Part shown: in pieces, positions 1 to 64,000 of the stretch | How positions within the stretch are numbered: position 1 is the first letter of the stretch | Layout of the letters: every line of letters begins with the position of its first letter | DNA from: a virus | Reading direction: 5' to 3' (one strand) | Length of the DNA stretch: 64,000 nt | Virus record (IMG/VR): IMGVR_UViG_3300017971_000201 | Coordinates: 62,001-126,000 of that record | The notes under the pieces: model-generated | What the model was told of the DNA's origin: nothing | Databases searched by the model: none | What the model saw: only the letters and a program-made list of their open reading frames with translations | Translations under genes and position numbers: made by a program

Positions 1-142
1 ACGTGGAGAGGCTGTTCTTGCAGTCTGGGTTGGAGAGACCGGGGCAACCTGGCGAGCAGTCACAGATCGGCCAGCCGCCAGGATTGTAAGTCTCCATGGA
101 AGTCAGAGCACCGTCCGACAGGTATCCGAAGAAGTGCCTCAT
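1..142 (-). CDS. Partial Cys-rich protein, distal to tail-fibre genes (runs off window)
   Basis: Only the first 47 codons are visible. The ATG overlaps the stop of the preceding fibre gene (ATGA), so it is translationally coupled and belongs to the same late operon. The visible part has four cysteines within about 20 residues (CDC, GC and DC), separated by Pro and Gly, which could bind a metal or form a knot-like loop. No family is recognised. Position at the end of a fibre cluster suggests a fibre accessory or chaperone, but that is inference from place only. Confidence 0.6.
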   Translation of the reverse strand, partial: MRHFFGYLSDGALTSMETYNPGGWPICDCSPGCPGLSNPDCKNSLST

Positions 143-1983
143 TCGCAGGCCCCCAACCACAGTTTGAAGTAGAGATTGCTGGCGGAGCCGATCAGCTGCC
201 CGTCGATCCTGCCAGTACTAGATCCGACGCCGCTGAGATGGTCGATCCTGATCTCCCTACCGGGCTGCATTCCGCGTAGCCCCGCCAAACCGCCCCATAC
301 GTGACGGATGGTGGAGATCGCCGGGGACACGAGACTGAAGTCGACCGTGTAGGACTTGGAGATCGTAGGCCCGGGGCCGACCCAGACGGAGTCCTTCTCG
401 AATTCGTTGCAGGCTGTGAACCCGAGCCCGGCGTCCCCCTTCGGCCCGGTCGGGCCTGGGTTCGAGTCGGCGCCGCTCGGCCCCTTGGCGCCGAGCACAG
501 AGACCTCGGCCACGCCCAGACCAGAGTCCGACGCCCCTCCGTAGACGAAGTTGAGCGTATGGAAGTCGTTACCGATCGATGTCCCATTGTTCTCCACCGA
601 ACGGAGGGACCCGACCTTGCCGCCTGGAGCTGCGAGCAGCGCCTTGCCGGGGGTAGTCTCGGTCGCATCAGGGACAGGTGGCAGCTCGCCATTTCGCTTG
701 AGGAACAGCCACCCATCGAAGATCGACTTGTCGGCGCGATAGAAGGCCGGAAAGAGGAACCTGATCGTACTATCGGCTGGCATCGAGTAGGCGCCGCCGG
801 CGACCGTGAAGAAGGCCAGATTGAACCGGCGGTAGGGCGGATTGAGGACCGGAACAGCCGGCCCGCCCGGCGTGCCCCCCTGAAAGGCGGCCCCCAGGGT
901 AGCGTTGTTCGCGTCGGCGATCTCAGCGACCTCGTACCATCTGTCGTCACCAGGCGGGCTCGTCGCCTTCACCAGGTCGCCCTCCTGGATGGAGGCGAAT
1001 GGGCTCCCAGTACCATCGACGGTCGTCGTGCCGTTGTAGAAGTTGATCGTGCCGGAGACGGCCCCAGAGGAGAACGAGAGCTTTCCGTACACCGGCTCTT
1101 GGGTAGTCGGGCTAACGACCCGCTGTCCGGTCGCGCCGTCCACGACGAAGCACAGGTTCCGTAGTGTGTCGGTGGGATCGGTGAGCGCCCCCTCGACCGA
1201 CTCCGTCCCTCCGGGCTCGATGTCGAGCAGCGGCGCCAGCTCGCGATTCGTGGCTGCGAACGAGCCGGACACGTTCGTCGAGGTCCCGACCACGCCGGCC
1301 ACGAGATTCCCGACAATGAGACTGAGCCGGTAGCCGAGCCGGTCGGCCATCGACGAGCCGATCAGGTCAGCCTCGATACGATCGGCCAGGCTCGCGTGGG
1401 GCGCGGGCGTCGTGTGTGTCGACAGCCGCGCATCCGTCACCTCGGCCCTCGTCGAGTTGCCGATCTCCAGGTCGGTGATCGCATCATCAGGCATGAACCC
1501 GGCCACCTGGCCTTCGAAGGCGATCGGAGGTTGGCGCGTGTCCGGGAAGTCGTAGGTGACCACGAGGTCGTCGCCGACCTTGTCCACCTTGCAGATCAGA
1601 ACCTCTTGCGGGCCGGAGGCGGTTGTAGATCTCGTCAGGATCTTGGCCTGAGTCGCGATCTTGTCCCGATAATCCGCTCGGGCGATCACGTAGACCGGGA
1701 ACGCGGTGTGGCCGTTGAAGTTCAGGTCCACGTCAGCTGCCGTGAACAGGTCGACGTTCATCTTCCTGGTTTGAGAGCCGACCGACAGCTTGGAGAAGTT
1801 GTGATTCGGGTCGACCGCCAGCACCAGGATGTCGGACCCGGGCGTCGTCTGGGGGATGAATCCCAGGTACACGCCGCGCGGCAGGGCGAGAGCGCGAGCA
1901 TTGACTGCCTCGCCGACGAGCGGCTCCTGGAAGCGAGCCTTCACGAACTCTTCGGTAAAGGCGTATGTCGGGAAGCTCGTCAT
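139..1983 (-). CDS. Tail fibre/adhesin-like protein with collagen-like segment (third of three paralogues)
   Basis: 614 residues. It shares with the next two upstream genes an N-terminal motif (P-R-G-V-Y-x-G-F-x-P, near residues 35-43), a middle motif NVSGSF, and a collagen-like Gly-X-Y run close to the C-terminus (GPTGPKGDAG). The end is a short beta-rich tip. Gly-X-Y runs in phage proteins usually form trimeric stalks of fibres, so a trimeric receptor-binding or adhesin-like fibre is the likely role. The start codon overlaps the previous stop (TAATG). The three tandem genes differ most in the middle and at the tip, as expected for fibres that diversify for host range. Exact receptor and fold are unknown. 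Confidence 0.7.
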   Translation of the reverse strand: MTSFPTYAFTEEFVKARFQEPLVGEAVNARALALPRGVYLGFIPQTTPGSDILVLAVDPNHNFSKLSVGSQTRKMNVDLFTAADVDLNFNGHTAFPVYVIARADYRDKIATQAKILTRSTTASGPQEVLICKVDKVGDDLVVTYDFPDTRQPPIAFEGQVAGFMPDDAITDLEIGNSTRAEVTDARLSTHTTPAPHASLADRIEADLIGSSMADRLGYRLSLIVGNLVAGVVGTSTNVSGSFAATNRELAPLLDIEPGGTESVEGALTDPTDTLRNLCFVVDGATGQRVVSPTTQEPVYGKLSFSSGAVSGTINFYNGTTTVDGTGSPFASIQEGDLVKATSPPGDDRWYEVAEIADANNATLGAAFQGGTPGGPAVPVLNPPYRRFNLAFFTVAGGAYSMPADSTIRFLFPAFYRADKSIFDGWLFLKRNGELPPVPDATETTPGKALLAAPGGKVGSLRSVENNGTSIGNDFHTLNFVYGGASDSGLGVAEVSVLGAKGPSGADSNPGPTGPKGDAGLGFTACNEFEKDSVWVGPGPTISKSYTVDFSLVSPAISTIRHVWGGLAGLRGMQPGREIRIDHLSGVGSSTGRIDGQLIGSASNLYFKLWLGACE

Positions 1984-3959
1984 TACGCACCAGCCGAGGA
2001 GAGGAACAGCTTGAGCCTGGTGTCTCCGGCGATAGTGATGTCAATTTGGCCGGTGGTCGTTCCCGAGCCGGTGATGTCGATGATCTCGATCTCATCGAAA
2101 GGGGCGCTGTAGAAGTTCTGCTCGTCCCACGAGGCAAAGCCGCCGCAAAGGGCTCTGATGGTATGACCCATGCCAGCCGAGAAGCTGTGAGAGTTCAGCG
2201 GACCCGGGTTGTAGCCAGAGGACGGGTACCAACCACTCCCAGCCCACGGTGTGATCTGGGTGAAGCCATCGCCAATTGGACCTGTTGGTCCGGGAGCGCC
2301 TGTGACACCCGGGTCACCAGTCGGCCCAGTCTGGCCGATCTCGCCGACCGTCACCTCGCCATCGCCGGTCTCGACGACCTGTCCGCCGCCGTCGCGGAAG
2401 TTGACCGTGTGGAACGGGCCGCCGGCGAGAGGAGAGCCGGCATTCTGGATGTTGATCGCTCCCAGCTTCGCGCCCGCCTGAGACAAGAGGACGCGGCCCG
2501 GCTGCGTGGTAGAGGCGTCCGGCAGCGGCGGCTTGCCGCCTGGCATGTGGTGGATGAGGCGCTGATCGGCCATGCCGGTCTCAAGCGGAACGAAGGCCGG
2601 GAAAATGAACCGGATGGTTGTCGCCGCATCGGCCTCCGCATCGACCTCAACGCCGAGGATCTTCTTCAGCTCCAGTGTCCAGCGACGCGATGTCAGGCCG
2701 CCCGACGAGGCGTTCGGCCCCTGGTACTCGTCGGCCAGCTCGATCAGCTCGTCCGAGAAGATCGTCGCGATCTCGTAGTAGAGCCCATCGGCTCCGAGTA
2801 TCGTGTCGCCCTCCTCCAGCTCGCCCTGCGCCTGACCGCCGGCGATCGTGACGGTCTTCTGTGCGTTCGAGAAGGTGTAAACACCGGTGAGCGTTGCCTC
2901 TACAGGACCGGTCACACGACCGAAGATGACACGCCTGGTGTCGATTCCATCGAGTAGCCGATAGCCGGTCGTGGCGTCCAGCACGATCGAGATGTTGCGC
3001 ACGTCGTCGTTGGGCGACGAGATGGCCCCGCGCGCGCCCTCGGCTCCCTGCCCGTCGAGGGTGATCTCGGGCTTGTGATCCCGGTTGACCTCCGAGAACG
3101 AGCCGGAGACGTTGACCGACGTGTCGCCGGCCTCGATCAGGTAGTCGTTGCTTCGCAGCACCACCAGGACGAAGCCGAGCCTGCCGCCCATCGATGGAGC
3201 GCTCTGGTCGGCCTCGAGCCGCTCGGAGAGCGTGTCGTAGACGGTGGAGTCCAGCCCGATCCGAGCTGCGGCCATCTCGTTGACGATCTCGACAGCGGTC
3301 TCAAGATCTTCGACTGAGCCGGCGGGCATGAAGCCGAATTCGACGCCGTCGTAGGCCAGCGGCGCGTCCCGCAGCATGTCCAAAGGGTGCGTGTGGCCGG
3401 ACGCCGTCTGTACGACGCCGGCCACGACCGTGTGGAAGTGGCCATCATCGGTAGAGGAGGTACCGTTGAGACTGGCGTCCAACTCGACCGTGTGGGTGTG
3501 GCCGAAGCGCAACACGAGCCTGTAGGAGATCGTCATCGCCCCGGCGTTTCCGGTCACGACACAGATCAGCGTCTCGTCGAAGGCCACCGGTCCAGCTGAC
3601 CTGGTGATGATCTCGGCCGATGTCTGCGCTGACCCGTCGGCTGTGTACGAAGCTCGGGCGATCACGTGGATCGGGAAGTCACCGGGGGGCTGTCCGGTGA
3701 AGTCCAGGGAGACGTTCGAGTCCAGCGCGACGGTCAAGTTGCCAGGGTCGTCTTGTGAGGCCGTCTTGAGGAGTGAGAACCCCTCGGCAGGGTCGGTCAC
3801 CAGGTTGAGCACCGGCGAGGCCACGGTCGGCGTGAAGCCGACGTAGACGCCCTTCGGCATCCCGCCGAACTTCTGGACCAGAGGGGCCGACTGCCACTGG
3901 TCGGAGTAACCGAGCAGTGCGTTGCCCAGGGTGAAGTACTCGACGGGGTAGATGGCCAT
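1983..3959 (-). CDS. Tail fibre/adhesin-like protein with collagen-like segment and HxH motifs
   Basis: 658 residues, second of three tandem paralogues. N-terminal motif P-K-G-V-Y-V-G-F-T-P is near residue 36. Around residues 150-195 there are three HxH motifs (HTH, HFH, HTH); in T4 gp37 and other trimeric fibres HxH motifs coordinate metal ions along the three-fold axis, which supports a trimeric stalk. A Gly-X-Y stretch (TGPTGDPGVTGAPGPTGPIG) lies near the C-terminus, followed by a short tip. It overlaps its upstream neighbour as TGATG, so translation is coupled. Role inferred: receptor-binding or decorating fibre. Confidence 0.7.
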   Translation of the reverse strand: MAIYPVEYFTLGNALLGYSDQWQSAPLVQKFGGMPKGVYVGFTPTVASPVLNLVTDPAEGFSLLKTASQDDPGNLTVALDSNVSLDFTGQPPGDFPIHVIARASYTADGSAQTSAEIITRSAGPVAFDETLICVVTGNAGAMTISYRLVLRFGHTHTVELDASLNGTSSTDDGHFHTVVAGVVQTASGHTHPLDMLRDAPLAYDGVEFGFMPAGSVEDLETAVEIVNEMAAARIGLDSTVYDTLSERLEADQSAPSMGGRLGFVLVVLRSNDYLIEAGDTSVNVSGSFSEVNRDHKPEITLDGQGAEGARGAISSPNDDVRNISIVLDATTGYRLLDGIDTRRVIFGRVTGPVEATLTGVYTFSNAQKTVTIAGGQAQGELEEGDTILGADGLYYEIATIFSDELIELADEYQGPNASSGGLTSRRWTLELKKILGVEVDAEADAATTIRFIFPAFVPLETGMADQRLIHHMPGGKPPLPDASTTQPGRVLLSQAGAKLGAINIQNAGSPLAGGPFHTVNFRDGGGQVVETGDGEVTVGEIGQTGPTGDPGVTGAPGPTGPIGDGFTQITPWAGSGWYPSSGYNPGPLNSHSFSAGMGHTIRALCGGFASWDEQNFYSAPFDEIEIIDITGSGTTTGQIDITIAGDTRLKLFLSSAGA

Positions 3960-6151
3960 CAGTCAAGTCCTCCAGCGTTGAAGAGGAATCTGATGCCGGC
4001 GACGTTTGGCGAACCAAGGGGTACATAGCCGGTCACACGGAGCGTCGTGCTCGAGATCTTCTCGAGTAGCACGATCTCGAATCGGTCATCCCCGCTGTTG
4101 TGGTTCGGGTTCCACTTGGAGATGCCAGTGGTAGCGAACAAGATGTCCGACATGCTGTGAGTAGCACCGAAGTCCCACGTCTTGGTCCAGGTGGTACCTG
4201 GCAGGTATGGAGAGGTTCCTTGCGGAATGTTCGGCGTCTCCGGGAGCGCGTAGGTGCCATCGCCGGACGACTTCTCGAATCCCGGCCCCTGGGGTCCCTT
4301 CGATCCTGTCGGTCCTGTCGGACCGCCGGACGCGTCTGGTCCGGTTGGCCCCGTCGGTCCTCTCTGCGTGATGTTGGCGACGCCGCCTCCGGTGGTGTAA
4401 GCGCCGAGGAAATTGAGCGTGTGGTAGTAGCCATCCGGCAGCGGGTTGCCGGTGTCCTCGATCGAGTTGATCGCCCCGGCCTTTCCGTCCACGGCGTTCG
4501 GGGCCACAAGCGCCCGGCCCGACAGCGATGTGGTCGCATCGATGACAGGCTCGGCGTCGGCATTCTTGAAGAGGTAGGGCAGATAGTCGAACTGGGACAC
4601 CTGCATCGTATCCCAAACCGGAAAGAAGAAACGAAGAGTAGGCCCTCCCTCCAGCGCCAATGCGGTTTCAGTAGCGATGCCGGCGCGAACGTAGAAGGAC
4701 AGCGTGAACCGCCGCCGCAGCAATCCGGCCGAAGCGCCGGAGGTAGCGGCAGATGTCGAGAGCTGGATCTCGGTGGGCACCGTGTCATAGGCGGCGACCA
4801 CCGTAGAGCCCGCCCCGAGATTGACCGTAACTCCGGTCATTGCCCCGGTCGCGTAGCTGATCGTCCCGGGAGCTGTCAACGCGGTGCTCGTGAGGTTCCC
4901 GGCTCCGTCATCGATGATCGTATCTGCGCCAACACCGTCCACGACGACGTCGATCACGACGGTTCCCGGAGTAATCGCTGTTGGGTTCGAGAGCGGGGTC
5001 GTCGAAAGATCGTGAGGAGCCGGCGCACCGCCGATCGTCGCGAGCAGCTCGCCGGTCACAGACTGAGGAATCGCGGCGACCTCGTAGTAGTCATCGACCG
5101 TGTCCTGCACGATGTCGCCGACTTCAACCTGGTTCGGGAAGTCTGTGCCAGCTCCGCTGACACGATCGCTCGTGGCCACGAAGGTGAGCGTGCCGGTCAG
5201 CGCCACCTCGGAGAGCGTCAGCCGCCCATAGGCCGCCACTCTGGAGGCGTTCTGGATCCTCCGCTCGGTTGTGGTGTCGATGACCATACAGACGTTGCGC
5301 TCGGAGTCCGACAGCGCACCGGCGGGGACCACAGCTGGGAGCGTCCCACCGGTGATCGCGCCATCTCGCTCCTCGGAAGCGAACCCCTGGATGTTCTCGA
5401 CCGGCGTATTCGACCGGTAGAGGGCGGAGAAGGACCGGCTTACGTTGATGCTGCCTGTGGGGGCCGACGGCAGCGTAATGTCCTCGCTGACGATCGTCCG
5501 CAGTTCCTTCCCGAGCCGATCGGCAATGGCCGGCCCGGCGGCGTCGGCGTCGAGGCGCTCGCGCAGACTCGGGTGCGTGAATCCGGTCAGGTCGGTCCGG
5601 GCGTTCTCGACCTCCTGCACCAGCGAGACGGCCGCGATGAGATCCTCGACCGACCCAGACTGCATGAAGCCATATCCCAACGGCGCGCTGGCGTAGGCGA
5701 AGGGACTGCTCCGATCGCTCGGCTGGTCGATGGAGATCGTGTTGGCGGCCGTCACGACACCGAGTCGAATCACCGTCCGCTCGTTGATCGCTCCGACAGG
5801 CTGCGTAACGATCTGAGCCGAGAACGCGCTGCCGATTGCACCGGCCGCTGTGAGAACCACGTCAGCCGGATAGGACGAGTGACCGGTGAAGTCGAGCGTG
5901 ATCACCTCGGTTGTCACGACATCGAGCGCGACCATGGGATCATCGGACGACGTGAGCCGGGCCTGGGAGACGCCATAGACCGGGTCTGGGGCGAGGGTCA
6001 GGATGTTGTTCTCGAAGGTGGGGATGAAGCCGTAGTAGACGCCGCGCGGGATCCCGAGGAAGCTCCGGTTCGCGGCCTCGGAGACATAGCGCTCCCCATG
6101 TCGGAACTTCACGTTCTGCTTGTCGACCGTGATCGTCGGGAAGACAGCCAC
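3959..6151 (-). CDS. Tail fibre/adhesin-like protein with collagen-like segment and shared beta domain
   Basis: 730 residues from a GTG that overlaps the preceding TAG (TAGTG). A longer open frame exists upstream, but it is the antisense-like shadow of the neighbouring gene. The N-terminus carries P-R-G-V-Y-Y-G-F-I-P. The middle (coded around 4790-5020) holds a domain with IDDGAGNL and YATGAMTG signatures that is clearly like one in the tail sheath protein of this phage. A Gly-X-Y run (GPTGPTGPDASGGPTGPTG) precedes the C-terminal tip. First of three tandem paralogues; likely a trimeric fibre or adhesin. Confidence 0.7.
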   Translation of the reverse strand: MAVFPTITVDKQNVKFRHGERYVSEAANRSFLGIPRGVYYGFIPTFENNILTLAPDPVYGVSQARLTSSDDPMVALDVVTTEVITLDFTGHSSYPADVVLTAAGAIGSAFSAQIVTQPVGAINERTVIRLGVVTAANTISIDQPSDRSSPFAYASAPLGYGFMQSGSVEDLIAAVSLVQEVENARTDLTGFTHPSLRERLDADAAGPAIADRLGKELRTIVSEDITLPSAPTGSINVSRSFSALYRSNTPVENIQGFASEERDGAITGGTLPAVVPAGALSDSERNVCMVIDTTTERRIQNASRVAAYGRLTLSEVALTGTLTFVATSDRVSGAGTDFPNQVEVGDIVQDTVDDYYEVAAIPQSVTGELLATIGGAPAPHDLSTTPLSNPTAITPGTVVIDVVVDGVGADTIIDDGAGNLTSTALTAPGTISYATGAMTGVTVNLGAGSTVVAAYDTVPTEIQLSTSAATSGASAGLLRRRFTLSFYVRAGIATETALALEGGPTLRFFFPVWDTMQVSQFDYLPYLFKNADAEPVIDATTSLSGRALVAPNAVDGKAGAINSIEDTGNPLPDGYYHTLNFLGAYTTGGGVANITQRGPTGPTGPDASGGPTGPTGSKGPQGPGFEKSSGDGTYALPETPNIPQGTSPYLPGTTWTKTWDFGATHSMSDILFATTGISKWNPNHNSGDDRFEIVLLEKISSTTLRVTGYVPLGSPNVAGIRFLFNAGGLD

Positions 6152-6423
6152 TACGGCACCACCTCGCCCACCCTCGCGTCGCTCCCCTCCACGCCCCTGG
6201 TACCGGCGCTGAGGGTCGATCCGGTGCCGACGGCGAAGTACTCGGTCAACAGACCGGGGATCTTCTGCTCGCGAGACACGGCCGTCGGATCCTCCGGCTC
6301 GACAGGCGTGATCTCGAACGACTGGCCGAACCATCCGCCGGTGAAGATGAACGTAGGCTCGTAATCATCATCAGCCGGCGTAGGACCGTCCCATCCGAAC
6401 GTGTAGACCCGCCTGGTCGTCAC
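6151..6423 (-). CDS. Small structural-operon protein, unknown
   Basis: 90 residues, GTG start overlapping the previous stop (GTGA) and stop overlapping the next gene, so it is embedded in the late operon. Rich in Gly, Thr and acidic residues with aromatic positions near the N-terminus (VYTFGWDGP). No signal peptide, membrane segment or known motif. Placed between a 155-residue protein and the first fibre gene; perhaps a fibre connector or chaperone. Function not assigned. Confidence 0.6.
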   Translation of the reverse strand: MTTRRVYTFGWDGPTPADDDYEPTFIFTGGWFGQSFEITPVEPEDPTAVSREQKIPGLLTEYFAVGTGSTLSAGTRGVEGSDARVGEVVP

Positions 6424-6887
6424 AGCGGTGTGCGCTCCGTATCGTTGTCGATGTTGGTGAACAAGGGAGCGCTGTTCGCGTTGTTGCGGTACTCATAGCG
6501 GTTGCCCATTGTCCTGACGACTCGCCCGGAGGCAGCCGCGTTCGCTCGGGCGAGAGCCGCCTGCACGGTGATCGAGCCATCCACGCCGTCGGTCAGAACG
6601 ACGAACAGGGCCGCCACAAACACCTCGGACGTCCGGTTGTACGAGCCGGAGACGATCGTGTGTCCGGCGTCGTCGTACACGGTATAGACGACCGTCACGA
6701 AGTCCTCGGCCGGCATGGCTTCCGTGTCGACCGTGTAGAGGCCCGTGGCACGATGGACGAGATCCACGGTGGTCAGGTGCCCACCAGACGCTCCGTAGAT
6801 GTCCGCCTGTGGGTACTTCGTCGTGACCCCATCCGGGAGCTGCAACGACAACGGAAGCGTGTCGCCTTGCCTGATCAGGGTGCTCAT
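6420..6887 (-). CDS. Structural-operon protein, unknown (beta-rich)
   Basis: 155 residues with a strong ribosome binding site (AGGAGG) upstream of ATG. The N-terminal half reads as a beta-sandwich (alternating hydrophobics, ending VVYTVYDDAGHTIVSGSY) like the head-attachment domains of some tail fibre or upper-baseplate proteins. The C-terminal third is more helical and Ala-rich. Its place between a large tail protein and the fibres suggests a tail tip component. No family was recognised. Confidence 0.6.
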   Translation of the reverse strand: MSTLIRQGDTLPLSLQLPDGVTTKYPQADIYGASGGHLTTVDLVHRATGLYTVDTEAMPAEDFVTVVYTVYDDAGHTIVSGSYNRTSEVFVAALFVVLTDGVDGSITVQAALARANAAASGRVVRTMGNRYEYRNNANSAPLFTNIDNDTERTPL

Positions 6888-6943
6888 TCAGCTCCTCCTG
6901 TGACCGAACTTACCACCATCTGCCGACGGAACGCCCCATCTTC

Positions 6944-8347
6944 CTAGACGCCGGAGATCCGCGAGACGATCCGCATGTTCATGTTGGGATAGGTGCCCGT
7001 TAGGTCCGCCCATGCGTCCCAGAAGAACTGGTAGCTGTTGCCGGCCGGGGTCGTGGCAAGCTGCTCGTTGCCATCGTCGCCGTCCCCTTGTGTCATCGGA
7101 AGCCACTCGTCGCCATCGACCGAGTACTCGCCGAAGATGTCTACCGGTCGCGAGCTAGCATCCCGGACGTCGTAGTCGATCTCGACCCGGCCATCCCACG
7201 GCTGAGCGACGCCAGTGATGGACGTCGTCGGTTGGAGGTTCGTGAACGTCCGCAGCGCCCCGAACCGCTCGTCCGGCGGCATCACCCGGTGGGCAAAGGT
7301 AGCCCGGACGTCGATCTCCGACACGCCATCCCACGTAGCCAGCTGAGTGGAGCTGCTACTGTGGACCAGGATGTTCTGGACCTCGTTGACGCGGCGCCGG
7401 TCATCCTGGAAGAGCGTGAAGCCGCCGTCCGAGATGCTCTGGATCGCCGAGGGGAGCAGACCGGTGGTCACGTCTGTGAAGGTGAAGACCGGGAAGGCTG
7501 CCGAATTGGTCTTGACCAGCTTCGAGCCGAGCGCGGCCGAGTAGAGGATACACAGCTCGTCGATCTTGTTGACGAACAGCAACGCCGGCGGTGCGTCCGG
7601 CACGATCGTGAGCGGCCCCAGGCTGGGGATCCCGGTAGCTGGGAGCTTGTTCCAGGCCGGCGGGGTAACAGGAGCCGTTGGCTGCCACGCGGCGTCGAGC
7701 TGGTAGAGGGACAGCGCTGACCCTGGCTTCAGGAAGTAGAGGCCGTTGTTCCAGAACGCGAACGAGCCGACGGTCGCATCTTGGCCGTCGAGGTTACCGT
7801 CGTCGCCGTCGTCGAAGGCGCCGCCCATCGTGTTGGTGATCGGGTTGTAGTAGATGACCCCGCTCGCCGTGGCGTACCAGATGACCTGCCGCCAAGCGAT
7901 CGAGGTGCAGCCTTCGGAGACAGTCGGCTGGACCGGAGCGCCGATCGGCACCGGAGCGTTCCATGTCGCGCCATCGACCGTCCGTTTCACGAGAAGACCG
8001 TCCACGCTGGCGGAGTTCTGGCGCCACACGCTCATCACGAGGTAGTCCTGAACGACCTCTAGGCTGATCGGAACGACGGTCCCGGACACAGGTGGGAGAG
8101 CGGCCGATGGGATGTCGGACCACGTCCCGCTCTGGTAGACCGCGACACGTGCCTCGCCAGATGTGTGGATGTAGAGCAGGTAGGGATCGCCCTGGTAGAC
8201 AGCGATGTTGTTCCTGGTTCGGTTCGGGTACGCTGTCGACGTGACGGCTCCCGAGATCGCGGCACCGACGTCGGTCACGACGTTGTTGATCGTGTCGACC
8301 GTGACGACCTTGCCGGTGTCCCGCCTGAACGCTAGCGCCTTGGCCAT
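6944..8347 (-). CDS. Large tail-tip protein, possible beta-propeller
   Basis: 467 residues. The start is the ATG preceded by AAGGAG at 7 nt; the longer open frame upstream has no binding site. The body shows many repeats of beta strands with Trp, Gly and Asp turns, reminiscent of propeller-like exo-domains, and a C-terminal part (VEIDYDVRDASSRPVDIFGEYSVDG region) like a beta-sandwich. Sits downstream of the gpI-like baseplate gene and upstream of the fibres, so a fibre-attachment or receptor-facing tail protein is likely. Exact family unknown. Confidence 0.6.
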   Translation of the reverse strand: MAKALAFRRDTGKVVTVDTINNVVTDVGAAISGAVTSTAYPNRTRNNIAVYQGDPYLLYIHTSGEARVAVYQSGTWSDIPSAALPPVSGTVVPISLEVVQDYLVMSVWRQNSASVDGLLVKRTVDGATWNAPVPIGAPVQPTVSEGCTSIAWRQVIWYATASGVIYYNPITNTMGGAFDDGDDGNLDGQDATVGSFAFWNNGLYFLKPGSALSLYQLDAAWQPTAPVTPPAWNKLPATGIPSLGPLTIVPDAPPALLFVNKIDELCILYSAALGSKLVKTNSAAFPVFTFTDVTTGLLPSAIQSISDGGFTLFQDDRRRVNEVQNILVHSSSSTQLATWDGVSEIDVRATFAHRVMPPDERFGALRTFTNLQPTTSITGVAQPWDGRVEIDYDVRDASSRPVDIFGEYSVDGDEWLPMTQGDGDDGNEQLATTPAGNSYQFFWDAWADLTGTYPNMNMRIVSRISGV

Positions 8348-8348
8348 G

Positions 8349-8534
8349 CTAGCTCTCCTTTTCCGAGAGAGCCCCAAGAAGGTCAATCGCACTCGGCTCG
8401 TAGAGCATCGCGTGCCTGACCCTCTGGTACTCTTCCTCGCTGAGACCGACGACGTTCCTCGCGAGCCACTCCGGCGACACGAACTGCCTCATCTTCTCGG
8501 CCCACAGCAGTCTCAGTTCCAGTGTCCTGCTCAT
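8349..8534 (-). CDS. Small protein coupled to gpI-like gene, unknown
   Basis: 61 residues starting at an ATG that overlaps the stop of the gpI-like gene (ATGA). Mostly helical and charged, with Trp and Leu positions (LELRLLWAEKMRQF) and acidic C-terminus. The longer frame reading through the gpI-like gene is a shadow. Small helical proteins after gpI are common as fibre-assembly helpers in contractile phages, but there is no motif proof here. Confidence 0.55.
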   Translation of the reverse strand: MSRTLELRLLWAEKMRQFVSPEWLARNVVGLSEEEYQRVRHAMLYEPSAIDLLGALSEKES

Positions 8535-9460
8535 ACCGTGTCCGCCACCACGGTCCCGATCCACGTCTGACTCGCTGCGGTCAACAGCGAAACGATCGGG
8601 CCGTCCATCCACATGCCGGCGGCGTAGTTGCCGGCATCGATGTCCTGCACCCACGTCTGGCTCGAGCCGCGCAGTCCATCGAAGACGATCCTGTCGATCT
8701 CCACGTAGATCGGCTTGAACCGCAGCAGCCGTTCGGCCAGGCGCGAGGCTACATCCGCGTCGAAGTCCTGTGACGGGTTGGCCGTCGGGTAGAAGATCAG
8801 CCGCAGGAAGTGGGACCGCTTCTCGTCCTTGATGCCCAGGTACTTGGGCCACAGCGCAAAGCGGTCGTTGTACTCCGCGTCGAGGGGAACCGAGTCGGTG
8901 ACCTCGCTGTTGAAGTATGGGACGAACACGGTCGGATCGACCGGAGTCAGCGCGGCGCTGGGATCAGCGCTCTCGGCCCAGAGGGGAATGATCTCGACCA
9001 GGAGATCCTCGAAGGCGGCGAGGATCGTGTAGCCCAGATCCGTTCCCTTGTGCAGGAACAGCTGGGCCGCGTTGAGAACCTCCGAGCGCTGAAGCCGCTC
9101 GTTCTTCGCGGGATCGAGCGTGATGCCCACGTTGTAGGCCAGCATCGGGAGCTGGTCGATCGGGCAGGTGACCGCGTCCCACAGGCTCGGGAAGATCACC
9201 CACTTGGCCAGCAGCTCGTTCAGGAGCGGCTTGACGGCCTCGAGAATGCCACGGAGCGGCTCGGGAACATCGCTGCCGAGACCGTCCTCGTCCCGCATGT
9301 CATCGGGGAGGATCCGCCAGGTGACCTCCTCGGCCCAGTCGCCGCGCCCGAAACCGACGTTGAACGGGTACGGGCCGCCGCCTGGGACGCTGAACAGCGC
9401 GCCGCCATGCGGGTGCCCGAAGGGGTTGTGCCCGAAGCCGATTCTCGACGGCTTGCCCAT
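8531..9460 (-). CDS. Baseplate protein, P2 gpI-like
   Basis: 309 residues. The central part, with helical segments around LNELLAKWVIFPSLWDAVTC and LPMLAYNVGI, then a Leu-rich run of about 60 residues ending LVEIIPLWAES, matches the layout of the P2 gpI/tail protein I family, which sits at the baseplate periphery and carries the fibres. It follows the gp6/J-like gene after one intervening gene and precedes the fibre region, as expected. ATG start right after the preceding TAA (TAAATG). Family assignment is by pattern, not by search. Confidence 0.65.
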   Translation of the reverse strand: MGKPSRIGFGHNPFGHPHGGALFSVPGGGPYPFNVGFGRGDWAEEVTWRILPDDMRDEDGLGSDVPEPLRGILEAVKPLLNELLAKWVIFPSLWDAVTCPIDQLPMLAYNVGITLDPAKNERLQRSEVLNAAQLFLHKGTDLGYTILAAFEDLLVEIIPLWAESADPSAALTPVDPTVFVPYFNSEVTDSVPLDAEYNDRFALWPKYLGIKDEKRSHFLRLIFYPTANPSQDFDADVASRLAERLLRFKPIYVEIDRIVFDGLRGSSQTWVQDIDAGNYAAGMWMDGPIVSLLTAASQTWIGTVVADTV

Positions 9461-10444
9461 TTAGACGTTGATCCTCCTGTGAGCTACAAAGACCTCGCCC
9501 ACCCCGGTCGGGGTCACGAGCGTGACGAAGCCGGTCCCGGTGTCGAGCGTGTAGTCGTCGGGATCGACCAGGATGGCGCCACCACGGAACAGGTCCACGT
9601 CGTCCAGCACCGGGGCGGTCACGAGCATGTCGAGCAGTGCCGTGGCCGGGGCCGGCTTGATCACGAGCGGAGTGAGGTGCGAGTGGCCCAGCACGAGCGA
9701 GATCGGGTCACGGGTCTCACGCAGGATAACGAAGCGCTCACTCCCGTGGACCGTCGCGATGACGAGGTTCACGATCCCGGTCCCCAGGTTGACCGAGTAG
9801 TCGTCGGGCGCGGCGATGAGCTGCCCGTTCCGGTAGACGTCCACCCGGACCAGATCCGGGGCGGTAATGCCGGCGTCGAGCGCAGAGACGCCGGCCGAGG
9901 ACGGCTGGATGACGAGCGCAGGCTCGTGCTGGTGAAGCGGAAGCAGCGACTCGGGGAACAGGCCGCCGCCGAACAGCTCACCCTCCTGGCCGTCCTTGAG
10001 GCTGAGGCCGTTCTGGAAGTAGAGCTTGTCCCCCACCCGGGCGCAGAACAGCCGCAGATCCGGGAGCCGCGTCCCCTCGAGATAGATCCGGTTGCTGCGG
10101 TAGAGCGTCAGCTCCGTCCTCGTGCTAAGCGCGCGCGGAAGGATGAAGAACAGCACCTCCCCGTCTTGCAGCTCCGCCGATGCTCCGCCGGCGATGTAAG
10201 CCTCGAACGTGGTAGAGAACCCGGTGACCTCGATGTCGTGGGTCCAGTAAACCAGCCCGTTCGGCGGCGCTCCGGTGGTGTCCCACCCGACCGTGCCGGC
10301 GGAGAGGAACTGGAGCTGGCTGTTCTCGGCATTGCTGTAGCCGATGGCGTCCACGGCCAGCGACCCGTCACGGGACGTTTCGTAGTAGGGCTCCTCGAAC
10401 TCCGAGGGGACCGGTATCGAAAGACGCGGGGTGAGATCGGCCAT
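9461..10444 (-). CDS. Baseplate/fibre-network protein with duplicated beta domain
   Basis: 327 residues. The C-terminal two thirds contain two copies of one module: an H-x-H site (HQH; HSH), then a V-Y/F-R-x-G segment, then DDY-x-x-x-x-G-T-G followed by a hydrophobic strand. The copies are about 100 residues apart, so the gene probably arose by internal duplication. HxH motifs suggest metal-pinned trimers. It lies between the gp6/J-like and gpI-like genes, a position often used by baseplate adaptor proteins. Function is inferred from place. Confidence 0.55.
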   Translation of the reverse strand: MADLTPRLSIPVPSEFEEPYYETSRDGSLAVDAIGYSNAENSQLQFLSAGTVGWDTTGAPPNGLVYWTHDIEVTGFSTTFEAYIAGGASAELQDGEVLFFILPRALSTRTELTLYRSNRIYLEGTRLPDLRLFCARVGDKLYFQNGLSLKDGQEGELFGGGLFPESLLPLHQHEPALVIQPSSAGVSALDAGITAPDLVRVDVYRNGQLIAAPDDYSVNLGTGIVNLVIATVHGSERFVILRETRDPISLVLGHSHLTPLVIKPAPATALLDMLVTAPVLDDVDLFRGGAILVDPDDYTLDTGTGFVTLVTPTGVGEVFVAHRRINV

Positions 10445-10454
10445 CTCGTCTCTC

Positions 10455-12071
10455 CTACTGCACCGTGACCGCCGGGATCTCGCCCATGGTGATCACCTCG
10501 AAGTCCTCGATCTCCAGGTCGCCGAAGCTGTTGACCCGGCCCAGCGACTCGGTATCGCCGGTGATGGCGGCGTGGCTCCAGTCCACCCCGGTGATGCTGT
10601 TGATCAGCTGGTAGATGTCGCTGATGCGGATCGACGTCCCGTAGGCCCTGCCCAGAAGCTCGCTCTCGAGCTGGGACCGAACCTCGGCCGCCACAGTCTC
10701 CTTCTGCTCCTGGCTGGCATAGTCCTCGGTCGTCGTGATCGACACCGTCAGGTCGACCGAGAGGAGGTTGACGGAGCCGTCGGTGACGTGGACCTTGGCT
10801 GTGCTGACTGCCTTCTCGTCGAGGAACGCTTCCAGCGCCTCGGCCAGGCCGACCGGAGCAGTCACGTATCGTCCGACGTCGTCCTCGGCGAGGATCTGGG
10901 CCAGGATGATCTCCGTCTGGCCGTTCGAGGCCAAGACCCGGTCCCAGTAGTTGTAGAGCCGGTCGATGGTGTCCTGCGGGACGCCGGCGTTCGTCATCTC
11001 CTCGAGAATCGTGAGGGCCTCGGCGTCCTGCTCCACGCCCCTGGGCGTGGTCGCGCGCCCAATCGCCACACTGCCCCAGGTCGGGTCGGAGAAGGAGTTG
11101 ATCCAGCCGTCCAGGTCGTCCTGGGTGACCGCGCGCTGGGCTGACTGGAAGACCAGGCGCGCGTTCACCTTGATCGAGTTGATCGTCTCCCGGTCGGACC
11201 CCGGCGTGGAGGGCTCGTCGTGTGTCAGGGTCGCCTCGACCAGCGTCGTGCCGGCCACGATGGGTTCCATGAAGGCTGTCACCGTGTTTGCCGGAACGGA
11301 ACCGCTGGTACCGCTGGTCACGAAGAACCGCCAGCGCAGCTCGGCGTCCTTCAGGGGGATGTTCCCAGCGATTCCGTCGCCGAGCACCGCGCGCGGCGGC
11401 GAGAACCCGTACTGAAACTCGAACTGGTTGGTCTGCTCGAACTCCAGGAAGCGGCTTTCGTCCCACTCGACGTTGGACACCCAGAGCTGTGGACTATCCT
11501 GGGCGATCGAGAACCCGTCTGGGACGTTGGTGATCGTGAAGGTCTGTGCCGGCTCGCCGGTGGACACGAAGACCGACTCGAGCGACTCTCCCTGCCGAGC
11601 GTCGAACTCCTTGGGACCCGACTCTCCGACGTCGAAGATGGTCTCGTCTACGACCTCGAAGATCAGACCGCTCGGCCCCTGGAGCTTGCGGCCCTTCTCG
11701 ATCGTGAACCGGCTCGGGGCCGGGGCGGCTAACGTCATCGTGATACGCACGGCTGGAGGAACAGCCGCCGCCGGCTTGTAGCCCAGCTGGCGGGCGATCG
11801 TGACAGCCGCAGCTCGCAGGCGCACATCGCGCAGGTTGGTGTCGTCCGCCTGCCGATCCCCGTACCAGTTCATTGTGGAGAGGCCGAAGGCGAACATCTC
11901 GATCAGGACGATGCCCTGCTCGGAGGCCACGATGTTGCTCGCCACCTCGTCCCCGAAGCGGAGCTGGAGGAACGAGATGATCTCGTCGCGGTTGGTCTCG
12001 AAGTCCTTGCCGAAGAGGCCGGACCGAACCAAGTCCCGCGCGGTCGCGCTCAGCGAAATGCCGTTGCTCAT
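10455..12071 (-). CDS. Baseplate wedge protein, gp6/gpJ-like
   Basis: 538 residues, starting at an ATG overlapping the stop of the gp25-like gene (ATGA). The N-terminus (FLQLRFGDEVASNIVASEQG, then a helix naming a fold seen in gpJ/gp6 proteins) and the C-terminal region with alternating strands around LLSVDLTVSI and a late YGTSIRISDIYQLI segment fit the baseplate J-like family (P2 gpJ, T4 gp6). These proteins form the iris-like ring of the inner baseplate. The order gp25 then gp6/J is conserved across contractile phages and supports the call. Confidence 0.75.
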   Translation of the reverse strand: MSNGISLSATARDLVRSGLFGKDFETNRDEIISFLQLRFGDEVASNIVASEQGIVLIEMFAFGLSTMNWYGDRQADDTNLRDVRLRAAAVTIARQLGYKPAAAVPPAVRITMTLAAPAPSRFTIEKGRKLQGPSGLIFEVVDETIFDVGESGPKEFDARQGESLESVFVSTGEPAQTFTITNVPDGFSIAQDSPQLWVSNVEWDESRFLEFEQTNQFEFQYGFSPPRAVLGDGIAGNIPLKDAELRWRFFVTSGTSGSVPANTVTAFMEPIVAGTTLVEATLTHDEPSTPGSDRETINSIKVNARLVFQSAQRAVTQDDLDGWINSFSDPTWGSVAIGRATTPRGVEQDAEALTILEEMTNAGVPQDTIDRLYNYWDRVLASNGQTEIILAQILAEDDVGRYVTAPVGLAEALEAFLDEKAVSTAKVHVTDGSVNLLSVDLTVSITTTEDYASQEQKETVAAEVRSQLESELLGRAYGTSIRISDIYQLINSITGVDWSHAAITGDTESLGRVNSFGDLEIEDFEVITMGEIPAVTVQ

Positions 12072-12448
12072 CGTGCCCCCGCCGCGTCGAACGGAATCTG
12101 GGTCCGCCTGGCGTCACCGATCGACCCTCGCTGGCGCCAGACGACTTCGAGCACGATTCTACTGTCTTGGCTCGATACGAGAATCTCGTCCACCACGACT
12201 CGGGGCTCCCACTGCTCGATCGCCCGCCTGGCCTCCACCTTCGCTCGCAACACTGTAGACCGGGACAGGTTGGAGAACAGGAGCCTCTTGAGCCCGGATC
12301 CGAACAGCGGCCGGCGCACGCGCTCCCCGATTCCCGTCTTGAGGATCGTCTTGATCGAGATCTCCAGAAGGGCGAGATCGGTGGCCGCCTCCGGGTAGCC
12401 CCTGGACGTGAATCGGATCGGTCCGTAGAGCCCCTTGATCGTGGCCAT
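12068..12448 (-). CDS. Baseplate wedge protein gp25/gpW-like
   Basis: 126 residues, typical of the GPW/gp25 family. Helix-rich N-terminal half, the typical E-R-V-x-R-P-L-F-G-S-G segment at about residues 42-51 (family form: R-x-x-P-x-F-G), and a C-terminal beta part. Homologues initiate sheath polymerisation in the baseplate. Start overlaps the stop of the spike gene (TGATG) and its stop overlaps the gp6/J-like start, giving the canonical gp5-gp25-gp6 order. Confidence 0.85.
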   Translation of the reverse strand: MATIKGLYGPIRFTSRGYPEAATDLALLEISIKTILKTGIGERVRRPLFGSGLKRLLFSNLSRSTVLRAKVEARRAIEQWEPRVVVDEILVSSQDSRIVLEVVWRQRGSIGDARRTQIPFDAAGAR

Positions 12449-13740
12449 CAGTTGCCCCTCAGCGCGGCGGTGGACATGGCGGCCGGCACGACCGGCTGAA
12501 TCGGCTTACCGGTAGGTCCGCCAGCGTTGCCGTTCAGATGAGTGTGGTTCTCCAGGTAATCGAAGAAGCGCTCATCGACGAGACGGTACTTGACCCCGAG
12601 CGTCCCCACCAAGCAGGTCCCAGGCCCGAGCGACGAGTTGAGCTGGATTCCCGCACCGGTAACGATCCACGGACCGATGGACGTGTGAAGCACTCCAGCG
12701 TCCTGCGATGTTCTGACACCGGCGAACGTCTCGTTCGCGGCGCCACCGCCGGTGATCTGGGTCGGCGCCCCGCCAGAACTCACCATTGTCAGACCTGAGC
12801 CGGTGAGCGACAGCAGACCTGCGGCCGTCACGGTCGCGGCGCCGCCGGCCGTCACGTTAGCCGCACCCCCGGCCTGCACGTTGACCAGCGCCGGCGCCGT
12901 CACACTCACGCCGGCTGGCGACAGGTTGACGATGTTGCCGTTCGCGTCCTGCACGTTGATCGAGGCCGGCGAATCGATGAACTCGGCCTTCTGCTGGCCG
13001 ACTGTCTGGACGGTGATCTTGCTGGGATTCGTGTCGATCCTGATCGTGCTGCCGTTCACGAGTTGGATGACGATGTTGTCCTGAGCGTCGCTGATCTTGA
13101 TGAAGTGGCCCTTCGCCGACTTGTGCTCGATCGCCTCCTGGCCGGTGATGTCGATCCAGCTGGAGGTGTGGCCCTTGAACGAGGAGACGACGATCTGCTC
13201 CTCGTTGGTCTTGTCGGAGAGGAGCACCTGGTGGTGCCGGGTCGCCGCAGTACCGGCTCCGCCCTGCGCCCCGGTCCACAGTTCGACCTTCTGTTCGTTG
13301 TCCTTGTCCTCGAACAAGAGCCCGTGGCCGGCCTTCGTCTTGATCCCGCGCTTCGTGGGCTCGCCGCCCTGGGTCGCGAACTCCTGCGGCACCTGGGAGC
13401 CGGCCGCGCTCCTATCCTGGTTCCGGTTCCCCCACCAGGACCCAGAGAACATGGGCACACGAAGGTCGCCGCGATCGAACCAGACCCAGACCTTGTCGTC
13501 CTTGTTGGGAGGGAAGAAGCTCCCCTTGTCTGGGCCGGCGAAGTCGGAGCTGGGATACGCCCAGAGACTCAGCTCGCCCTTGCGGCCGGTTACCTGCTCG
13601 CAGCTGACCTTGACACGTCCCTGCCCCTGCGGATCCTCCGTGTTCACCACAGTCGCCTGATACTTCGAGTAGTGCCGGCCTGTGGCGTACTCCATGCCGT
13701 GCGAGCGAATATTCTTGATGAAACGGAAGAACGGTCCCAT
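12448..13740 (-). CDS. Tail spike / baseplate assembly protein V (gp5 OB-fold)
   Basis: 430 residues. The ATG overlaps the previous stop (TGATG); an in-frame extension upstream is not credible, being antisense to another frame of the hub gene. N-terminal OB-fold features are visible: Q-G-R-V-K-V near residue 40, then W-A-Y-P, a D-K-V-W-V-W-F-D segment and P-M-F-S-G-S-W-W-G. The C-terminal half is a repetitive Val/Thr/Ala-rich stretch (residues about 250-330) consistent with a triple-stranded beta-helix spike. No lysozyme domain is seen, unlike T4 gp5. It forms the membrane-piercing tip. Confidence 0.8.
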   Translation of the reverse strand: MGPFFRFIKNIRSHGMEYATGRHYSKYQATVVNTEDPQGQGRVKVSCEQVTGRKGELSLWAYPSSDFAGPDKGSFFPPNKDDKVWVWFDRGDLRVPMFSGSWWGNRNQDRSAAGSQVPQEFATQGGEPTKRGIKTKAGHGLLFEDKDNEQKVELWTGAQGGAGTAATRHHQVLLSDKTNEEQIVVSSFKGHTSSWIDITGQEAIEHKSAKGHFIKISDAQDNIVIQLVNGSTIRIDTNPSKITVQTVGQQKAEFIDSPASINVQDANGNIVNLSPAGVSVTAPALVNVQAGGAANVTAGGAATVTAAGLLSLTGSGLTMVSSGGAPTQITGGGAANETFAGVRTSQDAGVLHTSIGPWIVTGAGIQLNSSLGPGTCLVGTLGVKYRLVDERFFDYLENHTHLNGNAGGPTGKPIQPVVPAAMSTAALRGN

Positions 13741-15254
13741 CACACCGCCGCCTCTGTATCTGGTTCGACTCCCTCGCCGGAACCAGATCTGGTTGGAGGG
13801 GACTTGCCTCCAGTAAGCGGGACCTTCCCCCGCCCCACGTTCTTGTCGCCGCTGGCCGATTCCCTGACGAGTTCCAGGTCGGTCTCGTAGCCGTCCATCC
13901 CGATCCGGTGAACAGCTTTGATGATTCGATAGGCCCCGCTGAAAATAGAACTTCCGCACTCCACGTTTACGATCATCATCGGAACCAGGTGCGGGTGGCC
14001 GAGAACCGTAGCAGTAGCCTTCGTATTCATCCAGGTATTGGCATCCCGAACCAGACGCTTGGCGTTCTCATCCCGATTTGGCGCACCGTGGGGAGATCCG
14101 ACCACCTTCCCGGTGTCGTTAGGGCCGAAAGCCGGTTGCGAAACCACCTGGGTAGATTCGTCTACCTGGTAGGTGAGACCATCCGCGTTCGCCGCACCAG
14201 CCTGGTTCAACGAGCCGGTGTGCACCTCGTCAGCCATCAACAACGGGTCGTGCTTCTCCGAGCTTGTCTCTCCCGTATCCGGGTCGGCATGGAGATGAAT
14301 TATGCCCCTACCAGCTGGTGTAGAGAACATCGTCTCCTCTGCCCTCGTGGAGAACGCTGTCATGGGAAGATGTCGATCGCTGACCGGCTGCTGCATGAAC
14401 ACCAGCGTGTAGGACGCCTCCTCCCCTTTGATCTTGTTCATGTCGCCGACGATCACTTTGTCGCCGAGCACGTAAAACGAACACCTGTTCTCGTCGCAGA
14501 TTCGCCTGAAGAGCAGCCAGTCGCATTCATTTTGCTCAAGAAGCTCTGGCTCCGACTTGTTGAGCGGTCGTTGCGCTCTCAGCGGTGAATCGGCCGAGAC
14601 CATCGCCTCATCCACTGTCTGCTTGGTCTTACTTGCAATATGGCGCAGAATGCTGAGATCGGTCGGGAACGTACCGTCGACCGTCGCTTTCGACGCGGCG
14701 TTCTTGGATCGCGCGTAACTTTCTGTCGGCTGGCGCTCAATCCCACTGTTGGCGAACAGATCAACTCCCCTGATCGTGATCCGAATGTCGGTGCTCGACA
14801 TCTCCAGACCCGGCTTCATAATCGAGAAGATGTGAGTGTCGCTGGTGAGCCTCTTCCCGTAACTATTGCTCGGGAGCCACCCCCACTCGATCACCATGAC
14901 ACCATTCCTCTGGATCACTCGATCGTCGACGATCATGACGGCATCGGCGAATGGTGGTTCTATCGTGACCGATGCCTGAGAAAAAGCACCGCCCTCCATC
15001 GTGATTTCGATTGACGGCGAGAAGCTACGCATCGTGTTGCTGTAGTCGAATACCCCAGTAATGGTCCCACTTTTCGTCGCCCCAGTAGACTCTGGAATAG
15101 GTTGTGACTCATTACCGCCAACCTGCTCACCATCGACGTTGACGTTCCCCTCGAGCTGCTCCACGGTGAGGAACTTCAGCGTAAAGAACGGCGCAAAGAA
15201 GTCGCCCGCTCCCTCTGCGCCGGCAAACGGACTGGAGAGGCCCTTTTTGCCCAC
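13740..15254 (-). CDS. Baseplate hub protein (gpD/gp27-like)
   Basis: 504 residues, GTG start overlapping the gp53-like stop (TAGTG). Beta-rich N-terminal part, a central helical segment with NECDWLLFRRICDENRCSFY (a feature of the gpD/gp27 hub family, which contains a L-x-x-I-x-x-x-x-x-x-F/Y pattern), and a late barrel-like part with HPHLVPMMIVNVEC and YRIIKAVHRIG, which resembles the second gpD barrel. Followed directly by the spike gene, as in P2 gpD-gpV and T4 gp27-gp5. It forms the trimeric hub linking tail tube and spike. Confidence 0.75.
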   Translation of the reverse strand: MGKKGLSSPFAGAEGAGDFFAPFFTLKFLTVEQLEGNVNVDGEQVGGNESQPIPESTGATKSGTITGVFDYSNTMRSFSPSIEITMEGGAFSQASVTIEPPFADAVMIVDDRVIQRNGVMVIEWGWLPSNSYGKRLTSDTHIFSIMKPGLEMSSTDIRITIRGVDLFANSGIERQPTESYARSKNAASKATVDGTFPTDLSILRHIASKTKQTVDEAMVSADSPLRAQRPLNKSEPELLEQNECDWLLFRRICDENRCSFYVLGDKVIVGDMNKIKGEEASYTLVFMQQPVSDRHLPMTAFSTRAEETMFSTPAGRGIIHLHADPDTGETSSEKHDPLLMADEVHTGSLNQAGAANADGLTYQVDESTQVVSQPAFGPNDTGKVVGSPHGAPNRDENAKRLVRDANTWMNTKATATVLGHPHLVPMMIVNVECGSSIFSGAYRIIKAVHRIGMDGYETDLELVRESASGDKNVGRGKVPLTGGKSPPTRSGSGEGVEPDTEAAV

Positions 15255-15562
15255 TAGAGGAGTCCTCGCTCACCGAGACTGAGCCTAGTTGGGATCTGGA
15301 TGCGCATCCCCGGAACGAAGTCGTTCGGCCAGAGCCGCATGTCGTTGCGGAGCATGATGAGGTGGCCGGTCGCGTCGTCGCCCAGCTCCTCGTAGGCGAG
15401 ACTGTCCGGCCGATCGAGGTAGTGAACGATGTACTCGTGGTCGTCCAGGTGCGCCCCGACAGCTGGTGGCCTGGTCTTGTCCCACCAGATCGCCTCCTCG
15501 TACTTGACGAGGGTAGCGAAGCGAAGCGGACCCCTCTGGTTTCGTCTGATCGGACTCGCCAT
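15254..15562 (-). CDS. Baseplate wedge gp53-like / LysM-type protein
   Basis: 102 residues. The order E-Y-I-V-H-Y-L-D-R-P-D-S-L-A-Y, then L-G-D-D-A-T-G-H-L-I-M-L-R-N-D, then P-G-M-R-I-Q-I-P matches the gp53-like baseplate wedge/LysM-like small tail proteins that follow the tape measure (P2 gpX-like in size). ATG overlaps the tape-measure stop (TAATG). It probably helps join the tape measure and hub. Confidence 0.7.
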   Translation of the reverse strand: MASPIRRNQRGPLRFATLVKYEEAIWWDKTRPPAVGAHLDDHEYIVHYLDRPDSLAYEELGDDATGHLIMLRNDMRLWPNDFVPGMRIQIPTRLSLGERGLL

Positions 15563-18500
15563 TACCCGGTCCCCGCTCCTGCTTCTTCAGCCGATGCTCT
15601 TCTAGCTACCTCTTGCTCGAAGGCGCCGCCCACACCACGGAAGCTGATGTTCAGCTTCACCTTCTGGTCGCCTCCTCCGCGACCCTCGAGCTGGTTGACA
15701 ACCGACCTCCAGACCTCCGCCGGAATGGCCCCAGCGCCAGCCCCGCCGGCCTTGTCGGCCACATCGCCCGCCGCGCTCCTGGCCTCCCGAGCACGCATGG
15801 CCTCTTCCATACCGCGCTGTCGGGCCTCCTCGAGCTTCGTCTGCGCCTCCTCGAAGGAGATCTCGCCTTTCGAGACGCCCCTGGTCAACGTGCGGAGCGA
15901 GGTCTCCATGTGCTTGCGGAGCGCTGACTCTGCCCCACGGAGCTGAGACTCATCGAAGCCACCAGACTCCTTTGCCTGACGTTGCAACTCCACGATGGCG
16001 CTCTCGACAGCGCTCTTGTGTTCGCCGAGGAACCTCTTGGCCTCTTCCTTGCGCTGTTTTGTCACATGAAGCGTCTGCTCAAGTTGGGACTGCTCCGCTT
16101 GGTACCTAGCCTCGGCAAGCTGTGACGCCCTCTCGCGTTCGTCCATGTCGGTTTGAAGTTGTTGAATGCGCCTGTCCACCGCCTCGGTTCGTTCCGCTCG
16201 CTCGGCCGCGCCCGTCTTCTTGATCGTCTTGATCAAGTCCTCGTAGCCTGCGGATTGCTCCTCATGAGACTTTCTCGCTGTAGCGGCCGTAGCAGCCAGC
16301 GCGTTGCCCACTCCGGCAACCGCGTTCTCCGCCTTGGTGATCCCGGATACGATCGAGGCCGCCGTATCGCTTACGCTGGCGAACGGCTCGACGAGCTGCT
16401 TCACCGTAGCCAGGGCGTCGGAGATCATCGGCGTCAGCGCGCCGGTGATGCCGGCCAGGACTTCCAGAATGGTGGCCTTCATCCCGGAGAACGATGTGCT
16501 GATCTCGGACGCGATCATCACGCCGGCGACGCGCGCCTTCTCCTGGAGCCAGCTCCAGGCATTGACTCCGGCCTCCTTCAGCAGCTCCCAACCGATGATG
16601 ATCCGGTCGATGGTGTTGAGAACGCCGACCGCGATCTCCGTGGCGCCGACGACGAATACCTCCTCCACCTCGCTCCAGAGGAGGTGCGCCTGGGCAAACC
16701 AGTTGGCGAACCCGGTGTCGAAGGCATCTCGGAACTCGGGGAAGAACTTGTCGGCGAGCCAACCGGGAATGCCCAGCAGGACGTTGTCGAAGAAGCTGGC
16801 GACAGTGACGACCGCCGCTTCCAAGCCGCCTCGGAACTTCTCGACACCGGTTGCATCAGGATCAGAGAGCGTCTCACTCATCCGATCCATGCCGTCCATG
16901 ACGGCGTAGATACCAGAGACAACGAGACCGATCGGCCCCAACATCCTGAAGAAGAGCGGACCGACCTTGCTCAGTGCTCCGGCGATCCTGGGGAAGCGGC
17001 CGAGCACCTTGCCCAGCGGGCCGAACACCTTACCGAGTATGCGCAGCTTGCCGAAGGTCGCCGCCGCGCCCCCGGCCACGCTCAGCAGCCCACCGAACAC
17101 CGTGCTCAGGAGCAGGACACCCTTGCCGACCGCGCCCAGGACGGGAGTGATCACTTCCCCCCACGCCCTGATCTCATCGCTCTCGATGAGGGCCTGGACC
17201 TGCATGTTGAAGCTGGCGAGCGCGTCCTTCGCGCCGCCGAACGTCTCTTTCAGCACCTCAGTCAGGCCGGTCTGCGTGAGGAACGCGATGCCGAGCTGCT
17301 TGACGTTGAACCACATCTTCTGTAGTTCTTTCGTCGTATCGAGCATCCCGTCCGTTAGTTCCTTGAAGGACTGGGTTCCGGCGGCGGCGCCAAGCGCGCG
17401 TCGTCTCTCAGCCTCCGCGTGCGCATCGACCAGCTTGAGGTAGTCCTTCTCGTACTCGATCGCGCGCATGAGTTCTTCGGGAAGCTCGTCGCGAAGTTGC
17501 TCCATGAACCTGTCGTGAACGTACTGGTCTGGAAGCCGGTCAAGCTCGTAGCGCATCCGTTCCACGAACGCCAGCGGCTCCTTCTGCGCGTCTGCCATGA
17601 TGCGAGCGCCCTCGTCGAGATTGATACCGATCATCATCATCGACTGGGCAAGCGGGTCGAAGTCGTCCTCGAGACCAAGGAACACACGCCTGTGCGTCCG
17701 CGTGGCCTTGGCGAAGCGCTCGAATGTCCGCTGGGCAGCCTGTACAGCCTCAGCCATCGTCTTGCCGAACGCCTTGGCGTAAACGCCAGCCGTCTGGGAG
17801 ACGCTCTTGACGATCCCAGCGCCAGAGCCGACGACCGCCTTACCGAACTGGACCGTGGCGCTCATCGCCTCGTCGATCACCCCAGGGAGCTGCTCCATCA
17901 TCCCCGGCATTCGGAACGCCGTCTGGAACTTGGTGGCGTCGTCGAGGGCTCCGACCATCGATCCGCCGAACGACCTCATGTTGGCATCGGCCTTGGCGAT
18001 CTCCTGGCCGCTCACGCCGTAGAGATCGTTGAGGGCGATGAACGCCTGTTGCTGGCCCTCGGACAGCTCGGTCAGGGAGACGCCGGCCGCCGCCAATCCC
18101 TGGGTCATTCTGGTCACTTCGCCGATGCTGAACTGGGTCGTACCGACCAGCTGGAGCATCTCACTGCGGAGTTGGTAAGCCTCCTCGCGGCCTTGGCCGA
18201 AGCCGGCCGACATCTTCCGGGACGCGTCCTCCAGCTCGACGAACACGTCGCCCTCTCGGCCCATGAACTCGAGGCGCTCGATACTCTCGGCGACCCCGCT
18301 GATGGCCTCGCCGCTCTCCTTCAGCTCGCGGCCGAGCGCGGAGAACACAGGTGACCCGGCCGAGGCGGCCTTGAGCAGCTCCCTGAACGAGCTGACCGTC
18401 TTGGTAGCCCCGAGCGCAACACGCTCGAGCCCGTTCATGTTCTCCCACGTCATCGTGGTGAACCGTCCCTGCTCATCGCGGATCTGGCTCATCCACTTGG

Positions 18501-18807
18501 GGAGCTTCTTGAGATCGGTGCCGACGAGACCGAGCGATTGGCTGAGCAGCCTGGCGGACGCTTCGAACTTGGTGAAGGCGATGTCCGTGTCGGTGACCCT
18601 GATGGTCAGATCCTCGCTGCTCTCGGCCGCCTCCTCGAGCGAGGGGACGACGGAGCCGCCGACTAACGCATGGTCAAGCCCGTCGGCGGCCTTCGTCGCC
18701 CCCTCGGTCGACTCGGCTAACGAGACCAGCGCGGCGTCGACCGACTGCACAGCCTTCGTCGCGTGGTCAACGACCGTGAGGCCGATTCCCAGGTTGTATA
18801 TCTCCAC
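15562..18807 (-). CDS. Tape measure protein
   Basis: 1081 residues, by far the longest tail gene here, lying directly before the baseplate genes. Long alpha-helical and coiled-coil N-terminal half, a central hydrophobic Gly/Leu-rich block (about residues 560-650, GVLLLSTVFGGLLSVAGGAA and following) with membrane-active character, and a C-terminal coiled coil of about 130 residues rich in Glu, Arg, Gln. This is the usual architecture of tape measure proteins, which set tail length and enter the cell envelope during DNA delivery. GTG start. At 0.15 nm per residue the tail would be about 160 nm. Confidence 0.85.
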   Translation of the reverse strand: MEIYNLGIGLTVVDHATKAVQSVDAALVSLAESTEGATKAADGLDHALVGGSVVPSLEEAAESSEDLTIRVTDTDIAFTKFEASARLLSQSLGLVGTDLKKLPKWMSQIRDEQGRFTTMTWENMNGLERVALGATKTVSSFRELLKAASAGSPVFSALGRELKESGEAISGVAESIERLEFMGREGDVFVELEDASRKMSAGFGQGREEAYQLRSEMLQLVGTTQFSIGEVTRMTQGLAAAGVSLTELSEGQQQAFIALNDLYGVSGQEIAKADANMRSFGGSMVGALDDATKFQTAFRMPGMMEQLPGVIDEAMSATVQFGKAVVGSGAGIVKSVSQTAGVYAKAFGKTMAEAVQAAQRTFERFAKATRTHRRVFLGLEDDFDPLAQSMMMIGINLDEGARIMADAQKEPLAFVERMRYELDRLPDQYVHDRFMEQLRDELPEELMRAIEYEKDYLKLVDAHAEAERRRALGAAAGTQSFKELTDGMLDTTKELQKMWFNVKQLGIAFLTQTGLTEVLKETFGGAKDALASFNMQVQALIESDEIRAWGEVITPVLGAVGKGVLLLSTVFGGLLSVAGGAAATFGKLRILGKVFGPLGKVLGRFPRIAGALSKVGPLFFRMLGPIGLVVSGIYAVMDGMDRMSETLSDPDATGVEKFRGGLEAAVVTVASFFDNVLLGIPGWLADKFFPEFRDAFDTGFANWFAQAHLLWSEVEEVFVVGATEIAVGVLNTIDRIIIGWELLKEAGVNAWSWLQEKARVAGVMIASEISTSFSGMKATILEVLAGITGALTPMISDALATVKQLVEPFASVSDTAASIVSGITKAENAVAGVGNALAATAATARKSHEEQSAGYEDLIKTIKKTGAAERAERTEAVDRRIQQLQTDMDERERASQLAEARYQAEQSQLEQTLHVTKQRKEEAKRFLGEHKSAVESAIVELQRQAKESGGFDESQLRGAESALRKHMETSLRTLTRGVSKGEISFEEAQTKLEEARQRGMEEAMRAREARSAAGDVADKAGGAGAGAIPAEVWRSVVNQLEGRGGGDQKVKLNISFRGVGGAFEQEVARRASAEEAGAGTG

Positions 18808-18810
18808 GCC

Positions 18811-19032
18811 TTAGACCCCCAGGGCAGCTCCACTAGATGGCCGCTCGGCAATCGGCCGACCGACGTGTGGGCTCAGGCCAGTAGAGTAGGTTACCTGGCG
18901 TTGAGTCCCGCCGCCGCCCGACTTACGCGCTCGGACTATCTCCTCTCGTATTTTCACCAACCGATGCCTTCGTGACGAGGGCATTTGCATGATGTCCTCG
19001 TAGGGCTGATTGTAGGCTTCCATGAGGAACAC
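18811..19032 (-). CDS. Small protein before tape measure; possible tail assembly chaperone part
   Basis: 73 residues with GTG start (CTGGAG lies 9-10 nt upstream). The helical segment AYNQPYEDIMQMPSSRRHRL looks like the C-terminal part of tail assembly chaperones that sit just before the tape measure and contain a Met-Pro-x-x-x-R motif. The frame stays open upstream, overlapping the end of the 299-residue gene in the -1 frame, so it might also be made by frameshift as a C-terminal extension. No classical slippery heptamer was seen, so independent initiation is the safer reading. Confidence 0.5.
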   Translation of the reverse strand: MFLMEAYNQPYEDIMQMPSSRRHRLVKIREEIVRARKSGGGGTQRQVTYSTGLSPHVGRPIAERPSSGAALGV

Positions 19033-19091
19033 GATGTCGTGCTCCAGGTTGGATCGGGAACCGAGAGGCAGGAACGCATGGAAGCGCGGTC

Positions 19092-19991
19092 CTACAACCA
19101 GTTCAGCGCCTCGGCCGTAACAGGCTCGGCTCCCGTGTTCGAGAAAAAAGCCTGCCCCAGGTCGAGCGGGAACTCGAACTCGCAGGTGCAGAGACGGCCA
19201 GAACAGCTGACCTGAACGCTCGTGTCCACGTCGGCCTCCATCGCGTTGTAGACCTCGCGGAGGTGGTTCCGGTCGTCCTTGGGTAGCGCCTTCACCAGCT
19301 CCAGGTCTCGCTGCGGATCGCCGAGCGTGATCATCTGCTTCTGCTTCTGCGGAGGCTGGCCGTCAGCCCCGGGAACTTCGGTTTCGATCTCGAGCTGCTC
19401 GAGCCTGGCCAGGATCGCGTAGGACCGCAGATCTTTCTGGTTCAGGCTGAGGCCCGTGAGCTTCTCCTCGTGACCGGCCGTCAGCACGCGCACGATCGCC
19501 TTCCGGCCGGATCGACGGAGCGTGACCTCGACCCGCCGCTTCCCGACCCTGTCCTCGGGAACATCGGTCATCTTGATCGTCCGCAGGTCGAGCTGCTTGT
19601 TCTTGTTCATGTGGCCGCAGCGCGGGCACGGGCGCTCGAACTTGTAGATGTCGCCTACCGAGCACCGGCGGAGGAAGATCCGCATGGCGAGCCGATCGGA
19701 CGACGTGATCGGCAGACCGACCGGCAGTGTGTCTCCGATGATCGCCTTGATCTTCTCCGGGTCGGTGACGTCGCCGATCTTCTCGCAGCAGGCCGAGAGG
19801 AACATGGTCGTCCTCTCGTGAACGAGAAGCTCGTCATCGTCCATGACGTCTTCCTCGTAGCCCTTCATCTCCCGGAGAATGACGGTCTTGTGGACCTTGC
19901 CCTGCTCGTCCACGTAGCCGCAGGGGAGCCGGTACTGCCCCCTGCCCTTGCCGAACACTTCCACCCCTGGAACATCAACGATCCCTGGCAC
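19092..19991 (-). CDS. T4 gp26-like baseplate/tail assembly protein with zinc site
   Basis: 299 residues, GTG start directly after the TAG of the RHH gene. It has a Cys motif C-P-R-C-G at about residue 121 and further C-x-G-x-L-C-x-C near residue 265, which may form a zinc site. The length, the Cys motif and the position directly upstream of the tape measure fit the T4 gp26-like baseplate or tail-assembly proteins of T4-like phages, including cyanophages. The C-terminal FEFPLDLGQAFF segment is also like that family. Assignment by pattern only. Confidence 0.5.
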   Translation of the reverse strand: MPGIVDVPGVEVFGKGRGQYRLPCGYVDEQGKVHKTVILREMKGYEEDVMDDDELLVHERTTMFLSACCEKIGDVTDPEKIKAIIGDTLPVGLPITSSDRLAMRIFLRRCSVGDIYKFERPCPRCGHMNKNKQLDLRTIKMTDVPEDRVGKRRVEVTLRRSGRKAIVRVLTAGHEEKLTGLSLNQKDLRSYAILARLEQLEIETEVPGADGQPPQKQKQMITLGDPQRDLELVKALPKDDRNHLREVYNAMEADVDTSVQVSCSGRLCTCEFEFPLDLGQAFFSNTGAEPVTAEALNWL

Positions 19992-20477
19992 CTATGCCTC
20001 CTTCTCGAGCGCGTACCTCGCCAAGCGCTCGACGATCTCTGGATCCTCGGCCAGCACCTTGAGACCGTCGGCGACGGTCCATCCCCAACGCTGGCAGAAG
20101 GTGAACAGCCTGTCGTGGGCCTCGCTCGAGATCGCCACCCGAACGACGTCCGTGCCCTCCCCTCCGTTGCCCCTGTGGGCCACGTAGGAGCGCAGGAGAG
20201 CCTCGATCACGGCAGAGATGGTCCCGTGCCCCTCCTCCTTGATTTTGGCCTCCAGAGCGCCCCGGAGGACGTGTGAGAGCTGCATGTTGGTCCGCCGGCC
20301 GGCCGGGTGCTCTCGCGCGGGCGCTGGCAGGCGTCGGTCCCCATCGAGCCACTCCAGCACGACCTGGCGGATGACCTCGGTCTGTGAGCGGCCCGTCTCC
20401 TCGCAGTAGGCCGCGAGGGTGTCGTCTAAGTCTTCTGGTATGACGAAGTTAAGACGCGGCTTCAGGATGGCTTCCAT
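19992..20477 (-). CDS. Ribbon-helix-helix type DNA-binding protein
   Basis: 161 residues from the ATG preceded by GAGGAG at 8-9 nt; a start 13 codons upstream is possible but lacks a binding site. The segment RLNFVIPEDLDDTLAAYCEETGRSQTEVIRQVVLEWL is a classic ribbon-helix-helix pattern (beta strand, then two helices with G-R-S-x-T-E-V-I-R). A second possible copy lies in the C-terminal half (VRVAISSEAHDRLFTFCQ...). RHH proteins bind DNA as dimers and act as repressors. Its presence inside the tail operon is unusual; it could regulate late genes or serve as a copy-capping antitoxin for the zeta-like kinase nearby. That link is inference. Confidence 0.6.
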   Translation of the reverse strand: MEAILKPRLNFVIPEDLDDTLAAYCEETGRSQTEVIRQVVLEWLDGDRRLPAPAREHPAGRRTNMQLSHVLRGALEAKIKEEGHGTISAVIEALLRSYVAHRGNGGEGTDVVRVAISSEAHDRLFTFCQRWGWTVADGLKVLAEDPEIVERLARYALEKEA

Positions 20478-20538
20478 GAGGGGATTCTCCTCACTTGAGG
20501 AGGCATTCTGCCTCATGGAACCTGAAGGCGCAACCCCT

Positions 20539-21066
20539 CTACACCTGGGGCACGGGCAGCGGCAGGATCTCGACCCGCTCGACCGAGAGGGTCAGCTCCT
20601 CCATCACGACCTCGGAGCCGGAGGCGTCCAGGTCGGTCGCCGGCCGCCATGTGGACGGGATGCAGTCACGCAGCCAGAGCATCCGCTGTGGAATCCGCTT
20701 CTGGTTCCGGGTCTGGACGACGATGAGACTCCGCCGGGGCGCGACGCGGCCCCAGACGACCTGCTGGAACCAGAGCCACATGTCGAGGTTCGTGTTGAAG
20801 ACCGCGAAGCGGATCGTGCACTCGCCGCCAGCGACGTAGCCCTGCGGCACGTGGTGCGTGAACGGCCAGTTCCCCTCGCGGATGTCCTTCATGTCCACTG
20901 TCATCTCGGGGATCGAGATCGACTGGAAGCCGACGTAGCTCCCGTTGTTGATCGCGCTCTGGACGGCCTTGACCGGAAACGCGGTGGGGAAGACGCCGGC
21001 AACGGGAACATCCAGCAACGCGAAGTTGTGGCTCAGGAGCGGATCACTGTTCACCGATCTAGCCAT
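20539..21066 (-). CDS. Tail tube protein paralogue (gp19-like)
   Basis: 175 residues. It shares with the tail tube gene at 23787-24272 an N-terminal MAR start, a central beta-sandwich plan, the pattern L-R-D/E-C-x-P-S followed by D-x-D-A-S/T-G-S-E-V and E-L-T-L near the C-terminus. These features fit the T4 gp19 tail tube family. With two paralogues, one probably builds the tube and the other caps or initiates it (for example as a tube terminator or baseplate tube-initiator such as gp48/gp54), but which is which cannot be told. Confidence 0.75.
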   Translation of the reverse strand: MARSVNSDPLLSHNFALLDVPVAGVFPTAFPVKAVQSAINNGSYVGFQSISIPEMTVDMKDIREGNWPFTHHVPQGYVAGGECTIRFAVFNTNLDMWLWFQQVVWGRVAPRRSLIVVQTRNQKRIPQRMLWLRDCIPSTWRPATDLDASGSEVVMEELTLSVERVEILPLPVPQV

Positions 21067-21075
21067 GGCGCCATC

Positions 21076-22935
21076 CTACCGCGTCTTGAGCTTGCGCCGC
21101 TTCCCCTTCTTCGGCCGGATGCCCAGACCGCCGAGCACCTTCTTCTTGAGGTGCTCGGGCGCTCCAGCCAGCTGAGCCTCGAGCCACGCCTTGCCCTTTG
21201 GGTTCTCGAGCGGCTTCGCCAGGATCCGCGTGGCGAACCGGTGCATCCTCGGCTCGATCTCGGTGCGGAACTCGACGCTGCTCGTGTCGTACGTCCCCTT
21301 GTTCTCGATCTCGTAGTAGCGGTGACCGAACTTCTGCTTGTAGACCTGGGCGGCCTTCGCCACCGCCTTGTGCGAGGCGACCACATCTGCGTCAGGAACC
21401 GTCCGTCCCCGTGCTTGGTTGCGGGCGCGGGCAACGTCGAGAGGGGTGACCACCATCACCATGGAGCAGTCGTAGCCGAGGTCTTCGAGCGCCCTCTTGC
21501 CTTTCAGGATGTAGGTGGGGTTCTTGGCGGTGCCATCGACGACCATGCCGAGCCGCCCGCGCGCGAATTGCTCGCGCTGATTCATCATCGTGTACCACGA
21601 GCGGTCGTGCAGCTCCTTCCCGATCGATGGGAACTTGGGGTTGTCAGTCGGTAACTGGAAGGCCGTCTTGAGATCGATGCCCTTCTGCCGTACGCGCCAG
21701 GCGAAGATCTCGTCCATGCTCAGCGCCTTGAGCCCGAAGGCTGCGCCGAGCTGGCTGCCGAGCTTCCCGAACATCGTGCCGGCGGTGAAGCTCTTGCCCG
21801 AGTTGTGGTGGACGGCTCCCTCGGCCACGTAGTTCGCCCAGCGCGGCACGGTCAGGTCGTAGTAGACCCCCTCACCCGCTGGCTTGATCGTCCGCACTCG
21901 TTTCCACATGCTATGATAACGGCATGACGCCACAGCAGCTTGATGAGATGGAGCGCCTCTACCAAGAGGGCTGGAACTCGGTCCAGCTCGGTCTTCGCTA
22001 CGACCGAACGCCGCCGACGATCCGCTACCACCTACGGAAGCGCGGTGCGACGGTGCGCTCCCGTGGAGAGGCGAACCGGCTCCGCGCCCCGAGCGCGCGC
22101 TGTCAGGTAGACGAAGCGAAACTGCGCGAGCTTCACGGTCGGGGTCTGAGAACGAGGGAGATCGGGTCTGCTCTTGGTGTAAGCGCGGAGACTGTTCGCC
22201 GCCGCCTGCGAGACCTGGGCATCGCTCGCCACCAGCGCGGAGCGCCTGGGGAGCGGAATCGTCACTGGCAGGGGGGCCGCATCGTGGACGACGATGGCTA
22301 CGTGCTCGTCCACCGACCGGATCACCCGTTTGCGACGAAGGCCGGCTACATGCGCGAGCACCGGCTGGTGATGGAGGCGCACCTGGGTCGCTACCTTGAT
22401 CCGTCTGAGGTTGTCCACCACGCAGACAAGAACCCGCAGAACAATGCGCCGTCGAACCTGAAGCTCTACGCGACGAACGCAGAGCATCTTCGGGACGAAC
22501 AGACCGGAGTTCCGAAGAACGTGTCACCGGAAGGTCGCCGCAGGCTGCAAGCCGCTGGTCGCAAGAGTGGCGCAACTCGGAGAGCGAAAGCCAGCCGGAA
22601 GGCGTCAGGAAGCGGTGCTCGTCAGTCACGGTGACGCGCGACCCGTCCTCCAGCTCGATCTCGTGCAGCTCCGCCACACCCTTCACAAACGGCGCGTTGC
22701 ACTCGACCGGCTCGAACCCATCCGGTGTCAGTGCAAGTACGGTGATCGGCCCTCCGCGCTCGGCCAGCGCGTCTACGCGCTCCTCCAGTCCCGTACGCGG
22801 ATCGAGGATCTTCGTGTGCGGCGCGATGCAGCCCATACCGCCGCCGAGGAAGATCACCTTGAGGATGTGCGGATCGAAGACGCCTTCGTGCAGGCTCCGG
22901 GCAGCTGCCGGAACGATCCGCTCGAACAGGCACAC
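21076..22935 (-). CDS. Zeta-toxin-like P-loop kinase, interrupted by an intein in Walker A
   Basis: 619-residue precursor from a GTG at 22935, one base after the upstream stop; splicing would leave 276 residues. N-extein (35 residues) ends K-V-I-F-L-G-G-G-M-G and the C-extein begins S-G-K-S-F-T-A-G, so the intein splits the Walker A motif GGGMG|SGKS. The C-extein contains V-V-D-G-T-A-K-N-P and V-T-P-L-D-V-A-R-A-R-N-Q-A-R-G-R, as in zeta toxin/AAA-type kinases that phosphorylate small molecules. The enzyme is inactive until the intein is removed. Role in a tail operon is unknown. The long upstream in-frame extension to 23112 is a shadow of the preceding gene. Confidence 0.75.
   Translation of the reverse strand: MCLFERIVPAAARSLHEGVFDPHILKVIFLGGGMGCIAPHTKILDPRTGLEERVDALAERGGPITVLALTPDGFEPVECNAPFVKGVAELHEIELEDGSRVTVTDEHRFLTPSGWLSLSELRHSCDQRLAACGDLPVTRSSELRSVRPEDALRSSRRASGSTAHCSAGSCLRGGQPQTDQGSDPGAPPSPAGARACSRPSSQTGDPVGGRARSHRRPRCGPPASDDSAPQALRAGGERCPGLAGGGEQSPRLHQEQTRSPSFSDPDREARAVSLRLPDSARSGRGAGSPLHGSAPSHRASVGGSGSSAAFGRSEDRAGPSSSPLGRGAPSHQAAVASCRYHSMWKRVRTIKPAGEGVYYDLTVPRWANYVAEGAVHHNSGKSFTAGTMFGKLGSQLGAAFGLKALSMDEIFAWRVRQKGIDLKTAFQLPTDNPKFPSIGKELHDRSWYTMMNQREQFARGRLGMVVDGTAKNPTYILKGKRALEDLGYDCSMVMVVTPLDVARARNQARGRTVPDADVVASHKAVAKAAQVYKQKFGHRYYEIENKGTYDTSSVEFRTEIEPRMHRFATRILAKPLENPKGKAWLEAQLAGAPEHLKKKVLGGLGIRPKKGKRRKLKTR
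21912..21917 (+). promoter_or_regulatory. -10 hexamer TATGAT, leaderless-type promoter for the HNH gene
   Basis: TATGAT sits exactly 6 nt before the ATG at 21924, so transcription would start at or next to the start codon. No convincing -35 was found, and no Shine-Dalgarno exists between it and the ATG. This supports independent plus-strand expression of the HNH gene from inside the intein. Confidence 0.5.
21924..22634 (+). CDS. HNH homing endonuclease encoded antisense inside the intein
   Basis: 236 residues, complete on the strand opposite to the intein that contains it. Two helix-turn-helix-like segments at about residues 3-42 and 54-95 (the second: R-E-I-G-S-A-L-G-V-S-A-E-T-V-R-R-R-L) are followed by an HNH domain: M-R-E-H-R-L-V-M-E near residue 140, E-V-V-H-H-A-D-K-N-P near 161 and N-L-K-L-Y near 178. 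This is the usual order of phage HNH homing endonucleases with NUMOD-like DNA-binding units. The tail is basic. Its last about 20 codons are antisense to intein block B. It likely cuts intein-free kinase alleles so that the intein is copied in. Confidence 0.85.
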   Translation: MTPQQLDEMERLYQEGWNSVQLGLRYDRTPPTIRYHLRKRGATVRSRGEANRLRAPSARCQVDEAKLRELHGRGLRTREIGSALGVSAETVRRRLRDLGIARHQRGAPGERNRHWQGGRIVDDDGYVLVHRPDHPFATKAGYMREHRLVMEAHLGRYLDPSEVVHHADKNPQNNAPSNLKLYATNAEHLRDEQTGVPKNVSPEGRRRLQAAGRKSGATRRAKASRKASGSGARQSR

Positions 22936-22936
22936 G

Positions 22937-23470
22937 CTAGTACAGGTTCTTGCCGCGCTGCTTGTCCGCCGCGTCGGCACAGGACTCCGCAGCCTTGGCC
23001 GCCGCACGGAGCGACGAGACCAGAGCCTTGTGCTTGGGCTCCATCTTGGAGAGTCCGGGGTCCTTCCAGCGCTTCTTCTCGGCCCACATCCGCTCGCATG
23101 TCGTGGCCGCATCCTCGAGCGCGTACTGGAGATCGCGCTTGTTGATGTAGCGACGGGGCATCATGCCCATCATCTCGTGGAGAGGGTTGCGGCCGTCGTC
23201 CTGATCCTGTTCCTGCTCGGTCAGGCCGGCCAGCTTGTCGAACTGTCCCATCGTGTCCTCCTGGGCGCCCTTACCCTTCATGCGAACGATGGCAAAGCCC
23301 GCCCTCTTGAGGGCACTTCGGATCGCGAGCACCTTGTCGTACGGCTTGGTGAACTTCTCACCATGCTGCAAAGCCTTCAGGAGAGCGGCGTCCACCTCCT
23401 TGCGCTTGGCGATCTTCTCGCCCGCGTTCTTGGCCTCAACCAGTCCCGCCCTCTCGTCGAAGTGCCCCAC
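22937..23470 (-). CDS. Tail-operon protein, unknown (helical)
   Basis: 177 residues, GTG start with GAGGAG upstream. Charged and helical throughout with many Lys, Glu and Ala; contains E-D-A-A-T-T-C-E-R-M-W-A-E-K-K-R and a C-terminal Ala-rich helix with A-A-D-K-Q-R-G-K-N-L-Y. No membrane segment or signal. It lies between the two tail tube genes, before the zeta-like kinase, in the same operon. May be a tail assembly helper; no motif supports a specific job. Confidence 0.6.
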   Translation of the reverse strand: MGHFDERAGLVEAKNAGEKIAKRKEVDAALLKALQHGEKFTKPYDKVLAIRSALKRAGFAIVRMKGKGAQEDTMGQFDKLAGLTEQEQDQDDGRNPLHEMMGMMPRRYINKRDLQYALEDAATTCERMWAEKKRWKDPGLSKMEPKHKALVSSLRAAAKAAESCADAADKQRGKNLY

Positions 23471-23485
23471 CGCCGCTCCTCTACG

Positions 23486-23746
23486 TCATCCCTGGATGGC
23501 CTGGTCAAGGTGATCAATGGCCGTACTCACCGCACCTCTGGCTCGCATCGCTTTGTGCACGCGACGATCGAGCGATTGGCGTGCGCCAGGCTTGGCGACC
23601 TTGAGCTGCTTGCGGACCAGGGCCTCGATCGTCTTCAGCCTGTCGCCAATTCCCTCCAGCGAGGACTTGGCCGACATGAGCGAGGACACCGCCGCCTCGG
23701 CTTCCACAAGCGACTCATCCTCGATCACGCGATCGAACAGGCTCAT
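23486..23746 (-). CDS. Small helical protein after tail tube, unknown
   Basis: 86 residues, ATG start with a weak GAGAAAG element. Nearly all alpha-helical with heptad-like spacing of Leu, Ile and Val (IGDRLKTIEALVRKQLKVAK), a likely coiled coil. Follows the tail tube gene by 40 nt. Small helical proteins here are often tail tube or tape-measure chaperones. Not recognised beyond that. Confidence 0.55.
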   Translation of the reverse strand: MSLFDRVIEDESLVEAEAAVSSLMSAKSSLEGIGDRLKTIEALVRKQLKVAKPGARQSLDRRVHKAMRARGAVSTAIDHLDQAIQG

Positions 23747-23786
23747 AATCTTTCTCTCGGTTGATTGGTCTGCGCTGACCCCGCGC

Positions 23787-24272
23787 TTACGCGGAGATGA
23801 TCTCGACCTCCAGCTCCTCGAGAGTGAGCGTCAGCTCTTGGAGCGCGACCTCGGAACCGGTAGCGTCCTTGTCGGCCATCGGCTTGACCGTGGACGGCCA
23901 GCACTCGCGCAGGCGCATGATCCGGGAGGGCGACCCGTCGATCCCGAACTCGTCGGTGATGTGGAACTCCATGATCATCAGGTCGGAGCGGTAGGTCTCC
24001 GCTGAACCGTTGATCACGTCGATGATCCACTTGTAGAAGTCGGACTCCCGCTGGACCGTGCCCTTCATCAGCTGGCACTCGCCGACGGTCTGGATGCCGG
24101 GGAACTTCCGGGTCCAGCGGTACACGCCCTCGCGGTACTCCGCCGGATCGATGCTGACCTCGGGGGTCGAGACCGTGGAGAACCCGGCGACGGGGTCGAG
24201 ATGCCCGCCGGCCGGGTCCACGACGTGGAACCTGTAGTTCAAATACGGATCTGTACTTGCAGCGCGGGCCAT
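23787..24272 (-). CDS. Tail tube protein (T4 gp19-like)
   Basis: 161 residues. Order of elements fits gp19-family tubes: N-terminal N-Y-R-F-H-V-V, then F-S-T-V-S-T-P-E-V, a D-F-Y-K-W-I segment near the middle, L-R-E-C-W-P-S and D-A-T-G-S-E-V-A-L-Q-E-L-T-L at the C-terminus. It would normally follow the sheath gene directly, but here an endonuclease gene is between them and its stop overlaps the tube ATG (TAATG). The N-terminal six residues MARAAS are identical to those of the endonuclease. Confidence 0.85.
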   Translation of the reverse strand: MARAASTDPYLNYRFHVVDPAGGHLDPVAGFSTVSTPEVSIDPAEYREGVYRWTRKFPGIQTVGECQLMKGTVQRESDFYKWIIDVINGSAETYRSDLMIMEFHITDEFGIDGSPSRIMRLRECWPSTVKPMADKDATGSEVALQELTLTLEELEVEIISA

Positions 24273-25171
24273 TAGCTCACCCTCCGTGCGTTGGTCTTGT
24301 CGAGGATACCTTGTCGATCGCGAAGCTCACGGTAGGTAAAGCCAAGCGAATTGAGCTTCCGTTCGTCCCAGATGGAGAACGGCAGGCTTGGATGGTCCTG
24401 CGTGAAGGCTTCGATCAGGCGATCCTGAGTCTTAGTCCGCCGACCCTTCACATCGATGAGGTTGACCAGCGCGCCGTCATCGTCATAGACCCAGAAATCA
24501 GGCGTGTACCTGCGAGGCTTGCCGGACCGGGTTCGCAAACTGTCGAGGTCGTAGCTGGTCACCTCGTAGATCCAGGTCAGCGCTTGCTGATCGAGCCACC
24601 AGGCCGCGAGCACCTCCCACGAGGATCGCATCAGGAACTCGCGGCCGAGCCTGTCGGTGAACGACCACTTCTTCCCGCGATGGTTGAACCCCTGCGGCCG
24701 GAGCCTGGCTCCAACCCGATGCAGCAAGAGATTGATGCCGGTAAGCGACATCCTGTAGTACTTGGCAAGCTCGGTGGTCGTGCGTCCTGCCGCATAAGCG
24801 GCGGCGATCTCGCGCTCCTTCGCGTCCGACCACCGCTTGTTCCGGTGGCCGGTCGCATCGCGCTCAACGCCAGCAGCGCGCAGCGTGTCGTAGACGCAGT
24901 CCTGCCCAACACCCAGTGCTGCCGCGATCTTAGGACCGCTCTCGCCCGATTGGTAGCGGCGTACGACCTCCGACCGCCGCTTCTTATCGAACTTGACGTG
25001 CCCCATGTTCTTCCGCAGCCGCTTGAGGCCCAGCTTCGAGGCCCGCGTCCGAACAGCCATAGGAGATCGACCTGGCAGCCGGTCAGCGCACCACGACGGA
25101 CCGTGGTCGGGGTACGAGGCGCGAAGCACCTCGTCCTCCTCCCTCGTCCATCTGGACGCTGCACGAGCCAT
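24272..25171 (-). CDS. PD-(D/E)xK homing-type endonuclease with helix-turn-helix repeats
   Basis: 299 residues. N-terminal half has three DNA-binding segments: a Myb/SANT-like one (W-T-R-E-E-D-E-V-L at residues 8-16) and two helix-turn-helix units (about 64-100 and 113-150). The C-terminal half has nuclease residues in the usual order: M-R-S-S-W-E (E186), Y-T-P-D-F-W (P224-D225) and L-I-D-V-K-G (D240-V241-K242), i.e. a PD-(D/E)xK core. Such proteins are free-standing homing endonucleases in phages. It sits between sheath and tube genes, with AGGAG upstream, and its first six residues copy those of the tube gene it displaced. Confidence 0.75.
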   Translation of the reverse strand: MARAASRWTREEDEVLRASYPDHGPSWCADRLPGRSPMAVRTRASKLGLKRLRKNMGHVKFDKKRRSEVVRRYQSGESGPKIAAALGVGQDCVYDTLRAAGVERDATGHRNKRWSDAKEREIAAAYAAGRTTTELAKYYRMSLTGINLLLHRVGARLRPQGFNHRGKKWSFTDRLGREFLMRSSWEVLAAWWLDQQALTWIYEVTSYDLDSLRTRSGKPRRYTPDFWVYDDDGALVNLIDVKGRRTKTQDRLIEAFTQDHPSLPFSIWDERKLNSLGFTYRELRDRQGILDKTNARRVS

Positions 25172-25199
25172 GTCTGTCTCCTATCCTTGCCCGACCCGC

Positions 25200-27962
25200 C
25201 TACGAGATCTGCGTGCCGACCGGCTGCTGGAGGGTGAAGATGATGAACTCCGCCGGCGTGCCGGGGTTGAACCCGATGTCGATGATCGCCTTGCCATCGG
25301 CCACGGTCGCGGCGTTGTTGTTCGTGGCGTTGCACGTCACGAAGAACGCCTCGGCCTCGGTCTCGCCGGCGAAGTAGCCGAGACGGAACAGCGAGCCGTA
25401 GTAGCCCTTGAGGGCGGTCTCGATCTTCGCCCACAACGGCGGCCCGTTGTTCTCGAACACAGCCCACTGGAGGTTGAGGCTGGTCGCGTACATCAGGAAC
25501 ATGTGCAGCGTGCGCGCGTTGATGTATCGCCAGCGCCTCTCTCGCGAGAGACTGCGAACCCCCCAGACGGCGATCCCGGTCGCGTCGCTCGAGATGATCG
25601 GGTTGATCCTCGACTGGTAGAGGTTGTCCCGGTCGGTCTTCTCCAGCACGAACTCGGCGGCGACGACGCCGACCGCGTTGAGCGCGCCGTCCTCGACACC
25701 ACCGGGGGCCTTCCCGACGTTCTTGACGTTCGCCGTGCGAGCGTAGACGCCGGCCACGAGCGGCGACACCGGCACCAGCTCGACCCGATCGGTGAGCGGG
25801 TTGACGAAGTAGATGTTGGGGTAGTACATCGCCCCGATCTTCTCGTCCCACGCCTGGTCGACCTGGATGTACTTGATCGCCTCGCTCACGGTCGTGCCGT
25901 TGGCGTAGCACATGATCAGGTAGCGCAGGTCCGGCCGGTTCTTGGCGAACTGGACCATGTCGAACTGCACGAATTCCGAGCCCTCGAAGTCCGGCACCAC
26001 GACGTTGAGGGGCTCCTCGACCAGGTCGAGGGCGTAGATCCCCTGCTTGCTGGACTCCAAGGCGGCGGCCGAGATGTCCGCGCGGGTGACGGCCGTGCCG
26101 TTGACACCGCCGGACATCTGCCACTCCGCCGAGTCGGCGAGCCCGGTGTAGTTGCCCAGGATGGCGGTGCCGGCCGTCGGCGCGCTGTCCCAGGTCAGGT
26201 CCCAGGCGCCGGTGTCGTAGTCGATCGTGTTGGCACCGGCCGCGTCCACGTCTCCGACCAGGTTGCCGAGCCCATCGTCGGTCGCGACCTGGCCCGACTG
26301 GTAGTCGGCGTCGATCGTGGTCGTGTTCCTCGGGGCCACGAGCGTGGTGAGGGCGATGATCCCGGTGACGTAGTCGACCGAGCCAGCTGCACCAGCGACA
26401 CCGCCCAGCTCGGTCAGGTCTCCGGCCACGTCGCCGTTCACGATCCCGAGCGGAACGTAGTCCACCAGGATGTCCGTGCTGCCGATCGGAGCCACCGAGG
26501 CTTCGAAGTCGATCAGGCCGCTCTGGGTCGGGTTGGACACGTCGTCCACCAGGTCGATCGTGTTCGTGCCCACGCCGAGCGCGCCCGCGAGAGCGACTCC
26601 CTGCTCCAGGTTGTCCGTGCCGGCCGCCTTGGTGATGATCGCCGACGCGTTGTAGGTCGCGATGACCGTGCTGGTGAGCACCAGCCCGCCGCCCAGCGAT
26701 CCGGTCACGAGCCCGGTCATGGCACCGGTGACGTAGTTGATGGTCCCGCCGCCCGGCATGGCCAGGGGGTTCACCAGGTTGCCGAGCCCGTCGTCGAGGA
26801 TGACCTGCGCGCCGTCGTCCACGGTCGTCACCGCGATGGCGACAGTGCCGGGGTGAACCGGCGTGCCGGTCAGCGGTGCCGTGCTGAGGTCGTAGTTGCC
26901 ACCCGGCGACGACGCGACCAGCGTCTCCGGCGAAGGACCGGCCACGATCGCGTAGCGGAGCTGGAAGACCGTGTTCTCCCGGTAGACGGGAGCGGTCAGC
27001 GCGCCAGCCGCGATCTGGAAGGACGTGTCGGCTCCGTTGACCGTGCCGAGCGCGAACGGGCCGCTGCCGAGGTTGTCGAACTGGTTGCTGACCTTGGCGT
27101 AGAACAGCCGCAGGCTGCCGTCGAGCACCGGCGTCGTCGGGAGCGTCATCGCGAACGATGTCTCGATCCCGTCGACCGCCGGTGTTGGCGTCTGGCCCTC
27201 GTCGTCCTGCTGGGCATCGGCCGCGACGATCCGCAGCGTGTTGTCCAGGCAGGCGCCGGCCGAGAGCGTCCCCGAGAACTGCGTGTCGATGCCGTTGACC
27301 GATCCGCCGGCCACCAGCACCTCGTCCTCCTCGTATGAGGGGAGCAACCCGCTCGGCGTGCCGCCCGCGCCTTCGGTGATCTCCACCAGCTGGGAGGGCC
27401 GCCGGGGATCGGTGAGGACGGTGGTGACGTAGTCGGCCGCGTCCGGGTCGGTGAACTGGACCGCCTCGTAGGTCTCCTCGGAGACGAGGATCGAGGCGTC
27501 GAACTCCGAAGGACGGAGGACGAGCAGGTCGAACTTCCCCCACTGCTCGGCGCCGGCCGTCCGGTCGAGGAAGTTGCGGTTCCCTCGGATGTGGATCCGG
27601 GTCGTGTTCCCCCAGGTCCCCTCACCCTTCATGGTGAAGGTCCACTTGGTGGGGCCAGGCGACGCGTCGATGTTCGCCCACGCCGAGATGGCATCGGACG
27701 GAACCACACGGACGATGTAGGCCCGCTGTCCACCGTTCCCGAAGAAGCCCTGGATCCCGATCGGGACCAGACCTAATGACGAGATCTGGCCGAAGACCCG
27801 CTCGAACTCGACGGTCGAGCGGACCTCGACCGGCGTGTTGCTCGGTCCCTCGTCGGTCCATCCGACGAACGCCGCCTTCGCGGGAGAGATGCCCTCGGGG
27901 GCACGAGACGGCTCCTTCTCGAAGCCGTAGACACCTGGGCTGAGGATTTCGAGTTGGGCCAC
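25200..27962 (-). CDS. Tail sheath protein with large inserted domains
   Basis: 920 residues, larger than T4 gp18 (659). N-terminus E-I-L-S-P-G-V-Y-G-F-E is the classical sheath start, and the C-terminal part (I-N-A-R-T-L-H-M-F-L and F-N-N-N-A-A-T-V-A-D-G-K region with F-I-I-F-T-L-Q-Q) matches the conserved sheath core with its contractile strand. Between them, about residues 230-620, lie inserted beta domains: three V-N/D-G-x-D/E-T-x-F modules and three D-D-G-x-G-N-L/Y-x-T-G-A-M-T-like modules. These are probably surface decorations of the tail. GTG start with AGGAG 6 nt upstream. Confidence 0.9.
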   Translation of the reverse strand: MAQLEILSPGVYGFEKEPSRAPEGISPAKAAFVGWTDEGPSNTPVEVRSTVEFERVFGQISSLGLVPIGIQGFFGNGGQRAYIVRVVPSDAISAWANIDASPGPTKWTFTMKGEGTWGNTTRIHIRGNRNFLDRTAGAEQWGKFDLLVLRPSEFDASILVSEETYEAVQFTDPDAADYVTTVLTDPRRPSQLVEITEGAGGTPSGLLPSYEEDEVLVAGGSVNGIDTQFSGTLSAGACLDNTLRIVAADAQQDDEGQTPTPAVDGIETSFAMTLPTTPVLDGSLRLFYAKVSNQFDNLGSGPFALGTVNGADTSFQIAAGALTAPVYRENTVFQLRYAIVAGPSPETLVASSPGGNYDLSTAPLTGTPVHPGTVAIAVTTVDDGAQVILDDGLGNLVNPLAMPGGGTINYVTGAMTGLVTGSLGGGLVLTSTVIATYNASAIITKAAGTDNLEQGVALAGALGVGTNTIDLVDDVSNPTQSGLIDFEASVAPIGSTDILVDYVPLGIVNGDVAGDLTELGGVAGAAGSVDYVTGIIALTTLVAPRNTTTIDADYQSGQVATDDGLGNLVGDVDAAGANTIDYDTGAWDLTWDSAPTAGTAILGNYTGLADSAEWQMSGGVNGTAVTRADISAAALESSKQGIYALDLVEEPLNVVVPDFEGSEFVQFDMVQFAKNRPDLRYLIMCYANGTTVSEAIKYIQVDQAWDEKIGAMYYPNIYFVNPLTDRVELVPVSPLVAGVYARTANVKNVGKAPGGVEDGALNAVGVVAAEFVLEKTDRDNLYQSRINPIISSDATGIAVWGVRSLSRERRWRYINARTLHMFLMYATSLNLQWAVFENNGPPLWAKIETALKGYYGSLFRLGYFAGETEAEAFFVTCNATNNNAATVADGKAIIDIGFNPGTPAEFIIFTLQQPVGTQIS

Positions 27963-28004
27963 GGCGCTCTCCTAAGCTCTCTCTTGGCTGGTTGCGGACC
28001 GAGC

Positions 28005-28319
28005 CTACTTGGGCTCGTCGTCGAGGATCGCGATGGGAGTGTCATCCGCCCGCGCCGGCTTCGGCTTGGGCGACGGGGTCTTCTTGGGGGCCGGGAGTGG
28101 CCTCGGCTTGACGGCGGTCGCCACCTTCGTCGCCCGCAGGGCATTGGCCTCGCGATCCGACAGCTGACGGAGCCGCTTCGCTCGCAGCCCGCGCACGACG
28201 CCCTTGTTCGAGGGACTGGCCTCGAAGATCTGGCCGGGCCGATGTGCCTTCGTCACGCCTCCGGGAAAGTCCACCATCCACGGACCGCGCCCGGTGACCT
28301 GGTAGTACTGAGTCCTCAT
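28005..28319 (-). CDS. Small basic protein between neck and sheath genes, unknown
   Basis: 104 residues, ATG overlapping the previous stop (ATGA). The first 60 residues look folded (Y-Y-Q-V-T-G-R-G-P-W-M-V-D-F), while the last 45 are a Lys/Pro/Ala-rich tail (P-A-P-K-K-T-P-S-P-K-P-K-P). Position before the sheath suggests a neck or connector accessory. No family recognised. Confidence 0.6.
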   Translation of the reverse strand: MRTQYYQVTGRGPWMVDFPGGVTKAHRPGQIFEASPSNKGVVRGLRAKRLRQLSDREANALRATKVATAVKPRPLPAPKKTPSPKPKPARADDTPIAILDDEPK

Positions 28320-29110
28320 TCGTCACTCCCTATGGCGGTAACCCGCTTCATCGGCTGTCCGTCGCCGTAGAGGCCGCCGCCTCCCGGATCGGGACCAGGG
28401 TTGTTCGGATCAACCGGCTCGATTGGATCAGGCTGCGTTCCTCCGACGAATCCCGGGACGACCGTGGGCACCTTGTCGAGCGTCAGTTCCCCTTCGACGC
28501 GAAGTGACAGGCTGAGCCCACACACCCGATCGACGAGCGAGTTGATCTCCGTGAGATCCGCTGTCCCCTCCTGAAACGTATGGTAGACGCGCTCGACTCC
28601 GAGGCCGTCGACCACCGTGACTTCACCATAGAGAGGATACCGAACCATCACCATCTGGAGAAGCACCTGGGCGACAGTCCGGTGCCGGCTCCAGCACTCG
28701 ACCGTGTACGTGAAGTCGTAGGGCCACTCCCGCTCCTTGATCTCGTAGTGAGACCAGCCGAGATCTTGGCCAACCGAGATCCGTACGGCACCTTCGGCCG
28801 GCAGGCGGTAAGAGAGCGTCGGCGACCAGACGCGCTGCTGGGATGGTGTCACGTCGTCGCGAATGACGAGAACGCAGGGAAGCTCCCACTCCTGGTCGGT
28901 GGGCTCCGACTGCTTGAACCCGACTAACGCGCGCTCGATCTTGATCGGCGCGTCGTTGCTGTTCGCGGGCTCAACGAAGACGCCGTCGAGCGGTAGGTAG
29001 TACTGATTCTTCTCCGCGTCGAGCTGCGCGCCGAGACCCTCAACGATCCCCTGATCGTAATCGATCAGGTCGATGTGGCCGGTCCGGTGTCCGAACTCGA
29101 GCGACGGCAT
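28316..29110 (-). CDS. Neck/tail completion protein, unknown family
   Basis: 264 residues if the ATG at 29110 is used, 266 if the GTG at 29116 is used. The ATG is preferred because a TAGAAT hexamer ends exactly 6 nt before it. Beta-rich protein with an aromatic R-E-W-P-Y-D-F-T-Y-T-V-E-C-W segment near the middle, and a flexible Pro/Gly/Asp-rich C-terminus. The location just upstream of the sheath gene is that of the tail terminator or sheath terminator (T4 gp15-like) in contractile phages. The call rests on position. Confidence 0.5.
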   Translation of the reverse strand: MPSLEFGHRTGHIDLIDYDQGIVEGLGAQLDAEKNQYYLPLDGVFVEPANSNDAPIKIERALVGFKQSEPTDQEWELPCVLVIRDDVTPSQQRVWSPTLSYRLPAEGAVRISVGQDLGWSHYEIKEREWPYDFTYTVECWSRHRTVAQVLLQMVMVRYPLYGEVTVVDGLGVERVYHTFQEGTADLTEINSLVDRVCGLSLSLRVEGELTLDKVPTVVPGFVGGTQPDPIEPVDPNNPGPDPGGGGLYGDGQPMKRVTAIGSDE

Positions 29111-29116
29111 GGGCAC

Positions 29117-29122
29117 ATTCTA
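29117..29122 (-). promoter_or_regulatory. -10-like TAGAAT, 6 nt before an ATG
   Basis: Reads TAGAAT on the minus strand, followed by six bases and an ATG. It resembles the TAGAAC core of the phage-wide motif described below, but ends in T like a canonical -10. It could start transcription of the sheath and tail genes. Confidence 0.4.
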
Positions 29123-29149
29123 CGGTGGAGGGCCGCTGGCCGCCATAAA

Positions 29150-29908
29150 CTACAGCCAGCTCTCGTCCCGTCGTTTCTCCAGCCGCTTTCGCAGGCTATC
29201 GGCCAGTTTGTCCACCTCATCCAGCCGACCGCCGGCCAGCGCTTCCCTGATCTCTCGGCCAGCATTGGCAACCCACGCCGGGGCCTGGTTCTTCGCCGAT
29301 CTGGCCGTCTTCAGCCAGTGCGGAACTCGCGGGAACCCGCCCAGACCGTGCTCCAGACGCATCTGGAGGAACACGAGATCGATGAAGACCTTGCCGTTGA
29401 TCGAGGGCTTCACACCGTCGGTCACCGTCGCGCCGAGCTGCGTGATCTTGTTCACGACGTCAGCGTAGACCTCGCGTAGACGTCGGCGATGACCGTCCAT
29501 CTCGGTTACGGAAGCCGGCCGAACCTCGGCCTCAGCTGGGATACCACCCGAGACTGGCGGAAGCATGTCCACGGTCCACGGATTGTGCTTCGCCAGCTCG
29601 GCCGCGATCGGGCTCGATCCACCGATCTTGATCTGAGTGCTCTCGGCCGGGACCGTGGTGAGTGTCGTCCTCGAAAGTCCGGCGATGGCCCACTCGTCCT
29701 TGCTGTCGATCTCGAGGTACTGGATCGCATCACGGTAGAGATCGAGCCACTTCTCGCCTCTCGGGATCCGCTTTCTCACATCCTCCTGAATGCCCTGGGC
29801 GATGGCGCGACCCGCGACCGTGCCCGCAGCTCGGACGCGCTTCATCACGTCTCGCTGGAGGTTCTTGGGTAGCTTCCCTGTCGTCGTAACCTTAATGAAC
29901 TTAGCCAT
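29150..29908 (-). CDS. HK97 gp10-like / neck protein
   Basis: 252 residues, ATG right after the previous TAA (TAAATG). The N-terminal half is helical with A-R-A-I-A-Q-G-I and basic K-R-I-P-R-G motifs, a pattern seen in HK97 gp10-like tail completion proteins that carry V-R-K-R-I-P-R/T. Elements R-L-E-H-G-L-G-G-F-P-R-V-P-H-W and the basic C-terminus fit binding at the head-tail joint. Family is uncertain. Confidence 0.5.
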   Translation of the reverse strand: MAKFIKVTTTGKLPKNLQRDVMKRVRAAGTVAGRAIAQGIQEDVRKRIPRGEKWLDLYRDAIQYLEIDSKDEWAIAGLSRTTLTTVPAESTQIKIGGSSPIAAELAKHNPWTVDMLPPVSGGIPAEAEVRPASVTEMDGHRRRLREVYADVVNKITQLGATVTDGVKPSINGKVFIDLVFLQMRLEHGLGGFPRVPHWLKTARSAKNQAPAWVANAGREIREALAGGRLDEVDKLADSLRKRLEKRRDESWL

Positions 29909-30697
29909 TTACGCTCTCGGCGGCGGCGAGTCCGGCGAGAGGTCACCAGGCGTTGTATCGCCAGTCGACCCGTCCGGCGGCGACTCTGAGAGCTTCCGCT
30001 CGGCGATCTTGCGCTGCGGCTCGTACTTGGAGGACTTCACGAGGATCATCTTGTAGGCGGTGAAGAAGCCGTCGCCGCCGAACCGGCCTCCCTCGCTGTC
30101 TCGGTCGACGTCCTCCACGTCCATGTACATGTCGAGCCCTTTGGTGAAGCGGACGACGTCGCCAGGACGCGGCTGGAGGTTCCATTCCCGGTCGCACAGC
30201 ACTCGCGCGAGGTAGAAGTCGCACCGGCGGACGTAGATCACGCCGCGCTCGTCTGGCTCCTGCTCGTGCTCGACGTTGTCCACTCGCCCGCGAACGAGGA
30301 TCGGCTGCATGTAGGGCCAGTCAGGCTGGATCTCCCGCTTGGCGGAGTCGATCCGGCTCTTGATGATCACGCGCTCGCCGTAGAGCGCGAGACCGGCGTG
30401 CTTCTTCCTGGCGAACGGATCGTCGGGCTGTGTCTCCGGCGTCGCGAGCTTGCTCCGGTGGCCCGCGTTCGACAGCGGGTGATCGCCATCGATCCGCCTG
30501 TTCTGATCCTCGAGCACGTAGTAGTAGGCGTTCACCCCGCGCAGGCGAGTGAGCTGGCGCGAGATGAAGTCGGCGTACGCCTTGTTGCGCGTGCCGTAGA
30601 ACGTGTCGGGAACACCAGCCACGCCGCTGGTGCCGGGGAGGGCCTTGAACTGGCCGTACTCGTAATCCGGTGGGGTGGGCGGTCGCACATCAGCCAC
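29909..30697 (-). CDS. Neck protein, unknown family (T4 gp14-like position)
   Basis: 262 residues, GTG start overlapping the previous gene by 9 nt. Contains a beta-rich part with V-L-E-D-Q-N-R-R-I-D-G-D-H-P and R-P-G-D-V-V-R-F, and a flexible C-terminal Pro/Ser/Asp tail. It lies between a 152-residue protein and the HK97 gp10-like protein. In T4-like clusters the capsid is followed by gp13 and gp14 neck genes; this may be gp14. By place only. Confidence 0.45.
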   Translation of the reverse strand: MADVRPPTPPDYEYGQFKALPGTSGVAGVPDTFYGTRNKAYADFISRQLTRLRGVNAYYYVLEDQNRRIDGDHPLSNAGHRSKLATPETQPDDPFARKKHAGLALYGERVIIKSRIDSAKREIQPDWPYMQPILVRGRVDNVEHEQEPDERGVIYVRRCDFYLARVLCDREWNLQPRPGDVVRFTKGLDMYMDVEDVDRDSEGGRFGGDGFFTAYKMILVKSSKYEPQRKIAERKLSESPPDGSTGDTTPGDLSPDSPPPRA

Positions 30698-31148
30698 GGT
30701 TCACCTCCCGCCAGCTCTGCGAGTACTTCTCGGGCGCGTCCTCGTAGAGCCCCCTGGCCCAACCGCGCAGCTTCCTGGCCTTGACCGTGAACTTGACGAT
30801 CGGAGGAGGCCGCTTGCCGCCCCGCCGCTTCCTGTGCCGGAGCGGCTGCCGCTCACGCATGAACATCTCGCGCTCTCGCTGCTTCCCCCTGTGGGTCAGC
30901 TGAACGCGGCTCTCGTCCCGACCATGCGGCTTGATCCGGGCCTCGGAGCCGTCCCGCTTGGGTCCGGCCGTGAGCAGGCCCCACGTGACGACGTTGAACG
31001 CCTTGATGAAGTCGTCCTCGGTCGGATCGTTGCCAGACGCCTCACGCATGATGTGCGAGTACATCCCCGAGATCACCAGCGGCGGGAGGCTGTCAGGGTC
31101 TCGGATCGCGACGTAGGGGTCGAACTTCTTCTGCGGTTCGTGGGCCAT
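30690..31148 (-). CDS. Structural-operon protein, unknown (basic)
   Basis: 152 residues. A folded N-terminal half (FDPYVAIRDPDSLPPLVISG) and a very basic middle with R-H-R-K-R-R-G-G-K-R, which could bind DNA. The first ATG is 3 nt after the stop of the gp13-like gene. No family is recognised. Basic proteins at this place might help DNA retention in the neck. Confidence 0.55.
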   Translation of the reverse strand: MAHEPQKKFDPYVAIRDPDSLPPLVISGMYSHIMREASGNDPTEDDFIKAFNVVTWGLLTAGPKRDGSEARIKPHGRDESRVQLTHRGKQREREMFMRERQPLRHRKRRGGKRPPPIVKFTVKARKLRGWARGLYEDAPEKYSQSWREVNRG

Positions 31149-31151
31149 CGG

Positions 31152-31988
31152 CTACCCGGTGATGATCGGAACGGCGCGCTTCCAGTTGAGGATGTCCTGG
31201 TTGAGCTTCTCGATGAGCGTCTCGGCGTTGGACATGAGGTCGGTGCCGTTCATGGTCCGGTCACCGGCGATCGACGGCCACGAGTCGACGGTCATGCGGA
31301 TGTTCCCCAGCGTGCCCATCGCCTCGGCCAGGAGTTTCCGGCGGAAGAAGCCGGACTCTTGCGGGTCGAGCTGGCGAGCATCGACGGTCCACGTGTGCAC
31401 GGTCACCAGCGCGGTGGTCAGCCCGGAGCTGACGGATGATGGTGGCGGCATGATCTCGAGAGTGCGCGTTTCCTTCGTCCACTCCCAGTCCCGGTCGGTC
31501 GAGAAGATCCGGCCAATCTCCTCGAGATACTGGAGACGCTGCACGAGGTCCGAGTAGGGCAGCGGCGCGACGTTCGGGTTCGTCCACTGGCCGAACAGGA
31601 GGCTGAAGTAGGTGTAGCTGAACTGGTCGGCGTCGAGCGTCGGCAGCTGGTAGTTCGGGTAGTCGACCCGGATCACCTCGATGACGTCGGGCGGCATGAG
31701 GTAAGAGGTCTGCCCGTTGGCCAAGGGAATCTGGAGCACCTTCTTGACACCGACTCGTTCAGCGTACCAGCGCCGGGTCTCGTCCATGCAGTCGTCGTAG
31801 TGCGTCTCGCCTGGCGGGAACGGCTGGTCGGTGAGCGGGTCGATGTCGCCGGGCGAGGTCAGCTCGATGTCGATGATGCCTCCGCCGAGCTTGCGAAGCA
31901 CCCATCGCCAGTGCTCCTCCTCGCTCTTCCCCTGGCCGGAGATCGCCGGGAGGTCATCTGGTGCAGGAGGCTCGGGCGCTACGGTCAT
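31152..31988 (-). CDS. Neck protein, gp13-like
   Basis: 278 residues from the ATG preceded by AGGAG at 5 nt; an in-frame ATG eight codons upstream is weaker. Contains W-R-W-V-L-R-K-L-G-G-G-I-I-D-I-E and D-E-T-R-R-W-Y-A-E-R, then Y-L-M-P-P-D-V-I-E-V-I-R-V-D, which resemble the T4-like neck proteins that attach just below the portal. First gene of the minus-strand tail operon after the accessory island, so it likely has its own promoter (TAGGAT at 32014-32019 on the minus strand). Assignment by pattern and place. Confidence 0.5.
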   Translation of the reverse strand: MTVAPEPPAPDDLPAISGQGKSEEEHWRWVLRKLGGGIIDIELTSPGDIDPLTDQPFPPGETHYDDCMDETRRWYAERVGVKKVLQIPLANGQTSYLMPPDVIEVIRVDYPNYQLPTLDADQFSYTYFSLLFGQWTNPNVAPLPYSDLVQRLQYLEEIGRIFSTDRDWEWTKETRTLEIMPPPSSVSSGLTTALVTVHTWTVDARQLDPQESGFFRRKLLAEAMGTLGNIRMTVDSWPSIAGDRTMNGTDLMSNAETLIEKLNQDILNWKRAVPIITG

Positions 31989-32061
31989 GGCTGCTCCTGG
32001 GTCCACCACCATCCTAACGTGCGGCGCAGAGCTAGACCACAGAGCTACTTAGGGAAAACCT

Positions 32062-32106
32062 GTGAGAACGGGCAGTGGGGTTGTTGAGAGGGTAGAAGGA
32101 GAGAAC
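32062..32106 (+). promoter_or_regulatory. Conserved 5' leader (shared with 50299-50345)
   Basis: Contains GTGAGAAC, then GGTTGTTGAGAGGGT and GAAGGAG directly before ATG. Nearly the same blocks, in the same order and spacing, precede the GTG at 50346. The AAGGAG is the ribosome binding site; the rest may be a promoter, an operator or an RNA element. Confidence 0.5.
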
Positions 32107-32394
32107 ATGACCCTCACAGACCCCAACCTGATCGAGATCCGCGACCTGTGCGCGGACCTCGCAGACGACCGCACTGGGGCTGACTGCCACGGTCTCGTCT
32201 TTCACATCAACAGGTGGCTGTTCGTGGACAACCGGTGCGTTGGCAGGCTCTTTCTCCGCACCATCGGCCGCGCCGCCGCCAAGCACCGCTCGCGCACCTT
32301 CAAGCTGACCGGTCGCGTACCGGTCGCGGAGAGGATCGCCAAGGCTGCCCACAAGATCACCGAGGAGACCAAGGGGACGATCAGTGAAGGGTAA
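32107..32394 (+). CDS. Small unknown protein (accessory island, gene 1)
   Basis: 95 residues. ATG with AAGGAG at 7 nt, chosen over an in-frame ATG/GTG 15 codons upstream. Helix-rich, with a Cys-His pair and R-A-A-A-K-H-R-S-R-T-F-K-L basic patch near the middle. No membrane segment. First of three closely spaced plus-strand genes facing away from the neck operon. Function unknown; the shared leader with the gene at 50346 suggests common regulation. Confidence 0.65.
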   Translation: MTLTDPNLIEIRDLCADLADDRTGADCHGLVFHINRWLFVDNRCVGRLFLRTIGRAAAKHRSRTFKLTGRVPVAERIAKAAHKITEETKGTISEG

Positions 32395-32587
32395 GAGGGC
32401 AAGCTACCACGAGGCAGTCGCCTGGATCAGCCACAACGACGAGGCTGGCAGCGACGACGCCCTCAACATGGAGTGGGTCTCATGCTACGTGACGGTCTGC
32501 TTGATCGCCGACATCTTCGGTAAGACGTCAGAGGAGGTCGCGAAGGCCGTGATCCGTCACCGCAAGAAGTGGAAGGCGAATGACTGA
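32384..32587 (+). CDS. Small unknown protein (accessory island, gene 2)
   Basis: 67 residues, GTG start, overlapping the previous gene by 11 nt. Contains an A-V-A-W-I-S-H-N-D-E and a K-T-S-E-E-V-A-K-A-V-I-R-H-R-K-K-W helix, the latter like an HTH or coiled segment. Too short to assign. Confidence 0.55.
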   Translation: MKGKRASYHEAVAWISHNDEAGSDDALNMEWVSCYVTVCLIADIFGKTSEEVAKAVIRHRKKWKAND

Positions 32588-33233
32588 CCGAGACATCCTG
32601 AAGACGATCCGCTCGGCAAGGAAGTGGATCGCCCACTACAAGCCGTTCCACAAGGAGCCGAGCTGCGCGAAGAAGCTGCGCTCGTGGCGGCGTAGGCTGA
32701 GGATCACGCTGGCCGAGGCCGATGCCCGCCAGCTCGACGTACCTCCCGACCCCTACGCTCCACCACCGCCTCCGCCACCTCCGCCGCCGCCCCCCACGGA
32801 GGAAGAGATCAAGGCGAAGCACCTGGCCGAGCTGCGCGGCACCCGCTTCCTGGCCGACTGGTCGGTCTGCAAGGGGACGACCGCCTGGGCCGCCTGGGGC
32901 AGCTCCGGCTGGTCGGCCGTCACGATCATCACCCCGGCCCGCGTCTGGGCCACGGCGAAGCGCGTAGACGCCCGATCTGGCGAGCCCGTGACCAAGAAGA
33001 CGGCCCACGTGCGAATGGACCGCCTGGTGCGCCGAGACGCGTCCCTGGGCGGCAAGGACAAGCCGGCCCTGCTCCCGAGCGAGGTCTTCCCGGAGGAGGA
33101 AGACGAGGAGACCGAGCCGGCCGAACCCGAGCCCATCGATGAGCGGGACCCGGAGGTTACCGAGGCCGTGCAGAAGCGTCTGCCGGCACTGCTCGACATG
33201 ATCGACGACGACGCGACGGTCGACGACTGGTAG
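32580..33233 (+). CDS. Unknown protein with poly-proline linker
   Basis: 217 residues, overlapping the previous gene by 8 nt. A basic helical N-terminus (S-W-R-R-R-L-R-I) is followed by an uninterrupted run of about a dozen prolines (residues 61-72), a folded middle with a Trp-rich S-V-C-K-G-T-T-A-W-A-A-W-G-S-S-G-W, and an acidic C-terminal tail. The poly-Pro run may act as a rigid spacer or slow translation. It ends back to back with the minus-strand gene at 33234. Confidence 0.6.
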   Translation: MTDRDILKTIRSARKWIAHYKPFHKEPSCAKKLRSWRRRLRITLAEADARQLDVPPDPYAPPPPPPPPPPPPTEEEIKAKHLAELRGTRFLADWSVCKGTTAWAAWGSSGWSAVTIITPARVWATAKRVDARSGEPVTKKTAHVRMDRLVRRDASLGGKDKPALLPSEVFPEEEDEETEPAEPEPIDERDPEVTEAVQKRLPALLDMIDDDATVDDW

Positions 33234-33596
33234 TTAGCAGTCCGCGAGTCGACCGAGCCCGGTCACCGGGTCAGTGATCTCTAGTTCATAAAACGGCACG
33301 ATCGGGTCGCCGCCGCCGCGAACCCAACGGAGACGAGCGCAGATCATCTCGTCATCTTCGTTGAAGAAGATGTCCTCCACCTGTCCAAGACGGCCTGATC
33401 GGTCGGTCACCAGGTCGCCGGGATAGATGTGCTCGTGCTCGTGGGCACCGGTACCGCCGGTGGCCGCAGTCATGCGGTGCTGGCCGTCCATCAGCAGTCC
33501 ACCGGGAGTCATATGCGAGGAAGTCGACCAATTCCCCAGCTTGAGACGCTCCTTGTAGATGGCTACGACCAGTGGATGAGGCTCCCTGCTAGACAT
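33234..33596 (-). CDS. Unknown protein, single minus-strand gene in the island
   Basis: 120 residues, ATG with GAGGAG upstream and the GGGTAGAAC motif at 33615-33623. The segment G-G-L-L-M-D-G-Q-H-R-M resembles the D-G-x-H-R box of ParB/sulfiredoxin-like folds but the rest of the fold is not obvious. Contains several Glu/Asp and His (T-G-A-H-E-H-E-H-I-Y). It faces the 33668 gene across a 71-nt divergent promoter region. Confidence 0.55.
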   Translation of the reverse strand: MSSREPHPLVVAIYKERLKLGNWSTSSHMTPGGLLMDGQHRMTAATGGTGAHEHEHIYPGDLVTDRSGRLGQVEDIFFNEDDEMICARLRWVRGGGDPIVPFYELEITDPVTGLGRLADC

Positions 33597-33614
33597 TTGA
33601 TTCTCCTCGGGTCA

Positions 33615-33623
33615 GTTCTACCC
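33615..33623 (-). promoter_or_regulatory. Promoter-like motif GGGTAGAAC (minus strand)
   Basis: GGGTAGAAC read on the minus strand, 18 nt upstream of the ATG at 33596, followed by GAGGAG. One of nine intergenic copies in the window. It forms a divergent pair with the plus-strand copy at 33653-33661. Confidence 0.6.
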
Positions 33624-33652
33624 GGGTCTTCCGACAGTCGGAGCTGAACCCT

Positions 33653-33661
33653 GGGTAGAAC
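33653..33661 (+). promoter_or_regulatory. Promoter-like motif GGGTAGAAC (plus strand), leaderless spacing
   Basis: TAGAAC ends exactly 6 nt before the ATG at 33668, with no ribosome binding site in between. If it is a -10 element, the transcript starts at the start codon. Confidence 0.6.
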
Positions 33662-33667
33662 GTCACC

Positions 33668-34597
33668 ATGAGCGAGCTGGAAATCGGTACCGAGGTCTAC
33701 TGGCACGACAAGAACGGCGTCCGCCAGCGCGGCCGGGTCTGCGCTGACGGCGCCTCTCAGGTGGTCCGGCCCTACGACGCGATCGGCCGGCTCCAGCTCG
33801 AGAAGCACGTGCCCGTCAGCCCGCTCATGAAACTCGCGTCAGGTGTCGATCAGCTGGCGGAACTGGCTCCGATCGTCATGCACCTGTCCCACCTGATCGA
33901 GCAGTACGAGGGTGGCCGTGGCGCCCCCAAGTCGACCTACTGCGGCGACTGGAAGATCGACATCAGCACCAGGCCGTGGACGCTCCACAGTCCGAAGACC
34001 ACCGTGGACCCGGTTCGCGTGCACCAGCGCGGGCTCTGCTCCGACGAGCTGTGGAAGAATCTGATCGAGGACACCGCGCTGGCCCTGGACCGCAGCGACC
34101 GCAGCGAGCCGCTCGCGGACCGCGAGCTGCCGGACGAAGCCTACGAGAAGGCCGCCGAGCTGAAGCTGTGCCGTCGCTGCTTCCGCGCGGCGGTGATGGA
34201 GCGCACGTGGCCGCTCGAGCCGGCGCGGCTGTCCGAGGAGGCGCTACGCGAGTTCGTGCTCGGCTTCCTCGACGGCAGCGTCTACTCGGATCGGCACATT
34301 CCGTCCTGGGAGATGGTGGCTCGGGCTGAATCCCCAGAAGAGATCCAGCGCGCGCAGGAGCGGTGGGGACGGGACACCTCGATGGTCTTCATGTGCCTGA
34401 TGCTCGGTCCGCCGCCGCCGAAGGACTACGCGGAGAAGGTCGCGGTCGTGTGGGAGTGGTTCAGCAAGGCCGGCCCGCGCTCGATCAACGGAATGCCGGG
34501 GTTCTTCTCGCACCACTTCATGCACATCGACGACTGGAAGCGCGCGGCTCCCGCGATCGACCGGGAGCTGGAGCGCCGGCGGGAGTTCGAGATCTAG
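33668..34597 (+). CDS. Unknown protein directly upstream of cas12
   Basis: 309 residues, ATG start set by the promoter-like motif 6 nt upstream. The first 50 residues (G-T-E-V-Y-W-H-D-K-N-G-V-R-Q-R-G-R-V) look like a small beta-barrel of KOW/Tudor type. A C-R-R-C pair is at about residue 179, and the C-terminal part is helical with F-F-S-H-H-F-M-H-I-D-D-W. No nuclease or HTH motif is seen. It shares the promoter motif class with cas12, is 40 nt upstream of it, and on the same strand. It could be an accessory or unrelated; no evidence decides. Confidence 0.65.
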   Translation: MSELEIGTEVYWHDKNGVRQRGRVCADGASQVVRPYDAIGRLQLEKHVPVSPLMKLASGVDQLAELAPIVMHLSHLIEQYEGGRGAPKSTYCGDWKIDISTRPWTLHSPKTTVDPVRVHQRGLCSDELWKNLIEDTALALDRSDRSEPLADRELPDEAYEKAAELKLCRRCFRAAVMERTWPLEPARLSEEALREFVLGFLDGSVYSDRHIPSWEMVARAESPEEIQRAQERWGRDTSMVFMCLMLGPPPPKDYAEKVAVVWEWFSKAGPRSINGMPGFFSHHFMHIDDWKRAAPAIDRELERRREFEI

Positions 34598-34604
34598 GAG
34601 AGCC

Positions 34605-34613
34605 GGGTAGAAC
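34605..34613 (+). promoter_or_regulatory. Promoter-like motif GGGTAGAAC upstream of cas12
   Basis: Identical nine-base copy ending 24 nt before the cas12 GTG; AGGAGG lies 6 nt before the GTG. The array follows cas12 directly and lacks an obvious promoter of its own, so this motif may drive both. Confidence 0.6.
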
Positions 34614-34637
34614 GTCGATGCGACCAGGAGGCGAAGC

Positions 34638-36602
34638 GTGGGAGCAGCGCGAAGACGAAACCCCAAGGTAGCCGCAGCCAGGAAAGGGAAGCCGCCGCCC
34701 AAGGCCACCGGCAACTGCCGGAACTACAGGTACGGCGCGCACGAGCCGATCGCCAATCTGGACAAGGTGCTCGATGAGATGCGCGGTGCTCACGACCTGC
34801 GCAACGTGCTGACGTGCATCAACCGAGCCCGAAGCGAGATGATCACGGCCGCGCTCGGCGAGCACCAGTCGTACAAGAAAGCCACTGCTGATCTGGCGGC
34901 TCTGCACCAGCGGCGCGACAAACTGGAGGCGCAGATCCGGCAACAGAACAGCGCCAGCCGCAAACGGCTGGGGCGACACTCCCCGCTGTCTTCGGAACTC
35001 GACACCGTTCGCAAGAGGATCGACGAGGGCAGGACCGCTCTCAAGAAACTCCGCAGGAAGCTCCTCAAGAAAGACCCCGCGCTGAAAGCGGTTGTCGAGG
35101 CCGCTGACGACATGGCGAAGAGGGAGACGACTCGCGCGGAAGATGCCTGCGGGCTCTACTGGTGCACCCGAAACGAGCAGACCGGCAAACGCGCCAAGCT
35201 GCGCCGCTTCAAGAAGTGGCGCGACAGCGAAGCGACCATCAGCGTTCAGATCCCAGGGGGGTTGACCGTTGAGCAGCTGCTTGGCGGCGAGAACAACCAA
35301 GCGCGCCTGGAGCTGCGCCCGGAAGGCGTATGGGTCCAGGGGGCGAGGAAGCGCAAGGTCGAGCCGGCCGAGGCCGCGAGGAACAAACTCAGACTCGACG
35401 AAGACGGCTACCCCATGCGCAAGCTGGGGACCGCCATCCTGCATCTCCGGTGCATGTCAGACGAGGACGGCAAGCCGATTTGGGCCGAGGTGCCGATCAC
35501 CTACCATCGCGAGATCCCCGCCGATGCCAAGATCAAGCGGTGCTACTTGCACCGATTCCGGGTCGGCAACCGCTACCACTGGTCTGTACGCTTCTCGCTG
35601 GAGCGGGGGAAGAAAGGCGACGACTCCTGGCTGCACCCGCGCGTCGCCACGACCGGCACGGCCGCGATCGACATCGGCTGGCGATGGTTCCCCGATCGCC
35701 TACGCGTCGCCGTGTGGGCCGGATCGGACGGAGCCGAGGGCGAGCTGTGCTTGCCCAAGTGGTGGCTGGACGAGATGTACTCCGTCCGGCTCGACCAGCG
35801 GGAGCGCGACGTGCTGTTCAACGAGATCGTATCCCTGGTCCTGCCGTGGTTCCGATCGCGGCGCGGGGAGCTGTCCGACTACGTCGTACAGGCGATCAAG
35901 ACGATGCACTCGTGGCGCGACAAGGGAAGGCTGGCCGCGCTCTCCATGCGCTGGCGCGATGATCTGGCCGCCGATCCGGGCGCCAACCCGGCTCACGTCG
36001 CCATGTCCATCCGCCTGGAGGAGTGGCGTAAGCGCGACAAGCACATCTGGTGCGAGGAGGTGAACCTCCGCAGCCAGCTCCAGGGCTCGCGCAAGGATCT
36101 CTACCGGCGATTTGCCGCGATGCTCACCAGCCGCTACGGCCGAATCGTGGTCGAGGAGTTTGACCTGAGTGCGGTCCAGAAGCTCCCGCCGGCCTCGATC
36201 GATGACGGCACCTACTCCAGGGTCAAGAGGCACAAGGGAGACGCGGCGTGCTCGCACCTGGTCGGCGCGCTCAAGGATGCGGCGCGGCAGCTGGACAAGA
36301 AGAACCCGAAGTGGACGACCAAGCGGTGCCACGTCTGCGGGAAGACCGAGAGGAAGTGGGAGAACCCCGGTGAGCTGGAGCACACGTGCAAGCACTGCGG
36401 AGTGCTCTGGGATCGGGACGTGAACGCGGCCCGGAACATTCTCGCCGCGAGCGGCGTGGCGGTTGACTGGACCCGGCCACCGCTCGCGCCAGCCGCCCGA
36501 ATGACTTATCCACAGGTAGAGAACCGCGAGATGCGTCGATCGCGGCGCAGGAAGGAGGCGCTCGAAACGACGCGTGCAAGCGGTGATCGACAGACGGCTT
36601 AG
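34638..36602 (+). CDS. cas12: Cas12-type (type V) CRISPR effector nuclease
   Basis: 654 residues, GTG start with AGGAGG 6 nt upstream. The RuvC core is complete and in order: RuvC-I T-A-A-I-D-I-G-W-R-W (D345), RuvC-II R-I-V-V-E-E-F-D-L (E506), then a zinc finger C564-x-x-C567 / C584-x-x-C587, then RuvC-III W-D-R-D-V-N-A-A-R-N-I-L (D592/D594). The basic N-terminal third (residues 1-240) and middle are unlike TnpB and longer, and the CRISPR array starts 10 nt after the stop. By eye the G-W-R motif and length are closest to small type V effectors such as Cas12m or the V-U group, or phage Cas12 relatives; the subtype is open. No cas1, cas2 or cas4 is nearby. Confidence 0.85.
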   Translation: MGAARRRNPKVAAARKGKPPPKATGNCRNYRYGAHEPIANLDKVLDEMRGAHDLRNVLTCINRARSEMITAALGEHQSYKKATADLAALHQRRDKLEAQIRQQNSASRKRLGRHSPLSSELDTVRKRIDEGRTALKKLRRKLLKKDPALKAVVEAADDMAKRETTRAEDACGLYWCTRNEQTGKRAKLRRFKKWRDSEATISVQIPGGLTVEQLLGGENNQARLELRPEGVWVQGARKRKVEPAEAARNKLRLDEDGYPMRKLGTAILHLRCMSDEDGKPIWAEVPITYHREIPADAKIKRCYLHRFRVGNRYHWSVRFSLERGKKGDDSWLHPRVATTGTAAIDIGWRWFPDRLRVAVWAGSDGAEGELCLPKWWLDEMYSVRLDQRERDVLFNEIVSLVLPWFRSRRGELSDYVVQAIKTMHSWRDKGRLAALSMRWRDDLAADPGANPAHVAMSIRLEEWRKRDKHIWCEEVNLRSQLQGSRKDLYRRFAAMLTSRYGRIVVEEFDLSAVQKLPPASIDDGTYSRVKRHKGDAACSHLVGALKDAARQLDKKNPKWTTKRCHVCGKTERKWENPGELEHTCKHCGVLWDRDVNAARNILAASGVAVDWTRPPLAPAARMTYPQVENREMRRSRRRKEALETTRASGDRQTA

Positions 36603-36612
36603 GAGAGATGCT

Positions 36613-36999
36613 CTCGCGGTCCCATCGGAACGGGTTGTGGTTCCGACAACGTGGACTGGGAACGCTTCTACAGAGCCTTCGCTCTCGCGGTCCCATCGGA
36701 ACGGGTTGTGGTTCCGACACGCACCAGAGTCCCTTCCCGGCCCGCCGCGCTCCACTCGCGGTCCCATCGGAACGGGTTTGTGGTTCCGACACAGGTAAAT
36801 GCAGGTCCCCAGGTGCTTGTGGCTCGCGGTCCCATCGGAACGGGTTGTGGTTCCGACACAGGTAAATGCAGGTCCCCAGGTGCTTGTGGCTCGCGGTCCC
36901 ATCGGAACGGGTTGTGGTTCCGACGTAGCAGAAGTAGTCGCCGATCTCGACCTCCACCACGTCCTCGCGGTCCCATCGGAACGGGTTTGTGGTTCCGAC
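36613..36999 (+). CRISPR. CRISPR array, six repeats and five spacers
   Basis: Repeats at 36613-36647, 36684-36718, 36755-36790, 36823-36857, 36890-36924 and 36964-36999; four are 35 bp and the third and sixth are 36 bp because of one extra T in the loop. Otherwise the repeats are identical. They begin CTCGCGGTCCCA and end with a 7-bp hairpin (TCGGAAC / GTTCCGA, loop 8-9 nt) followed by one C, so the spacer lies directly 3' of the hairpin, as in type V crRNAs that use a 3' repeat handle. Spacers are 36, 36, 32, 32 and 39 nt; spacers 3 and 4 are identical. The array begins 10 nt after cas12, with no AT-rich leader. Confidence 0.95.
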
Positions 37000-37011
37000 A
37001 GATTCATGTAG

Positions 37012-37052
37012 GCGGGCGGTAAGGCGGCTACCTCCGCATCGCCGCCGCCCGC
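37012..37052. terminator. Large inverted repeat after the array (possible terminator)
   Basis: GCGGGCGG (37012-37019) pairs with CCGCCCGC (37045-37052) around a GC-rich loop that can fold further. It lies 12 nt after the last repeat and could end the cas12/array transcript, although there is no T-tract. Confidence 0.4.
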
Positions 37053-37076
37053 TTCGGAACCCGCGCCCTGATGCAG

Positions 37077-37101
37077 AAAGGGCGACGACCGAAGTCGCCG
37101 C
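37077..37101 (-). terminator. UUCG-loop terminator of the capsid operon
   Basis: On the minus strand GGCGAC-TTCG-GTCGTCGCC forms a stem with a stable TTCG tetraloop (one wobble pair) and is followed by CTTTCT. It lies about 35-55 nt after the capsid gene stop. Confidence 0.5.
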
Positions 37102-37133
37102 CCCCTCCGCTGACAGCTGGTCTAGCCCGAGGG

Positions 37134-38567
37134 CTAGAGCAAATTGTCCACTTCCACGCGCGCGAAGAACTCCGCCCGGGTGAGCGTGATCTTGTGGCGC
37201 GTACGGACCGCGCGACGGAGGCTCAGGTCATTCGGGTCGATGAAGTTCGGGGTGATCTCCATCGGGATGTACGGGCTGTAGATGAGCCCGGTGTCGAGGA
37301 TGCTCGGCCCCTGGTATCCCATGAGGATCTGGTTGGCCGGGAAGAGCGGATCGACGAAGATCAGCCACTTCCTCTTGAGCACGCCCTGCTTGAGGATCCC
37401 GCCCTGGTAGACGTGACCCTCCTCGACGGCCGAGAAGCCATCGATGTTGTCGAGGAGGCTGGCGACCTCCGACGACGTGATCGCCCAGTTGCAGGGCGCC
37501 CGCTGCGTGCGACGGTGCACGATGTGGGAGGCGCGGGACATGCGGATCACGAGCGACTTGAGGTGCTCGGGATCGCTGACGCCCGAGGGCGTCGCCCGGT
37601 CCCACTTGACGACGGCGATCGGCTCGACGGCGTTGAGCGCGGTACCCGCGATCTCGCGGTCGATCTCCGCCACCATCTCGTCGGACATCTGCGCGACCAG
37701 GTCGGCGTCGATGTCGCGACCCCACAGCGCGCGGAGGTCGTCCGCCGCCTCGACGCTGGCGAGGCTCTTGAGCTTGCGGCTCTCGGCCTCGATGCTCTTG
37801 ATCTGGATGTCCAGCTGGACCTCCGGGATCCGAGCGTTCAGCTCGTTGTCGTAGCGGTACTCGACCGTGATGACGTCACCGGACGCCGGCGCGGTGCCGA
37901 ACGTGAGCGACATCTGGCCCGACGCGTAGTTGACCGTGCCAGCGCCGCCGGCCATCAGCGTGCCGGCGACGACGGTGAACGCGCCCGCGCCGTTGTCGGT
38001 CGCGTTGACGGTACCGTTCACCTTCACGACGACGGTGGCCTGCCGGGGGCGGGGCCACGCGAGGTTGCGGGAGAAGACGACCGTGCCGCCGTCGCCGGTC
38101 CCGAACGGCTCGCCGTCCACGAAGTTGGAGCTGTACCACTTGTTCAGCACCTTGTTCATCTCGGTCATGGCGGCGACGGAACCCTTGTCCGACGCGTACC
38201 GTGGCCGGTAGAACGCGATGCCGCCGATCGGGCCGGTCATCGGCTGGACCGACGCGATCTGCGTCGCGACCAGGCGGATGGCGGTCCTGCGGATGACGGG
38301 CAGGACGTACTTCATGAACGGCCCGACCGAGAGAGCGCGAGTCTCCTCGTTGAGCCGCTTGAGGTGACGAACCTCCTGCTCGATCATCAGGGCCGTCAGA
38401 CCCCGCACGTAGTTGACGTGGGCCGGCGCGTAGCCCGGACCCATCTCCTCGTTGAGACCCCGGAGCATCTTGTGCCACTTGCGCACGTACCGGCTGACGG
38501 CCGGCTCGTCCGCGATGGCAGTCGACTCTCCGAGGTTCTCGGCTAACAGTCCTCGAGCCGTGAACAT
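37134..38567 (-). CDS. Major capsid protein, T4 gp23-like
   Basis: 477 residues, ATG with AGGAGG at 6 nt. Capsid features of the gp23 group are visible: R-T-A-I-R-L-V-A-T-Q-I-A-S-V-Q-P-M-T-G-P-I-G near residue 95, the A-A-D-D-L-R-A-L-W-G-R-D-I-D-A-D-L-V segment near 285, and a C-terminal F-F-A-R-V-E-V. An inserted I-domain-like beta segment (about 180-240) carries a Y-A-S-G-Q-M-S module that resembles the sheath and fibre domain. Processing by the prohead protease encoded downstream-to-upstream in the same operon is expected. Confidence 0.85.
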   Translation of the reverse strand: MFTARGLLAENLGESTAIADEPAVSRYVRKWHKMLRGLNEEMGPGYAPAHVNYVRGLTALMIEQEVRHLKRLNEETRALSVGPFMKYVLPVIRRTAIRLVATQIASVQPMTGPIGGIAFYRPRYASDKGSVAAMTEMNKVLNKWYSSNFVDGEPFGTGDGGTVVFSRNLAWPRPRQATVVVKVNGTVNATDNGAGAFTVVAGTLMAGGAGTVNYASGQMSLTFGTAPASGDVITVEYRYDNELNARIPEVQLDIQIKSIEAESRKLKSLASVEAADDLRALWGRDIDADLVAQMSDEMVAEIDREIAGTALNAVEPIAVVKWDRATPSGVSDPEHLKSLVIRMSRASHIVHRRTQRAPCNWAITSSEVASLLDNIDGFSAVEEGHVYQGGILKQGVLKRKWLIFVDPLFPANQILMGYQGPSILDTGLIYSPYIPMEITPNFIDPNDLSLRRAVRTRHKITLTRAEFFARVEVDNLL

Positions 38568-38579
38568 CGGCTACCTCCT

Positions 38580-41399
38580 CTAGTGCCGGTGCATCCGCCC
38601 GGCCAGTCGCTCTTGCTCGACCAGCGACGTCCCCAGGAACGCCAAGTCCTGGGATGCTGCGTCGCCGGCGAGAAGTTCTGCTTGTTCGCTCTCCTCGAAC
38701 GCTCGCCGCTCGTCCTCGGTGATGTGCTCGCGGCCGGCGCTCATGGACCTGCGCACGCGCTCCATGGGACCGCCGGGCTCCTGCGCCCGGATCTCCGACC
38801 GAGACGCGGCGGCGTCGATCTCCCTGGTGGAGGTCAGCTCGTCGTTGCGAACGTCCTCCATGATCGACTCACGGTTCGGGTGACCGATCGTCCGGTCGCT
38901 CGCGTATGCCAGGAGCTTGGCCCTGGTGCCGGCCGTGACAGCCCGCTCGAGCATGTCGGCCTGCTCCTCGATCCGCGCCCGCGCGTCCCGGACCTCCTCG
39001 TCCTTGCTCTCGAGAGCGGACGTCAGACGCTCCTCCAGGGCCTCGAACCTCTTGGTGACCTCGGACCGGTAGCGCTTCTCACGCGCCTCTGCCTGGGCGA
39101 GCGCGTACTCGGCCTCGGACGCCCTCTCCTCCGCGAGGCGGATCGCGGTCCCGGCCTCCTCGTTCGCGGCGGTCTTCGCCGACATCTGTGCTTCCTCGAT
39201 CGAGGTCAGCGCTGACTCGACTCTTGTCTTCAGCTCCTCGGCGGTGTTGCACGCAGCGATGTCGCCGATCAGGTCGCGGACGCTCTCTCGATCCTCGCGT
39301 CCGCCGATCATCTGCTCCACGTAGAGCTGGAACGCCAGCTGGCGTGTCTTCTCCTCGACGTGCACGACGCGAGACTCCGCGTCCTTGGCCTTCTGCTCCT
39401 GCTCGTCCGCTGCCCGGGACAGCTCCTCGATCTTGGCATCCTTCTCGTCCAAGACCTTCTTCTCGTCGGGCGACGGGGCGTAGGGGTTGACCATCTCGGC
39501 GATCTTCTTGAGCGCCAGCTTCGCGCCGGCCGTCTCGGGATCGCTCGCGAAGTCGCTGCGGACCTCCTCCTCGACCTTCGTGCGCATCTCGGCCAGCGCG
39601 CGGACGAGCTTGGCCGCGAAGTCCTCGCGCAGCTCGTCGATCGCCTTCTTGTAGATCTCCTCCTTTTGGGACTCGACCTCACCGTTGATCCGGTCGTCGG
39701 TGTCCTCGGCCGCAGTCTCCGAGGCCACCCGCATCGCGTGCTGCTCGATCACGCGAACCGCGTCCGGGAAGTGCTGGCGCAGCATCGTCTCGGTGACCTC
39801 CTTCGGGTCCACCACGAGCTTGCCGGTGGGCTTGCCCTCGCCGTCCGTGTCCTCGGAGATCACGGACGGATAGGCGTCGTGGCAGGCCGGATCGGCCACG
39901 AAGTCCCACGTGTTGAGCTTGAAGTCCTCGCCGACCATGTCCCAGCCCCGGGGGCCGGTGGACGTGGAGCCCATGCCCCGGCTGGACATGCCGATGGCCG
40001 CACCCCGCCGCAGGAACGCGGCGAGGTTGCGACCCGCGTCGGCCTCCTCGACGACCTCGAACTTGCCGTTGATCGTCCCGTCGTCCTCGATCCAGAGACC
40101 GCGAACGATGCAGCCGCCCTCCCGGATCCGGCTGTTGTGGTTGACGGTGAAGTCGCCCAGCAGGAACCGGCCGTCGCCGTCCAGCTCGAATCCGGCGTAG
40201 TCGCCAGTTCCGATGGACGTGACGATGAACCCGGTCCTGAGCGCATCCTTTCGCTGCTCGCGCGGCTCGGCCTTCTTGCGCTCCAGACGGGTCGGGATCT
40301 GCTCCACGTCGCCCCAGATGGTGAGCGTGTGGTAGTCGTCGCTGTAGCCCTGCACCTTGCGCGTGGAGAGCACGGCCTGGAGGCCGAGCGACTTGGCGAT
40401 CCGGTGCGCGGCCTGCGCATAGTCGGCGCGCTTCTGGGTGATGTAGAAGCAGTTGTGCTGGAGATGACCGTCGGTGTCGATCAGCCCAGCAAGGAACTGG
40501 AGACGGGTCTCGCGGCTCCCGCGCACAATCGCGGTCGGGATCTCCACGTTGGTACCCACCATGTCGCGCATCGCGCGCAGCAGCCGGTTGTCTTGGCCGC
40601 GACCGGCGGTCAGGTGGATCGTGACGGCCTCGGTCCCGGTGGTCTTGCGCCACTCGTTCGTGGACAGCTCCCACCGTGCGGCGGTGTCCTCGCAGAGCTG
40701 CTTGATCTCGTCATCGATGGTCGTGATCGAGATGTCACCAATCCTGGGCGCACCGGCCTTGTTCTCGCGCAGGGTCTTGCCACCGTCACCGAACCAGACG
40801 CCGAGGAAGTAGGGATCGACCTTCGGTTCGGGCAGCTCGTCCTCGAACCGCTCGACGCCGGTGCTGAACAGCTTGTAGCGGCTCTTGTAGTAGATGCTCT
40901 TGTCGAGATAGTCCTCGACCGGGATGTCCACGATCTCGCCGCTGGACGTGTGAACCAGCGTCAGTACGTGCTTGTCGTTGCAGACCCACGGATCGCCCTT
41001 CGCCGGGTCGATCCGGTAGAGCTGGCCGGTGCCGGAGGTTGTCGCCAGCACCGTGCGCGCCTTGCCGTCCGGCCCCATGAGTCGGTCGCCAGCGACGATC
41101 TGCTCGACCGGGAGCACGCGACCGTCGGCCATGAGGACCGGAGTCCCCAGGCCGAGGCACTTGCCGTCCCCGGGATGGTCGACCGCGCCGATGACGCTCC
41201 CCTGCTCGATCCGGGGCTGGAGTCTTCCGATCTCCCTCTCCATGACCGAGCGGGGGTAGACGCGGTTGTTGGCCGTCGGCTTGTCCACGTGGCCGATCTT
41301 GCCTTCGACCACGAGCTTGCCACCGTCCCTCCCTTCGAGGATCTGCATCCTCATGGGCGGACCGTAGTGGTCGACCAGCACGCGCCTGTTCGTCGTCAT
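38580..41399 (-). CDS. Prohead protease/scaffold fusion containing an intein
   Basis: 939-residue precursor, 597 after removal of a 342-residue intein. The N-extein ends V-D-H-P-G-D-G-K and the C-extein begins S-R-I-R-E-G-G; the C-extein soon shows G-M-S-S-R-G-M-G-S, so the His-Ser pair of herpes-type/U9-like prohead proteases flanks the insertion. After the protease domain a long coiled-coil scaffold segment (about 350 residues, rich in Glu, Ala, Arg) follows, as in protease-scaffold fusions. Splicing is needed to bring the catalytic His and Ser into one domain. Confidence 0.85.
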   Translation of the reverse strand: MTTNRRVLVDHYGPPMRMQILEGRDGGKLVVEGKIGHVDKPTANNRVYPRSVMEREIGRLQPRIEQGSVIGAVDHPGDGKCLGLGTPVLMADGRVLPVEQIVAGDRLMGPDGKARTVLATTSGTGQLYRIDPAKGDPWVCNDKHVLTLVHTSSGEIVDIPVEDYLDKSIYYKSRYKLFSTGVERFEDELPEPKVDPYFLGVWFGDGGKTLRENKAGAPRIGDISITTIDDEIKQLCEDTAARWELSTNEWRKTTGTEAVTIHLTAGRGQDNRLLRAMRDMVGTNVEIPTAIVRGSRETRLQFLAGLIDTDGHLQHNCFYITQKRADYAQAAHRIAKSLGLQAVLSTRKVQGYSDDYHTLTIWGDVEQIPTRLERKKAEPREQRKDALRTGFIVTSIGTGDYAGFELDGDGRFLLGDFTVNHNSRIREGGCIVRGLWIEDDGTINGKFEVVEEADAGRNLAAFLRRGAAIGMSSRGMGSTSTGPRGWDMVGEDFKLNTWDFVADPACHDAYPSVISEDTDGEGKPTGKLVVDPKEVTETMLRQHFPDAVRVIEQHAMRVASETAAEDTDDRINGEVESQKEEIYKKAIDELREDFAAKLVRALAEMRTKVEEEVRSDFASDPETAGAKLALKKIAEMVNPYAPSPDEKKVLDEKDAKIEELSRAADEQEQKAKDAESRVVHVEEKTRQLAFQLYVEQMIGGREDRESVRDLIGDIAACNTAEELKTRVESALTSIEEAQMSAKTAANEEAGTAIRLAEERASEAEYALAQAEAREKRYRSEVTKRFEALEERLTSALESKDEEVRDARARIEEQADMLERAVTAGTRAKLLAYASDRTIGHPNRESIMEDVRNDELTSTREIDAAASRSEIRAQEPGGPMERVRRSMSAGREHITEDERRAFEESEQAELLAGDAASQDLAFLGTSLVEQERLAGRMHRH
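40134..41159 (-). mobile_element. LAGLIDADG intein in the prohead protease (342 residues)
   Basis: Cys-1 is encoded at 41159-41157 and the final His-Asn at 40136-40134, with Ser as the +1 residue. Splicing blocks are seen (N-terminal C-L-G-L-G-T-P-V-L-M; block B C-N-D-K-H-V-L-T; C-terminal F-L-L-G-D-F-T-V-N-H-N). The endonuclease domain shows Y-F-L-G-V-W-F-G-D-G and F-L-A-G-L-I-D-T-D-G-H, so both catalytic Asp are kept. Confidence 0.9.
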
Positions 41400-41466
41400 C
41401 GGTGTCTCCGTAAGGCTGGATGGTTGGGTGAGTAATCTACCGGTTCAGCTGAGTGGGCCGGGTAGC

Positions 41467-42720
41467 CTACTCGATCCCCTTCATCGCCTCCATCGCGTCG
41501 TCCAGGTCTGCCGCGAGCGCCCGCAGGTCGTCGGCCGCGTCGTTGATGTCCGCCTCGCCCTCGGCGATCCGCTGGGCGACGGCCGCCGAGTCCTCGGCGA
41601 TCGACTCGAGGTGCCGGCCCATCGCCACGCGGGGGTCGTCCTCCTTGTCCTCCTCGTCGAGCGTCTCGTCCTCGTTGACCTCCTCAGCGATCCGCTCGTA
41701 GAAGGTCGTGGACGTCTCGTAGATGCTCCTGAGACCGTCGATCAGCTCCTCGGCGGCCGAGTCGTCGCTCTGGACGGCCTCGCGCAGGTCGTTGAGGTTC
41801 TGGACCAGCTCGGAGATCGGGTTGCCCTGGGTCTCCACGTCGGCGGCCATCTTCTTGCCCTTGATCCTGGCCTTGACGTCCATCGCCGTCACGCCCTGCT
41901 GCGCCTTGAGCCGCTTCTTGAGCGCCTTGCGCATCCTGGGGCTCGCCGACCGCATCTTCTTGCGGAACTCGGCCCTGGCCTGGGCGCCGGCCTTGAACTC
42001 GTGGCCGCCGATCATCATCCGACCACGCTTGGCTGCCTTGAAGGTCGACTTCTTCATCTTGCCGCGCTTGAGCAGCCGGCCCTTCTTGCGCCGGGCCTTC
42101 CTGAGCGCTCTCAGCGCACCGGCCCGCTTGGACGCCTCGTCGAGGACCCCGTCGGTGATGCACTCGTACGCCTCGATCACGCCGACCAGGTCGTCGTAGG
42201 ACGGCGCGTCGTCGTCCTCGGTCATCGCCTGGAGGCCGTCGTAGAAGAACCCGAGCACCTCGGCGGCGGCCTCCATCTTGGGGTCGTCGATCTCCTCGTC
42301 CTCGTCCTTCTCCTCCTCGTCCTCGTCCTCGTCCTCGTCCTCTTCCTCGTCCACGCTCGACTCGAGCGCCTCGATGAAGACGTCCACGAACTCGTCGCTC
42401 TCGAGCGCCTCGTCGACCTGGTCCTCGTCCAGCTCGAGCGTCTCCATGAACTCGCCGACCGCCTCGAAGAACTCGTCCTCGTCGATCTCGATCTCCTCGT
42501 CCTCGTCCTCGGCGCGGACGTCGACCTCGGTCCTGGGAGTCTCATCGTCGTACTCCCGACCCTCGGTCTGCTCCTCCTGGCCCTCGTCCTCGTCCTCGTC
42601 CTCGTCGTCACCGCCCTTGGACGACGGGCAAGCATCGGCCTCGGCGAGAAGGTGGCCCATTCCGAGAGCCTGGAGATCCTCCTCGATCGTGGTCTGGGGT
42701 CCGTGGTCTCCCAGCATCAT
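41467..42720 (-). CDS. Acidic/basic internal head or scaffold protein
   Basis: 417 residues, ATG with GAAGGAG upstream. The first third is extremely acidic (several runs of Asp/Glu, coded by repeated GAC/GAG), the middle (about residues 195-285) is strongly basic with Lys/Arg/Ala helices (M-K-K-S-T-F-K-A-A-K-R-G-R-M-M), and the last third is acidic again and helical. This alternating charge is typical of prohead core or internal head proteins that are packed or degraded during maturation. It lies between portal-proximal and protease genes, as expected. Confidence 0.6.
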   Translation of the reverse strand: MMLGDHGPQTTIEEDLQALGMGHLLAEADACPSSKGGDDEDEDEDEGQEEQTEGREYDDETPRTEVDVRAEDEDEEIEIDEDEFFEAVGEFMETLELDEDQVDEALESDEFVDVFIEALESSVDEEEDEDEDEDEEEKDEDEEIDDPKMEAAAEVLGFFYDGLQAMTEDDDAPSYDDLVGVIEAYECITDGVLDEASKRAGALRALRKARRKKGRLLKRGKMKKSTFKAAKRGRMMIGGHEFKAGAQARAEFRKKMRSASPRMRKALKKRLKAQQGVTAMDVKARIKGKKMAADVETQGNPISELVQNLNDLREAVQSDDSAAEELIDGLRSIYETSTTFYERIAEEVNEDETLDEEDKEDDPRVAMGRHLESIAEDSAAVAQRIAEGEADINDAADDLRALAADLDDAMEAMKGIE

Positions 42721-42724
42721 GGTC

Positions 42725-43561
42725 CTACTCCTTCGTTTCGTTCGCGTTGTCTTGCTCGGCCAGGCTCGAGAGGAACTTGGCTCCCATCAGAAGGTGGCTC
42801 GCCATACTGGACACGCCCTCGTAGACGCCGGCCAGCTCGGCCTCGTCATCGCGGCTCGCAGCATCGAGCGCCTGGATGGCGTACTTCATGTCCGCCGCGA
42901 TGTCCCGAGCGGCCTCCTCGATCTCCTTCGAGGTACCCTCGGCCTTGGAGAGCAGCTGGATCGACTCGGCCGTGCTCTTGGCGGCCGTGGTCAGCGCTGC
43001 CCGGAGATCATCGACGCTCCCCGGCAGGTCGTGAGCGCGAGGGGCGGGGATCTCGATCTGTGCGTCCTCGCCGACTCCCTCGCGCACGACCTTGTGCCAC
43101 CAGGCGTCCCGCTGGATGGAACGCTTGGACACCTCGGTCGCGACCTGCTCGCCGAGATCGCCTTTGTAGTTGAGCGCATTGGCGATGCCCGCAACCAGCG
43201 GTATCGCCGCGTCGTAGTCGTCCGCCAGGATCATGGAGACAGCCGCCTTGGCCGTTTCCATGACCTCGGCTCCGACGTCCCCCACCTTGTCGGGGATGTC
43301 GAAGACCTCCACCTCGCCCAACTCGATCTTGCCGTCCTCTTCCTCGATCCGCACGCGCATCAGGATGCCGTTCTTCTCGGCGAGCGCGTGGTGAGGATAC
43401 GTCGCGAGGAGCTGAGCCGGTCCGGCTGCCCACTCGGAGCTGGCTAACGCCTCCGCAATACGATCACGTCGGAACTCGAGCGACCCCTCTCGCAGATGGG
43501 AGAGAACATCCTCGGCCTGCCTCACGTTCCGCAGGAGACTGATGATGGCTGCATCCTTCAC
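42725..43561 (-). CDS. Structural-operon protein, unknown (helical)
   Basis: 278 residues, GTG start. Helical with Ala, Glu and Leu; has A-A-L-T-T-A-A-K-S-T-A-E-S-I-Q-L-L coiled-coil-like segment in the C-terminal half. Lies between the portal and the acidic/basic protein. It may be a head core component. No motif gives a function. Confidence 0.6.
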   Translation of the reverse strand: MKDAAIISLLRNVRQAEDVLSHLREGSLEFRRDRIAEALASSEWAAGPAQLLATYPHHALAEKNGILMRVRIEEEDGKIELGEVEVFDIPDKVGDVGAEVMETAKAAVSMILADDYDAAIPLVAGIANALNYKGDLGEQVATEVSKRSIQRDAWWHKVVREGVGEDAQIEIPAPRAHDLPGSVDDLRAALTTAAKSTAESIQLLSKAEGTSKEIEEAARDIAADMKYAIQALDAASRDDEAELAGVYEGVSSMASHLLMGAKFLSSLAEQDNANETKE

Positions 43562-43623
43562 GGCGGGATCTCCCTCCCTAACTTTCTACGGTCTACATCT
43601 ATCCTGCGCAACTAGGTTTGCGC

Positions 43624-46600
43624 CTACTGACCGTGGAATCTTCGGGTCATCGCGAGCAGCTCCTTCCGGGAGAACTTCCCGGATGGCGGAGCGGACATGC
43701 TGCCGCCGTTGGTTCGGCGCAGCAGGCCACGGACCTCCTCGAAGAACGCGCGCCGCTCGTGCTCGCGCCTGGCGAAGCCTTTGTCGCCCTCCAACAGACG
43801 ATTGAGCTTGTCCGAGATCTCGGAGTGCCGGCGGCTCGACTCCCTGTACTTCCATTCCTCGAGACGTCGCTCGTAGTCGTAGCGCTTCCACTCCTCTGGC
43901 GTCGGTTTCTTCCCCTTGCCGACCGCCGGGGCCTTGGGCTTGGGCGACGGCTTGGGCGCCGGCTTAGGGGTTCCCTCCTCCTCCTCCGGCGGCGCTTTCT
44001 CTGGCGCCTCCTCCGGCGGAGCCTCCTCCGGCTCTTCCTCCCCGCCCGGCGGCGGGGCCTCTGGCGGCCCGCCCTGGCCGCCGCCCATCGCGTAGCTGGG
44101 CAGATCGCCGGCCTGCTCCTCCTCGGAGTCCTTCTTCTGTTGCTTCTCGATCTCCTTGATCTCCTCCTCGGAGAACTTGAGGATGTTCTCCTGGATCCAG
44201 CGGGTGCTCACCCACGGCTGAATCCGGCTCGCGTAGTCAGCTGCCGCGTTCATGGTCTCGTAGGCCGCCAGCTCCCAGATCCCCGAGGGCACGGTCATCT
44301 CGATCGTGAACTCGGGCTTCCAGGGATCGCGCACGCCGCGAGCGGCCAGGTGCGTGCGAATGACCCTCTCCCAGCCGATCTTCAGCTCGCGCTGGAGATT
44401 CAGGGTCACCCGGGCCGCGCGAACGTCGTCGTTCGACAGAATCGACTTCGACGGCGGGGCCTCGTCCTTGCCCAGGTAGGCGCGCGGGACCTTCAGTGTC
44501 GCGTGGAGCATCTGCTTGAAGTACTCGACATCATCGACGGCCTGGTAGTCCGGGCCGGAGAGGACGTCCACCCTGGCCAGCTCGCGGCCCTCGCGAACGG
44601 CGATGAAGAAGTCCTCGTCACGGGCGAGAGGGTTGTAGCGGAGATCCAGCCGGCCGGATCGGGGGTTGACCATCCGCTTCTTCTTGAGGTCCCGCTTCGC
44701 CTTCTGAAGGAATGCGCCGACCTGGTCGGACGGGATGTCGGTCGTGTCGATGTAGTAGGCGTAACGAGCTGGCGCGCGCGTGTTGTGCACCACGCACCCG
44801 TCCGCGACGAAGTTGTGCTCGTCGGCCTCGACACCGATGTCATAGATGTCATCTGTCTCGATTTCCTCGACGCCGCGAATCACCTCTGTCTTCGCCTGGG
44901 GCTTGAAGGAGACGTCCAAGCAATAGGACGTGCTGGTCGGAAGCGGCTTGCTGGAGCCTTTGATCGTTCGACCGCCCGCTCGCGTACGAGACCAAACGAA
45001 GGTGGCGACCAGCCCGAGTTGCATGGCCAGCTCGCGCACATCCTCCAACAGCTGCTTGTTGCACATCTCGAAGCGAGCGCGCTCGTAGCGCGTCTTCCTT
45101 CCCTCCTTGCGGGGCTTGATGTGTGCGTCCGCGTCGGCAAGCCCTCGGATCATGGCCAGCTTGAGCTTGGGATGCGCTCGGAAGATCCACTCCGGCAGAC
45201 GCTTGTGGTGGGCGCCGGGGACGAACCCGTTGAGCGTCATGAACTCAGCGAACTTGCCGGAAACGATCGTGTAGGCGCCTAGCCGGTGGCCGGTATCGCC
45301 GACCAGCTTGACTGGCGCATATTTCTCGAAGAGAGCCTTGTACTGCTCGTTGATGTCCTGGTGCGCCCCAAGCGCGAACCCGGTCTCGTTCTGAGCAACG
45401 TGAGCCTCAGAGTGACCTGGGCGCAGCTTATGAGTGCGGGTGGCGACGAACCCGTCCCCGAGCATGAACCCCCACCACCGCGCGAAATCCGCGTCGGCGG
45501 TTTCCGGGACCGTGATCCCTGTAACAGGAGTGCCGCGCTCACCGCCCCAGTGCTCCTCGATCTCCAGATGCTCTGGGCCGTGACCGTTGGCTTCCAGCAA
45601 CGCTACGGCAGTATCGGTCTTGAGGTCATAGTCGCCGGCGAAGAAGTCGCGTGCCCGGCAGTGATGCACACCGACCTGCTTCGCAATCTTGGGGTAGGGC
45701 ATGGTCCGCTCGACAGCCCCGACGAGTCGCGCCTTGCTGTGGAGCTGCGGCCTTTCGAGGTAGATCTCCTCCCAGTCGTCTTCGTTCTTGGAAGGGGTGA
45801 CGAACCTGTGCACGCCAGGCTCAAGGTTCTGGACCTCCACGTAGTCCAGCCGGCGGATCTGGGGAATACCCTTGCCCCGGCCGACAACCGTCTCGACCAG
45901 AACAGGGTGCGTCCTGTTGGCGAAGATCTCCCTGTGGTCGCTGAAGACGCGGAAGATCTTGTCCTGGCCGTTGTGCTTCTTGTAGACGACCTTCGTCTTC
46001 TTCAGCCGGTGATCGTTGCCCGGATCGGTGTAGGAGTAGACCTCATCTCCCTCCTGTAGATCCTTGATTGCCTTACGGCCGTCTGGCGTCCAGATCTGAG
46101 AGTCTCCGCGCAAGCAGAGCTTGTAGATCAAGACCGAGTCCTCGAGCATCACCAGCCGCTTCCAGATCCAGCGAGCGCCCTCAGCGACCGAGACGCCGTA
46201 AGGCGACCGCCGCCGCGTCGCGCGCAGGCGGAAGTGGGCAACCTGCCAGTCCTCGAACAGGGCGAGACTCCTGGGGATCTCGACGTTGCCGGCGAGCATC
46301 CGCCGCAGCTCTTGGCTGTTCGCGGTGAACTGGCCGGTGACGTCCTGCACGAAGCCGATCAGACCGCCGTCCAGACGCTCGACCCGGCGCATCGTGGGAA
46401 CCGGGAGCGTATTGGTCCCGACGATCCCGTTCTCGGTAATGAGCAGCTCGAGGTAGTCGTTGCCCATCATCCCGAGGCCGTAAGCCTGTGGCCAGATCTC
46501 GTCCTCGACCCGCAGGATCCGGTGCATCAGGTCATTGCCCAGGCCCTTGAGAGCGTCGTCCTCCGACATGACCCAGATGCAGCGGCCGTCCTTGACCGAA

Positions 46601-46866
46601 GGCTGGGTCGCGTCGTTGGCAAAGTAGTGGAAGGCGCTGTTGATGTCCGGGTACTCCTCCATCGCCTCGTAGTCGGCAAACCGATCCATGAGCGACTGGG
46701 AGACGGTGAGCAGACCGCCGATGTCCTCGCGCCCCCAGACCGTGAACATGCTCGGCACGTGGTGACGCATCGCCGCGACAGACGGAGAGTCGGCCTTGGC
46801 CCGCTCCTCCTGTGGAGCGCCGAATACGTTTCGGAGCGCCTTGACCGCCCTATCACGGAGGGCCAT
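43624..46866 (-). CDS. Portal protein (T4 gp20-like) containing an intein
   Basis: 1080-residue precursor, 635 after removal of a 445-residue intein. N-extein motifs Y-E-A-M-E-E-Y-P-D-I and M-L-E-D-S-V-L-I-Y-K-L, C-extein T-R-A-P-A-R-Y-A-Y-Y-I-D match the gp20-like portal core (family form Y-R-L-T-R-A-P-E-R-x-x-F-Y-I-D). The intein is inserted between L and T in this very conserved strand. The C-terminal quarter is a Pro/Glu-rich linker and a basic tail. Overlaps the Hint gene by 14 nt, so expression is coupled. Confidence 0.9.
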   Translation of the reverse strand: MALRDRAVKALRNVFGAPQEERAKADSPSVAAMRHHVPSMFTVWGREDIGGLLTVSQSLMDRFADYEAMEEYPDINSAFHYFANDATQPSVKDGRCIWVMSEDDALKGLGNDLMHRILRVEDEIWPQAYGLGMMGNDYLELLITENGIVGTNTLPVPTMRRVERLDGGLIGFVQDVTGQFTANSQELRRMLAGNVEIPRSLALFEDWQVAHFRLRATRRRSPYGVSVAEGARWIWKRLVMLEDSVLIYKLCLRGDSQIWTPDGRKAIKDLQEGDEVYSYTDPGNDHRLKKTKVVYKKHNGQDKIFRVFSDHREIFANRTHPVLVETVVGRGKGIPQIRRLDYVEVQNLEPGVHRFVTPSKNEDDWEEIYLERPQLHSKARLVGAVERTMPYPKIAKQVGVHHCRARDFFAGDYDLKTDTAVALLEANGHGPEHLEIEEHWGGERGTPVTGITVPETADADFARWWGFMLGDGFVATRTHKLRPGHSEAHVAQNETGFALGAHQDINEQYKALFEKYAPVKLVGDTGHRLGAYTIVSGKFAEFMTLNGFVPGAHHKRLPEWIFRAHPKLKLAMIRGLADADAHIKPRKEGRKTRYERARFEMCNKQLLEDVRELAMQLGLVATFVWSRTRAGGRTIKGSSKPLPTSTSYCLDVSFKPQAKTEVIRGVEEIETDDIYDIGVEADEHNFVADGCVVHNTRAPARYAYYIDTTDIPSDQVGAFLQKAKRDLKKKRMVNPRSGRLDLRYNPLARDEDFFIAVREGRELARVDVLSGPDYQAVDDVEYFKQMLHATLKVPRAYLGKDEAPPSKSILSNDDVRAARVTLNLQRELKIGWERVIRTHLAARGVRDPWKPEFTIEMTVPSGIWELAAYETMNAAADYASRIQPWVSTRWIQENILKFSEEEIKEIEKQQKKDSEEEQAGDLPSYAMGGGQGGPPEAPPPGGEEEPEEAPPEEAPEKAPPEEEEGTPKPAPKPSPKPKAPAVGKGKKPTPEEWKRYDYERRLEEWKYRESSRRHSEISDKLNRLLEGDKGFARREHERRAFFEEVRGLLRRTNGGSMSAPPSGKFSRKELLAMTRRFHGQ
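44782..46116 (-). mobile_element. LAGLIDADG intein in the portal (445 residues)
   Basis: Cys-1 at 46116-46114 (C-L-R-G-D-S-Q-I-W-T-P-D), final V-V-H-N at 44784-44782, Thr as +1 residue. Block B reads N-R-T-H-P-V-L-V. LAGLIDADG signatures are G-F-M-L-G-D-G-F-V and M-I-R-G-L-A-D-A-D-A-H. Blocks A, B, F and G all look intact, so it should splice. Confidence 0.9.
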
Positions 46867-47587
46867 CTAGTTCTCCAGTCTCGTCGCCGACGTCCAGGAA
46901 GATCTCGGTCGCCGAAACGCTCGAGCAGTCTTGCGGCAGGACGTCATATACATCTTCCTCTTCGATCCATGGCTCGCAACCGGCAACCTTGTGATTGCCA
47001 GGCATGATCTGTCGCTGGAGATCGAGAAGTCGATGCAGTTTGCTCCGGTTCCCCTTCCGTGGGGTACCGTCGATGTAGAGGTTGTCCGGGTGGCAGTTGT
47101 CAGGGTTGCCGTCCTTATGCTTCACCCGAAGCCCAGGAACGAGGGCATCGCCGGAGGCCCATTCATACACCATTCTGGCGACGCTCCGCCATCTTTTCCG
47201 GTCGCTCGCGCAAGCCGCGTGCTTCCAGTGATCGGTCACCTGCCTGAAGGTCGGGTAGCCGCCCTGCTTGATACGACCGAGGTAGAGCGGAACCAGGCTC
47301 GTGCACGGCTTGAGATCGGCCGCCCGAACGGTCTCGACTCTCCTCGGCTCCCAGTTGGTGAACACCAGGAAGCGCTGGTCGGCGCTGACCCGCAAGCTGC
47401 GGCCGTTGTCGAGAACGACGCGGTATGTCTGTGCGCGGGTGGGCGTGTGCGGAATGTAGACCCGGCCAGCGGCGATCTTCGCACCGTTCCAGGAGAAGAC
47501 GTAGACGGGCTCGTCGGCGTTAGCGATGCGGACGGCGGTCTGGGGACCGCTCATGGTGTGGATGATCGTGTCGCCGGCGATACTCAC
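46853..47587 (-). CDS. Free-standing Hint domain with internal HNH (degenerate)
   Basis: 244 residues from a GTG that overlaps the preceding stop (GTGA). The first 80 residues follow the Hint fold (A-G-D-T-I-I-H-T, then a block-B position reading R-V-S-A-D-Q-R-F-L-V), but the usual Cys-1, block-B Thr-x-x-His and final His-Asn are absent, so splicing is unlikely. Residues about 150-185 hold an HNH-like K-H-K-D-G-N-P-D-N-C-H-P-D-N-L-Y-I. Its stop overlaps the portal start by 14 nt. It could be a homing-type endonuclease on a Hint scaffold or a non-splicing adapter. Confidence 0.65.
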   Translation of the reverse strand: MSIAGDTIIHTMSGPQTAVRIANADEPVYVFSWNGAKIAAGRVYIPHTPTRAQTYRVVLDNGRSLRVSADQRFLVFTNWEPRRVETVRAADLKPCTSLVPLYLGRIKQGGYPTFRQVTDHWKHAACASDRKRWRSVARMVYEWASGDALVPGLRVKHKDGNPDNCHPDNLYIDGTPRKGNRSKLHRLLDLQRQIMPGNHKVAGCEPWIEEEDVYDVLPQDCSSVSATEIFLDVGDETGELDGPP

Positions 47588-48069
47588 TGCGCCTCCTCGT
47601 CTGCCGAGACGACAACTCCCTCGCAAACGAGGTTATGCGCATCGGTGGCGACGTGAAAGACTCGCGCTCTGCCAGCTGGAATGGGGTCGCCCGCAACCAT
47701 CACGTGACCGGTCGAGAAGGCTGTGAGCATGAACTGGTCGGAAACGCCAGTACCGGCGGAGGGGCTGACGATCTTGTCACCTTCCTTCAGGTCACGGGCC
47801 TCGGCGTAGCCGACCGTCGTGAGCACCTTGTACTCCGGCGTGCAGCGGATCTTGCGGAGGTTGGAGAGCAGCACCTCGACGACCTCGACCTCACCGGTCA
47901 GGCGGGGGTGCTGAGCCGCGACCTTGACGATCCGCCTCTTCTTCGTGTCGTAGGCGAGGATCTGCGGCTGCTCTCCCGTTTGCGCGAGCCTCTCGATCGG
48001 GGTCCGCGAGATGATCGAACCGTCGGCCGTGTAGATGAGAACGCCTTCAGCCAGACCCCGCTGATTCAC
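47584..48069 (-). CDS. Free-standing Hint domain protein (no endonuclease, degenerate)
   Basis: 161 residues, GTG start overlapping the preceding TAG (TAGTG). Hint features: T-A-D-G-S-I-I-S-R-T-P-I-E-R-L near the N-terminus, block B C-T-P-E-Y-K-V-L-T (His replaced by Tyr), and block F V-F-H-V-A-T-D-A-H-N-L-V-C-E-G-V-V-V-S (terminal His-Asn replaced by Val-Ser). The N-terminal nucleophile is Ala, not Cys or Ser. So the fold is kept but the splicing residues are lost. It is tandem with a second Hint gene and upstream of the portal. Confidence 0.65.
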   Translation of the reverse strand: MNQRGLAEGVLIYTADGSIISRTPIERLAQTGEQPQILAYDTKKRRIVKVAAQHPRLTGEVEVVEVLLSNLRKIRCTPEYKVLTTVGYAEARDLKEGDKIVSPSAGTGVSDQFMLTAFSTGHVMVAGDPIPAGRARVFHVATDAHNLVCEGVVVSADEEAQ

Positions 48070-48623
48070 TACTTTCCCTTCGCGTGCCTGTACGCTCGCG
48101 CCTCGTCCTTCGTCGGCAGCTTGAAGGACGGCAGCGCAGCCAACTTGACAACGTCGGGGATCGACATCTTGACGATGACATTCGGCTCGCCGCTGTAGCC
48201 TCTGGTACTCTCCACGCTCGCCGACTTGATGCCTGCCGCCTTGAGCTTCTTCTCCAGCAGCCGCTTGTAGCCGCCAGCCTTGATGGTCGTCGCCGACTGC
48301 GTGGTCACACGTGTGTGAACGAGACTCTTGCCGGCCTTCTCCGACCAGGTCTCCCCAGTGTGCCGGCCAAGCAGACCCCTCTTCTCCAGGCGCGCCAGCG
48401 TCTTTTCGACCTGCTTCTTGCCGGCCTCCGCCTTCACGGTCAGCCCTTGCCGGCGCATGGTCTTGATGATCGCAGCCACGGTCTTGCCATAGAACCCGCG
48501 CGGTCCATAGCCGGACGCGCCTTTCGTCGCCCGCGCAGCGTCAAGCACCTGTCGCTCGAACTCGGTGAGGTCTGGCGGATCGTCGTACCCGCCGCCTTCC
48601 ATGATCCGGTCGTAGAGACTCAC
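48069..48623 (-). CDS. Unknown basic protein upstream of Hint genes
   Basis: 184 residues, GTG start overlapping the previous stop (GTGA) with AGGAGG at 9 nt. The segment A-A-I-I-K-T-M-R-R-Q-G-L-T-V-K-A-E-A-G-K-K-Q-V-E-K-T-L-A-R-L-E-K-R-G-L resembles a winged-helix DNA-binding unit. C-terminal part is basic with two beta-strand pairs. May bind DNA or RNA. Part of the portal operon. Confidence 0.6.
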   Translation of the reverse strand: MSLYDRIMEGGGYDDPPDLTEFERQVLDAARATKGASGYGPRGFYGKTVAAIIKTMRRQGLTVKAEAGKKQVEKTLARLEKRGLLGRHTGETWSEKAGKSLVHTRVTTQSATTIKAGGYKRLLEKKLKAAGIKSASVESTRGYSGEPNVIVKMSIPDVVKLAALPSFKLPTKDEARAYRHAKGK

Positions 48624-48985
48624 GTTGACTGTCCTCCTATCGCCGCCTTGAGACGATCGCGAAAGATGTTCAGCGATCGGTAGAGGTAAGGCCACAGCCG
48701 ATTCAACCTGGCTTCGAGATCGGACTCCGAAACATCCGGGTCATCGCTGACCCGCTTCCTGAGATCCTTCACGAAGTCGTCGGCCACGCGCTGGGCGAGC
48801 AGCTTATCTCCCGCGAGCACCGGTGAGAGATCGAAGTCGATCGCAGACTCGCGGATCATCTCGTCGACCAGCTCGGCCTCTGTCGTCTCCGGCGCCGGCG
48901 GACCCATCGCCTTTCGGCGAATGTAGACCAGACGCTTTCTGATCTCCGGCCGCCGGGCCATCGTCTCGTCGAGCGGCTCCCCCAT
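48620..48985 (-). CDS. Unknown helical protein
   Basis: 121 residues, ATG overlapping the previous stop (TGATG). Mostly helical and charged, with an Arg-rich beginning (A-R-R-P-E-I-R-K-R-L-V-Y-I-R-R-K) and a helix pair D-D-F-V-K-D-L-R-K-R-V near the middle. Its position ahead of the portal is that of a small terminase or head-maturation gene, but no terminase motif is visible. Confidence 0.55.
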   Translation of the reverse strand: MGEPLDETMARRPEIRKRLVYIRRKAMGPPAPETTEAELVDEMIRESAIDFDLSPVLAGDKLLAQRVADDFVKDLRKRVSDDPDVSESDLEARLNRLWPYLYRSLNIFRDRLKAAIGGQST

Positions 48986-49308
48986 CACTTCACCTTCCCG
49001 GCCGGAGGTACCGTGCGGACGATCTTCCAGGTCTTCTTGCTGTAGCGGGTCTTCTTCCAGGCGGCGCGCTCTGCCATTCGCTCCGCGCTCGCCTTCACCT
49101 TGATCGGCTTCTTCACGATGCCGTTGGTGAAGATCACGGTCCACTCGCCCGTGCGAGCCATGCGCTGGAGTCGAGAGCGCATCCCCAGCTCGGAGTACGA
49201 GAACTTGTCGCGCTCTCCAGGGAGCAGCGGGAAGCGGGGAGACGGCATCGGCTCCATGCGCGTTTCGTCGATCCAGCTGAGCGTCTTCAGCGGTCGGCGC
49301 TTCATCAC
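48985..49308 (-). CDS. Unknown small basic protein
   Basis: 107 residues. Very basic (about 25% Lys/Arg) with G-E-R-D-K-F-S-Y-S-E-L-G in the middle and W-K-K-T-R-Y-S-K-K-T-W-K-I-V near the C-terminus. First gene of this minus-strand block after the nuclease region. Possibly nucleic-acid binding; function unassigned. Confidence 0.55.
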   Translation of the reverse strand: MMKRRPLKTLSWIDETRMEPMPSPRFPLLPGERDKFSYSELGMRSRLQRMARTGEWTVIFTNGIVKKPIKVKASAERMAERAAWKKTRYSKKTWKIVRTVPPAGKVK

Positions 49309-49351
49309 CAGGTCATCTCCAGGCAGCGAGGATAGCAGATCAGCTCGACCG

Positions 49352-49798
49352 CTACTCCTCTCCGGCCTCCGTCTGGTTGTGGTACTCCTCCCAGTTGTCC
49401 GGCTTCTTCTCCCCGTAGGGGATCGCCAGCCGCTCTTCGATGAGCACCTCGTTGATCGTCCTCGGCGGCGAGCTGGCCGGTAGGAAGATGTCAGCGATCC
49501 ATCGGCCGAAGTTGCCGGTCTTGTAGGTGCGGATCATGCACTCGCGGCCCTCGACCAGCTCGATCACGCGTTCCTTGGCCTCGTTCGCCAGGGCACGTTC
49601 GGCCTCCTTCTGCTCGGGCGACCCACGGCGCGGCCGGATCTCGGGCGCGTCTACCCGCGCGAGCCGGAGTCGCTCGGTCCGATAGTTCCCAAAGCCCGCG
49701 TCCGCCATCACTTCGACAGTGTCGCCATCGATCACACGTGTCACTATCGCCCGGTAGTGCCACAGGCGCGAATCCGACAGAGAGAACTTAGGCCGCAT
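49352..49798 (-). CDS. Staphylococcal-nuclease-like (SNase) protein
   Basis: 148 residues; the ATG at 49798 is chosen because the residues before it belong to the HNH frame. SNase signature: V-I-D-G-D-T-V-E-V (D24, D26), R-L-A-R-V-D-A-P-E (D50 and E53), and a downstream R-W-I-A-D-I (R99). The fold and catalytic Asp/Glu/Arg are present, so calcium-dependent cleavage of DNA or RNA is likely. It may process host or invader nucleic acid or act at packaging. It overlaps the HNH stop and is close to it. Confidence 0.8.
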   Translation of the reverse strand: MRPKFSLSDSRLWHYRAIVTRVIDGDTVEVMADAGFGNYRTERLRLARVDAPEIRPRRGSPEQKEAERALANEAKERVIELVEGRECMIRTYKTGNFGRWIADIFLPASSPPRTINEVLIEERLAIPYGEKKPDNWEEYHNQTEAGEE

Positions 49799-50114
49799 CT
49801 TGGTCCCTTTCCCACGAAACGACGTCCTTACGCCTGCCACAGTGCAGTACATCATGGCACGGCTCGCACAACGTGACCCCATTGGCCACATCGTTGATCG
49901 CCGCGTGCGCTCGCAGAAAAGCTACGGCCCGCGTCCGATCGTCCTCTGTTTCAAGCGCCCGCCTGGTCAGCAACTCATCCACAATCGCGCCGAGCCTCCT
50001 GATGTGGTGAGCGCGAAGATTCCCTCCGCACGGGCAACCTCTCTTAGCGACAGGCCGTCGACCACGTACCGCTGGCGGAACCACGACCGATTGGCGATCG
50101 GGCCTCCCTTCCAC
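49788..50114 (-). CDS. HNH endonuclease, possibly frameshifted at its N-terminus
   Basis: 108 residues with L-R-A-H-H-I-R-R-L near residue 32 and N-G-V-T-L-C-E-P-C-H-D-V-L-H near 78, i.e. an HNH core, and an upstream C-P-C zinc position. A companion frame (to about 50167) reads G-E-L-N-P-A-W-K-G-G and W-F-R-Q-R-Y, typical of the N-terminal part of phage HNH endonucleases. The two halves are in different frames, so the gene either has a frameshift (pseudogene) or is re-started. Free-standing homing endonuclease near the SNase gene. Confidence 0.55.
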   Translation of the reverse strand: MEGRPDRQSVVVPPAVRGRRPVAKRGCPCGGNLRAHHIRRLGAIVDELLTRRALETEDDRTRAVAFLRAHAAINDVANGVTLCEPCHDVLHCGRRKDVVSWERDQDAA

Positions 50115-50208
50115 GCCGGATTCAACTCACCGGCCGGATTCCACGTGTGCCCGCCGTGTCCGGTCACCTAGTCGCCTAAGTCCAGCATCGTCGTAACCCC
50201 CATAGTCA

Positions 50209-50230
50209 CGTAGGACCATGACATCCTACG
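50209..50230. repeat. Inverted repeat in the divergent intergenic region
   Basis: CGTAGGA (50209-50215) and TCCTACG (50224-50230) with an 8-nt loop. It could be an operator or a short hairpin between the HNH block and the plus-strand operon. The 178-nt region 50168-50345 holds no gene. Confidence 0.4.
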
Positions 50231-50274
50231 GCTAGAGGCCATTCATGGCGAGCACAAGTCCAGTCGGTGGAGCT

Positions 50275-50283
50275 GGGTAGAAC
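50275..50283 (+). promoter_or_regulatory. Promoter-like motif GGGTAGAAC (plus strand)
   Basis: Identical copy, 62 nt upstream of the GTG at 50346. It precedes the conserved leader at 50299-50345, so transcription may start near 50290. Confidence 0.55.
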
Positions 50284-50298
50284 ATCCAGAGAAAAGTC

Positions 50299-50345
50299 GT
50301 GAGAACCAGGGCCGAGGTTGTTGAGAGGGTTGGAAGGAGTCAACC
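50299..50345 (+). promoter_or_regulatory. Conserved 5' leader (shared with 32062-32106)
   Basis: GTGAGAAC, then GGTTGTTGAGAGGGT, then GAAGGAG before the GTG at 50346. Same order and spacing as at 32062-32106 apart from small changes, and present nowhere else I noticed. Confidence 0.5.
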
Positions 50346-51392
50346 GTGGCACTCAGCAAGAAGACGATCAACAAGCACAACTTGAAGAGGGCCGAGGTGT
50401 TCGCAGCCAACGGCCTCGGCGACCACGACGTCGCGTTCGCTCACCCCCGGTTCCTCGGCTACGACGAGGCCGAGAACGAGTGCGCGCTCTGCGAGCACAA
50501 GCACATCAAGTGGCTGTTCGCCATTCACTTCGACAAGCCCGACACGACCACCATGCTCGGAAAGGTCGCGACCGGCTTCGTGCGCACCGAGGAGGTCACC
50601 CTCTCCCCGGTCGGCAGCAAGTGCATCACCGACTGGCTCGACGCGGTGCCCGAGTCGGCCGAGAAGCTCGAGGCGCTCAAGCGCTGGGCCAAGGAGATGG
50701 ACAAGTGCAAGGCAGCCATGAAGCTGAAGGTCTGCGAGGATCTCTGCCTCGAGCTGCTCGAGACGCGCGGTGTCCCGGTCACGGAGAACCAGACGGCCCG
50801 CGAGACCGTCTACAGCCTCTACGCCAAGACCGGCTACAAGGCCCGCTCGGTGCTCTCCTGGTACGATCGCAAGGCGCTCGCGAAGAACGCATACAACGTG
50901 GTCCAGGGAACCTGCGTGCGGAAGACCGCGCAGGACTGGATCAAGCGGCTGGAGCCGGTGCTCGACAGGCAGGCCGAGCTGGACGCGCAGAAGGCGAACG
51001 AGCCGGAGCCGGCTTCGGTGATCCAGATGGTCGAGAAGGCCGCGCCGACCCCCGCGCCGACCCCCGCGCCGACCACCGCGCCGGTCCTCGACGACGACCT
51101 GGCCGAGCTGGCGGCCGACGACGCCGAGCTGATCAACCGCTCCCGGAAGGCGTGGGACGCGGGCGCCGGCAAGCTCGACGACTACGAGCGCAACGCGATC
51201 AAGGACATCGCGCAGAAGGTCGTCAAGTTCGGCTCGTTCGCGACCGACAAGCAGCGCGGATTCTTCGAAAAGCTCGTCAAGAAGCTCGAGGCGGCGGCCA
51301 ACGGGACCGCCGAGACGGAGCCGGTCGCGGCCGTGCTCCCCGGCGAGCCCGGCTACGTGAGCGCGAGCGGAGTCGACGGGGCGCGCTACTAA
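50346..51392 (+). CDS. Unknown zinc-site protein (348 residues)
   Basis: GTG start with AAGGAG at 6 nt. N-terminal part holds C-A-L-C-E-H-K-H-I-K-W (about residue 46), a Cys/His cluster that could bind zinc, and a long helical region. Residues 230-250 are a P-T-P-A-P-T-P-A-P linker, and the C-terminus is acidic helical. First gene of a plus-strand block with its own promoter. Function unknown. Possibly early. Confidence 0.6.
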   Translation: MALSKKTINKHNLKRAEVFAANGLGDHDVAFAHPRFLGYDEAENECALCEHKHIKWLFAIHFDKPDTTTMLGKVATGFVRTEEVTLSPVGSKCITDWLDAVPESAEKLEALKRWAKEMDKCKAAMKLKVCEDLCLELLETRGVPVTENQTARETVYSLYAKTGYKARSVLSWYDRKALAKNAYNVVQGTCVRKTAQDWIKRLEPVLDRQAELDAQKANEPEPASVIQMVEKAAPTPAPTPAPTTAPVLDDDLAELAADDAELINRSRKAWDAGAGKLDDYERNAIKDIAQKVVKFGSFATDKQRGFFEKLVKKLEAAANGTAETEPVAAVLPGEPGYVSASGVDGARY

Positions 51393-51412
51393 GCGCGCTC
51401 CGAGGAGCAAGA

Positions 51413-52270
51413 GTGAGCTACAGGCGACAACGATACGTGAAGATCCCCGAAGGGTCAGACACTCCCCTGACGAAGGCGGAGTTTCTGGCCCACGTATCGC
51501 GCCTGGGCACTGATCTGGCGCTCGCGCGCTACCGCTACGAGCACACCATCTGCAAGGATCTGCCGAACCGGCAGTGCCTCGACGAGGAAGAGCACCAGCT
51601 CTGGCAGCTCGCGCACGAGTCCGCGAAGCGGCTGTGCGACCGCCACGACATGAGCGCGATCGAGAAGCTGGCCGAGATCGCGAAGCGGGAAGAGGCCGAG
51701 GCGATGGCGGAAGCCAAGCGCGAGGTCGTCTACTCCTCGGCCGTGGACAAGCTGCTCGAGGATCACAATGCGCCGGTCCGCAAGTTCGCCCTCGAGCAGC
51801 CGTCGCACGAGGTAGTTCGCCTCGCCATGGCGCTGCTGGACTACGCGGGATGCGAGGAGCGTGTTCCGGCCATCCTGAGAGAGCTGGACGACGCCCGCGA
51901 TTCGCAGCGCTACTACAACAATCGGCTGAAGACCTGGGCCAGCTGCGCCCACGCTCCACCAGTCTGGAAGTGCCCCCGGTGCGAAGGCGAGGGGCACATG
52001 GGCGGCACCAAGTATGCGAAAGACCCATGCAAGCTCTGCGACGGACGCGGCTTCGTGCTCGCCGACGCAGACAGCAAGTACGACCAGTCGCACGACTACG
52101 ACGAGTTGGACCTGACATACGAGGGTCGCCAGGCGATCAACAGAGGAGACGCCTGGACGCCGGAAGACGAAGCCAACGCCGCTGGCTACGAGTCGATCGA
52201 GGACGCCGAAGAGGACGGTTGGCAGTTACCCGACTGGTTCAATCCGACGGCTGAAGAGAAGGCAGCGTGA
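51413..52270 (+). CDS. Protein with DnaJ-like zinc ribbon (285 residues)
   Basis: GTG start with GAGGAG at 6 nt. N-terminal helical part, then C-P-R-C-E-G-E-G (about residue 187) and C-K-L-C-D-G-R-G-F, which together form the C-x-x-C-x-G-x-G zinc motifs of DnaJ/HSP40-like central domains. The C-terminal part is acidic with several Trp. A J-domain is not present, so it may serve as an RNA or protein binding zinc module rather than a chaperone. Confidence 0.6.
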   Translation: MSYRRQRYVKIPEGSDTPLTKAEFLAHVSRLGTDLALARYRYEHTICKDLPNRQCLDEEEHQLWQLAHESAKRLCDRHDMSAIEKLAEIAKREEAEAMAEAKREVVYSSAVDKLLEDHNAPVRKFALEQPSHEVVRLAMALLDYAGCEERVPAILRELDDARDSQRYYNNRLKTWASCAHAPPVWKCPRCEGEGHMGGTKYAKDPCKLCDGRGFVLADADSKYDQSHDYDELDLTYEGRQAINRGDAWTPEDEANAAGYESIEDAEEDGWQLPDWFNPTAEEKAA

Positions 52271-53070
52271 CCGAAGAGAACGACAAGCCAGCGATCACCG
52301 CAGCTACCCGCACCCAGGGCCGGCTCACGTTCCAGTACTACGGCCTCCGCCGGCACTGGACATGGACGCTCTCTCACAAGACCCGGGATCTCGTCTCCGC
52401 GATGCGCGGCGCATGGGGCAGTGACGTGGACATCGTGACGATGCTCGGCGCCGGCCCGCGCGCGCCCTATCAGGACTGGCAGCGATTCGACTCCACGTAC
52501 GAGGTCGTGGATCTCGGCCGGAACAGGAAGAAGGCCGAGGAGATCATCGCCGAGCTGAAGCGGGAGGCGAGCGCAGAGAAAGATCTCCGTGCTCACGTGG
52601 CCCGAGACCTCGCGCATGAGACCAGAGAGTCTGTGGAGGGTTTCGTGCAGCGTTGCAAGGATCTCCAGGAGTCAGTCGGTCAATCGATCTCGCGGCGCGG
52701 TCTCCTGTGGACGGCGTACGAGAAGGATCTCAACAGCGTGGCCACCACCGACTTCCAGAGAGAGTGGGCCGAGAAGCTACTCAAGGAGAAACCAGAGGGT
52801 CCGCTGATCAGCGCCCTCCGCATGGCGCTGGCCGAAGCGAAGAAGGAGCTGCTCGCTGGTGATACCGTGGGACGCAAGACCTGGAACGCGAAGGACGTCG
52901 AGCACGCCATCGCGGCCACCAAGGGTTGCGCGCTCGTCGCTTGGGTCGGGAAGCTCTCCGACTGGATCAGGGAGTGGATGAGCTGGGAAGAGGCCAAGCA
53001 GAGGGTGTCCGACCGCAAACTCGGCGTCTTAGCCAACAGGATCATCGAGAAGACCGGCGAGATCAGCTGA
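52267..53070 (+). CDS. Unknown protein, coupled to the zinc-ribbon gene
   Basis: 267 residues, GTG overlapping the previous stop (GTGA). N-terminal beta part with Y-Y-G-L-R-R-H-W-T-W and a long helical C-terminal part with charged repeats (A-H-V-A-R-D-L-A-H-E-T-R-E-S-V). No motif recognised. Third gene in the 50346 block. Confidence 0.55.
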   Translation: MTEENDKPAITAATRTQGRLTFQYYGLRRHWTWTLSHKTRDLVSAMRGAWGSDVDIVTMLGAGPRAPYQDWQRFDSTYEVVDLGRNRKKAEEIIAELKREASAEKDLRAHVARDLAHETRESVEGFVQRCKDLQESVGQSISRRGLLWTAYEKDLNSVATTDFQREWAEKLLKEKPEGPLISALRMALAEAKKELLAGDTVGRKTWNAKDVEHAIAATKGCALVAWVGKLSDWIREWMSWEEAKQRVSDRKLGVLANRIIEKTGEIS

Positions 53071-53076
53071 GGCCGG

Positions 53077-53085
53077 TGGTAGAAC
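53077..53085 (+). promoter_or_regulatory. Promoter-like motif, variant TGGTAGAAC
   Basis: Plus-strand copy, 15 nt before the ATG at 53101, followed by AGGAG. Differs from the consensus in the first base. Confidence 0.5.
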
Positions 53086-53100
53086 TCGGTAGGAGAGCAG

Positions 53101-53493
53101 ATGGGTAGGGACAAGAACTGGAGCGAGGCCAACGAGTTTGAGGCTGCCCCGTGCCCGATGCCGGCATGCGATGGCCATCTGGCCGCGCTCTACAGCGTCA
53201 CCATGTCGGCGCCCTACCCATGGGAGCAGGTCGGCTTCACGAAGTCGTCGATCAAGACCTCTCGCGTGCAGATCGTGGCCGCCGCCTGGGAGCTGGCCCA
53301 GCCCTTCTGCCCGAGCTGCGGCTGGCGCGAGCGCGAGCGGCGGGAGAGCGCCAAGAGCGAGGCGATCTTGCGGTTGATGCGGGCGCTCATCCTGCGTGGC
53401 GTGAGCGCGGCCGAGATCCAGGCGATCGTCGGCGATTCGACCAGCACGATCGACGTGATGGCCGCGACTCACCCCGATCCGAGCGACGACTAG
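53101..53493 (+). CDS. Zinc-site protein, unknown (130 residues)
   Basis: ATG with AGGAG upstream. Two Cys pairs: C-P-M-P-A-C near residue 18 and C-P-S-C-G near 72, likely a split zinc ribbon. C-terminal helix R-A-L-I-L-R-G-V-S-A-A-E-I-Q-A-I-V looks like a helix-turn-helix. Could be a small transcription regulator. It ends 4 nt inside the convergent Nudix gene. Confidence 0.55.
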   Translation: MGRDKNWSEANEFEAAPCPMPACDGHLAALYSVTMSAPYPWEQVGFTKSSIKTSRVQIVAAAWELAQPFCPSCGWRERERRESAKSEAILRLMRALILRGVSAAEIQAIVGDSTSTIDVMAATHPDPSDD

Positions 53494-54965
53494 CTGCCTC
53501 CGTAGAGCTTCCAGATCGGGTAGCTCTTGTAGCTGGTCTGCTTCTTCTGCGGCGGCCACTGCTTCAGCGGCTCGTGCTTCGTCGGCTTCTTGGGGACCGG
53601 CGAGATGACGATCCGGCTCGGGCCGACTGACGCGCCTGACTTCCCGATGGGCACCGTCTTCGGCTTGACCGGCGTCCGCAGCGCCGAGATCGGAAGCGGC
53701 TTCTTCACATCGCCGACCGGCTTCCACATCCGCTTGATGACTGGGAGCAGCTTCTCGACAACCTCTTCCATCCGGTAGCTCCGCTTGATCGCGGCACGCA
53801 GTGGGATCCACTCGGAGCGCGCCATCTCATGGTCGGTCCCCGCGCCGGGTTTCCCGCCAGTGCGCCTCATCACGAAGTAGTGCGTCGTGTTCTCCCAGCG
53901 GAAGGCCATCGTCCTGATCTCATCGGCCTGGGAGTCGATGAACTTGGCCTCCTTCGGATACTGCTCCTTCAGCAGCTTCAGGACGAGTGGCAGGTCGTAC
54001 TTGCCGAGATCACCGAACTTGCTCTTGGTGACGTGCGCCTTGCTGTTCGCGACCTTCGCGTGAACACCGCTCTCCTCCTTGACCTCGCGGGACGCGCCTT
54101 TGGTCAGACCCTCGCCGATGTCGAGGCCCCCCTTCGGAAACACCCAGTAGGTGCCGTACTTGGGAGCGACCTGGCAGGCCAGGACTGGCAGCTCCCAGAG
54201 ATCTGGACCCTCGAGCGTCCTGAAGACGATCCCACCGGCCGCGACGCGTGGGATGTACGACACCTTCTTCTTGAAGCCGTCCACCAGATCGCGGAGCTTC
54301 TGCTGCTCGGGCGAGAGCTTCGTCTTCTTCGGTGGCAGATTCCTCGACGACTTCTTGCCGCCGCCCACGCCCCACCAGCCGGTCTGCTGAATGTCCTCGT
54401 CGCCCCAGCTGACTCCGGCGAACGGGTCGTCTGCGATGGCCTTCTTCCACGCCTTCGATGACAGCTTGCTGCCACCGCCCCGGCCCTTCTGCTTCTCCTT
54501 CGACTTCTGGCCCTTCCTCCGGTAGTGGGCCACGCCCAGCTTGACCAGGAGCTTCATCCGCTCCTCGTCGTTGCCCACCCAGGCGGCTGTGTGCGGCAGG
54601 TCTCCCTTGCGGCCGGCGCGCTCGAGGTGGCGCTTGAGGTTGCCGTCGGTGATGTAGATCCGATCGAGCGCCCAGCGGCCGACCTCGGTCTCGACGAAGC
54701 TCGGCACACGGAGCTTCTTCGGCCTCGCCTTCTTGCCGGCACCTCCACCGAACTTGCCTCCGGCCTCGAGCCACGCCTTCCAGGTGACGCCGGGCGGCTT
54801 GACGCCCTTCTTGAGCGCCTCCTTGGTGATCTCACCCGACTTGCCGGCCGGCGTCTTGTGACGTGGCACCGGCTTGAGCGGCTTGAGAGGGCGGCGGCGG
54901 CCGGAGCGACCAGTCTTTCCCCGGTAAGCCTCGAGCAGCGTGGTCAGCGTGGTCAGCGTGGTCAT
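53490..54965 (-). CDS. Nudix hydrolase with long N-terminal extension
   Basis: 491 residues. Residues about 279-301 carry a perfect Nudix box (G-x5-E-x7-R-E-V-x-E-E-x-G-V), the signature of hydrolases of nucleoside diphosphates linked to another group. The first 250 residues are basic, Lys/Gly-rich and probably an extra domain (contains K-A-W-L-E-A-G-G-K-F-G-G-G-A-G-K and L-K-R-H-L-E-R-A-G-R-K-G). The C-terminal tail is basic with Pro. Starts with three ACC-ACG-type codon repeats. Substrate unknown; could act on NAD-derived, capped RNA or dinucleotide molecules. Confidence 0.75.
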   Translation of the reverse strand: MTTLTTLTTLLEAYRGKTGRSGRRRPLKPLKPVPRHKTPAGKSGEITKEALKKGVKPPGVTWKAWLEAGGKFGGGAGKKARPKKLRVPSFVETEVGRWALDRIYITDGNLKRHLERAGRKGDLPHTAAWVGNDEERMKLLVKLGVAHYRRKGQKSKEKQKGRGGGSKLSSKAWKKAIADDPFAGVSWGDEDIQQTGWWGVGGGKKSSRNLPPKKTKLSPEQQKLRDLVDGFKKKVSYIPRVAAGGIVFRTLEGPDLWELPVLACQVAPKYGTYWVFPKGGLDIGEGLTKGASREVKEESGVHAKVANSKAHVTKSKFGDLGKYDLPLVLKLLKEQYPKEAKFIDSQADEIRTMAFRWENTTHYFVMRRTGGKPGAGTDHEMARSEWIPLRAAIKRSYRMEEVVEKLLPVIKRMWKPVGDVKKPLPISALRTPVKPKTVPIGKSGASVGPSRIVISPVPKKPTKHEPLKQWPPQKKQTSYKSYPIWKLYGGS

Positions 54966-54972
54966 GCTCGCG

Positions 54973-54978
54973 ATTCTA
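54973..54978 (-). promoter_or_regulatory. -10-like TAGAAT before the Nudix gene
   Basis: TAGAAT on the minus strand, 7 nt before the ATG at 54965, with no ribosome binding site between. A leaderless-type start. Confidence 0.4.
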
Positions 54979-55005
54979 ACGATCGGCGGGCTCGCGTGCG
55001 ATCGT

Positions 55006-55521
55006 CTAGCCCCACCGCTTCTTCAGCTTGGCGTTCATCGGGTGCTCGATCGAGGTCTTCAGGAGACGGCTCACGCCGCTCCCGTCCCACTTGGAGCCCC
55101 GGCGCGTGCGGAGGAGCCGACCGTTCAGGTCGGCAGCGATCTGCTCGTGGGTCCATCCCTTCTTCTTCCCCTTGAGGATCCACCGCATGACGTCCTGCTC
55201 TTCCTTGGCGACCACGACACGCTCGCCGTGACGTCGCCAACCGAAGGGCGGTGTCCCGAAGGGAACGTAGCCCTCCGGCCAAGGACGATCGTCATTCTTC
55301 TTTTCCTTCTCCTTCGGGCCGGCCTCCGGTGCGCTACCGGCGTCCTCACTCGCCAGCGCCTCGTGCTCGTCCGGGGCAGCGATCACGAAGTTCTCGGGCA
55401 GGTGCGGCACCATCGGCAGGACGGTGCTGAGACGAATGCGAAGATCGTGGCAGCAGTCATCGTCGGGCAGATGCAGAAGGATCAGCTCCATCTCGTCTGC
55501 GTCGAGCTTCAGGAAAGGCAT
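55006..55521 (-). CDS. Recombinase-domain-only protein (serine-recombinase DNA-binding domain)
   Basis: 171 residues, ATG with AGGAGG at 8 nt. The C-terminal half (residues about 95-165: P-P-F-G-W-R-R-H-G-E-R-V and Q-I-A-A-D-L-N-G-R-L-L-R-T-R-R-G-S-K-W-D-G-S-G-V) matches the Recombinase domain that follows the catalytic domain in large serine recombinases. There is no catalytic serine domain in the protein; the N-terminal half is acidic and unrelated. It may compete with a recombinase for DNA, or bind DNA as a regulator. Confidence 0.6.
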   Translation of the reverse strand: MPFLKLDADEMELILLHLPDDDCCHDLRIRLSTVLPMVPHLPENFVIAAPDEHEALASEDAGSAPEAGPKEKEKKNDDRPWPEGYVPFGTPPFGWRRHGERVVVAKEEQDVMRWILKGKKKGWTHEQIAADLNGRLLRTRRGSKWDGSGVSRLLKTSIEHPMNAKLKKRWG

Positions 55522-55541
55522 GGGTCGAACCTCCTGGTGTG

Positions 55542-55550
55542 GTTCTACCC
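55542..55550 (-). promoter_or_regulatory. Promoter-like motif GGGTAGAAC (minus strand)
   Basis: Minus-strand copy about 20 nt upstream of the ATG at 55521, followed by AGGAGG. It lies at the very end of the neighbouring upstream gene. Confidence 0.55.
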
Positions 55551-55748
55551 GGCGTTTCCACACTCCCGGACGTCGATCAGCTTCCTCAGCGCGCGGAAGG
55601 ACTCGCGGCGAGGGTTGATGCCGAGGCGCAGAACCGATCGCGCGACGGCCATCATCTTGGTGCTCCCGTGAGCGAAGACCTCGTCCCGGAAGAACTGGGG
55701 CGTCTTCTCGTCGAGGTGCGTCAGGGCGATCAGGTAGTCCGGCTGCAT
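55545..55748 (-). CDS. Small unknown protein
   Basis: 67 residues, ATG with AGGAG. Helical, basic, with M-M-A-V-A-R-S-V-L-R-L-G-I-N-P-R-R-E-S-F. A diverged GGGTAAGAG variant precedes it. Function unknown. Confidence 0.55.
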   Translation of the reverse strand: MQPDYLIALTHLDEKTPQFFRDEVFAHGSTKMMAVARSVLRLGINPRRESFRALRKLIDVRECGNAG

Positions 55749-55837
55749 GGTTCTCCTGCTCTTACCCTAGACACCCGACACCAGACGTGCCCGTCACCCG
55801 ATCGCAAGTTGCCTACAAGTCGGCTTGTGACAAGGAC

Positions 55838-56236
55838 TTACGTCTCAGATTCGCCGGACAGCCCACGGCGCGGCCACGGCCGGCGGAGCGCGTCGAGTAT
55901 CTGCTGCCGGCCGGTCAGCGGCCCCTCGTGTTCCGGCTCGTGCTCGGGCTCCGGCTCGGGCTCCGGCTCGGGCTCTGGGACCGGCCGCCTCCGACGACGT
56001 CTACAAGCCGGAGGACTCAGCTTGGGCAGCTCCCTGGGATGTTCCTTGTGGATCGGAAGCACCGCCGACTCGTACTCCTCCCACGTGTGACCGCCCGTGT
56101 GGATTACCCGCAGGAAGTCGGTGTAGATCGAACGCTCTTTGCGTCGGTACTTCTCCCAGATCCGCGTACAGTGCTCGTTAACGGCGTACTCGCCGTAGGC
56201 CCGGCGGGCAACCAGCTCCTTCTCGTGGTCGGTCAT
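55838..56236 (-). CDS. Unknown protein with Pro-Glu repeats
   Basis: 132 residues, ATG overlapping the previous stop (ATGA). The first 75 residues are helical (Y-A-V-N-E-H-C-T-R-I-W-E-K-Y-R-R-K). The C-terminal half contains a Cys-Arg-rich patch (A-C-R-R-R-R-R-R) and a P-E-P-E-P-E-P run. The Pro-Glu repeat may act as an extended spacer. Unrecognised otherwise. Confidence 0.55.
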   Translation of the reverse strand: MTDHEKELVARRAYGEYAVNEHCTRIWEKYRRKERSIYTDFLRVIHTGGHTWEEYESAVLPIHKEHPRELPKLSPPACRRRRRRPVPEPEPEPEPEPEHEPEHEGPLTGRQQILDALRRPWPRRGLSGESET

Positions 56237-56604
56237 CGGTAAGGATCGATCCCGACCTCGCCGTAGCGCGTGCTGACGAACCCGTCGCGCCCGCACGTGA
56301 GCGACTCTCGCTCCGCGCGTCTGAGGAGATCGCCGAGCCGGTCGACGACGCTCGCGTTCGGATCAGGGATGATGGTGAGGCCGAGCTGGAGGAAGATCTC
56401 GCCGCCCTCGCGCTCGTCAACCGAACCGCACTGCAAGTAGACCTCGCCCTCCGGCTTGACCACCGAGCCAAACAGCGTTCGCACCAGGTCGCGGATCGTG
56501 CGATCCGGCGAGAACGACTTCGGCTTAGGCTCCGGCTGCGTCAGAGGAGTCTGCTGCCTCACCCCCTTCTTCCGCCTCGCCTTCTTCCGCTTCTTCCGCG
56601 CCAT
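56233..56604 (-). CDS. Unknown protein, basic N-terminus
   Basis: 123 residues. The start is highly basic (M-A-R-K-K-R-K-K-A-R-R-K-K). Residues 40-100 read as a small alpha/beta domain with L-F-G-S-V-V-K-P-E-G-E-V-Y-L-Q-C-G. Overlaps the upstream gene by 80 nt in another frame, which is large; the real start could be further in. No family known. Confidence 0.45.
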   Translation of the reverse strand: MARKKRKKARRKKGVRQQTPLTQPEPKPKSFSPDRTIRDLVRTLFGSVVKPEGEVYLQCGSVDEREGGEIFLQLGLTIIPDPNASVVDRLGDLLRRAERESLTCGRDGFVSTRYGEVGIDPYR

Positions 56605-57043
56605 CGAGGTAGACCGCCTTTCGAGCCCTCGCCACCGCCGCCTCGGCCACGCGGAGAGCCTGTTCCATGTTCAGCACGGCCGCTTCGGCCTGCTTCACAC
56701 GTCGGTCGATATAGAGAACCGTCGCCATCTCCTTGGCCGACATGATCTCAGCTGAGAACAAGCCGGCCGCAGCTATCCGATCTGGGTTCATGCCCTTCCA
56801 TCGCCGGAGACGGTCGATCTCTTCCAGCATGATCAGCCATCCGTGGACCGTCAACGAGCGCGTTTTCCCCTTCTGCTGTCCGACTGCGGCCATCGAATCG
56901 AACATGACCTTCTTCTGGATCGCGTAGTCGTCGCCGCTCCAGCCGCGAGGTGGAGCGTAGTGCTGGTAGGCCGCGTGAAACAGGTCGTCGAGCAGCAGTC
57001 GCCAGGTCTTGATGCCGAGTGTGATCGCAACGGTCACGGTCAC
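56525..57043 (-). CDS. Unknown protein with acidic tail
   Basis: 172 residues, GTG start overlapping the previous stop (GTGA). N-terminal alpha-helical part with W-R-L-L-L-D-D-L-F-H-A-A-Y-Q-H-Y, a middle M-L-E-E-I-D-R-L-R-R-W helix, and an acidic E-E-A-E-E-G-E-A-E-E-G tail. Not recognised. Part of the same operon as the 57040 gene. Confidence 0.5.
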   Translation of the reverse strand: MTVTVAITLGIKTWRLLLDDLFHAAYQHYAPPRGWSGDDYAIQKKVMFDSMAAVGQQKGKTRSLTVHGWLIMLEEIDRLRRWKGMNPDRIAAAGLFSAEIMSAKEMATVLYIDRRVKQAEAAVLNMEQALRVAEAAVARARKAVYLDGAEEAEEGEAEEGGEAADSSDAAGA

Positions 57044-57627
57044 GCGTCATCGCCCTCGGTCTCGGTCTCGGTCTCGCCGAGCTGCTCGCGGATGGCCTTC
57101 ATGTACCAGATGTTCTTGATCTCGTCGTCGGTGATCTCACGCACATCGTCAGGCGACTTGATCGGTCCCCAGAAGGAGCCACATCCGAAGAAGATCTTGC
57201 CGAGCGACGGTACGAAGATCGCCGGGTTGCCGTGTCCCAGGCTGATCTGAAGGAGTCCGGTGACGTCGTCGTGCCGGAGGCTCATGCCGATCGGCAGATC
57301 GCCCAGGAGGATGCCGAAGAAGGTCTTGCCCTCGTACTCCTTTCGACACGACCGGACACTGACGAAAGTCCCCGGCTTGCGGAGGCCGCGCCCATGCTCG
57401 TCCAGCCACTCCATCAGCAAGTTCTCGGCCATGATCCCGGTAACCTCGATGGGGAACCGGAACTCCTGGGACGGGCGGCTGCCGACCTCGGCCATCTCGC
57501 CTTCGATGGTCTCGGGATCGACCTCGCCGAGGAGGCTCTCGCAGAGCACGCGGTGCGCCTCCTCAGCCTGCTGGATTCGGTAGAGGCTGGCCATGATCCG
57601 CTCGCGGGGAGAGAGTTCGTCCGACAT
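57040..57627 (-). CDS. Unknown protein, promoter-proximal
   Basis: 195 residues from the ATG that follows AGGAGG. Alpha/beta protein with F-R-F-P-I-E-V-T-G-I-M and Y-E-G-K-T-F-F-G-I-L-L-G-D-L-P-I-G. The end is acidic. Preceded by a GGGTAGAAC motif and a five-codon mini-ORF (57636-57653) whose stop overlaps the AGGAGG. No family recognised. Confidence 0.55.
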   Translation of the reverse strand: MSDELSPRERIMASLYRIQQAEEAHRVLCESLLGEVDPETIEGEMAEVGSRPSQEFRFPIEVTGIMAENLLMEWLDEHGRGLRKPGTFVSVRSCRKEYEGKTFFGILLGDLPIGMSLRHDDVTGLLQISLGHGNPAIFVPSLGKIFFGCGSFWGPIKSPDDVREITDDEIKNIWYMKAIREQLGETETETEGDDA

Positions 57628-57635
57628 CGATCCTC

Positions 57636-57653
57636 CTAGAGCGCCTCGCTCAC
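57636..57653 (-). CDS. Five-codon leader ORF, leaderless
   Basis: GTG, AGC, GAG, GCG, CTC, TAG. The GTG is exactly 6 nt after the TAGAAC core of the promoter-like motif at 57660-57668, and the TAG overlaps the AGGAGG of the next gene (TAGGAGG). This layout could give translational coupling or attenuation of the next gene. Existence is inferred from spacing. Confidence 0.35.
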   Translation of the reverse strand: MSEAL

Positions 57654-57659
57654 GGTGGC

Positions 57660-57668
57660 GTTCTACCC
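57660..57668 (-). promoter_or_regulatory. Promoter-like motif GGGTAGAAC (minus strand)
   Basis: Minus-strand copy upstream of the 57040-57627 gene. TAGAAC is followed by 6 nt and a GTG (mini-ORF). Confidence 0.55.
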
Positions 57669-57676
57669 TCGTTCGC

Positions 57677-58027
57677 CTATCGGTTGTCACCCTCGCCGTG
57701 TAGCACGCCACGGTCTTTTCGATCGGACAGCTTGGCGACATTGGCCTCCAGCACCTCGTTGACGCTGAAGCCAAGCTCGGTGCAGACCTGGGAGAAGTAC
57801 CAGGCGATGTCGCCTAGCTCGCCCTTGATCGCCGGGTCTTCGCAGAGCGTCATCAGGTTCTCGCCGCCCCGGAGCCGCTTCTTGAGCTTCTCGGCGAACT
57901 CGCCGAGTTCGCCCATCAGGCCGAGGACCGTGTAGACGATCCGAACGTCGTCCTTGTCCATCGGCGGTACCGAGTCCACGTAGATCGCGGTGCCCCGCGC
58001 CCTCGCCTGGTAGATGTCTCCGTCCAT
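57677..58027 (-). CDS. MazG-like nucleotide pyrophosphohydrolase
   Basis: 116 residues, ATG with AGGAG at 7 nt. Contains the four acidic residues of the MazG/all-alpha NTP-PPase core in order: G-E-L-G-E-F-A-E (E40, E43) and G-E-L-G-D-I-A-W-Y (E70, D73). The rest is helical as in the family. Phage MazG-like enzymes hydrolyse NTPs or (p)ppGpp and can reduce host alarmone signalling. Located in the non-structural block. Confidence 0.75.
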   Translation of the reverse strand: MDGDIYQARARGTAIYVDSVPPMDKDDVRIVYTVLGLMGELGEFAEKLKKRLRGGENLMTLCEDPAIKGELGDIAWYFSQVCTELGFSVNEVLEANVAKLSDRKDRGVLHGEGDNR

Positions 58028-58029
58028 GC

Positions 58030-58494
58030 TCAATCTCCTGGTGGTGTCAGAGCGCCCAGCGCGTCGATCGCATCCAGGTGCTCGGTGAGTCCGAGCTGGA
58101 GAACGCGTTCCAGCTCGTCGGCGAACTCGCCACGATACCGCATGGAAAAGAATCGGAACGCGTCGAGCGTCGCCGTCATACAGATACTCAGCTGGGCCAC
58201 CGATCGCCGTTGGATCTCCTCGGTACTAAGGTCCAAGGAGGCGAACCTGGGCCGAGTCGGGTGGTAGCCACCGCGCACTCGTACAGTCTTCGGCTCCGCA
58301 GCCGTCCGCATCGAGTGTAGAGCGGTGCTCACCTGAGCTGCACTCCGCCGAACATCGTCGTATCCAGGCTCTCGGCCGCGCGCGTTCAGGTAGCCGCCGA
58401 CGCCATCGAAGACGGCTGCGAGCTTCTTCCAGCTCACGCCTCGCGCGATGCACTTGTCGAAGAGGCCCTGTAGGCCGACGATGCGGTCTTCCAC
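58030..58494 (-). CDS. Unknown helical protein
   Basis: 154 residues, GTG start set by TAGAAC exactly 6 nt upstream. Largely alpha-helical with F-D-G-V-G-G-Y-L-N-A-R-G-R-E-P-G-Y-D-D-V and A-L-H-S-M-R-T-A-A. Stops two bases before the MazG-like ATG. Possibly a partner of the MazG-like gene; no motif supports a role. Confidence 0.55.
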   Translation of the reverse strand: MEDRIVGLQGLFDKCIARGVSWKKLAAVFDGVGGYLNARGREPGYDDVRRSAAQVSTALHSMRTAAEPKTVRVRGGYHPTRPRFASLDLSTEEIQRRSVAQLSICMTATLDAFRFFSMRYRGEFADELERVLQLGLTEHLDAIDALGALTPPGD

Positions 58495-58500
58495 AATGAG

Positions 58501-58509
58501 GTTCTACCC
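58501..58509 (-). promoter_or_regulatory. Promoter-like motif GGGTAGAAC (minus strand), leaderless spacing
   Basis: TAGAAC is exactly 6 nt before the GTG at 58494. This is one of the cleaner leaderless cases. Confidence 0.55.
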
Positions 58510-58570
58510 AGCGCAGCGGACACCGGAACCGAGCTGAGCATCTCGACACGGTTGCCGAGATCTAAACGAC

Positions 58571-61500
58571 TTACGATCGCGTCGTCTTCAGCTTCCGCCG
58601 CCTCGCGGGCGGCGTCAGCGCAGACCTCGGATCCTCCACGGGAGCGGTTCCCACGCCCGTGCGCGACGAGCCCTGGACCGGTGAGCTGTAGCGGCTCGGG
58701 AAGTCCACCGACTCCTGCTTCGCGACGTGGGCGTAGATGACCTCCTCGGCGTCATGCGGATCCAGCCCGAGCTTCTCGGCGTAGGCGTGGAACTTGTCAT
58801 CGTCGAGACCAGGGTTCGCCTTCACGAAGGCGACCAGCTTCGCCTTCTGCTTCGCCGTCGGATCGTCCTCCTCCTCGACGCCGGCCTCCTTCTCCATCCT
58901 CTTCAGTCTGGTGTAGTAGTCCGGGATCTCCGCGAGGTGGTCCATCGCGATCTCTTGGGCCTTGGCCCGCATCTCCGCCTTGGAGTAGCCGCCACCGACC
59001 AGGTGCTCCTTCTCGACCTCGATCCCCATCGCCAGCTCTTTGGCGTCGAAGTCGCTCGGCTTCTTTCCCTTGGCCTTGCCGCCAGGAATCTCCTCGGCCT
59101 CGCAGAGCGCGCAGCGAACACCGAGCGTCACCAGCTCGCGGCGCTCGAGCACGGACGACAGGCTGTCACCGAACAGATCCTCGTCCTCACGCAGGTCCAC
59201 CCGCTTGTCAGGCGCCATGAACGTGCGGAAGCGGTCCATGATGTCCTTCGTGAGCTTGTAGCGGCTCTGGATCTGGTGCCCCTTGCCGATGTAGGCCGCG
59301 AAGATCTCGGCGAAGTCCTCGTAGCGCTTCGACGCGCCGTAGACGCTGGGGAAGTCGCCGGTCTCCTTCCCCTTCTCGGTCGGCTGCTTCGCCAGACCGA
59401 AGTACCAGGCGTAGGTCTTCCGGCGCGCGCGCGGGATCTCTCGGTAGTAGTAGTGGTGGCCCAGCTCGTGGACCATCGTGGTCATGATCTTGGCCGGCTC
59501 CTTCTTCGCGCCGATCGAGTTGACGAAGATCTCGACAATCTTCGTCTTCATGTCGTAGTTGCCGAGCACCCCGGGATGGCCGGCCCGCAGGTGCATCGTC
59601 ACGTTCGGCAGCATGAAGCCGAAACCGCGCTTCTTGAGCAGGCCCACAGCATCCTTGCAGGCCACCGCGTATCGGTCCCAGGTCTCCTGGTCGACCCCGA
59701 GATCGTTGAACAGCATGATGCCATTCACCTTCGCCTGCTTGGGACCTGGCTCGCCGGTCGCCCACGGCAGTTTCGCTGGCTTCTTCGCGGCCTTCGCGAT
59801 CTGCACGAGCGGAGATGGCGGCTTCTTCCCCTTCTTCTTCTCCGACTTCATCGAGGCCAGCGCGCCCTTGAGCGTCGCGCCGTCGCCCCGGTAACGGTAG
59901 TGCGGCTTCGGCTGGCCCTGGAGCTTGACCGTGAACGAACCATCCGAGCGCGGACGGACCTTGAACTTGCCACCACCCTTGAACGAGAAGTCGAAGCCCT
60001 TGGGTGATGCCGAGTACTTGTCGACCTTGAGCGACTTGCCGGCCAGCTTGCTCGAGACCGACTCCACATCCTTGACCAGCGCCTTGGCATCCTTGGGACC
60101 GGCCTTGCTCTTGGTAGCCGTCGCCTCGGTCAGCCCATCGGACACGGTTGCACCGAGCGGAACCTGGTACTTCTCGTGGCCCCACAACTCCAGGTCAGTC
60201 ACCTTCCAGCTCCCTTCGGGCCGGTAGCCGGTGTAAGCCGGCTCGCCCGGGTTGATGTAGGCCAGCGTCGCGTGTGCCTTGAACTGCTCGGCATAGCCCT
60301 TCTTCGGGTCCTCGTCCGGCCCGTAAGTGTGCGCGATCGGAATACCCGCCTGCTCGGCCGCCTTACGAAGAGCCTCGTGCAGGCTGTTGAGACTCGACTG
60401 CTCCGGCCAGGCGGAGCCGATCATGTGTGGGATCGTCTGGCCGTCGTTGTTCGTGAACTCTCCGTAACCGCCCATCCGCATCAGGAACGGCTCATGGGAG
60501 CGCGCGACCCTGCCGACCGCGTCGACCAGTTTCCCGTAGTCAGCTGGGGAGAGGTCGCCGGCGTAGAGCACCGTGAAGTGAGGAACCGAGTCGTCCTCCT
60601 CGCTCTTGTCCGGGAAGTAGCGGGCCAAGTTCGACGGAACCGGAAGGAAGACGCCGCAGGACATCGTCCCGTCCCTGTTGACCTCACGCTCCTCGGTCCG
60701 CACGCCGTCTGGGTGCCCGTGAATCCGCCTACGGACCTCCTGCCACATCTCGTCGTCGACCGGCCGCTCGTGCGCGGCGACGATCTCGTCAGCGAGCCTC
60801 TGGTCCTCGGCGCTGAGATCTTCTGTCAGAGACCCGACAACCCGCTCGAACAGCGTTGCCCCGTCCGGGTCGATCGACTCGCCCCAGTCGGCCATCGTGG
60901 ACGTGTCGGGGATCATGGCCATCAGCTTGGCGATGTCGGCCTTCGTGACGCCCTTCTTCTTGGCCGCCTTCTTCTTGGCCGCCTTCTTCTTGGTGGTCTT
61001 CTTCTTGGTGGTCTTCTTCTTGGTGGTCTTCTTCTTGGTGGTCTTCTTCGCCTTCGGCTTCTCCGGCTCGGGGGCCGGCGGCGGCACAGGCTTGGGTTCT
61101 GGGGGAGGCTTGGGCAGCGGGGCCGGCGGACCTTCCTCTTCGCCCTCCTTCGGCGGCGGCAGGACCCACGTCAACGCCTTCTTCGCGCGCGTGATCGCCA
61201 CGTACTTCAGGTTCTCTTCCTGCTGGATCTGAACCGGGTCCTCCGACTTCAGCGCCATCGGCAGCGGCAGCAGGTCGGGCCGCTGGATGAAGACGTTGTC
61301 CGCCTCGAGCCCCTTCGCCTTGTGCACCGAGGAGAAGTTGATGGCCGGTGTCGGGTCCGACACGAACAACTGCTGGACCACCTTGACCAGATCGCCGGCG
61401 ACCTTCACATCGCCCTTCGACATAAGCGCCTGGAGGCAGTCGCGCTTGTCGTCGAGACCCTGGAGCAGGTGCTCCTTCTTCTCGGCCGTGAGCCGCTTCG

Positions 61501-63583
61501 TCTCCTTCATGTGCCAGTCCTGCACCTTCGCAGCGAACTGGTCAATTGGCATGGTCTTGTGGCCCTTCTTGCCGCCGATCCTCTCGACCAGCCGGCTCAG
61601 GGACTTGCCGATGTCGCGGCCGACGACGTTCGCCTTCTTGCCCTGGGCGATCAGGCCCAGCGCAGCGGCCACGTTCGGAGCGTTGGTGCGGCAGAGCACG
61701 AAGTCGCCCGGCTTGAGCGTCTCGTAGAACTCTCCGTGCTTGATGGTCTTGACCGAGCCCTCGGGAGCGCCCGGAGCTGCCTCGATCGTGGGAACAATGG
61801 CCTGGGCCTCGGTGATGACCTTCTGCGGGCAGCGGTAGCAGATAGAGAGTGGCTTCTCCTCGGCGCCCAGCTCTTTCTGCATCTTCTCCATCGAGTCTGG
61901 GTCCGACCCCTTGAAGGCGTAGATCGACTGGTTGGGGTCTCCCACCAGCATGTGGCGCGGGGCGAGCCGCTTGGCGAACTCGCGCTCGAGCGGGCAGAGA
62001 TCCTGGACCTCGTCGACCATCGCCCAGTCGAGGCTCGCCTTCTTCCCGGTCGCGCGGCTGATGATCGGCAGGTCGTGCATCACCGGCCAGAGCACCTGGT
62101 CGGCGTACTCCATCGTCGTCTTGTCATCGACGCTCTGCTGGAACGCGGCGTCCAGCACCTCGGTGACCTGCTGCGGCGTGATGTACTCGTCTGTTGGAAC
62201 CGAGGAAGTCGGCAGGTCGATCTCGAACTTGTCCAAGACCTCCTTCCAGGGCGGGAACTTCATCTCGCCCTTCTCGTCCAGCTGGCCCATCATCTTCCGC
62301 TTGGTGATGACCTCGCCCATGTCGTAGCCGTAGTTCGACTCGTACTTGTCGGCCACCTTCTCGTTGGGAGCGAGCTTCTTCACCAGCTCGTCGCAGATGA
62401 GCCGGTTCTTGTTCTTCACCAGCTCGGGCGGCTTGCCGCCCTTCTTGAACGCCTTGACCACCGACGCGCGCCCGTAGGCGTTGATCGTCGCGGCCTCGAC
62501 GTTCTTCAGATCCTTGACGCGCTCGGCCAGCGCGTTGGCGATGTCGGTGTTGAACGCGAGGAACACGGCCTTCTGCCCTGGAGGCACGAACTCGAGCGCC
62601 TGCTCCATCGTCGTGGACTTCCCGGCGCCAGCCTTCGCGTCCACGACCAGCGCGGCCTTGTCCTTCTTCGACGCCTCGGCGACCCAGTCGAAGATCGCCT
62701 GCTGGTAGTGGCTGGGCTTGAACTTCTTCTTCTTCTTCGGAGGAGGAGGCGGAGCGCCACCGGCCTTTGCTGCCTTCTCGAGTTCCTCCAGGCCCGTCTT
62801 GTACCACTTCGCCTGGCCCTTGCTGGCTAGCCATCCCTTGGCCTTCTTCGGGATGTTGTCGTCCATGAACTTGCGGAGCCAGTCGCCGAGCGTGTGACCG
62901 TGGTCCTTGAACAGCTTCTCGTCTTGCGAGACTGGTCCTCCCGGCCACTGCTCGCTGAACTTGTCCTTCCACGATCCCTCGGCGAGCCGGCCGTCAGTGC
63001 GCTCGTCATCGAGTACCTCAGCCTGCTCGGCCACTTCCGCAGCGCCTTTGGCCGTGCCCCCTGGACCGTGCGCGTCCAGTCCGGCGCGCTCGTTGTAGCG
63101 GCTGGCGTAGCCGTACACCCACTTGAGATAGTCCTCGTCGGCCTCGCGGTTCAGCAGCGCGAGAGCCTTGTAAGCCGAGAGCTTCTCCTCTTCCCGGCGG
63201 CGCTTCGCCTCATCCAGGAAACTCAGCGTCTCGTCGAGGTCGCGCGCGGGCTGATCGGACTCGGTCTTCACCATGCTGCTTGCCTTTTCGATCAGGCCCA
63301 TGATCGGAACTGAGTAGGAGGGGTCGGCCATGTAGCGCGTCCGGTGCTTGCGGATCTCGGCCGCGAGCTTCGGGAAGTCCTTGCAGCACTCGTCGGCCGC
63401 TTCGCCCATATGGCCAATCGCCAGCCACCTGTGCTCCGGGTAACCCTGGACCGCCTCGCCCATTAGCACCTCGGCCTGACTGAGATGTTTGCGAACGCAG
63501 TTCAGGCAAGAGTCCCTAAGCTCGGTCAGGTTCATGGCGCCCCCGGGATCCCCTATGATCCCGTCCGAGGAGGCCGGAGGCAA
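58571..63583 (-). CDS. Giant polyvalent protein: SF1 helicase, 2H phosphoesterase, zincin metalloprotease, DUF5661-like
   Basis: 1670 residues from a TTG that lies 6 nt after TAGAAC; an ATG 16 codons later is an alternative. N-terminus C-L-N-C-V-R-K-H (residues 26-33) looks like a small zinc unit. Helicase: Walker A A-K-A-G-A-G-K-S-T-T (about 316-325), D-E-V-Q-D-L (about 522), G-D-P-N-Q-S-I-Y-A-F, and S-V-H-K-A-K-G-L and A-I-T-R-A-K-K-A-L, a complete UvrD/PcrA-like SF1 core. Then a Lys/Thr linker (846-878), a 2H phosphoesterase with H-F-T-V (about 1001) and H-A-T-L (about 1103), a zincin H-E-L-G-H-H (about 1371) with a downstream E-D-F-A-E-I-F, and a C-terminal DUF5661-like M-G-I-E-V-E-K-E-H and Y-Y-T-R-L. 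Polyvalent fusions are known in phages and mobile elements; the combination here looks unusual. Confidence 0.8.
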   Translation of the reverse strand: MPPASSDGIIGDPGGAMNLTELRDSCLNCVRKHLSQAEVLMGEAVQGYPEHRWLAIGHMGEAADECCKDFPKLAAEIRKHRTRYMADPSYSVPIMGLIEKASSMVKTESDQPARDLDETLSFLDEAKRRREEEKLSAYKALALLNREADEDYLKWVYGYASRYNERAGLDAHGPGGTAKGAAEVAEQAEVLDDERTDGRLAEGSWKDKFSEQWPGGPVSQDEKLFKDHGHTLGDWLRKFMDDNIPKKAKGWLASKGQAKWYKTGLEELEKAAKAGGAPPPPPKKKKKFKPSHYQQAIFDWVAEASKKDKAALVVDAKAGAGKSTTMEQALEFVPPGQKAVFLAFNTDIANALAERVKDLKNVEAATINAYGRASVVKAFKKGGKPPELVKNKNRLICDELVKKLAPNEKVADKYESNYGYDMGEVITKRKMMGQLDEKGEMKFPPWKEVLDKFEIDLPTSSVPTDEYITPQQVTEVLDAAFQQSVDDKTTMEYADQVLWPVMHDLPIISRATGKKASLDWAMVDEVQDLCPLEREFAKRLAPRHMLVGDPNQSIYAFKGSDPDSMEKMQKELGAEEKPLSICYRCPQKVITEAQAIVPTIEAAPGAPEGSVKTIKHGEFYETLKPGDFVLCRTNAPNVAAALGLIAQGKKANVVGRDIGKSLSRLVERIGGKKGHKTMPIDQFAAKVQDWHMKETKRLTAEKKEHLLQGLDDKRDCLQALMSKGDVKVAGDLVKVVQQLFVSDPTPAINFSSVHKAKGLEADNVFIQRPDLLPLPMALKSEDPVQIQQEENLKYVAITRAKKALTWVLPPPKEGEEEGPPAPLPKPPPEPKPVPPPAPEPEKPKAKKTTKKKTTKKKTTKKKTTKKKAAKKKAAKKKGVTKADIAKLMAMIPDTSTMADWGESIDPDGATLFERVVGSLTEDLSAEDQRLADEIVAAHERPVDDEMWQEVRRRIHGHPDGVRTEEREVNRDGTMSCGVFLPVPSNLARYFPDKSEEDDSVPHFTVLYAGDLSPADYGKLVDAVGRVARSHEPFLMRMGGYGEFTNNDGQTIPHMIGSAWPEQSSLNSLHEALRKAAEQAGIPIAHTYGPDEDPKKGYAEQFKAHATLAYINPGEPAYTGYRPEGSWKVTDLELWGHEKYQVPLGATVSDGLTEATATKSKAGPKDAKALVKDVESVSSKLAGKSLKVDKYSASPKGFDFSFKGGGKFKVRPRSDGSFTVKLQGQPKPHYRYRGDGATLKGALASMKSEKKKGKKPPSPLVQIAKAAKKPAKLPWATGEPGPKQAKVNGIMLFNDLGVDQETWDRYAVACKDAVGLLKKRGFGFMLPNVTMHLRAGHPGVLGNYDMKTKIVEIFVNSIGAKKEPAKIMTTMVHELGHHYYYREIPRARRKTYAWYFGLAKQPTEKGKETGDFPSVYGASKRYEDFAEIFAAYIGKGHQIQSRYKLTKDIMDRFRTFMAPDKRVDLREDEDLFGDSLSSVLERRELVTLGVRCALCEAEEIPGGKAKGKKPSDFDAKELAMGIEVEKEHLVGGGYSKAEMRAKAQEIAMDHLAEIPDYYTRLKRMEKEAGVEEEDDPTAKQKAKLVAFVKANPGLDDDKFHAYAEKLGLDPHDAEEVIYAHVAKQESVDFPSRYSSPVQGSSRTGVGTAPVEDPRSALTPPARRRKLKTTRS

Positions 63584-63589
63584 GGAGAG

Positions 63590-63598
63590 GTTCTACTC
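63590..63598 (-). promoter_or_regulatory. Promoter-like motif, variant GAGTAGAAC
   Basis: Minus-strand TAGAAC at 63590-63595, 6 nt before the TTG at 63583. The upstream bases differ (GAG, not GGG). Confidence 0.5.
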
Positions 63599-63925
63599 CC
63601 GGAGATCGATCAGGAGCGGCATCAGCTCCACGACGCTCATCTGCTGAAGCTCGAGAAGCCGGTCCGCGATCTCGTCGCGCGCTAGCCGCGCGGCCCTGCC
63701 CATGTGTTGCGCCTTGAGCGTCGTCGGTGTGCAGGCGTCGATCAGAAAGATGAGATGCTCCGCGTTCCTCTGGTCCTTGGGGGCAGTCCGCCAGGCGACC
63801 CACCGATCCCTGTGCCGCCTGATCACTCGCCGCACTCGTCGTGCGAACGGCCGCATCTTGAACTTGGGGTGACTACTTGACCGACCGGCCGGCCACCGGC
63901 CGGACCGGGTGCCGCTCAGGCTCAC
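63593..63925 (-). CDS. Unknown basic protein
   Basis: 110 residues, GTG overlapping the previous stop (GTGA). Very basic beginning (R-P-F-A-R-R-V-R-R-V-I-R-R-H-R-D-R) and a helical C-terminal half. A later ATG (63856) is possible. Its end overlaps the promoter-like motif for the 1670-residue gene. No family. Confidence 0.55.
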   Translation of the reverse strand: MSLSGTRSGRWPAGRSSSHPKFKMRPFARRVRRVIRRHRDRWVAWRTAPKDQRNAEHLIFLIDACTPTTLKAQHMGRAARLARDEIADRLLELQQMSVVELMPLLIDLRE

Positions 63926-64000
63926 GAAGCTACCCTCAGCTGGACGATGTTGCCGAGCCGCTCGACGGCCGAGACCTCGGCGTAGTCCTCGATCGCCGCG
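63922..64000 (-). CDS. Partial CDS entering from the right edge
   Basis: The last 25 codons of a gene that continues beyond the window; it ends R-L-G-N-I-V-Q-L-R-V-A-S and its stop overlaps the next GTG (GTGA). Too short to assign. Confidence 0.5.
   Translation of the reverse strand, partial: AAIEDYAEVSAVERLGNIVQLRVAS

Follow-up and report, generated by a model that had tools for sequence, protein, structure and literature searches.

An intein-split kinase gene and the HNH gene opposite it

The window analysed here, i.e., the whole stretch of 64,000 nt, is part of the 159,664-bp virus record IMGVR_UViG_3300017971_000201. Its minus strand carries the precursor gene of a P-loop kinase (21076–22935), which begins with a GTG codon (22935–22933) and encodes 619 aa with the intein, or 276 aa after the predicted splicing. 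The intein, 343 aa in length (21802–22830, minus strand), is inserted into the Walker A motif, where it separates Gly from Ser: the 35-residue N-extein (22831–22935, minus strand) ends in GGGMG, and the C-extein (21076–21801, minus strand, stop codon included) starts with SGKS. The first residue of the intein is Cys1 (22828–22830), its C-terminal end reads VHHN at 21802, Ser+1 is encoded by 21801–21799, and the joined flanks give GGGMG|SGKS. The intein matches the Pfam family Intein_splicing (E-value, 9.9 × 10−9) with 35.6 bits, just below the gathering score of 35.8, a threshold that is exceeded by its relatives L016, L048, L062, L104 and L115; the match to the NCBIfam family intein_Nterm (E-value, 2.2 × 10−5) is above the family cut-off. 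These features bear out the original prediction of a 343-residue intein splitting the Walker A motif. The host gene had also been described as a zeta-like kinase, which holds weakly, as the matches to AAA_33 (E-value, 1.2 × 10−5) and Zeta_toxin (E-value, 0.004) both fall below gathering.

In the AlphaFold (AF2) model of the intein, built on 44 aligned inteins, residues 1–100 and 306–343 have pLDDT values near 95, with a disordered stretch between them. The N-terminal splicing half (residues 1–100; 22531–22830, minus strand; pLDDT, about 95) includes Cys1 and the block B His72 (22615–22617), both of which are invariant, and the C-terminal half (residues 306–343; 21802–21915, minus strand; pLDDT, about 97) contains blocks F and G and ends with Asn343 (21802–21804). 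The linker between them (residues 101–305; 21916–22530, minus strand) is predicted to be disordered (pLDDT, about 50 or lower). Foldseek analysis revealed that the intein model matches RecA and DnaB mini-inteins (E-values down to 3.9 × 10−7, target TM up to 0.85).

A complete gene for an HNH endonuclease of 236 aa (21924–22634, plus strand; HNH_3, E-value, 1.5 × 10−9) is found on the opposite strand, antisense to intein residues 66–303. The gene had been predicted as the reverse strand of the linker, and this is true for most of its length, although its 3′ end is antisense to splicing block B as well. The AF2 model of the HNH protein (pLDDT, 90) consists of N-terminal HTH-type helical modules, an HNH core and a C-terminal helix. 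The HNH_3 domain is present in 47/47 members of the family described below, HTH matches are found in part of them, and residues H146, H166, N174, N178 and H188 are invariant. I-HmuI is the best match of the HNH by profile (E-value, 0.003) and ranks second, weakly, by fold (E-value, 0.1). With its catalytic His and Asn residues and DNA-binding modules, the product thus appears to be an HNH (HNH_3) enzyme of the homing type. No nuclease family was detected by family search in the window precursor or in ten of its relatives, which agrees with the expectation that the intein has no endonuclease domain in its own frame. The window as a whole contains no match to an RNA family (Rfam), a group I ribozyme included, and no tRNA.

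The same kinase occurs without the intein in four related contigs (L005, L006, L007 and L008), three of them at 85% identity and one at 62%; therefore, the insertion is real and sporadic, and homologues with empty sites, the search for which had been proposed, do exist. The occupied allele is also found in the contig IMGVR_UViG_3300028840_004198, with one difference in 12.7 kb. Two further ORFs in the vicinity of the kinase were observed. In the window, an ORF between tail genes (24272–25171, minus strand) has HTH modules and a DUF1064-like match, is not at the same place in L005, and is probably a free-standing homing-type nuclease, as judged from its domains. In L008, a GIY-YIG-like ORF (4514–5614) lies near the same kinase.

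Recurrence, hosts and history of the antisense arrangement

Searches with the splicing blocks identified inteins in a strawberry-notch-like helicase (L015 and L016), in both of which the intein frame is open and faces a homologous antisense HNH gene, as well as mini-inteins of the same lineage that lack any endonuclease, in terminase-like genes (L012, 134 aa, and L013). Further members were obtained by HNH-guided scans of IMG/VR and GTDB. In total, 127 distinct HNH genes carry both the N and the C splicing block on the opposite strand, a label for which an open frame was not required, and in 127/127 of them a single ORF contains both blocks and reads across the HNH gene without a stop codon. 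By the same labelling, one block alone is found in 5 loci, three of which are open in that frame and are at or near contig ends or have a weak second block, and neither block is found in 26 loci. The count in a second scan plus cultured phages was 80/82 loci. The relative frame of HNH and intein is identical in all of the members. An arrangement that recurs in 127 distinct loci rules out a sequencing frameshift as the source of the overlap, and no homologue with this HNH clade on the strand of its intein was found, i.e., the same-strand copies that would have spoken against the prediction did not appear.

According to Pfam, the host genes of most members encode terminases; the kinase and helicases of the SNF2 and strawberry-notch types serve as hosts as well. 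A strict Walker A motif is present across the splice junction in 45 of the 62 non-redundant members, most of the others being P-loop variants; the junction follows Walker A residue 4 in 22 cases and residue 7 in 22 cases. Members were found in sequenced isolates, namely Pectobacterium phages Ymer, Taid and Amona, Dickeya phage Setonix and Pseudoalteromonas phage PHS3, and in bacterial genomes (Polaromonas and Acidobacteria MAGs). The cultured phages came through the HNH, while the intein protein of L058 gave no match among cultured phages; a search of plasmids yielded partial HNH matches only. In Ymer (L125), the HNH gene is unannotated and the host gene is labelled as hypothetical; in PHS3 (L129), the HNH gene was likewise missed, and the annotated terminase begins after the intein and is thus truncated. 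These omissions are due to the antisense-HNH arrangement, which accounts for terminases being overlooked or split when such phages are annotated. One terminase gene (L021, 2791–6081, minus strand) was seen to have a second Hint-like match (Hint_2) besides its antisense-HNH intein.

As terminases are the most frequent hosts, and HNH proteins are known that assist them (cited in PMC11855218), the HNH might, instead of homing, act as a nuclease for the phage, e.g., in the packaging of its DNA, and use packaging genes as a shelter. This is unlikely, since the same HNH clade is also found in a kinase and in helicases, it occurs sporadically, with relatives that have the empty allele, and the HNH gene always lies within an intein at a conserved motif, as homing predicts.

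The residues expected to carry out splicing are conserved throughout the family: C1, H72, D325, V328 and N343 of the intein are invariant in 44 sequences, and the +1 residue is T, S or C in 62/62 members. Together with the predicted Hint fold and the intein-free homologues of the host, they point to a class 1 intein (Hint domain). Broken or possibly split copies were also encountered. L040 has broken frames, and it accompanies an intact antisense-HNH intein (L036) on the Polaromonas CG9_12 contig CCJP01000005.1. In L200 (1–900), the N-terminal half of an intein ends in a stop codon, an antisense HNH gene is found just past it, and the intein frame contains 4 stops; this locus is possibly a split (fractured) or decayed form. 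Such a broken or split appearance would be in line with the view that the intein no longer splices in cis, so that its halves work as those of a split intein or the insert persists as a loop that does the host protein no harm, just as the ShiLan insertion in methylases is believed to be tolerated without splicing (PMC11855218). We regard this as very unlikely for the family, since C1, H72, N343 and the S, T or C at +1 have been kept, trans-splicing would not need an open frame, and an unspliced insert of 300 residues that breaks the Walker A motif should abolish ATP binding.

On the HNH tree, the antisense label is strongly clustered (4 changes compared to a shuffled mean of 18.9), and a single clade of antisense HNHs was not rejected (p-AU, 0.889). 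The identical frame offset in all of the members fits one origin as well, so the antisense-HNH inteins may have arisen once. Distances between HNHs, splicing domains and exteins are correlated (Mantel r, 0.51–0.55), as is expected if these units have moved jointly, at least to some degree.

Constraints on the two strands and signals for HNH expression

The frame of the intein across the HNH gene had been predicted to be kept open by selection, and a simulation of the contexts that create stops had been suggested. In 66 non-redundant members, taken from loci with both blocks in one ORF (according to the N/C-block labelling, no two-block locus was lost thereby), this frame contains 0 stops, whereas 384.5 are expected under within-gene synonymous codon shuffling; in the 31 members with less than 50% GC, the numbers are 0 and 221.6. 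The other two antisense frames of the 66 members contain 404 and 693 stops, and free-standing HNH relatives have 126 stops compared to 151.6 expected. The codon usage of the HNH genes carries a corresponding signature. In antisense members, xTN codons followed by A end in C or T in 0/557 cases, compared to 60% before other bases, and xCT is found before A in 0/726 cases, compared to 33% before other bases; this context rule is absent in the free-standing relatives. The prediction of selection on the open frame is thereby confirmed: selection is shown to keep the amino acids of the HNH and, separately, to remove the codon choices that would put stops in the intein frame.

Taken alone, the window gene might have suggested an accident, in which a GC-rich HNH gene by chance lacks stops in one antisense frame, or an error of assembly. 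This genome is GC-rich and has many long antisense ORFs, and the same shuffling gives a P of 0.003 for the open frame of the window gene and 0.06 for L016. Chance or an assembly artefact was nevertheless rejected, and is left with next to no probability, on the basis of the stop statistics of the family, which hold in the low-GC members too, the codon-context rule, the 127/127 open loci, and, as far as assembly is concerned, the same allele in an independent contig.

Between members, the three HNH codon positions differ at 0.25, 0.20 and 0.49 of sites, respectively, and the identity is 68% for the HNH and 40% for the linker. Because differences concentrate at the HNH third positions and the HNH is the more similar of the two products, it is the HNH that has been conserved as a protein; the linker is a stop-free passenger, restricted mainly by the exclusion of stops. 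It could be argued that the linker is itself a functional domain, so that two equally constrained proteins overlap, given that the intein frame is never broken and, of the three antisense frames, yields the most hydrophilic product. However, a change at an HNH third position always alters a linker residue, which is where the differences accumulate, the linker is the less similar product, and AF2 gives it no structure; the probability of a functional linker is, therefore, very low.

A hexamer TATGAT preceded by TGC (extended −10-like; 21912–21917, plus strand) is found 6 nt upstream of the HNH ATG, and the original prediction had assigned it to the HNH gene. The position stands, but a promoter of its own is not supported for the window gene taken alone: the promoter score of the hexamer, which is without a consensus match, is not significant by itself (P = 0.29), and the window gene has no clear Shine-Dalgarno sequence. 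Enrichment was detected family-wide only, in a test in which each intein protein was held fixed and its codons were resampled: a promoter score of at least 10 of 12 upstream of the HNH start was found in 22 of the 64 members (2.8 expected), and a Shine-Dalgarno match of at least 5 of 6 was found in 31 members (9.0 expected). These promoter-like and Shine-Dalgarno-like signals sit in the C-terminal block of the intein. A −10-like hexamer is found at the same place as the window TATGAT in L018, L021, L104 and L115, as would be expected if the transcript were leaderless.

Proposed mobility and comparison with known systems

The reading that we favour, with a probability of roughly 85%, is that of a mobile intein that does not include its homing endonuclease as a domain; the enzyme would instead be encoded by an HNH gene of its own, which runs antisense to the intein and falls for the most part within the linker. 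The precursor would be translated straight through, and the antisense reading of the HNH gene would form a disordered linker of roughly 205 residues between the Hint halves. The Hint domain, given its conserved catalytic residues and predicted fold, would then excise itself and restore the Walker A loop. The HNH would be made from its own antisense transcript starting in the C-terminal block of the intein, and would bind and cut intein-free alleles at the P-loop codons, after which repair would copy the intein together with the nested gene into the cut allele. We infer from sequence that the intein splices, that the HNH gene is expressed from inside it, that empty sites are cleaved and that homing takes place; HNH enzymes may also nick one strand rather than cut both.

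We lean towards the view that the antisense-HNH inteins of phage P-loop ATPases form a class of mobile inteins in its own right, which is widespread and has so far gone unrecognised. In this class, one DNA stretch would meet three constraints at once (the HNH protein, a linker free of stops on the other strand, and signals for promoter and ribosome binding within the catalytic C-terminal block), and this HNH clade would be almost confined to it. The literature compared here offered the intron cases and ShiLan (both discussed below) as the only parallels; possible precedents in Gosselin 2025, a preprint on non-canonical inteins of actinobacteriophages, and in Gorbalenya 1998 on non-canonical inteins lie outside this comparison. 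If the reading is correct, a mobile intein can have an endonuclease that is detached from its polypeptide chain and encoded by the complementary strand, and two unrelated proteins share 500–700 bp under codon-level selection. The loci amount to a large natural collection of long overlaps between antisense genes, marked by a clear-cut codon-context signature (0/557). They also suggest that the linker of an intein can accept nearly any sequence free of stops, and they allow direct tests of how an intein endonuclease comes to be expressed independently.

In mycobacteriophages, inteins at the P-loop of terminases are a familiar finding (PMC5050341), and a canonical mobile intein of the HintN-HNH_3 type is present in the dCTP deaminase of cyanophage CL131 (PMC6293099). 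The family shares with canonical mobile inteins the Hint blocks A, B, F and G, the insertion at conserved motifs, the sporadic distribution, and the position of the endonuclease between blocks B and F. However, canonical mobile inteins have an in-frame LAGLIDADG or HNH domain, whereas in this family the intein has no nuclease domain, and the endonuclease is specified by a separate antisense gene that has a start of its own. A canonical intein is found in the window as well: the T4-like portal protein gene (43624–46866, minus strand; Portal_T4, E-value, 5 × 10−44) contains an in-frame LAGLIDADG intein (LAGLIDADG_3, Intein_splicing). Beside it, two ORFs (46853–47626 and 47584–48069, minus strand) have Hint-type domains, one of them with an in-frame HNH_3.

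Fractured genes with split inteins and free-standing endonucleases were reportedly described by Dassa in 2009. They resemble the present family in having an endonuclease gene between the intein halves, but both the intein and the host gene are split there, whereas the frame of the present inteins runs through without a break, with L200 as a possible split exception.

In the ShiLan domain, an HNH gene lies out of frame on the same strand of a phage methylase gene, and no splicing domains were detected (Arsenault 2025, PMC11855218). Both arrangements hide an HNH gene in an insertion and leave the host frame stop-free. In ShiLan, the HNH gene is in another frame of the same strand, whereas here it is on the opposite strand and accompanied by a full Hint domain, and the present family is thus not of the ShiLan type; on the HNH tree, the ShiLan HNH groups with free-standing HNHs. 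Two other loci with hidden genes were observed. In L028, the intein of a terminase-like gene (131–2332, plus strand) holds a same-strand HNH in another frame (1600–2169, plus strand), which, as read from the sequence, is a parallel hidden-gene design within a true intein. In L043, a methylase gene (1520–4486, minus strand) is open across two hidden HNH genes, one antisense (3016–3474, plus strand; 0 stops compared to 8.7 expected) and one on the same strand and out of frame (3615–4325, minus strand).

The original prediction had pointed to antisense homing endonuclease genes in group I introns, and rightly so: they are found in the nuclear introns Dsq.L2066 and Dir.S956-2, for which cleavage of the empty allele was shown (PMC9548176). 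There, too, the homing gene is antisense to a self-splicing host element, and it is separately expressed. Those introns differ in encoding a His-Cys box enzyme and residing in eukaryotic rDNA, whereas here an HNH gene is harboured by an intein. In addition, the RNA of a group I intron needs no frame through the gene, while the opposite strand in an intein must stay translatable.

What the first reader, a model, noticed from the sequence alone, without database searches (positions are those of the whole stretch)
46853..48069. Two tandem degenerate Hint proteins coupled to the portal gene
Two free-standing genes with Hint folds lie in tandem with start/stop overlaps and the second overlaps the portal start by 14 nt. 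Both lack the nucleophile, the block-B His and the final His-Asn; the second has an inserted HNH motif. Retention of the fold without splicing residues in a structural operon suggests a new non-splicing use, or decaying homing elements.
Basis: partly seen in the sequence, partly recalled or inferred. Interest (0 to 1): 0.65.

Follow-up and report, generated by a model that had tools for sequence, protein, structure and literature searches.

The report
Former portal inteins turned freestanding genes
Two small genes just before this phage's portal gene descend from self-splicing inserts (inteins) that still sit inside the portal gene of related phages; here they stand alone, have lost the residues for splicing and DNA cutting, yet keep their fold and remain under selection, which suggests that the leftover protein does a job of its own.

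Summary
Gene A (47584-48069, minus strand) and gene B (46853-47587) are intact, overlapping Hint-fold genes directly upstream of a T4-like portal gene, and both lack the splicing residues. The origin is new. A is the freestanding counterpart of a mini-intein that sits, with all splicing residues, in the portal gene of 17 sampled relatives. B is the freestanding counterpart of a second intein, nine portal residues upstream, still embedded and splicing-competent by sequence in L072/L082 (and the fragment L071). Genome-wide searches find each protein once per ingroup record: in the portal, freestanding, or (A in L023) nested inside B. Rooted on HNH inteins, freestanding B copies form one clade (95/90), sister to the embedded form. 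Freestanding B has 0/18 Cys1, block-B His and terminal His-Asn, a disabled HNH motif and no frameshifts; dN/dS is about 0.1-0.2 for B and 0.47 for A (CI 0.31-0.72). These are emancipated, non-splicing ex-inteins; B is clearly maintained, A more loosely. Their biochemical role is unshown; help in portal assembly is my best guess. Closest precedent: yeast HO/WHO, which kept its nuclease.

The parts
47584..48069 (-). Gene A, 161 aa: freestanding, non-splicing descendant of the portal mini-intein (site after residue 76)
   Evidence: 32-47% identity to the intein copies of relatives; Hint fold Z 22.6; one A-type copy per record; dN/dS 0.47
46853..47587 (-). Gene B, 244 aa: freestanding, non-splicing descendant of an HNH-type portal intein (site after residue 67)
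   Evidence: orthologue is a portal-embedded intein in L071/L072/L082; Hint fold Z 19.6; dN/dS 0.18
47078..47134 (-). Degenerate HNH motif in B (GLRVKHKDGNPDNCHPDNL, aa 152-170); HH changed to KH, second N of NN changed to C
   Evidence: HNH_3 E 1e-4, below cut-off; alignment with intact HNH inteins; residue table
46873..46876 (-). GGAG ribosome-binding-like element of the portal gene, inside the 3' end of B
   Evidence: sequence
43624..46866 (-). Portal gene (T4-like gp20), 1080 aa including one intein; overlaps B by 14 nt
   Evidence: Portal_T4 E 5e-44
44782..46116 (-). LAGLIDADG intein inside the portal (residues 251-695, C...HN/T), intact terminal residues; not part of A or B
   Evidence: absent from the intein-free portal of L004
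46665..46666 (-). Empty portal site 67 (YE/AM) where the B-type intein sits in L072/L082
46638..46639 (-). Empty portal site 76 (DIN/SA) where the A-type mini-intein sits in most relatives

Best explanation
A and B are two former inteins of the portal gene that have left it and now stand as separate, overlapping genes directly upstream of it. Shown by sequence comparison: close relatives carry the same two proteins as embedded inteins with all splicing residues, nine portal residues apart; the freestanding copies have lost exteins, nucleophile and terminal His-Asn (and, all but one, the block-B His); B's HNH was already disabled in the form that is still an intein; the freestanding genes stay intact and under purifying selection, strong in B and weaker in A. 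Inferred: they cannot splice or cut DNA, and they are kept because the folded Hint protein does something for the phage. Most likely mechanism: made from the same message just before the portal protein, they bind the nascent portal (or its assembly partner) near the old insertion sites as a folding or assembly aid, a role that the excised inteins could already have had. That last step is a guess (about 0.3). The emancipated, non-splicing, maintained state is what the confidence below refers to.
For: B lies directly upstream of the portal in 18 distinct relatives of the freestanding type. In L072/L082 and the fragment L071 the same protein (B-profile E 2e-58 in L072) is an intein inside the portal with Cys1 (not covered in L071), block-B His, HN and +1 Ser, and in L072/L082 no freestanding copy exists. 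Rooted on HNH inteins, freestanding B is one clade (95/90), sister to the embedded form; all B against the HNH inteins 100/99. A-type: exactly one strong copy per record in 12 of 12 searched: portal in 9, inside B in L023, freestanding in the window and L004. Catalytic residues: A, 17/17 portal-embedded copies plus the L023 copy complete, against two freestanding copies with no Cys1 and no HN; B, 0/18 freestanding. Selection: B 0.08-0.23 in most pairs, A 0.47 with CI below 1. In L023 an intact mini-intein interrupts B in frame, which makes sense if B protein is needed. L004 keeps A and B although its portal has no intein at all, so their role is not to serve portal splicing.
Against: No experiment. 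The portal tree places L071/L072 beside the L061/L022 group (95/94), which fits poorly with a single emancipation of B; the B data do not clearly reject that grouping (p-AU 0.088), so two or three exits, or a recombination of the portal 5' end, remain possible. A has only two freestanding sequences, both in close relatives, and its dN/dS is several times that of the embedded inteins (0.04-0.17, though those pairs are more diverged), which also fits early decay. B window-L026 gives 0.55. All dN/dS values are pairwise Nei-Gojobori, some with saturated dS. The assembly role rests on position and overlap alone.
Confidence: 0.72

Rival explanations
1. Decaying homing elements: dead inteins left as junk on the way to loss.
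For: Splicing and nuclease residues are gone; A evolves faster when freestanding (0.47 against 0.04-0.17); the two freestanding A copies lost different active-site residues (window block-B His, L004 block-F His).
Against: B is intact in every relative over deep divergence, with dN/dS about 0.1-0.2; A is significantly below neutrality (Fisher 2e-4); no frameshifts; phage genomes lose junk quickly (general knowledge).
Confidence: 0.12
2. Only the reading frames matter: A and B are kept open as carriers of translational coupling and of the portal's ribosome-binding site.
For: Overlaps of 1, 4 and 14 nt; the GGAG element lies inside B.
Against: Selection acts on amino acids (dN well below dS) and on Hint-core residues, e.g. 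Trp33, Arg138 and Asn198-His199 each 16/16; L072/L082 have the portal without either upstream gene.
Confidence: 0.08
3. B is a trans-acting homing endonuclease that mobilises the neighbouring mini-intein (collaborative homing).
For: Position beside the gene that carries the mini-intein; HNH_3 match in 12 of 15 members.
Against: The HH pair of intact HNH inteins is never present in B, its second His is lost in about half, NN is altered, and about 150 aa downstream of the HNH are missing; A and portal trees agree by major clade, as in vertical descent; the window keeps B with no mini-intein in the portal.
Confidence: 0.04
4. A and B act on inteins in trans, e.g. regulate or inhibit splicing or invasion of the intein-rich portal gene.
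For: Portal genes of this clade carry up to six inteins; B keeps the shape of an intein.
Against: L004 and L006 keep B (L004 also A) with an intein-free portal; no mechanism known.
Confidence: 0.08

Closest known systems
Yeast HO endonuclease and WHO elements (PMC7282813)
   Same: Standalone, intein-like genes without exteins and without protein splicing; WHO sits next to its host gene; the C-terminal intein motif is lost.
   Different: HO/WHO keep an active LAGLIDADG nuclease and have a zinc finger; WHO is a homing element. Here the nuclease is HNH-type and disabled, and embedded splicing orthologues at the very host gene are on record.
HNH-containing phage inteins (portal sites 291, 302, 330, 365 of the same clade)
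   Same: Same Hint plus HNH architecture; B profile hits site-291 inteins at E 2e-32.
   Different: Those have exteins, Cys1, block-B His, HN and an intact HNH; B has none and lacks about 150 aa after the HNH.
Portal mini-intein of the same phage clade (A-type)
   Same: Homologous over the full length, mostly 34-47% identity.
   Different: The embedded form has all splicing residues; A has no exteins and no nucleophile or terminal Asn.
Bacterial intein-like (BIL) and PT-HINT domains
   Same: Hint fold outside classical inteins (BIL2 Z 17-18).
   Different: Those are processing domains joined to other protein parts; A and B stand alone without processing residues.
Hidden out-of-frame HNH insertion in a phage methylase, 'ShiLan' (PMC11855218)
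   Same: Unorthodox intein-like or HNH element in a phage gene.
   Different: An insertion with a homing HNH and no splicing domain; here a Hint fold, no insertion, no working nuclease.

Membership tests
Hint (hedgehog/intein) fold superfamily | Horseshoe Hint fold | tested here: met
   B Z 19.6, A Z 22.6 to the Mtu RecA intein
Intein | In-frame insertion with N- and C-exteins | tested here: not met
   A and B begin at or within 4 residues of intein position 1 and end within about 3-11 residues of its last
Intein | Cys/Ser1, block-B TxxH His, terminal His-Asn | tested here: not met
   freestanding B: 0/18 Cys1 (Ser in 3), 0/18 His, 0/18 HN; freestanding A: no Cys1, no HN, His kept in L004 only
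HNH_3 homing endonuclease | Intact HNH motif and score above the curated cut-off | tested here: not met
   22.3 against 24.8 bits; HH and NN altered
HNH_3 homing endonuclease | Site-specific DNA cleavage | not testable with these tools
   needs purified protein
HO/WHO-like intein-derived standalone gene | Standalone gene, no exteins, intein ancestry | tested here: met
   tree rooted on HNH inteins; embedded orthologues
HO/WHO-like intein-derived standalone gene | LAGLIDADG nuclease plus zinc finger | tested here: not met
   Pfam scans show HNH_3 and Intein_splicing only
BIL domain | Processing domain within a larger, flanked protein | tested here: not met
   no flanking domain; nucleophile absent
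Phage structural or assembly protein | Presence in the virion or need for head assembly | not testable with these tools
   uncultured phage, metagenomic record

The most novel reading that the evidence does not exclude
Inteins can be kept for the protein they leave behind. In this phage clade the excised portal inteins already served the phage, and when they left the portal gene they survived as ordinary genes that neither splice nor cut, with stages of the transition still visible: both embedded; B out and A in; A nested in B; both out.
Probability: 0.4. Interest if true: 0.85.

Novelty: new variant of a known kind. Interest (0 to 1): 0.7.

Why it matters
Inteins are usually treated as selfish parasites that persist by homing or by being hard to delete. 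Here two of them outlived both splicing and homing and stay under selection as separate genes beside their former host gene. Because embedded and freestanding orthologues exist in related phages, the question of whether excised inteins have functions of their own becomes directly testable by comparing the two states. It also gives a phage parallel, without the nuclease, to the origin of yeast HO.

Tried and rejected
Protein searches of annotated phages: only weak hits (an intein in a RecD-like helicase, a dCTP deaminase intein, a portal intein at another site), so no cultured relative with A or B was found. PHROGs gives mainly HNH hits for B. Genome-contig scan with the portal: no relatives, so the host is unknown. 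B-profile scan of viral contigs: nothing outside this clade. Considered and dropped: that B's Ser2 is a live nucleophile (not conserved, no N-extein); that A and B form a split intein pair (each is a complete Hint domain); that the SA in A's tail is a vestige of the C-extein (not shared by L004). Literature searches for nested, relic, freestanding or splicing-inactive inteins in phages gave nothing equivalent; subscription journals are not covered. The Foldseek PDB job for A was not collected; the second-look alignment was used. The viral structure library gave mostly inteins within host genes; the top hit, a Hint-domain protein of Bacillus phage SP-15 (539 aa), was not followed.

Full report
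OBSERVATION. The window is part of a 159,664-bp virus record. On the minus strand the order is a 208-aa gene (48069-48695), gene A (47584-48069), gene B (46853-47587) and a T4-like portal gene (43624-46866; Portal_T4 E 5e-44). The overlaps are 1, 4 and 14 nt, and the portal's GGAG element lies within B. Both predicted structures are Hint folds. Both lack Cys1, the block-B His and the terminal His-Asn.

RELATIVES. Scans of viral contigs with A, B and the portal gave a clade of related phages. L004/L005 (portal 92% identical) have both genes and an intein-free portal. The contig of L002/L003 is 100% identical in A and B and is not counted as independent. In L007, L018-L020, L022, L025-L030, L033, L034, L061 and L062 a B gene lies directly upstream of the portal, while an A-type mini-intein with Cys1, TxxH, HN and +1 Ser sits inside the portal after residue 76. 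In L023 the portal site is empty and an intact A-type mini-intein lies inside gene B, in frame. In L072/L082, and the fragment L071, the B-type protein is itself a portal intein, after residue 67, with intact terminal residues, and in L072/L082 the gene upstream of the portal is unrelated. More distant portals (L075, L077, L078-L081) have neither, and L074 has an A-like intein at the same site.

ONE COPY EACH. Searches of the whole records find exactly one strong A-type copy in 12 of 12 records and one strong B-type copy in 14 of 14 ingroup records, embedded in L072/L082 and freestanding in the rest, never both. Many records are fragments, so this is a statement about what is held.

DESCENT. 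B's nearest kin are the HNH inteins at other portal sites (E 2e-32). With these as outgroup, all B-type sequences group at 100/99 and the freestanding ones at 95/90, with the embedded L071/L072 form as sister. Portal, A and B trees agree on the major clades, which points to vertical inheritance rather than recent homing. The exception is the place of L071/L072, which the portal tree puts beside L061/L022 (95/94); the B data do not firmly reject this (p-AU 0.088). One exit plus recombination, or two to three exits, are both possible.

LOSS OF CHEMISTRY. Freestanding B: 0/18 Cys1, 0/18 block-B His, 0/18 HN. The HNH pair HH is K/R/S/E/C followed by H, Y or F, and NN is altered in all; about 150 aa following the HNH in true HNH inteins are missing. 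The embedded L072 copy has intact splicing residues but an already disabled HNH, so nuclease loss probably came before the exit. Freestanding A: both copies lack Cys1 and HN; the window also lost the block-B His, L004 the block-F His.

SELECTION. Window against L004: B dN/dS 0.18 (CI 0.11-0.28), A 0.47 (0.31-0.72; Fisher p 2e-4); portal exteins 0.07-0.13, upstream gene 0.40. Other B pairs are mostly 0.08-0.23; window-L026 is 0.55. Embedded A inteins: 0.04-0.17. So B is a maintained gene. A is constrained, but less than when embedded; the pairs differ in divergence, so this contrast is indicative only.

INTERPRETATION. The best reading is two portal inteins that became separate genes, lost splicing and (B) cutting, and are retained as Hint-fold proteins. 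L004 shows that their retention does not depend on portal inteins; L023 shows an intact mini-intein interrupting B, as expected if B protein is needed. A role in portal folding or assembly fits the position, the overlap and the old insertion sites, but is not shown.

KNOWN KINDS. Yeast HO/WHO is the closest precedent: intein-like, standalone, no exteins, no splicing, C-terminal motif lost, but nuclease-active (PMC7282813). No equivalent in phages was found in the open-access library. I file this as a new variant of a known kind, domesticated intein-derived genes, rather than as inteins or homing endonucleases, whose defining features are not met.

Noticed in passing
window 21076-23112 (-) and 21924-22634 (+): An intein in a P-loop protein (GGGMG/C...HHN/SGKS) whose middle part overlaps, on the opposite strand, a 236-aa HNH endonuclease gene with an intact HH motif (VVHHADKNPQNNAPSNL): an endonuclease gene antisense inside an intein.
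   Followed up: partly
L023 3839-4993: An intact mini-intein nested in gene B, itself an ex-intein, while the portal site of that mini-intein is empty.
   Followed up: yes
L030 4302-11494: A portal gene with six inteins in one open frame of more than 2,397 codons that runs off the contig.
   Followed up: partly
window 38580-41399 (-): The gene that looks like the prohead protease also carries an intein (CLGLGTPV...TVNHN/S, 342 aa).
   Followed up: no
L029 and L030 portal site 250: The site-250 intein, LAGLIDADG type in the window (445 aa), is only 140 and 238 aa long in these relatives, which looks like endonuclease loss in progress.
   Followed up: no
L074 32-1120: The gene upstream of this outgroup portal carries its own HNH intein with an intact HH motif.
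   Followed up: no
BFVD A0A127AYL6: Best viral structure match to B is a 539-aa Hint-domain protein of Bacillus phage SP-15, which also has a distantly related portal; whether it is freestanding near the portal was not checked.
   Followed up: no
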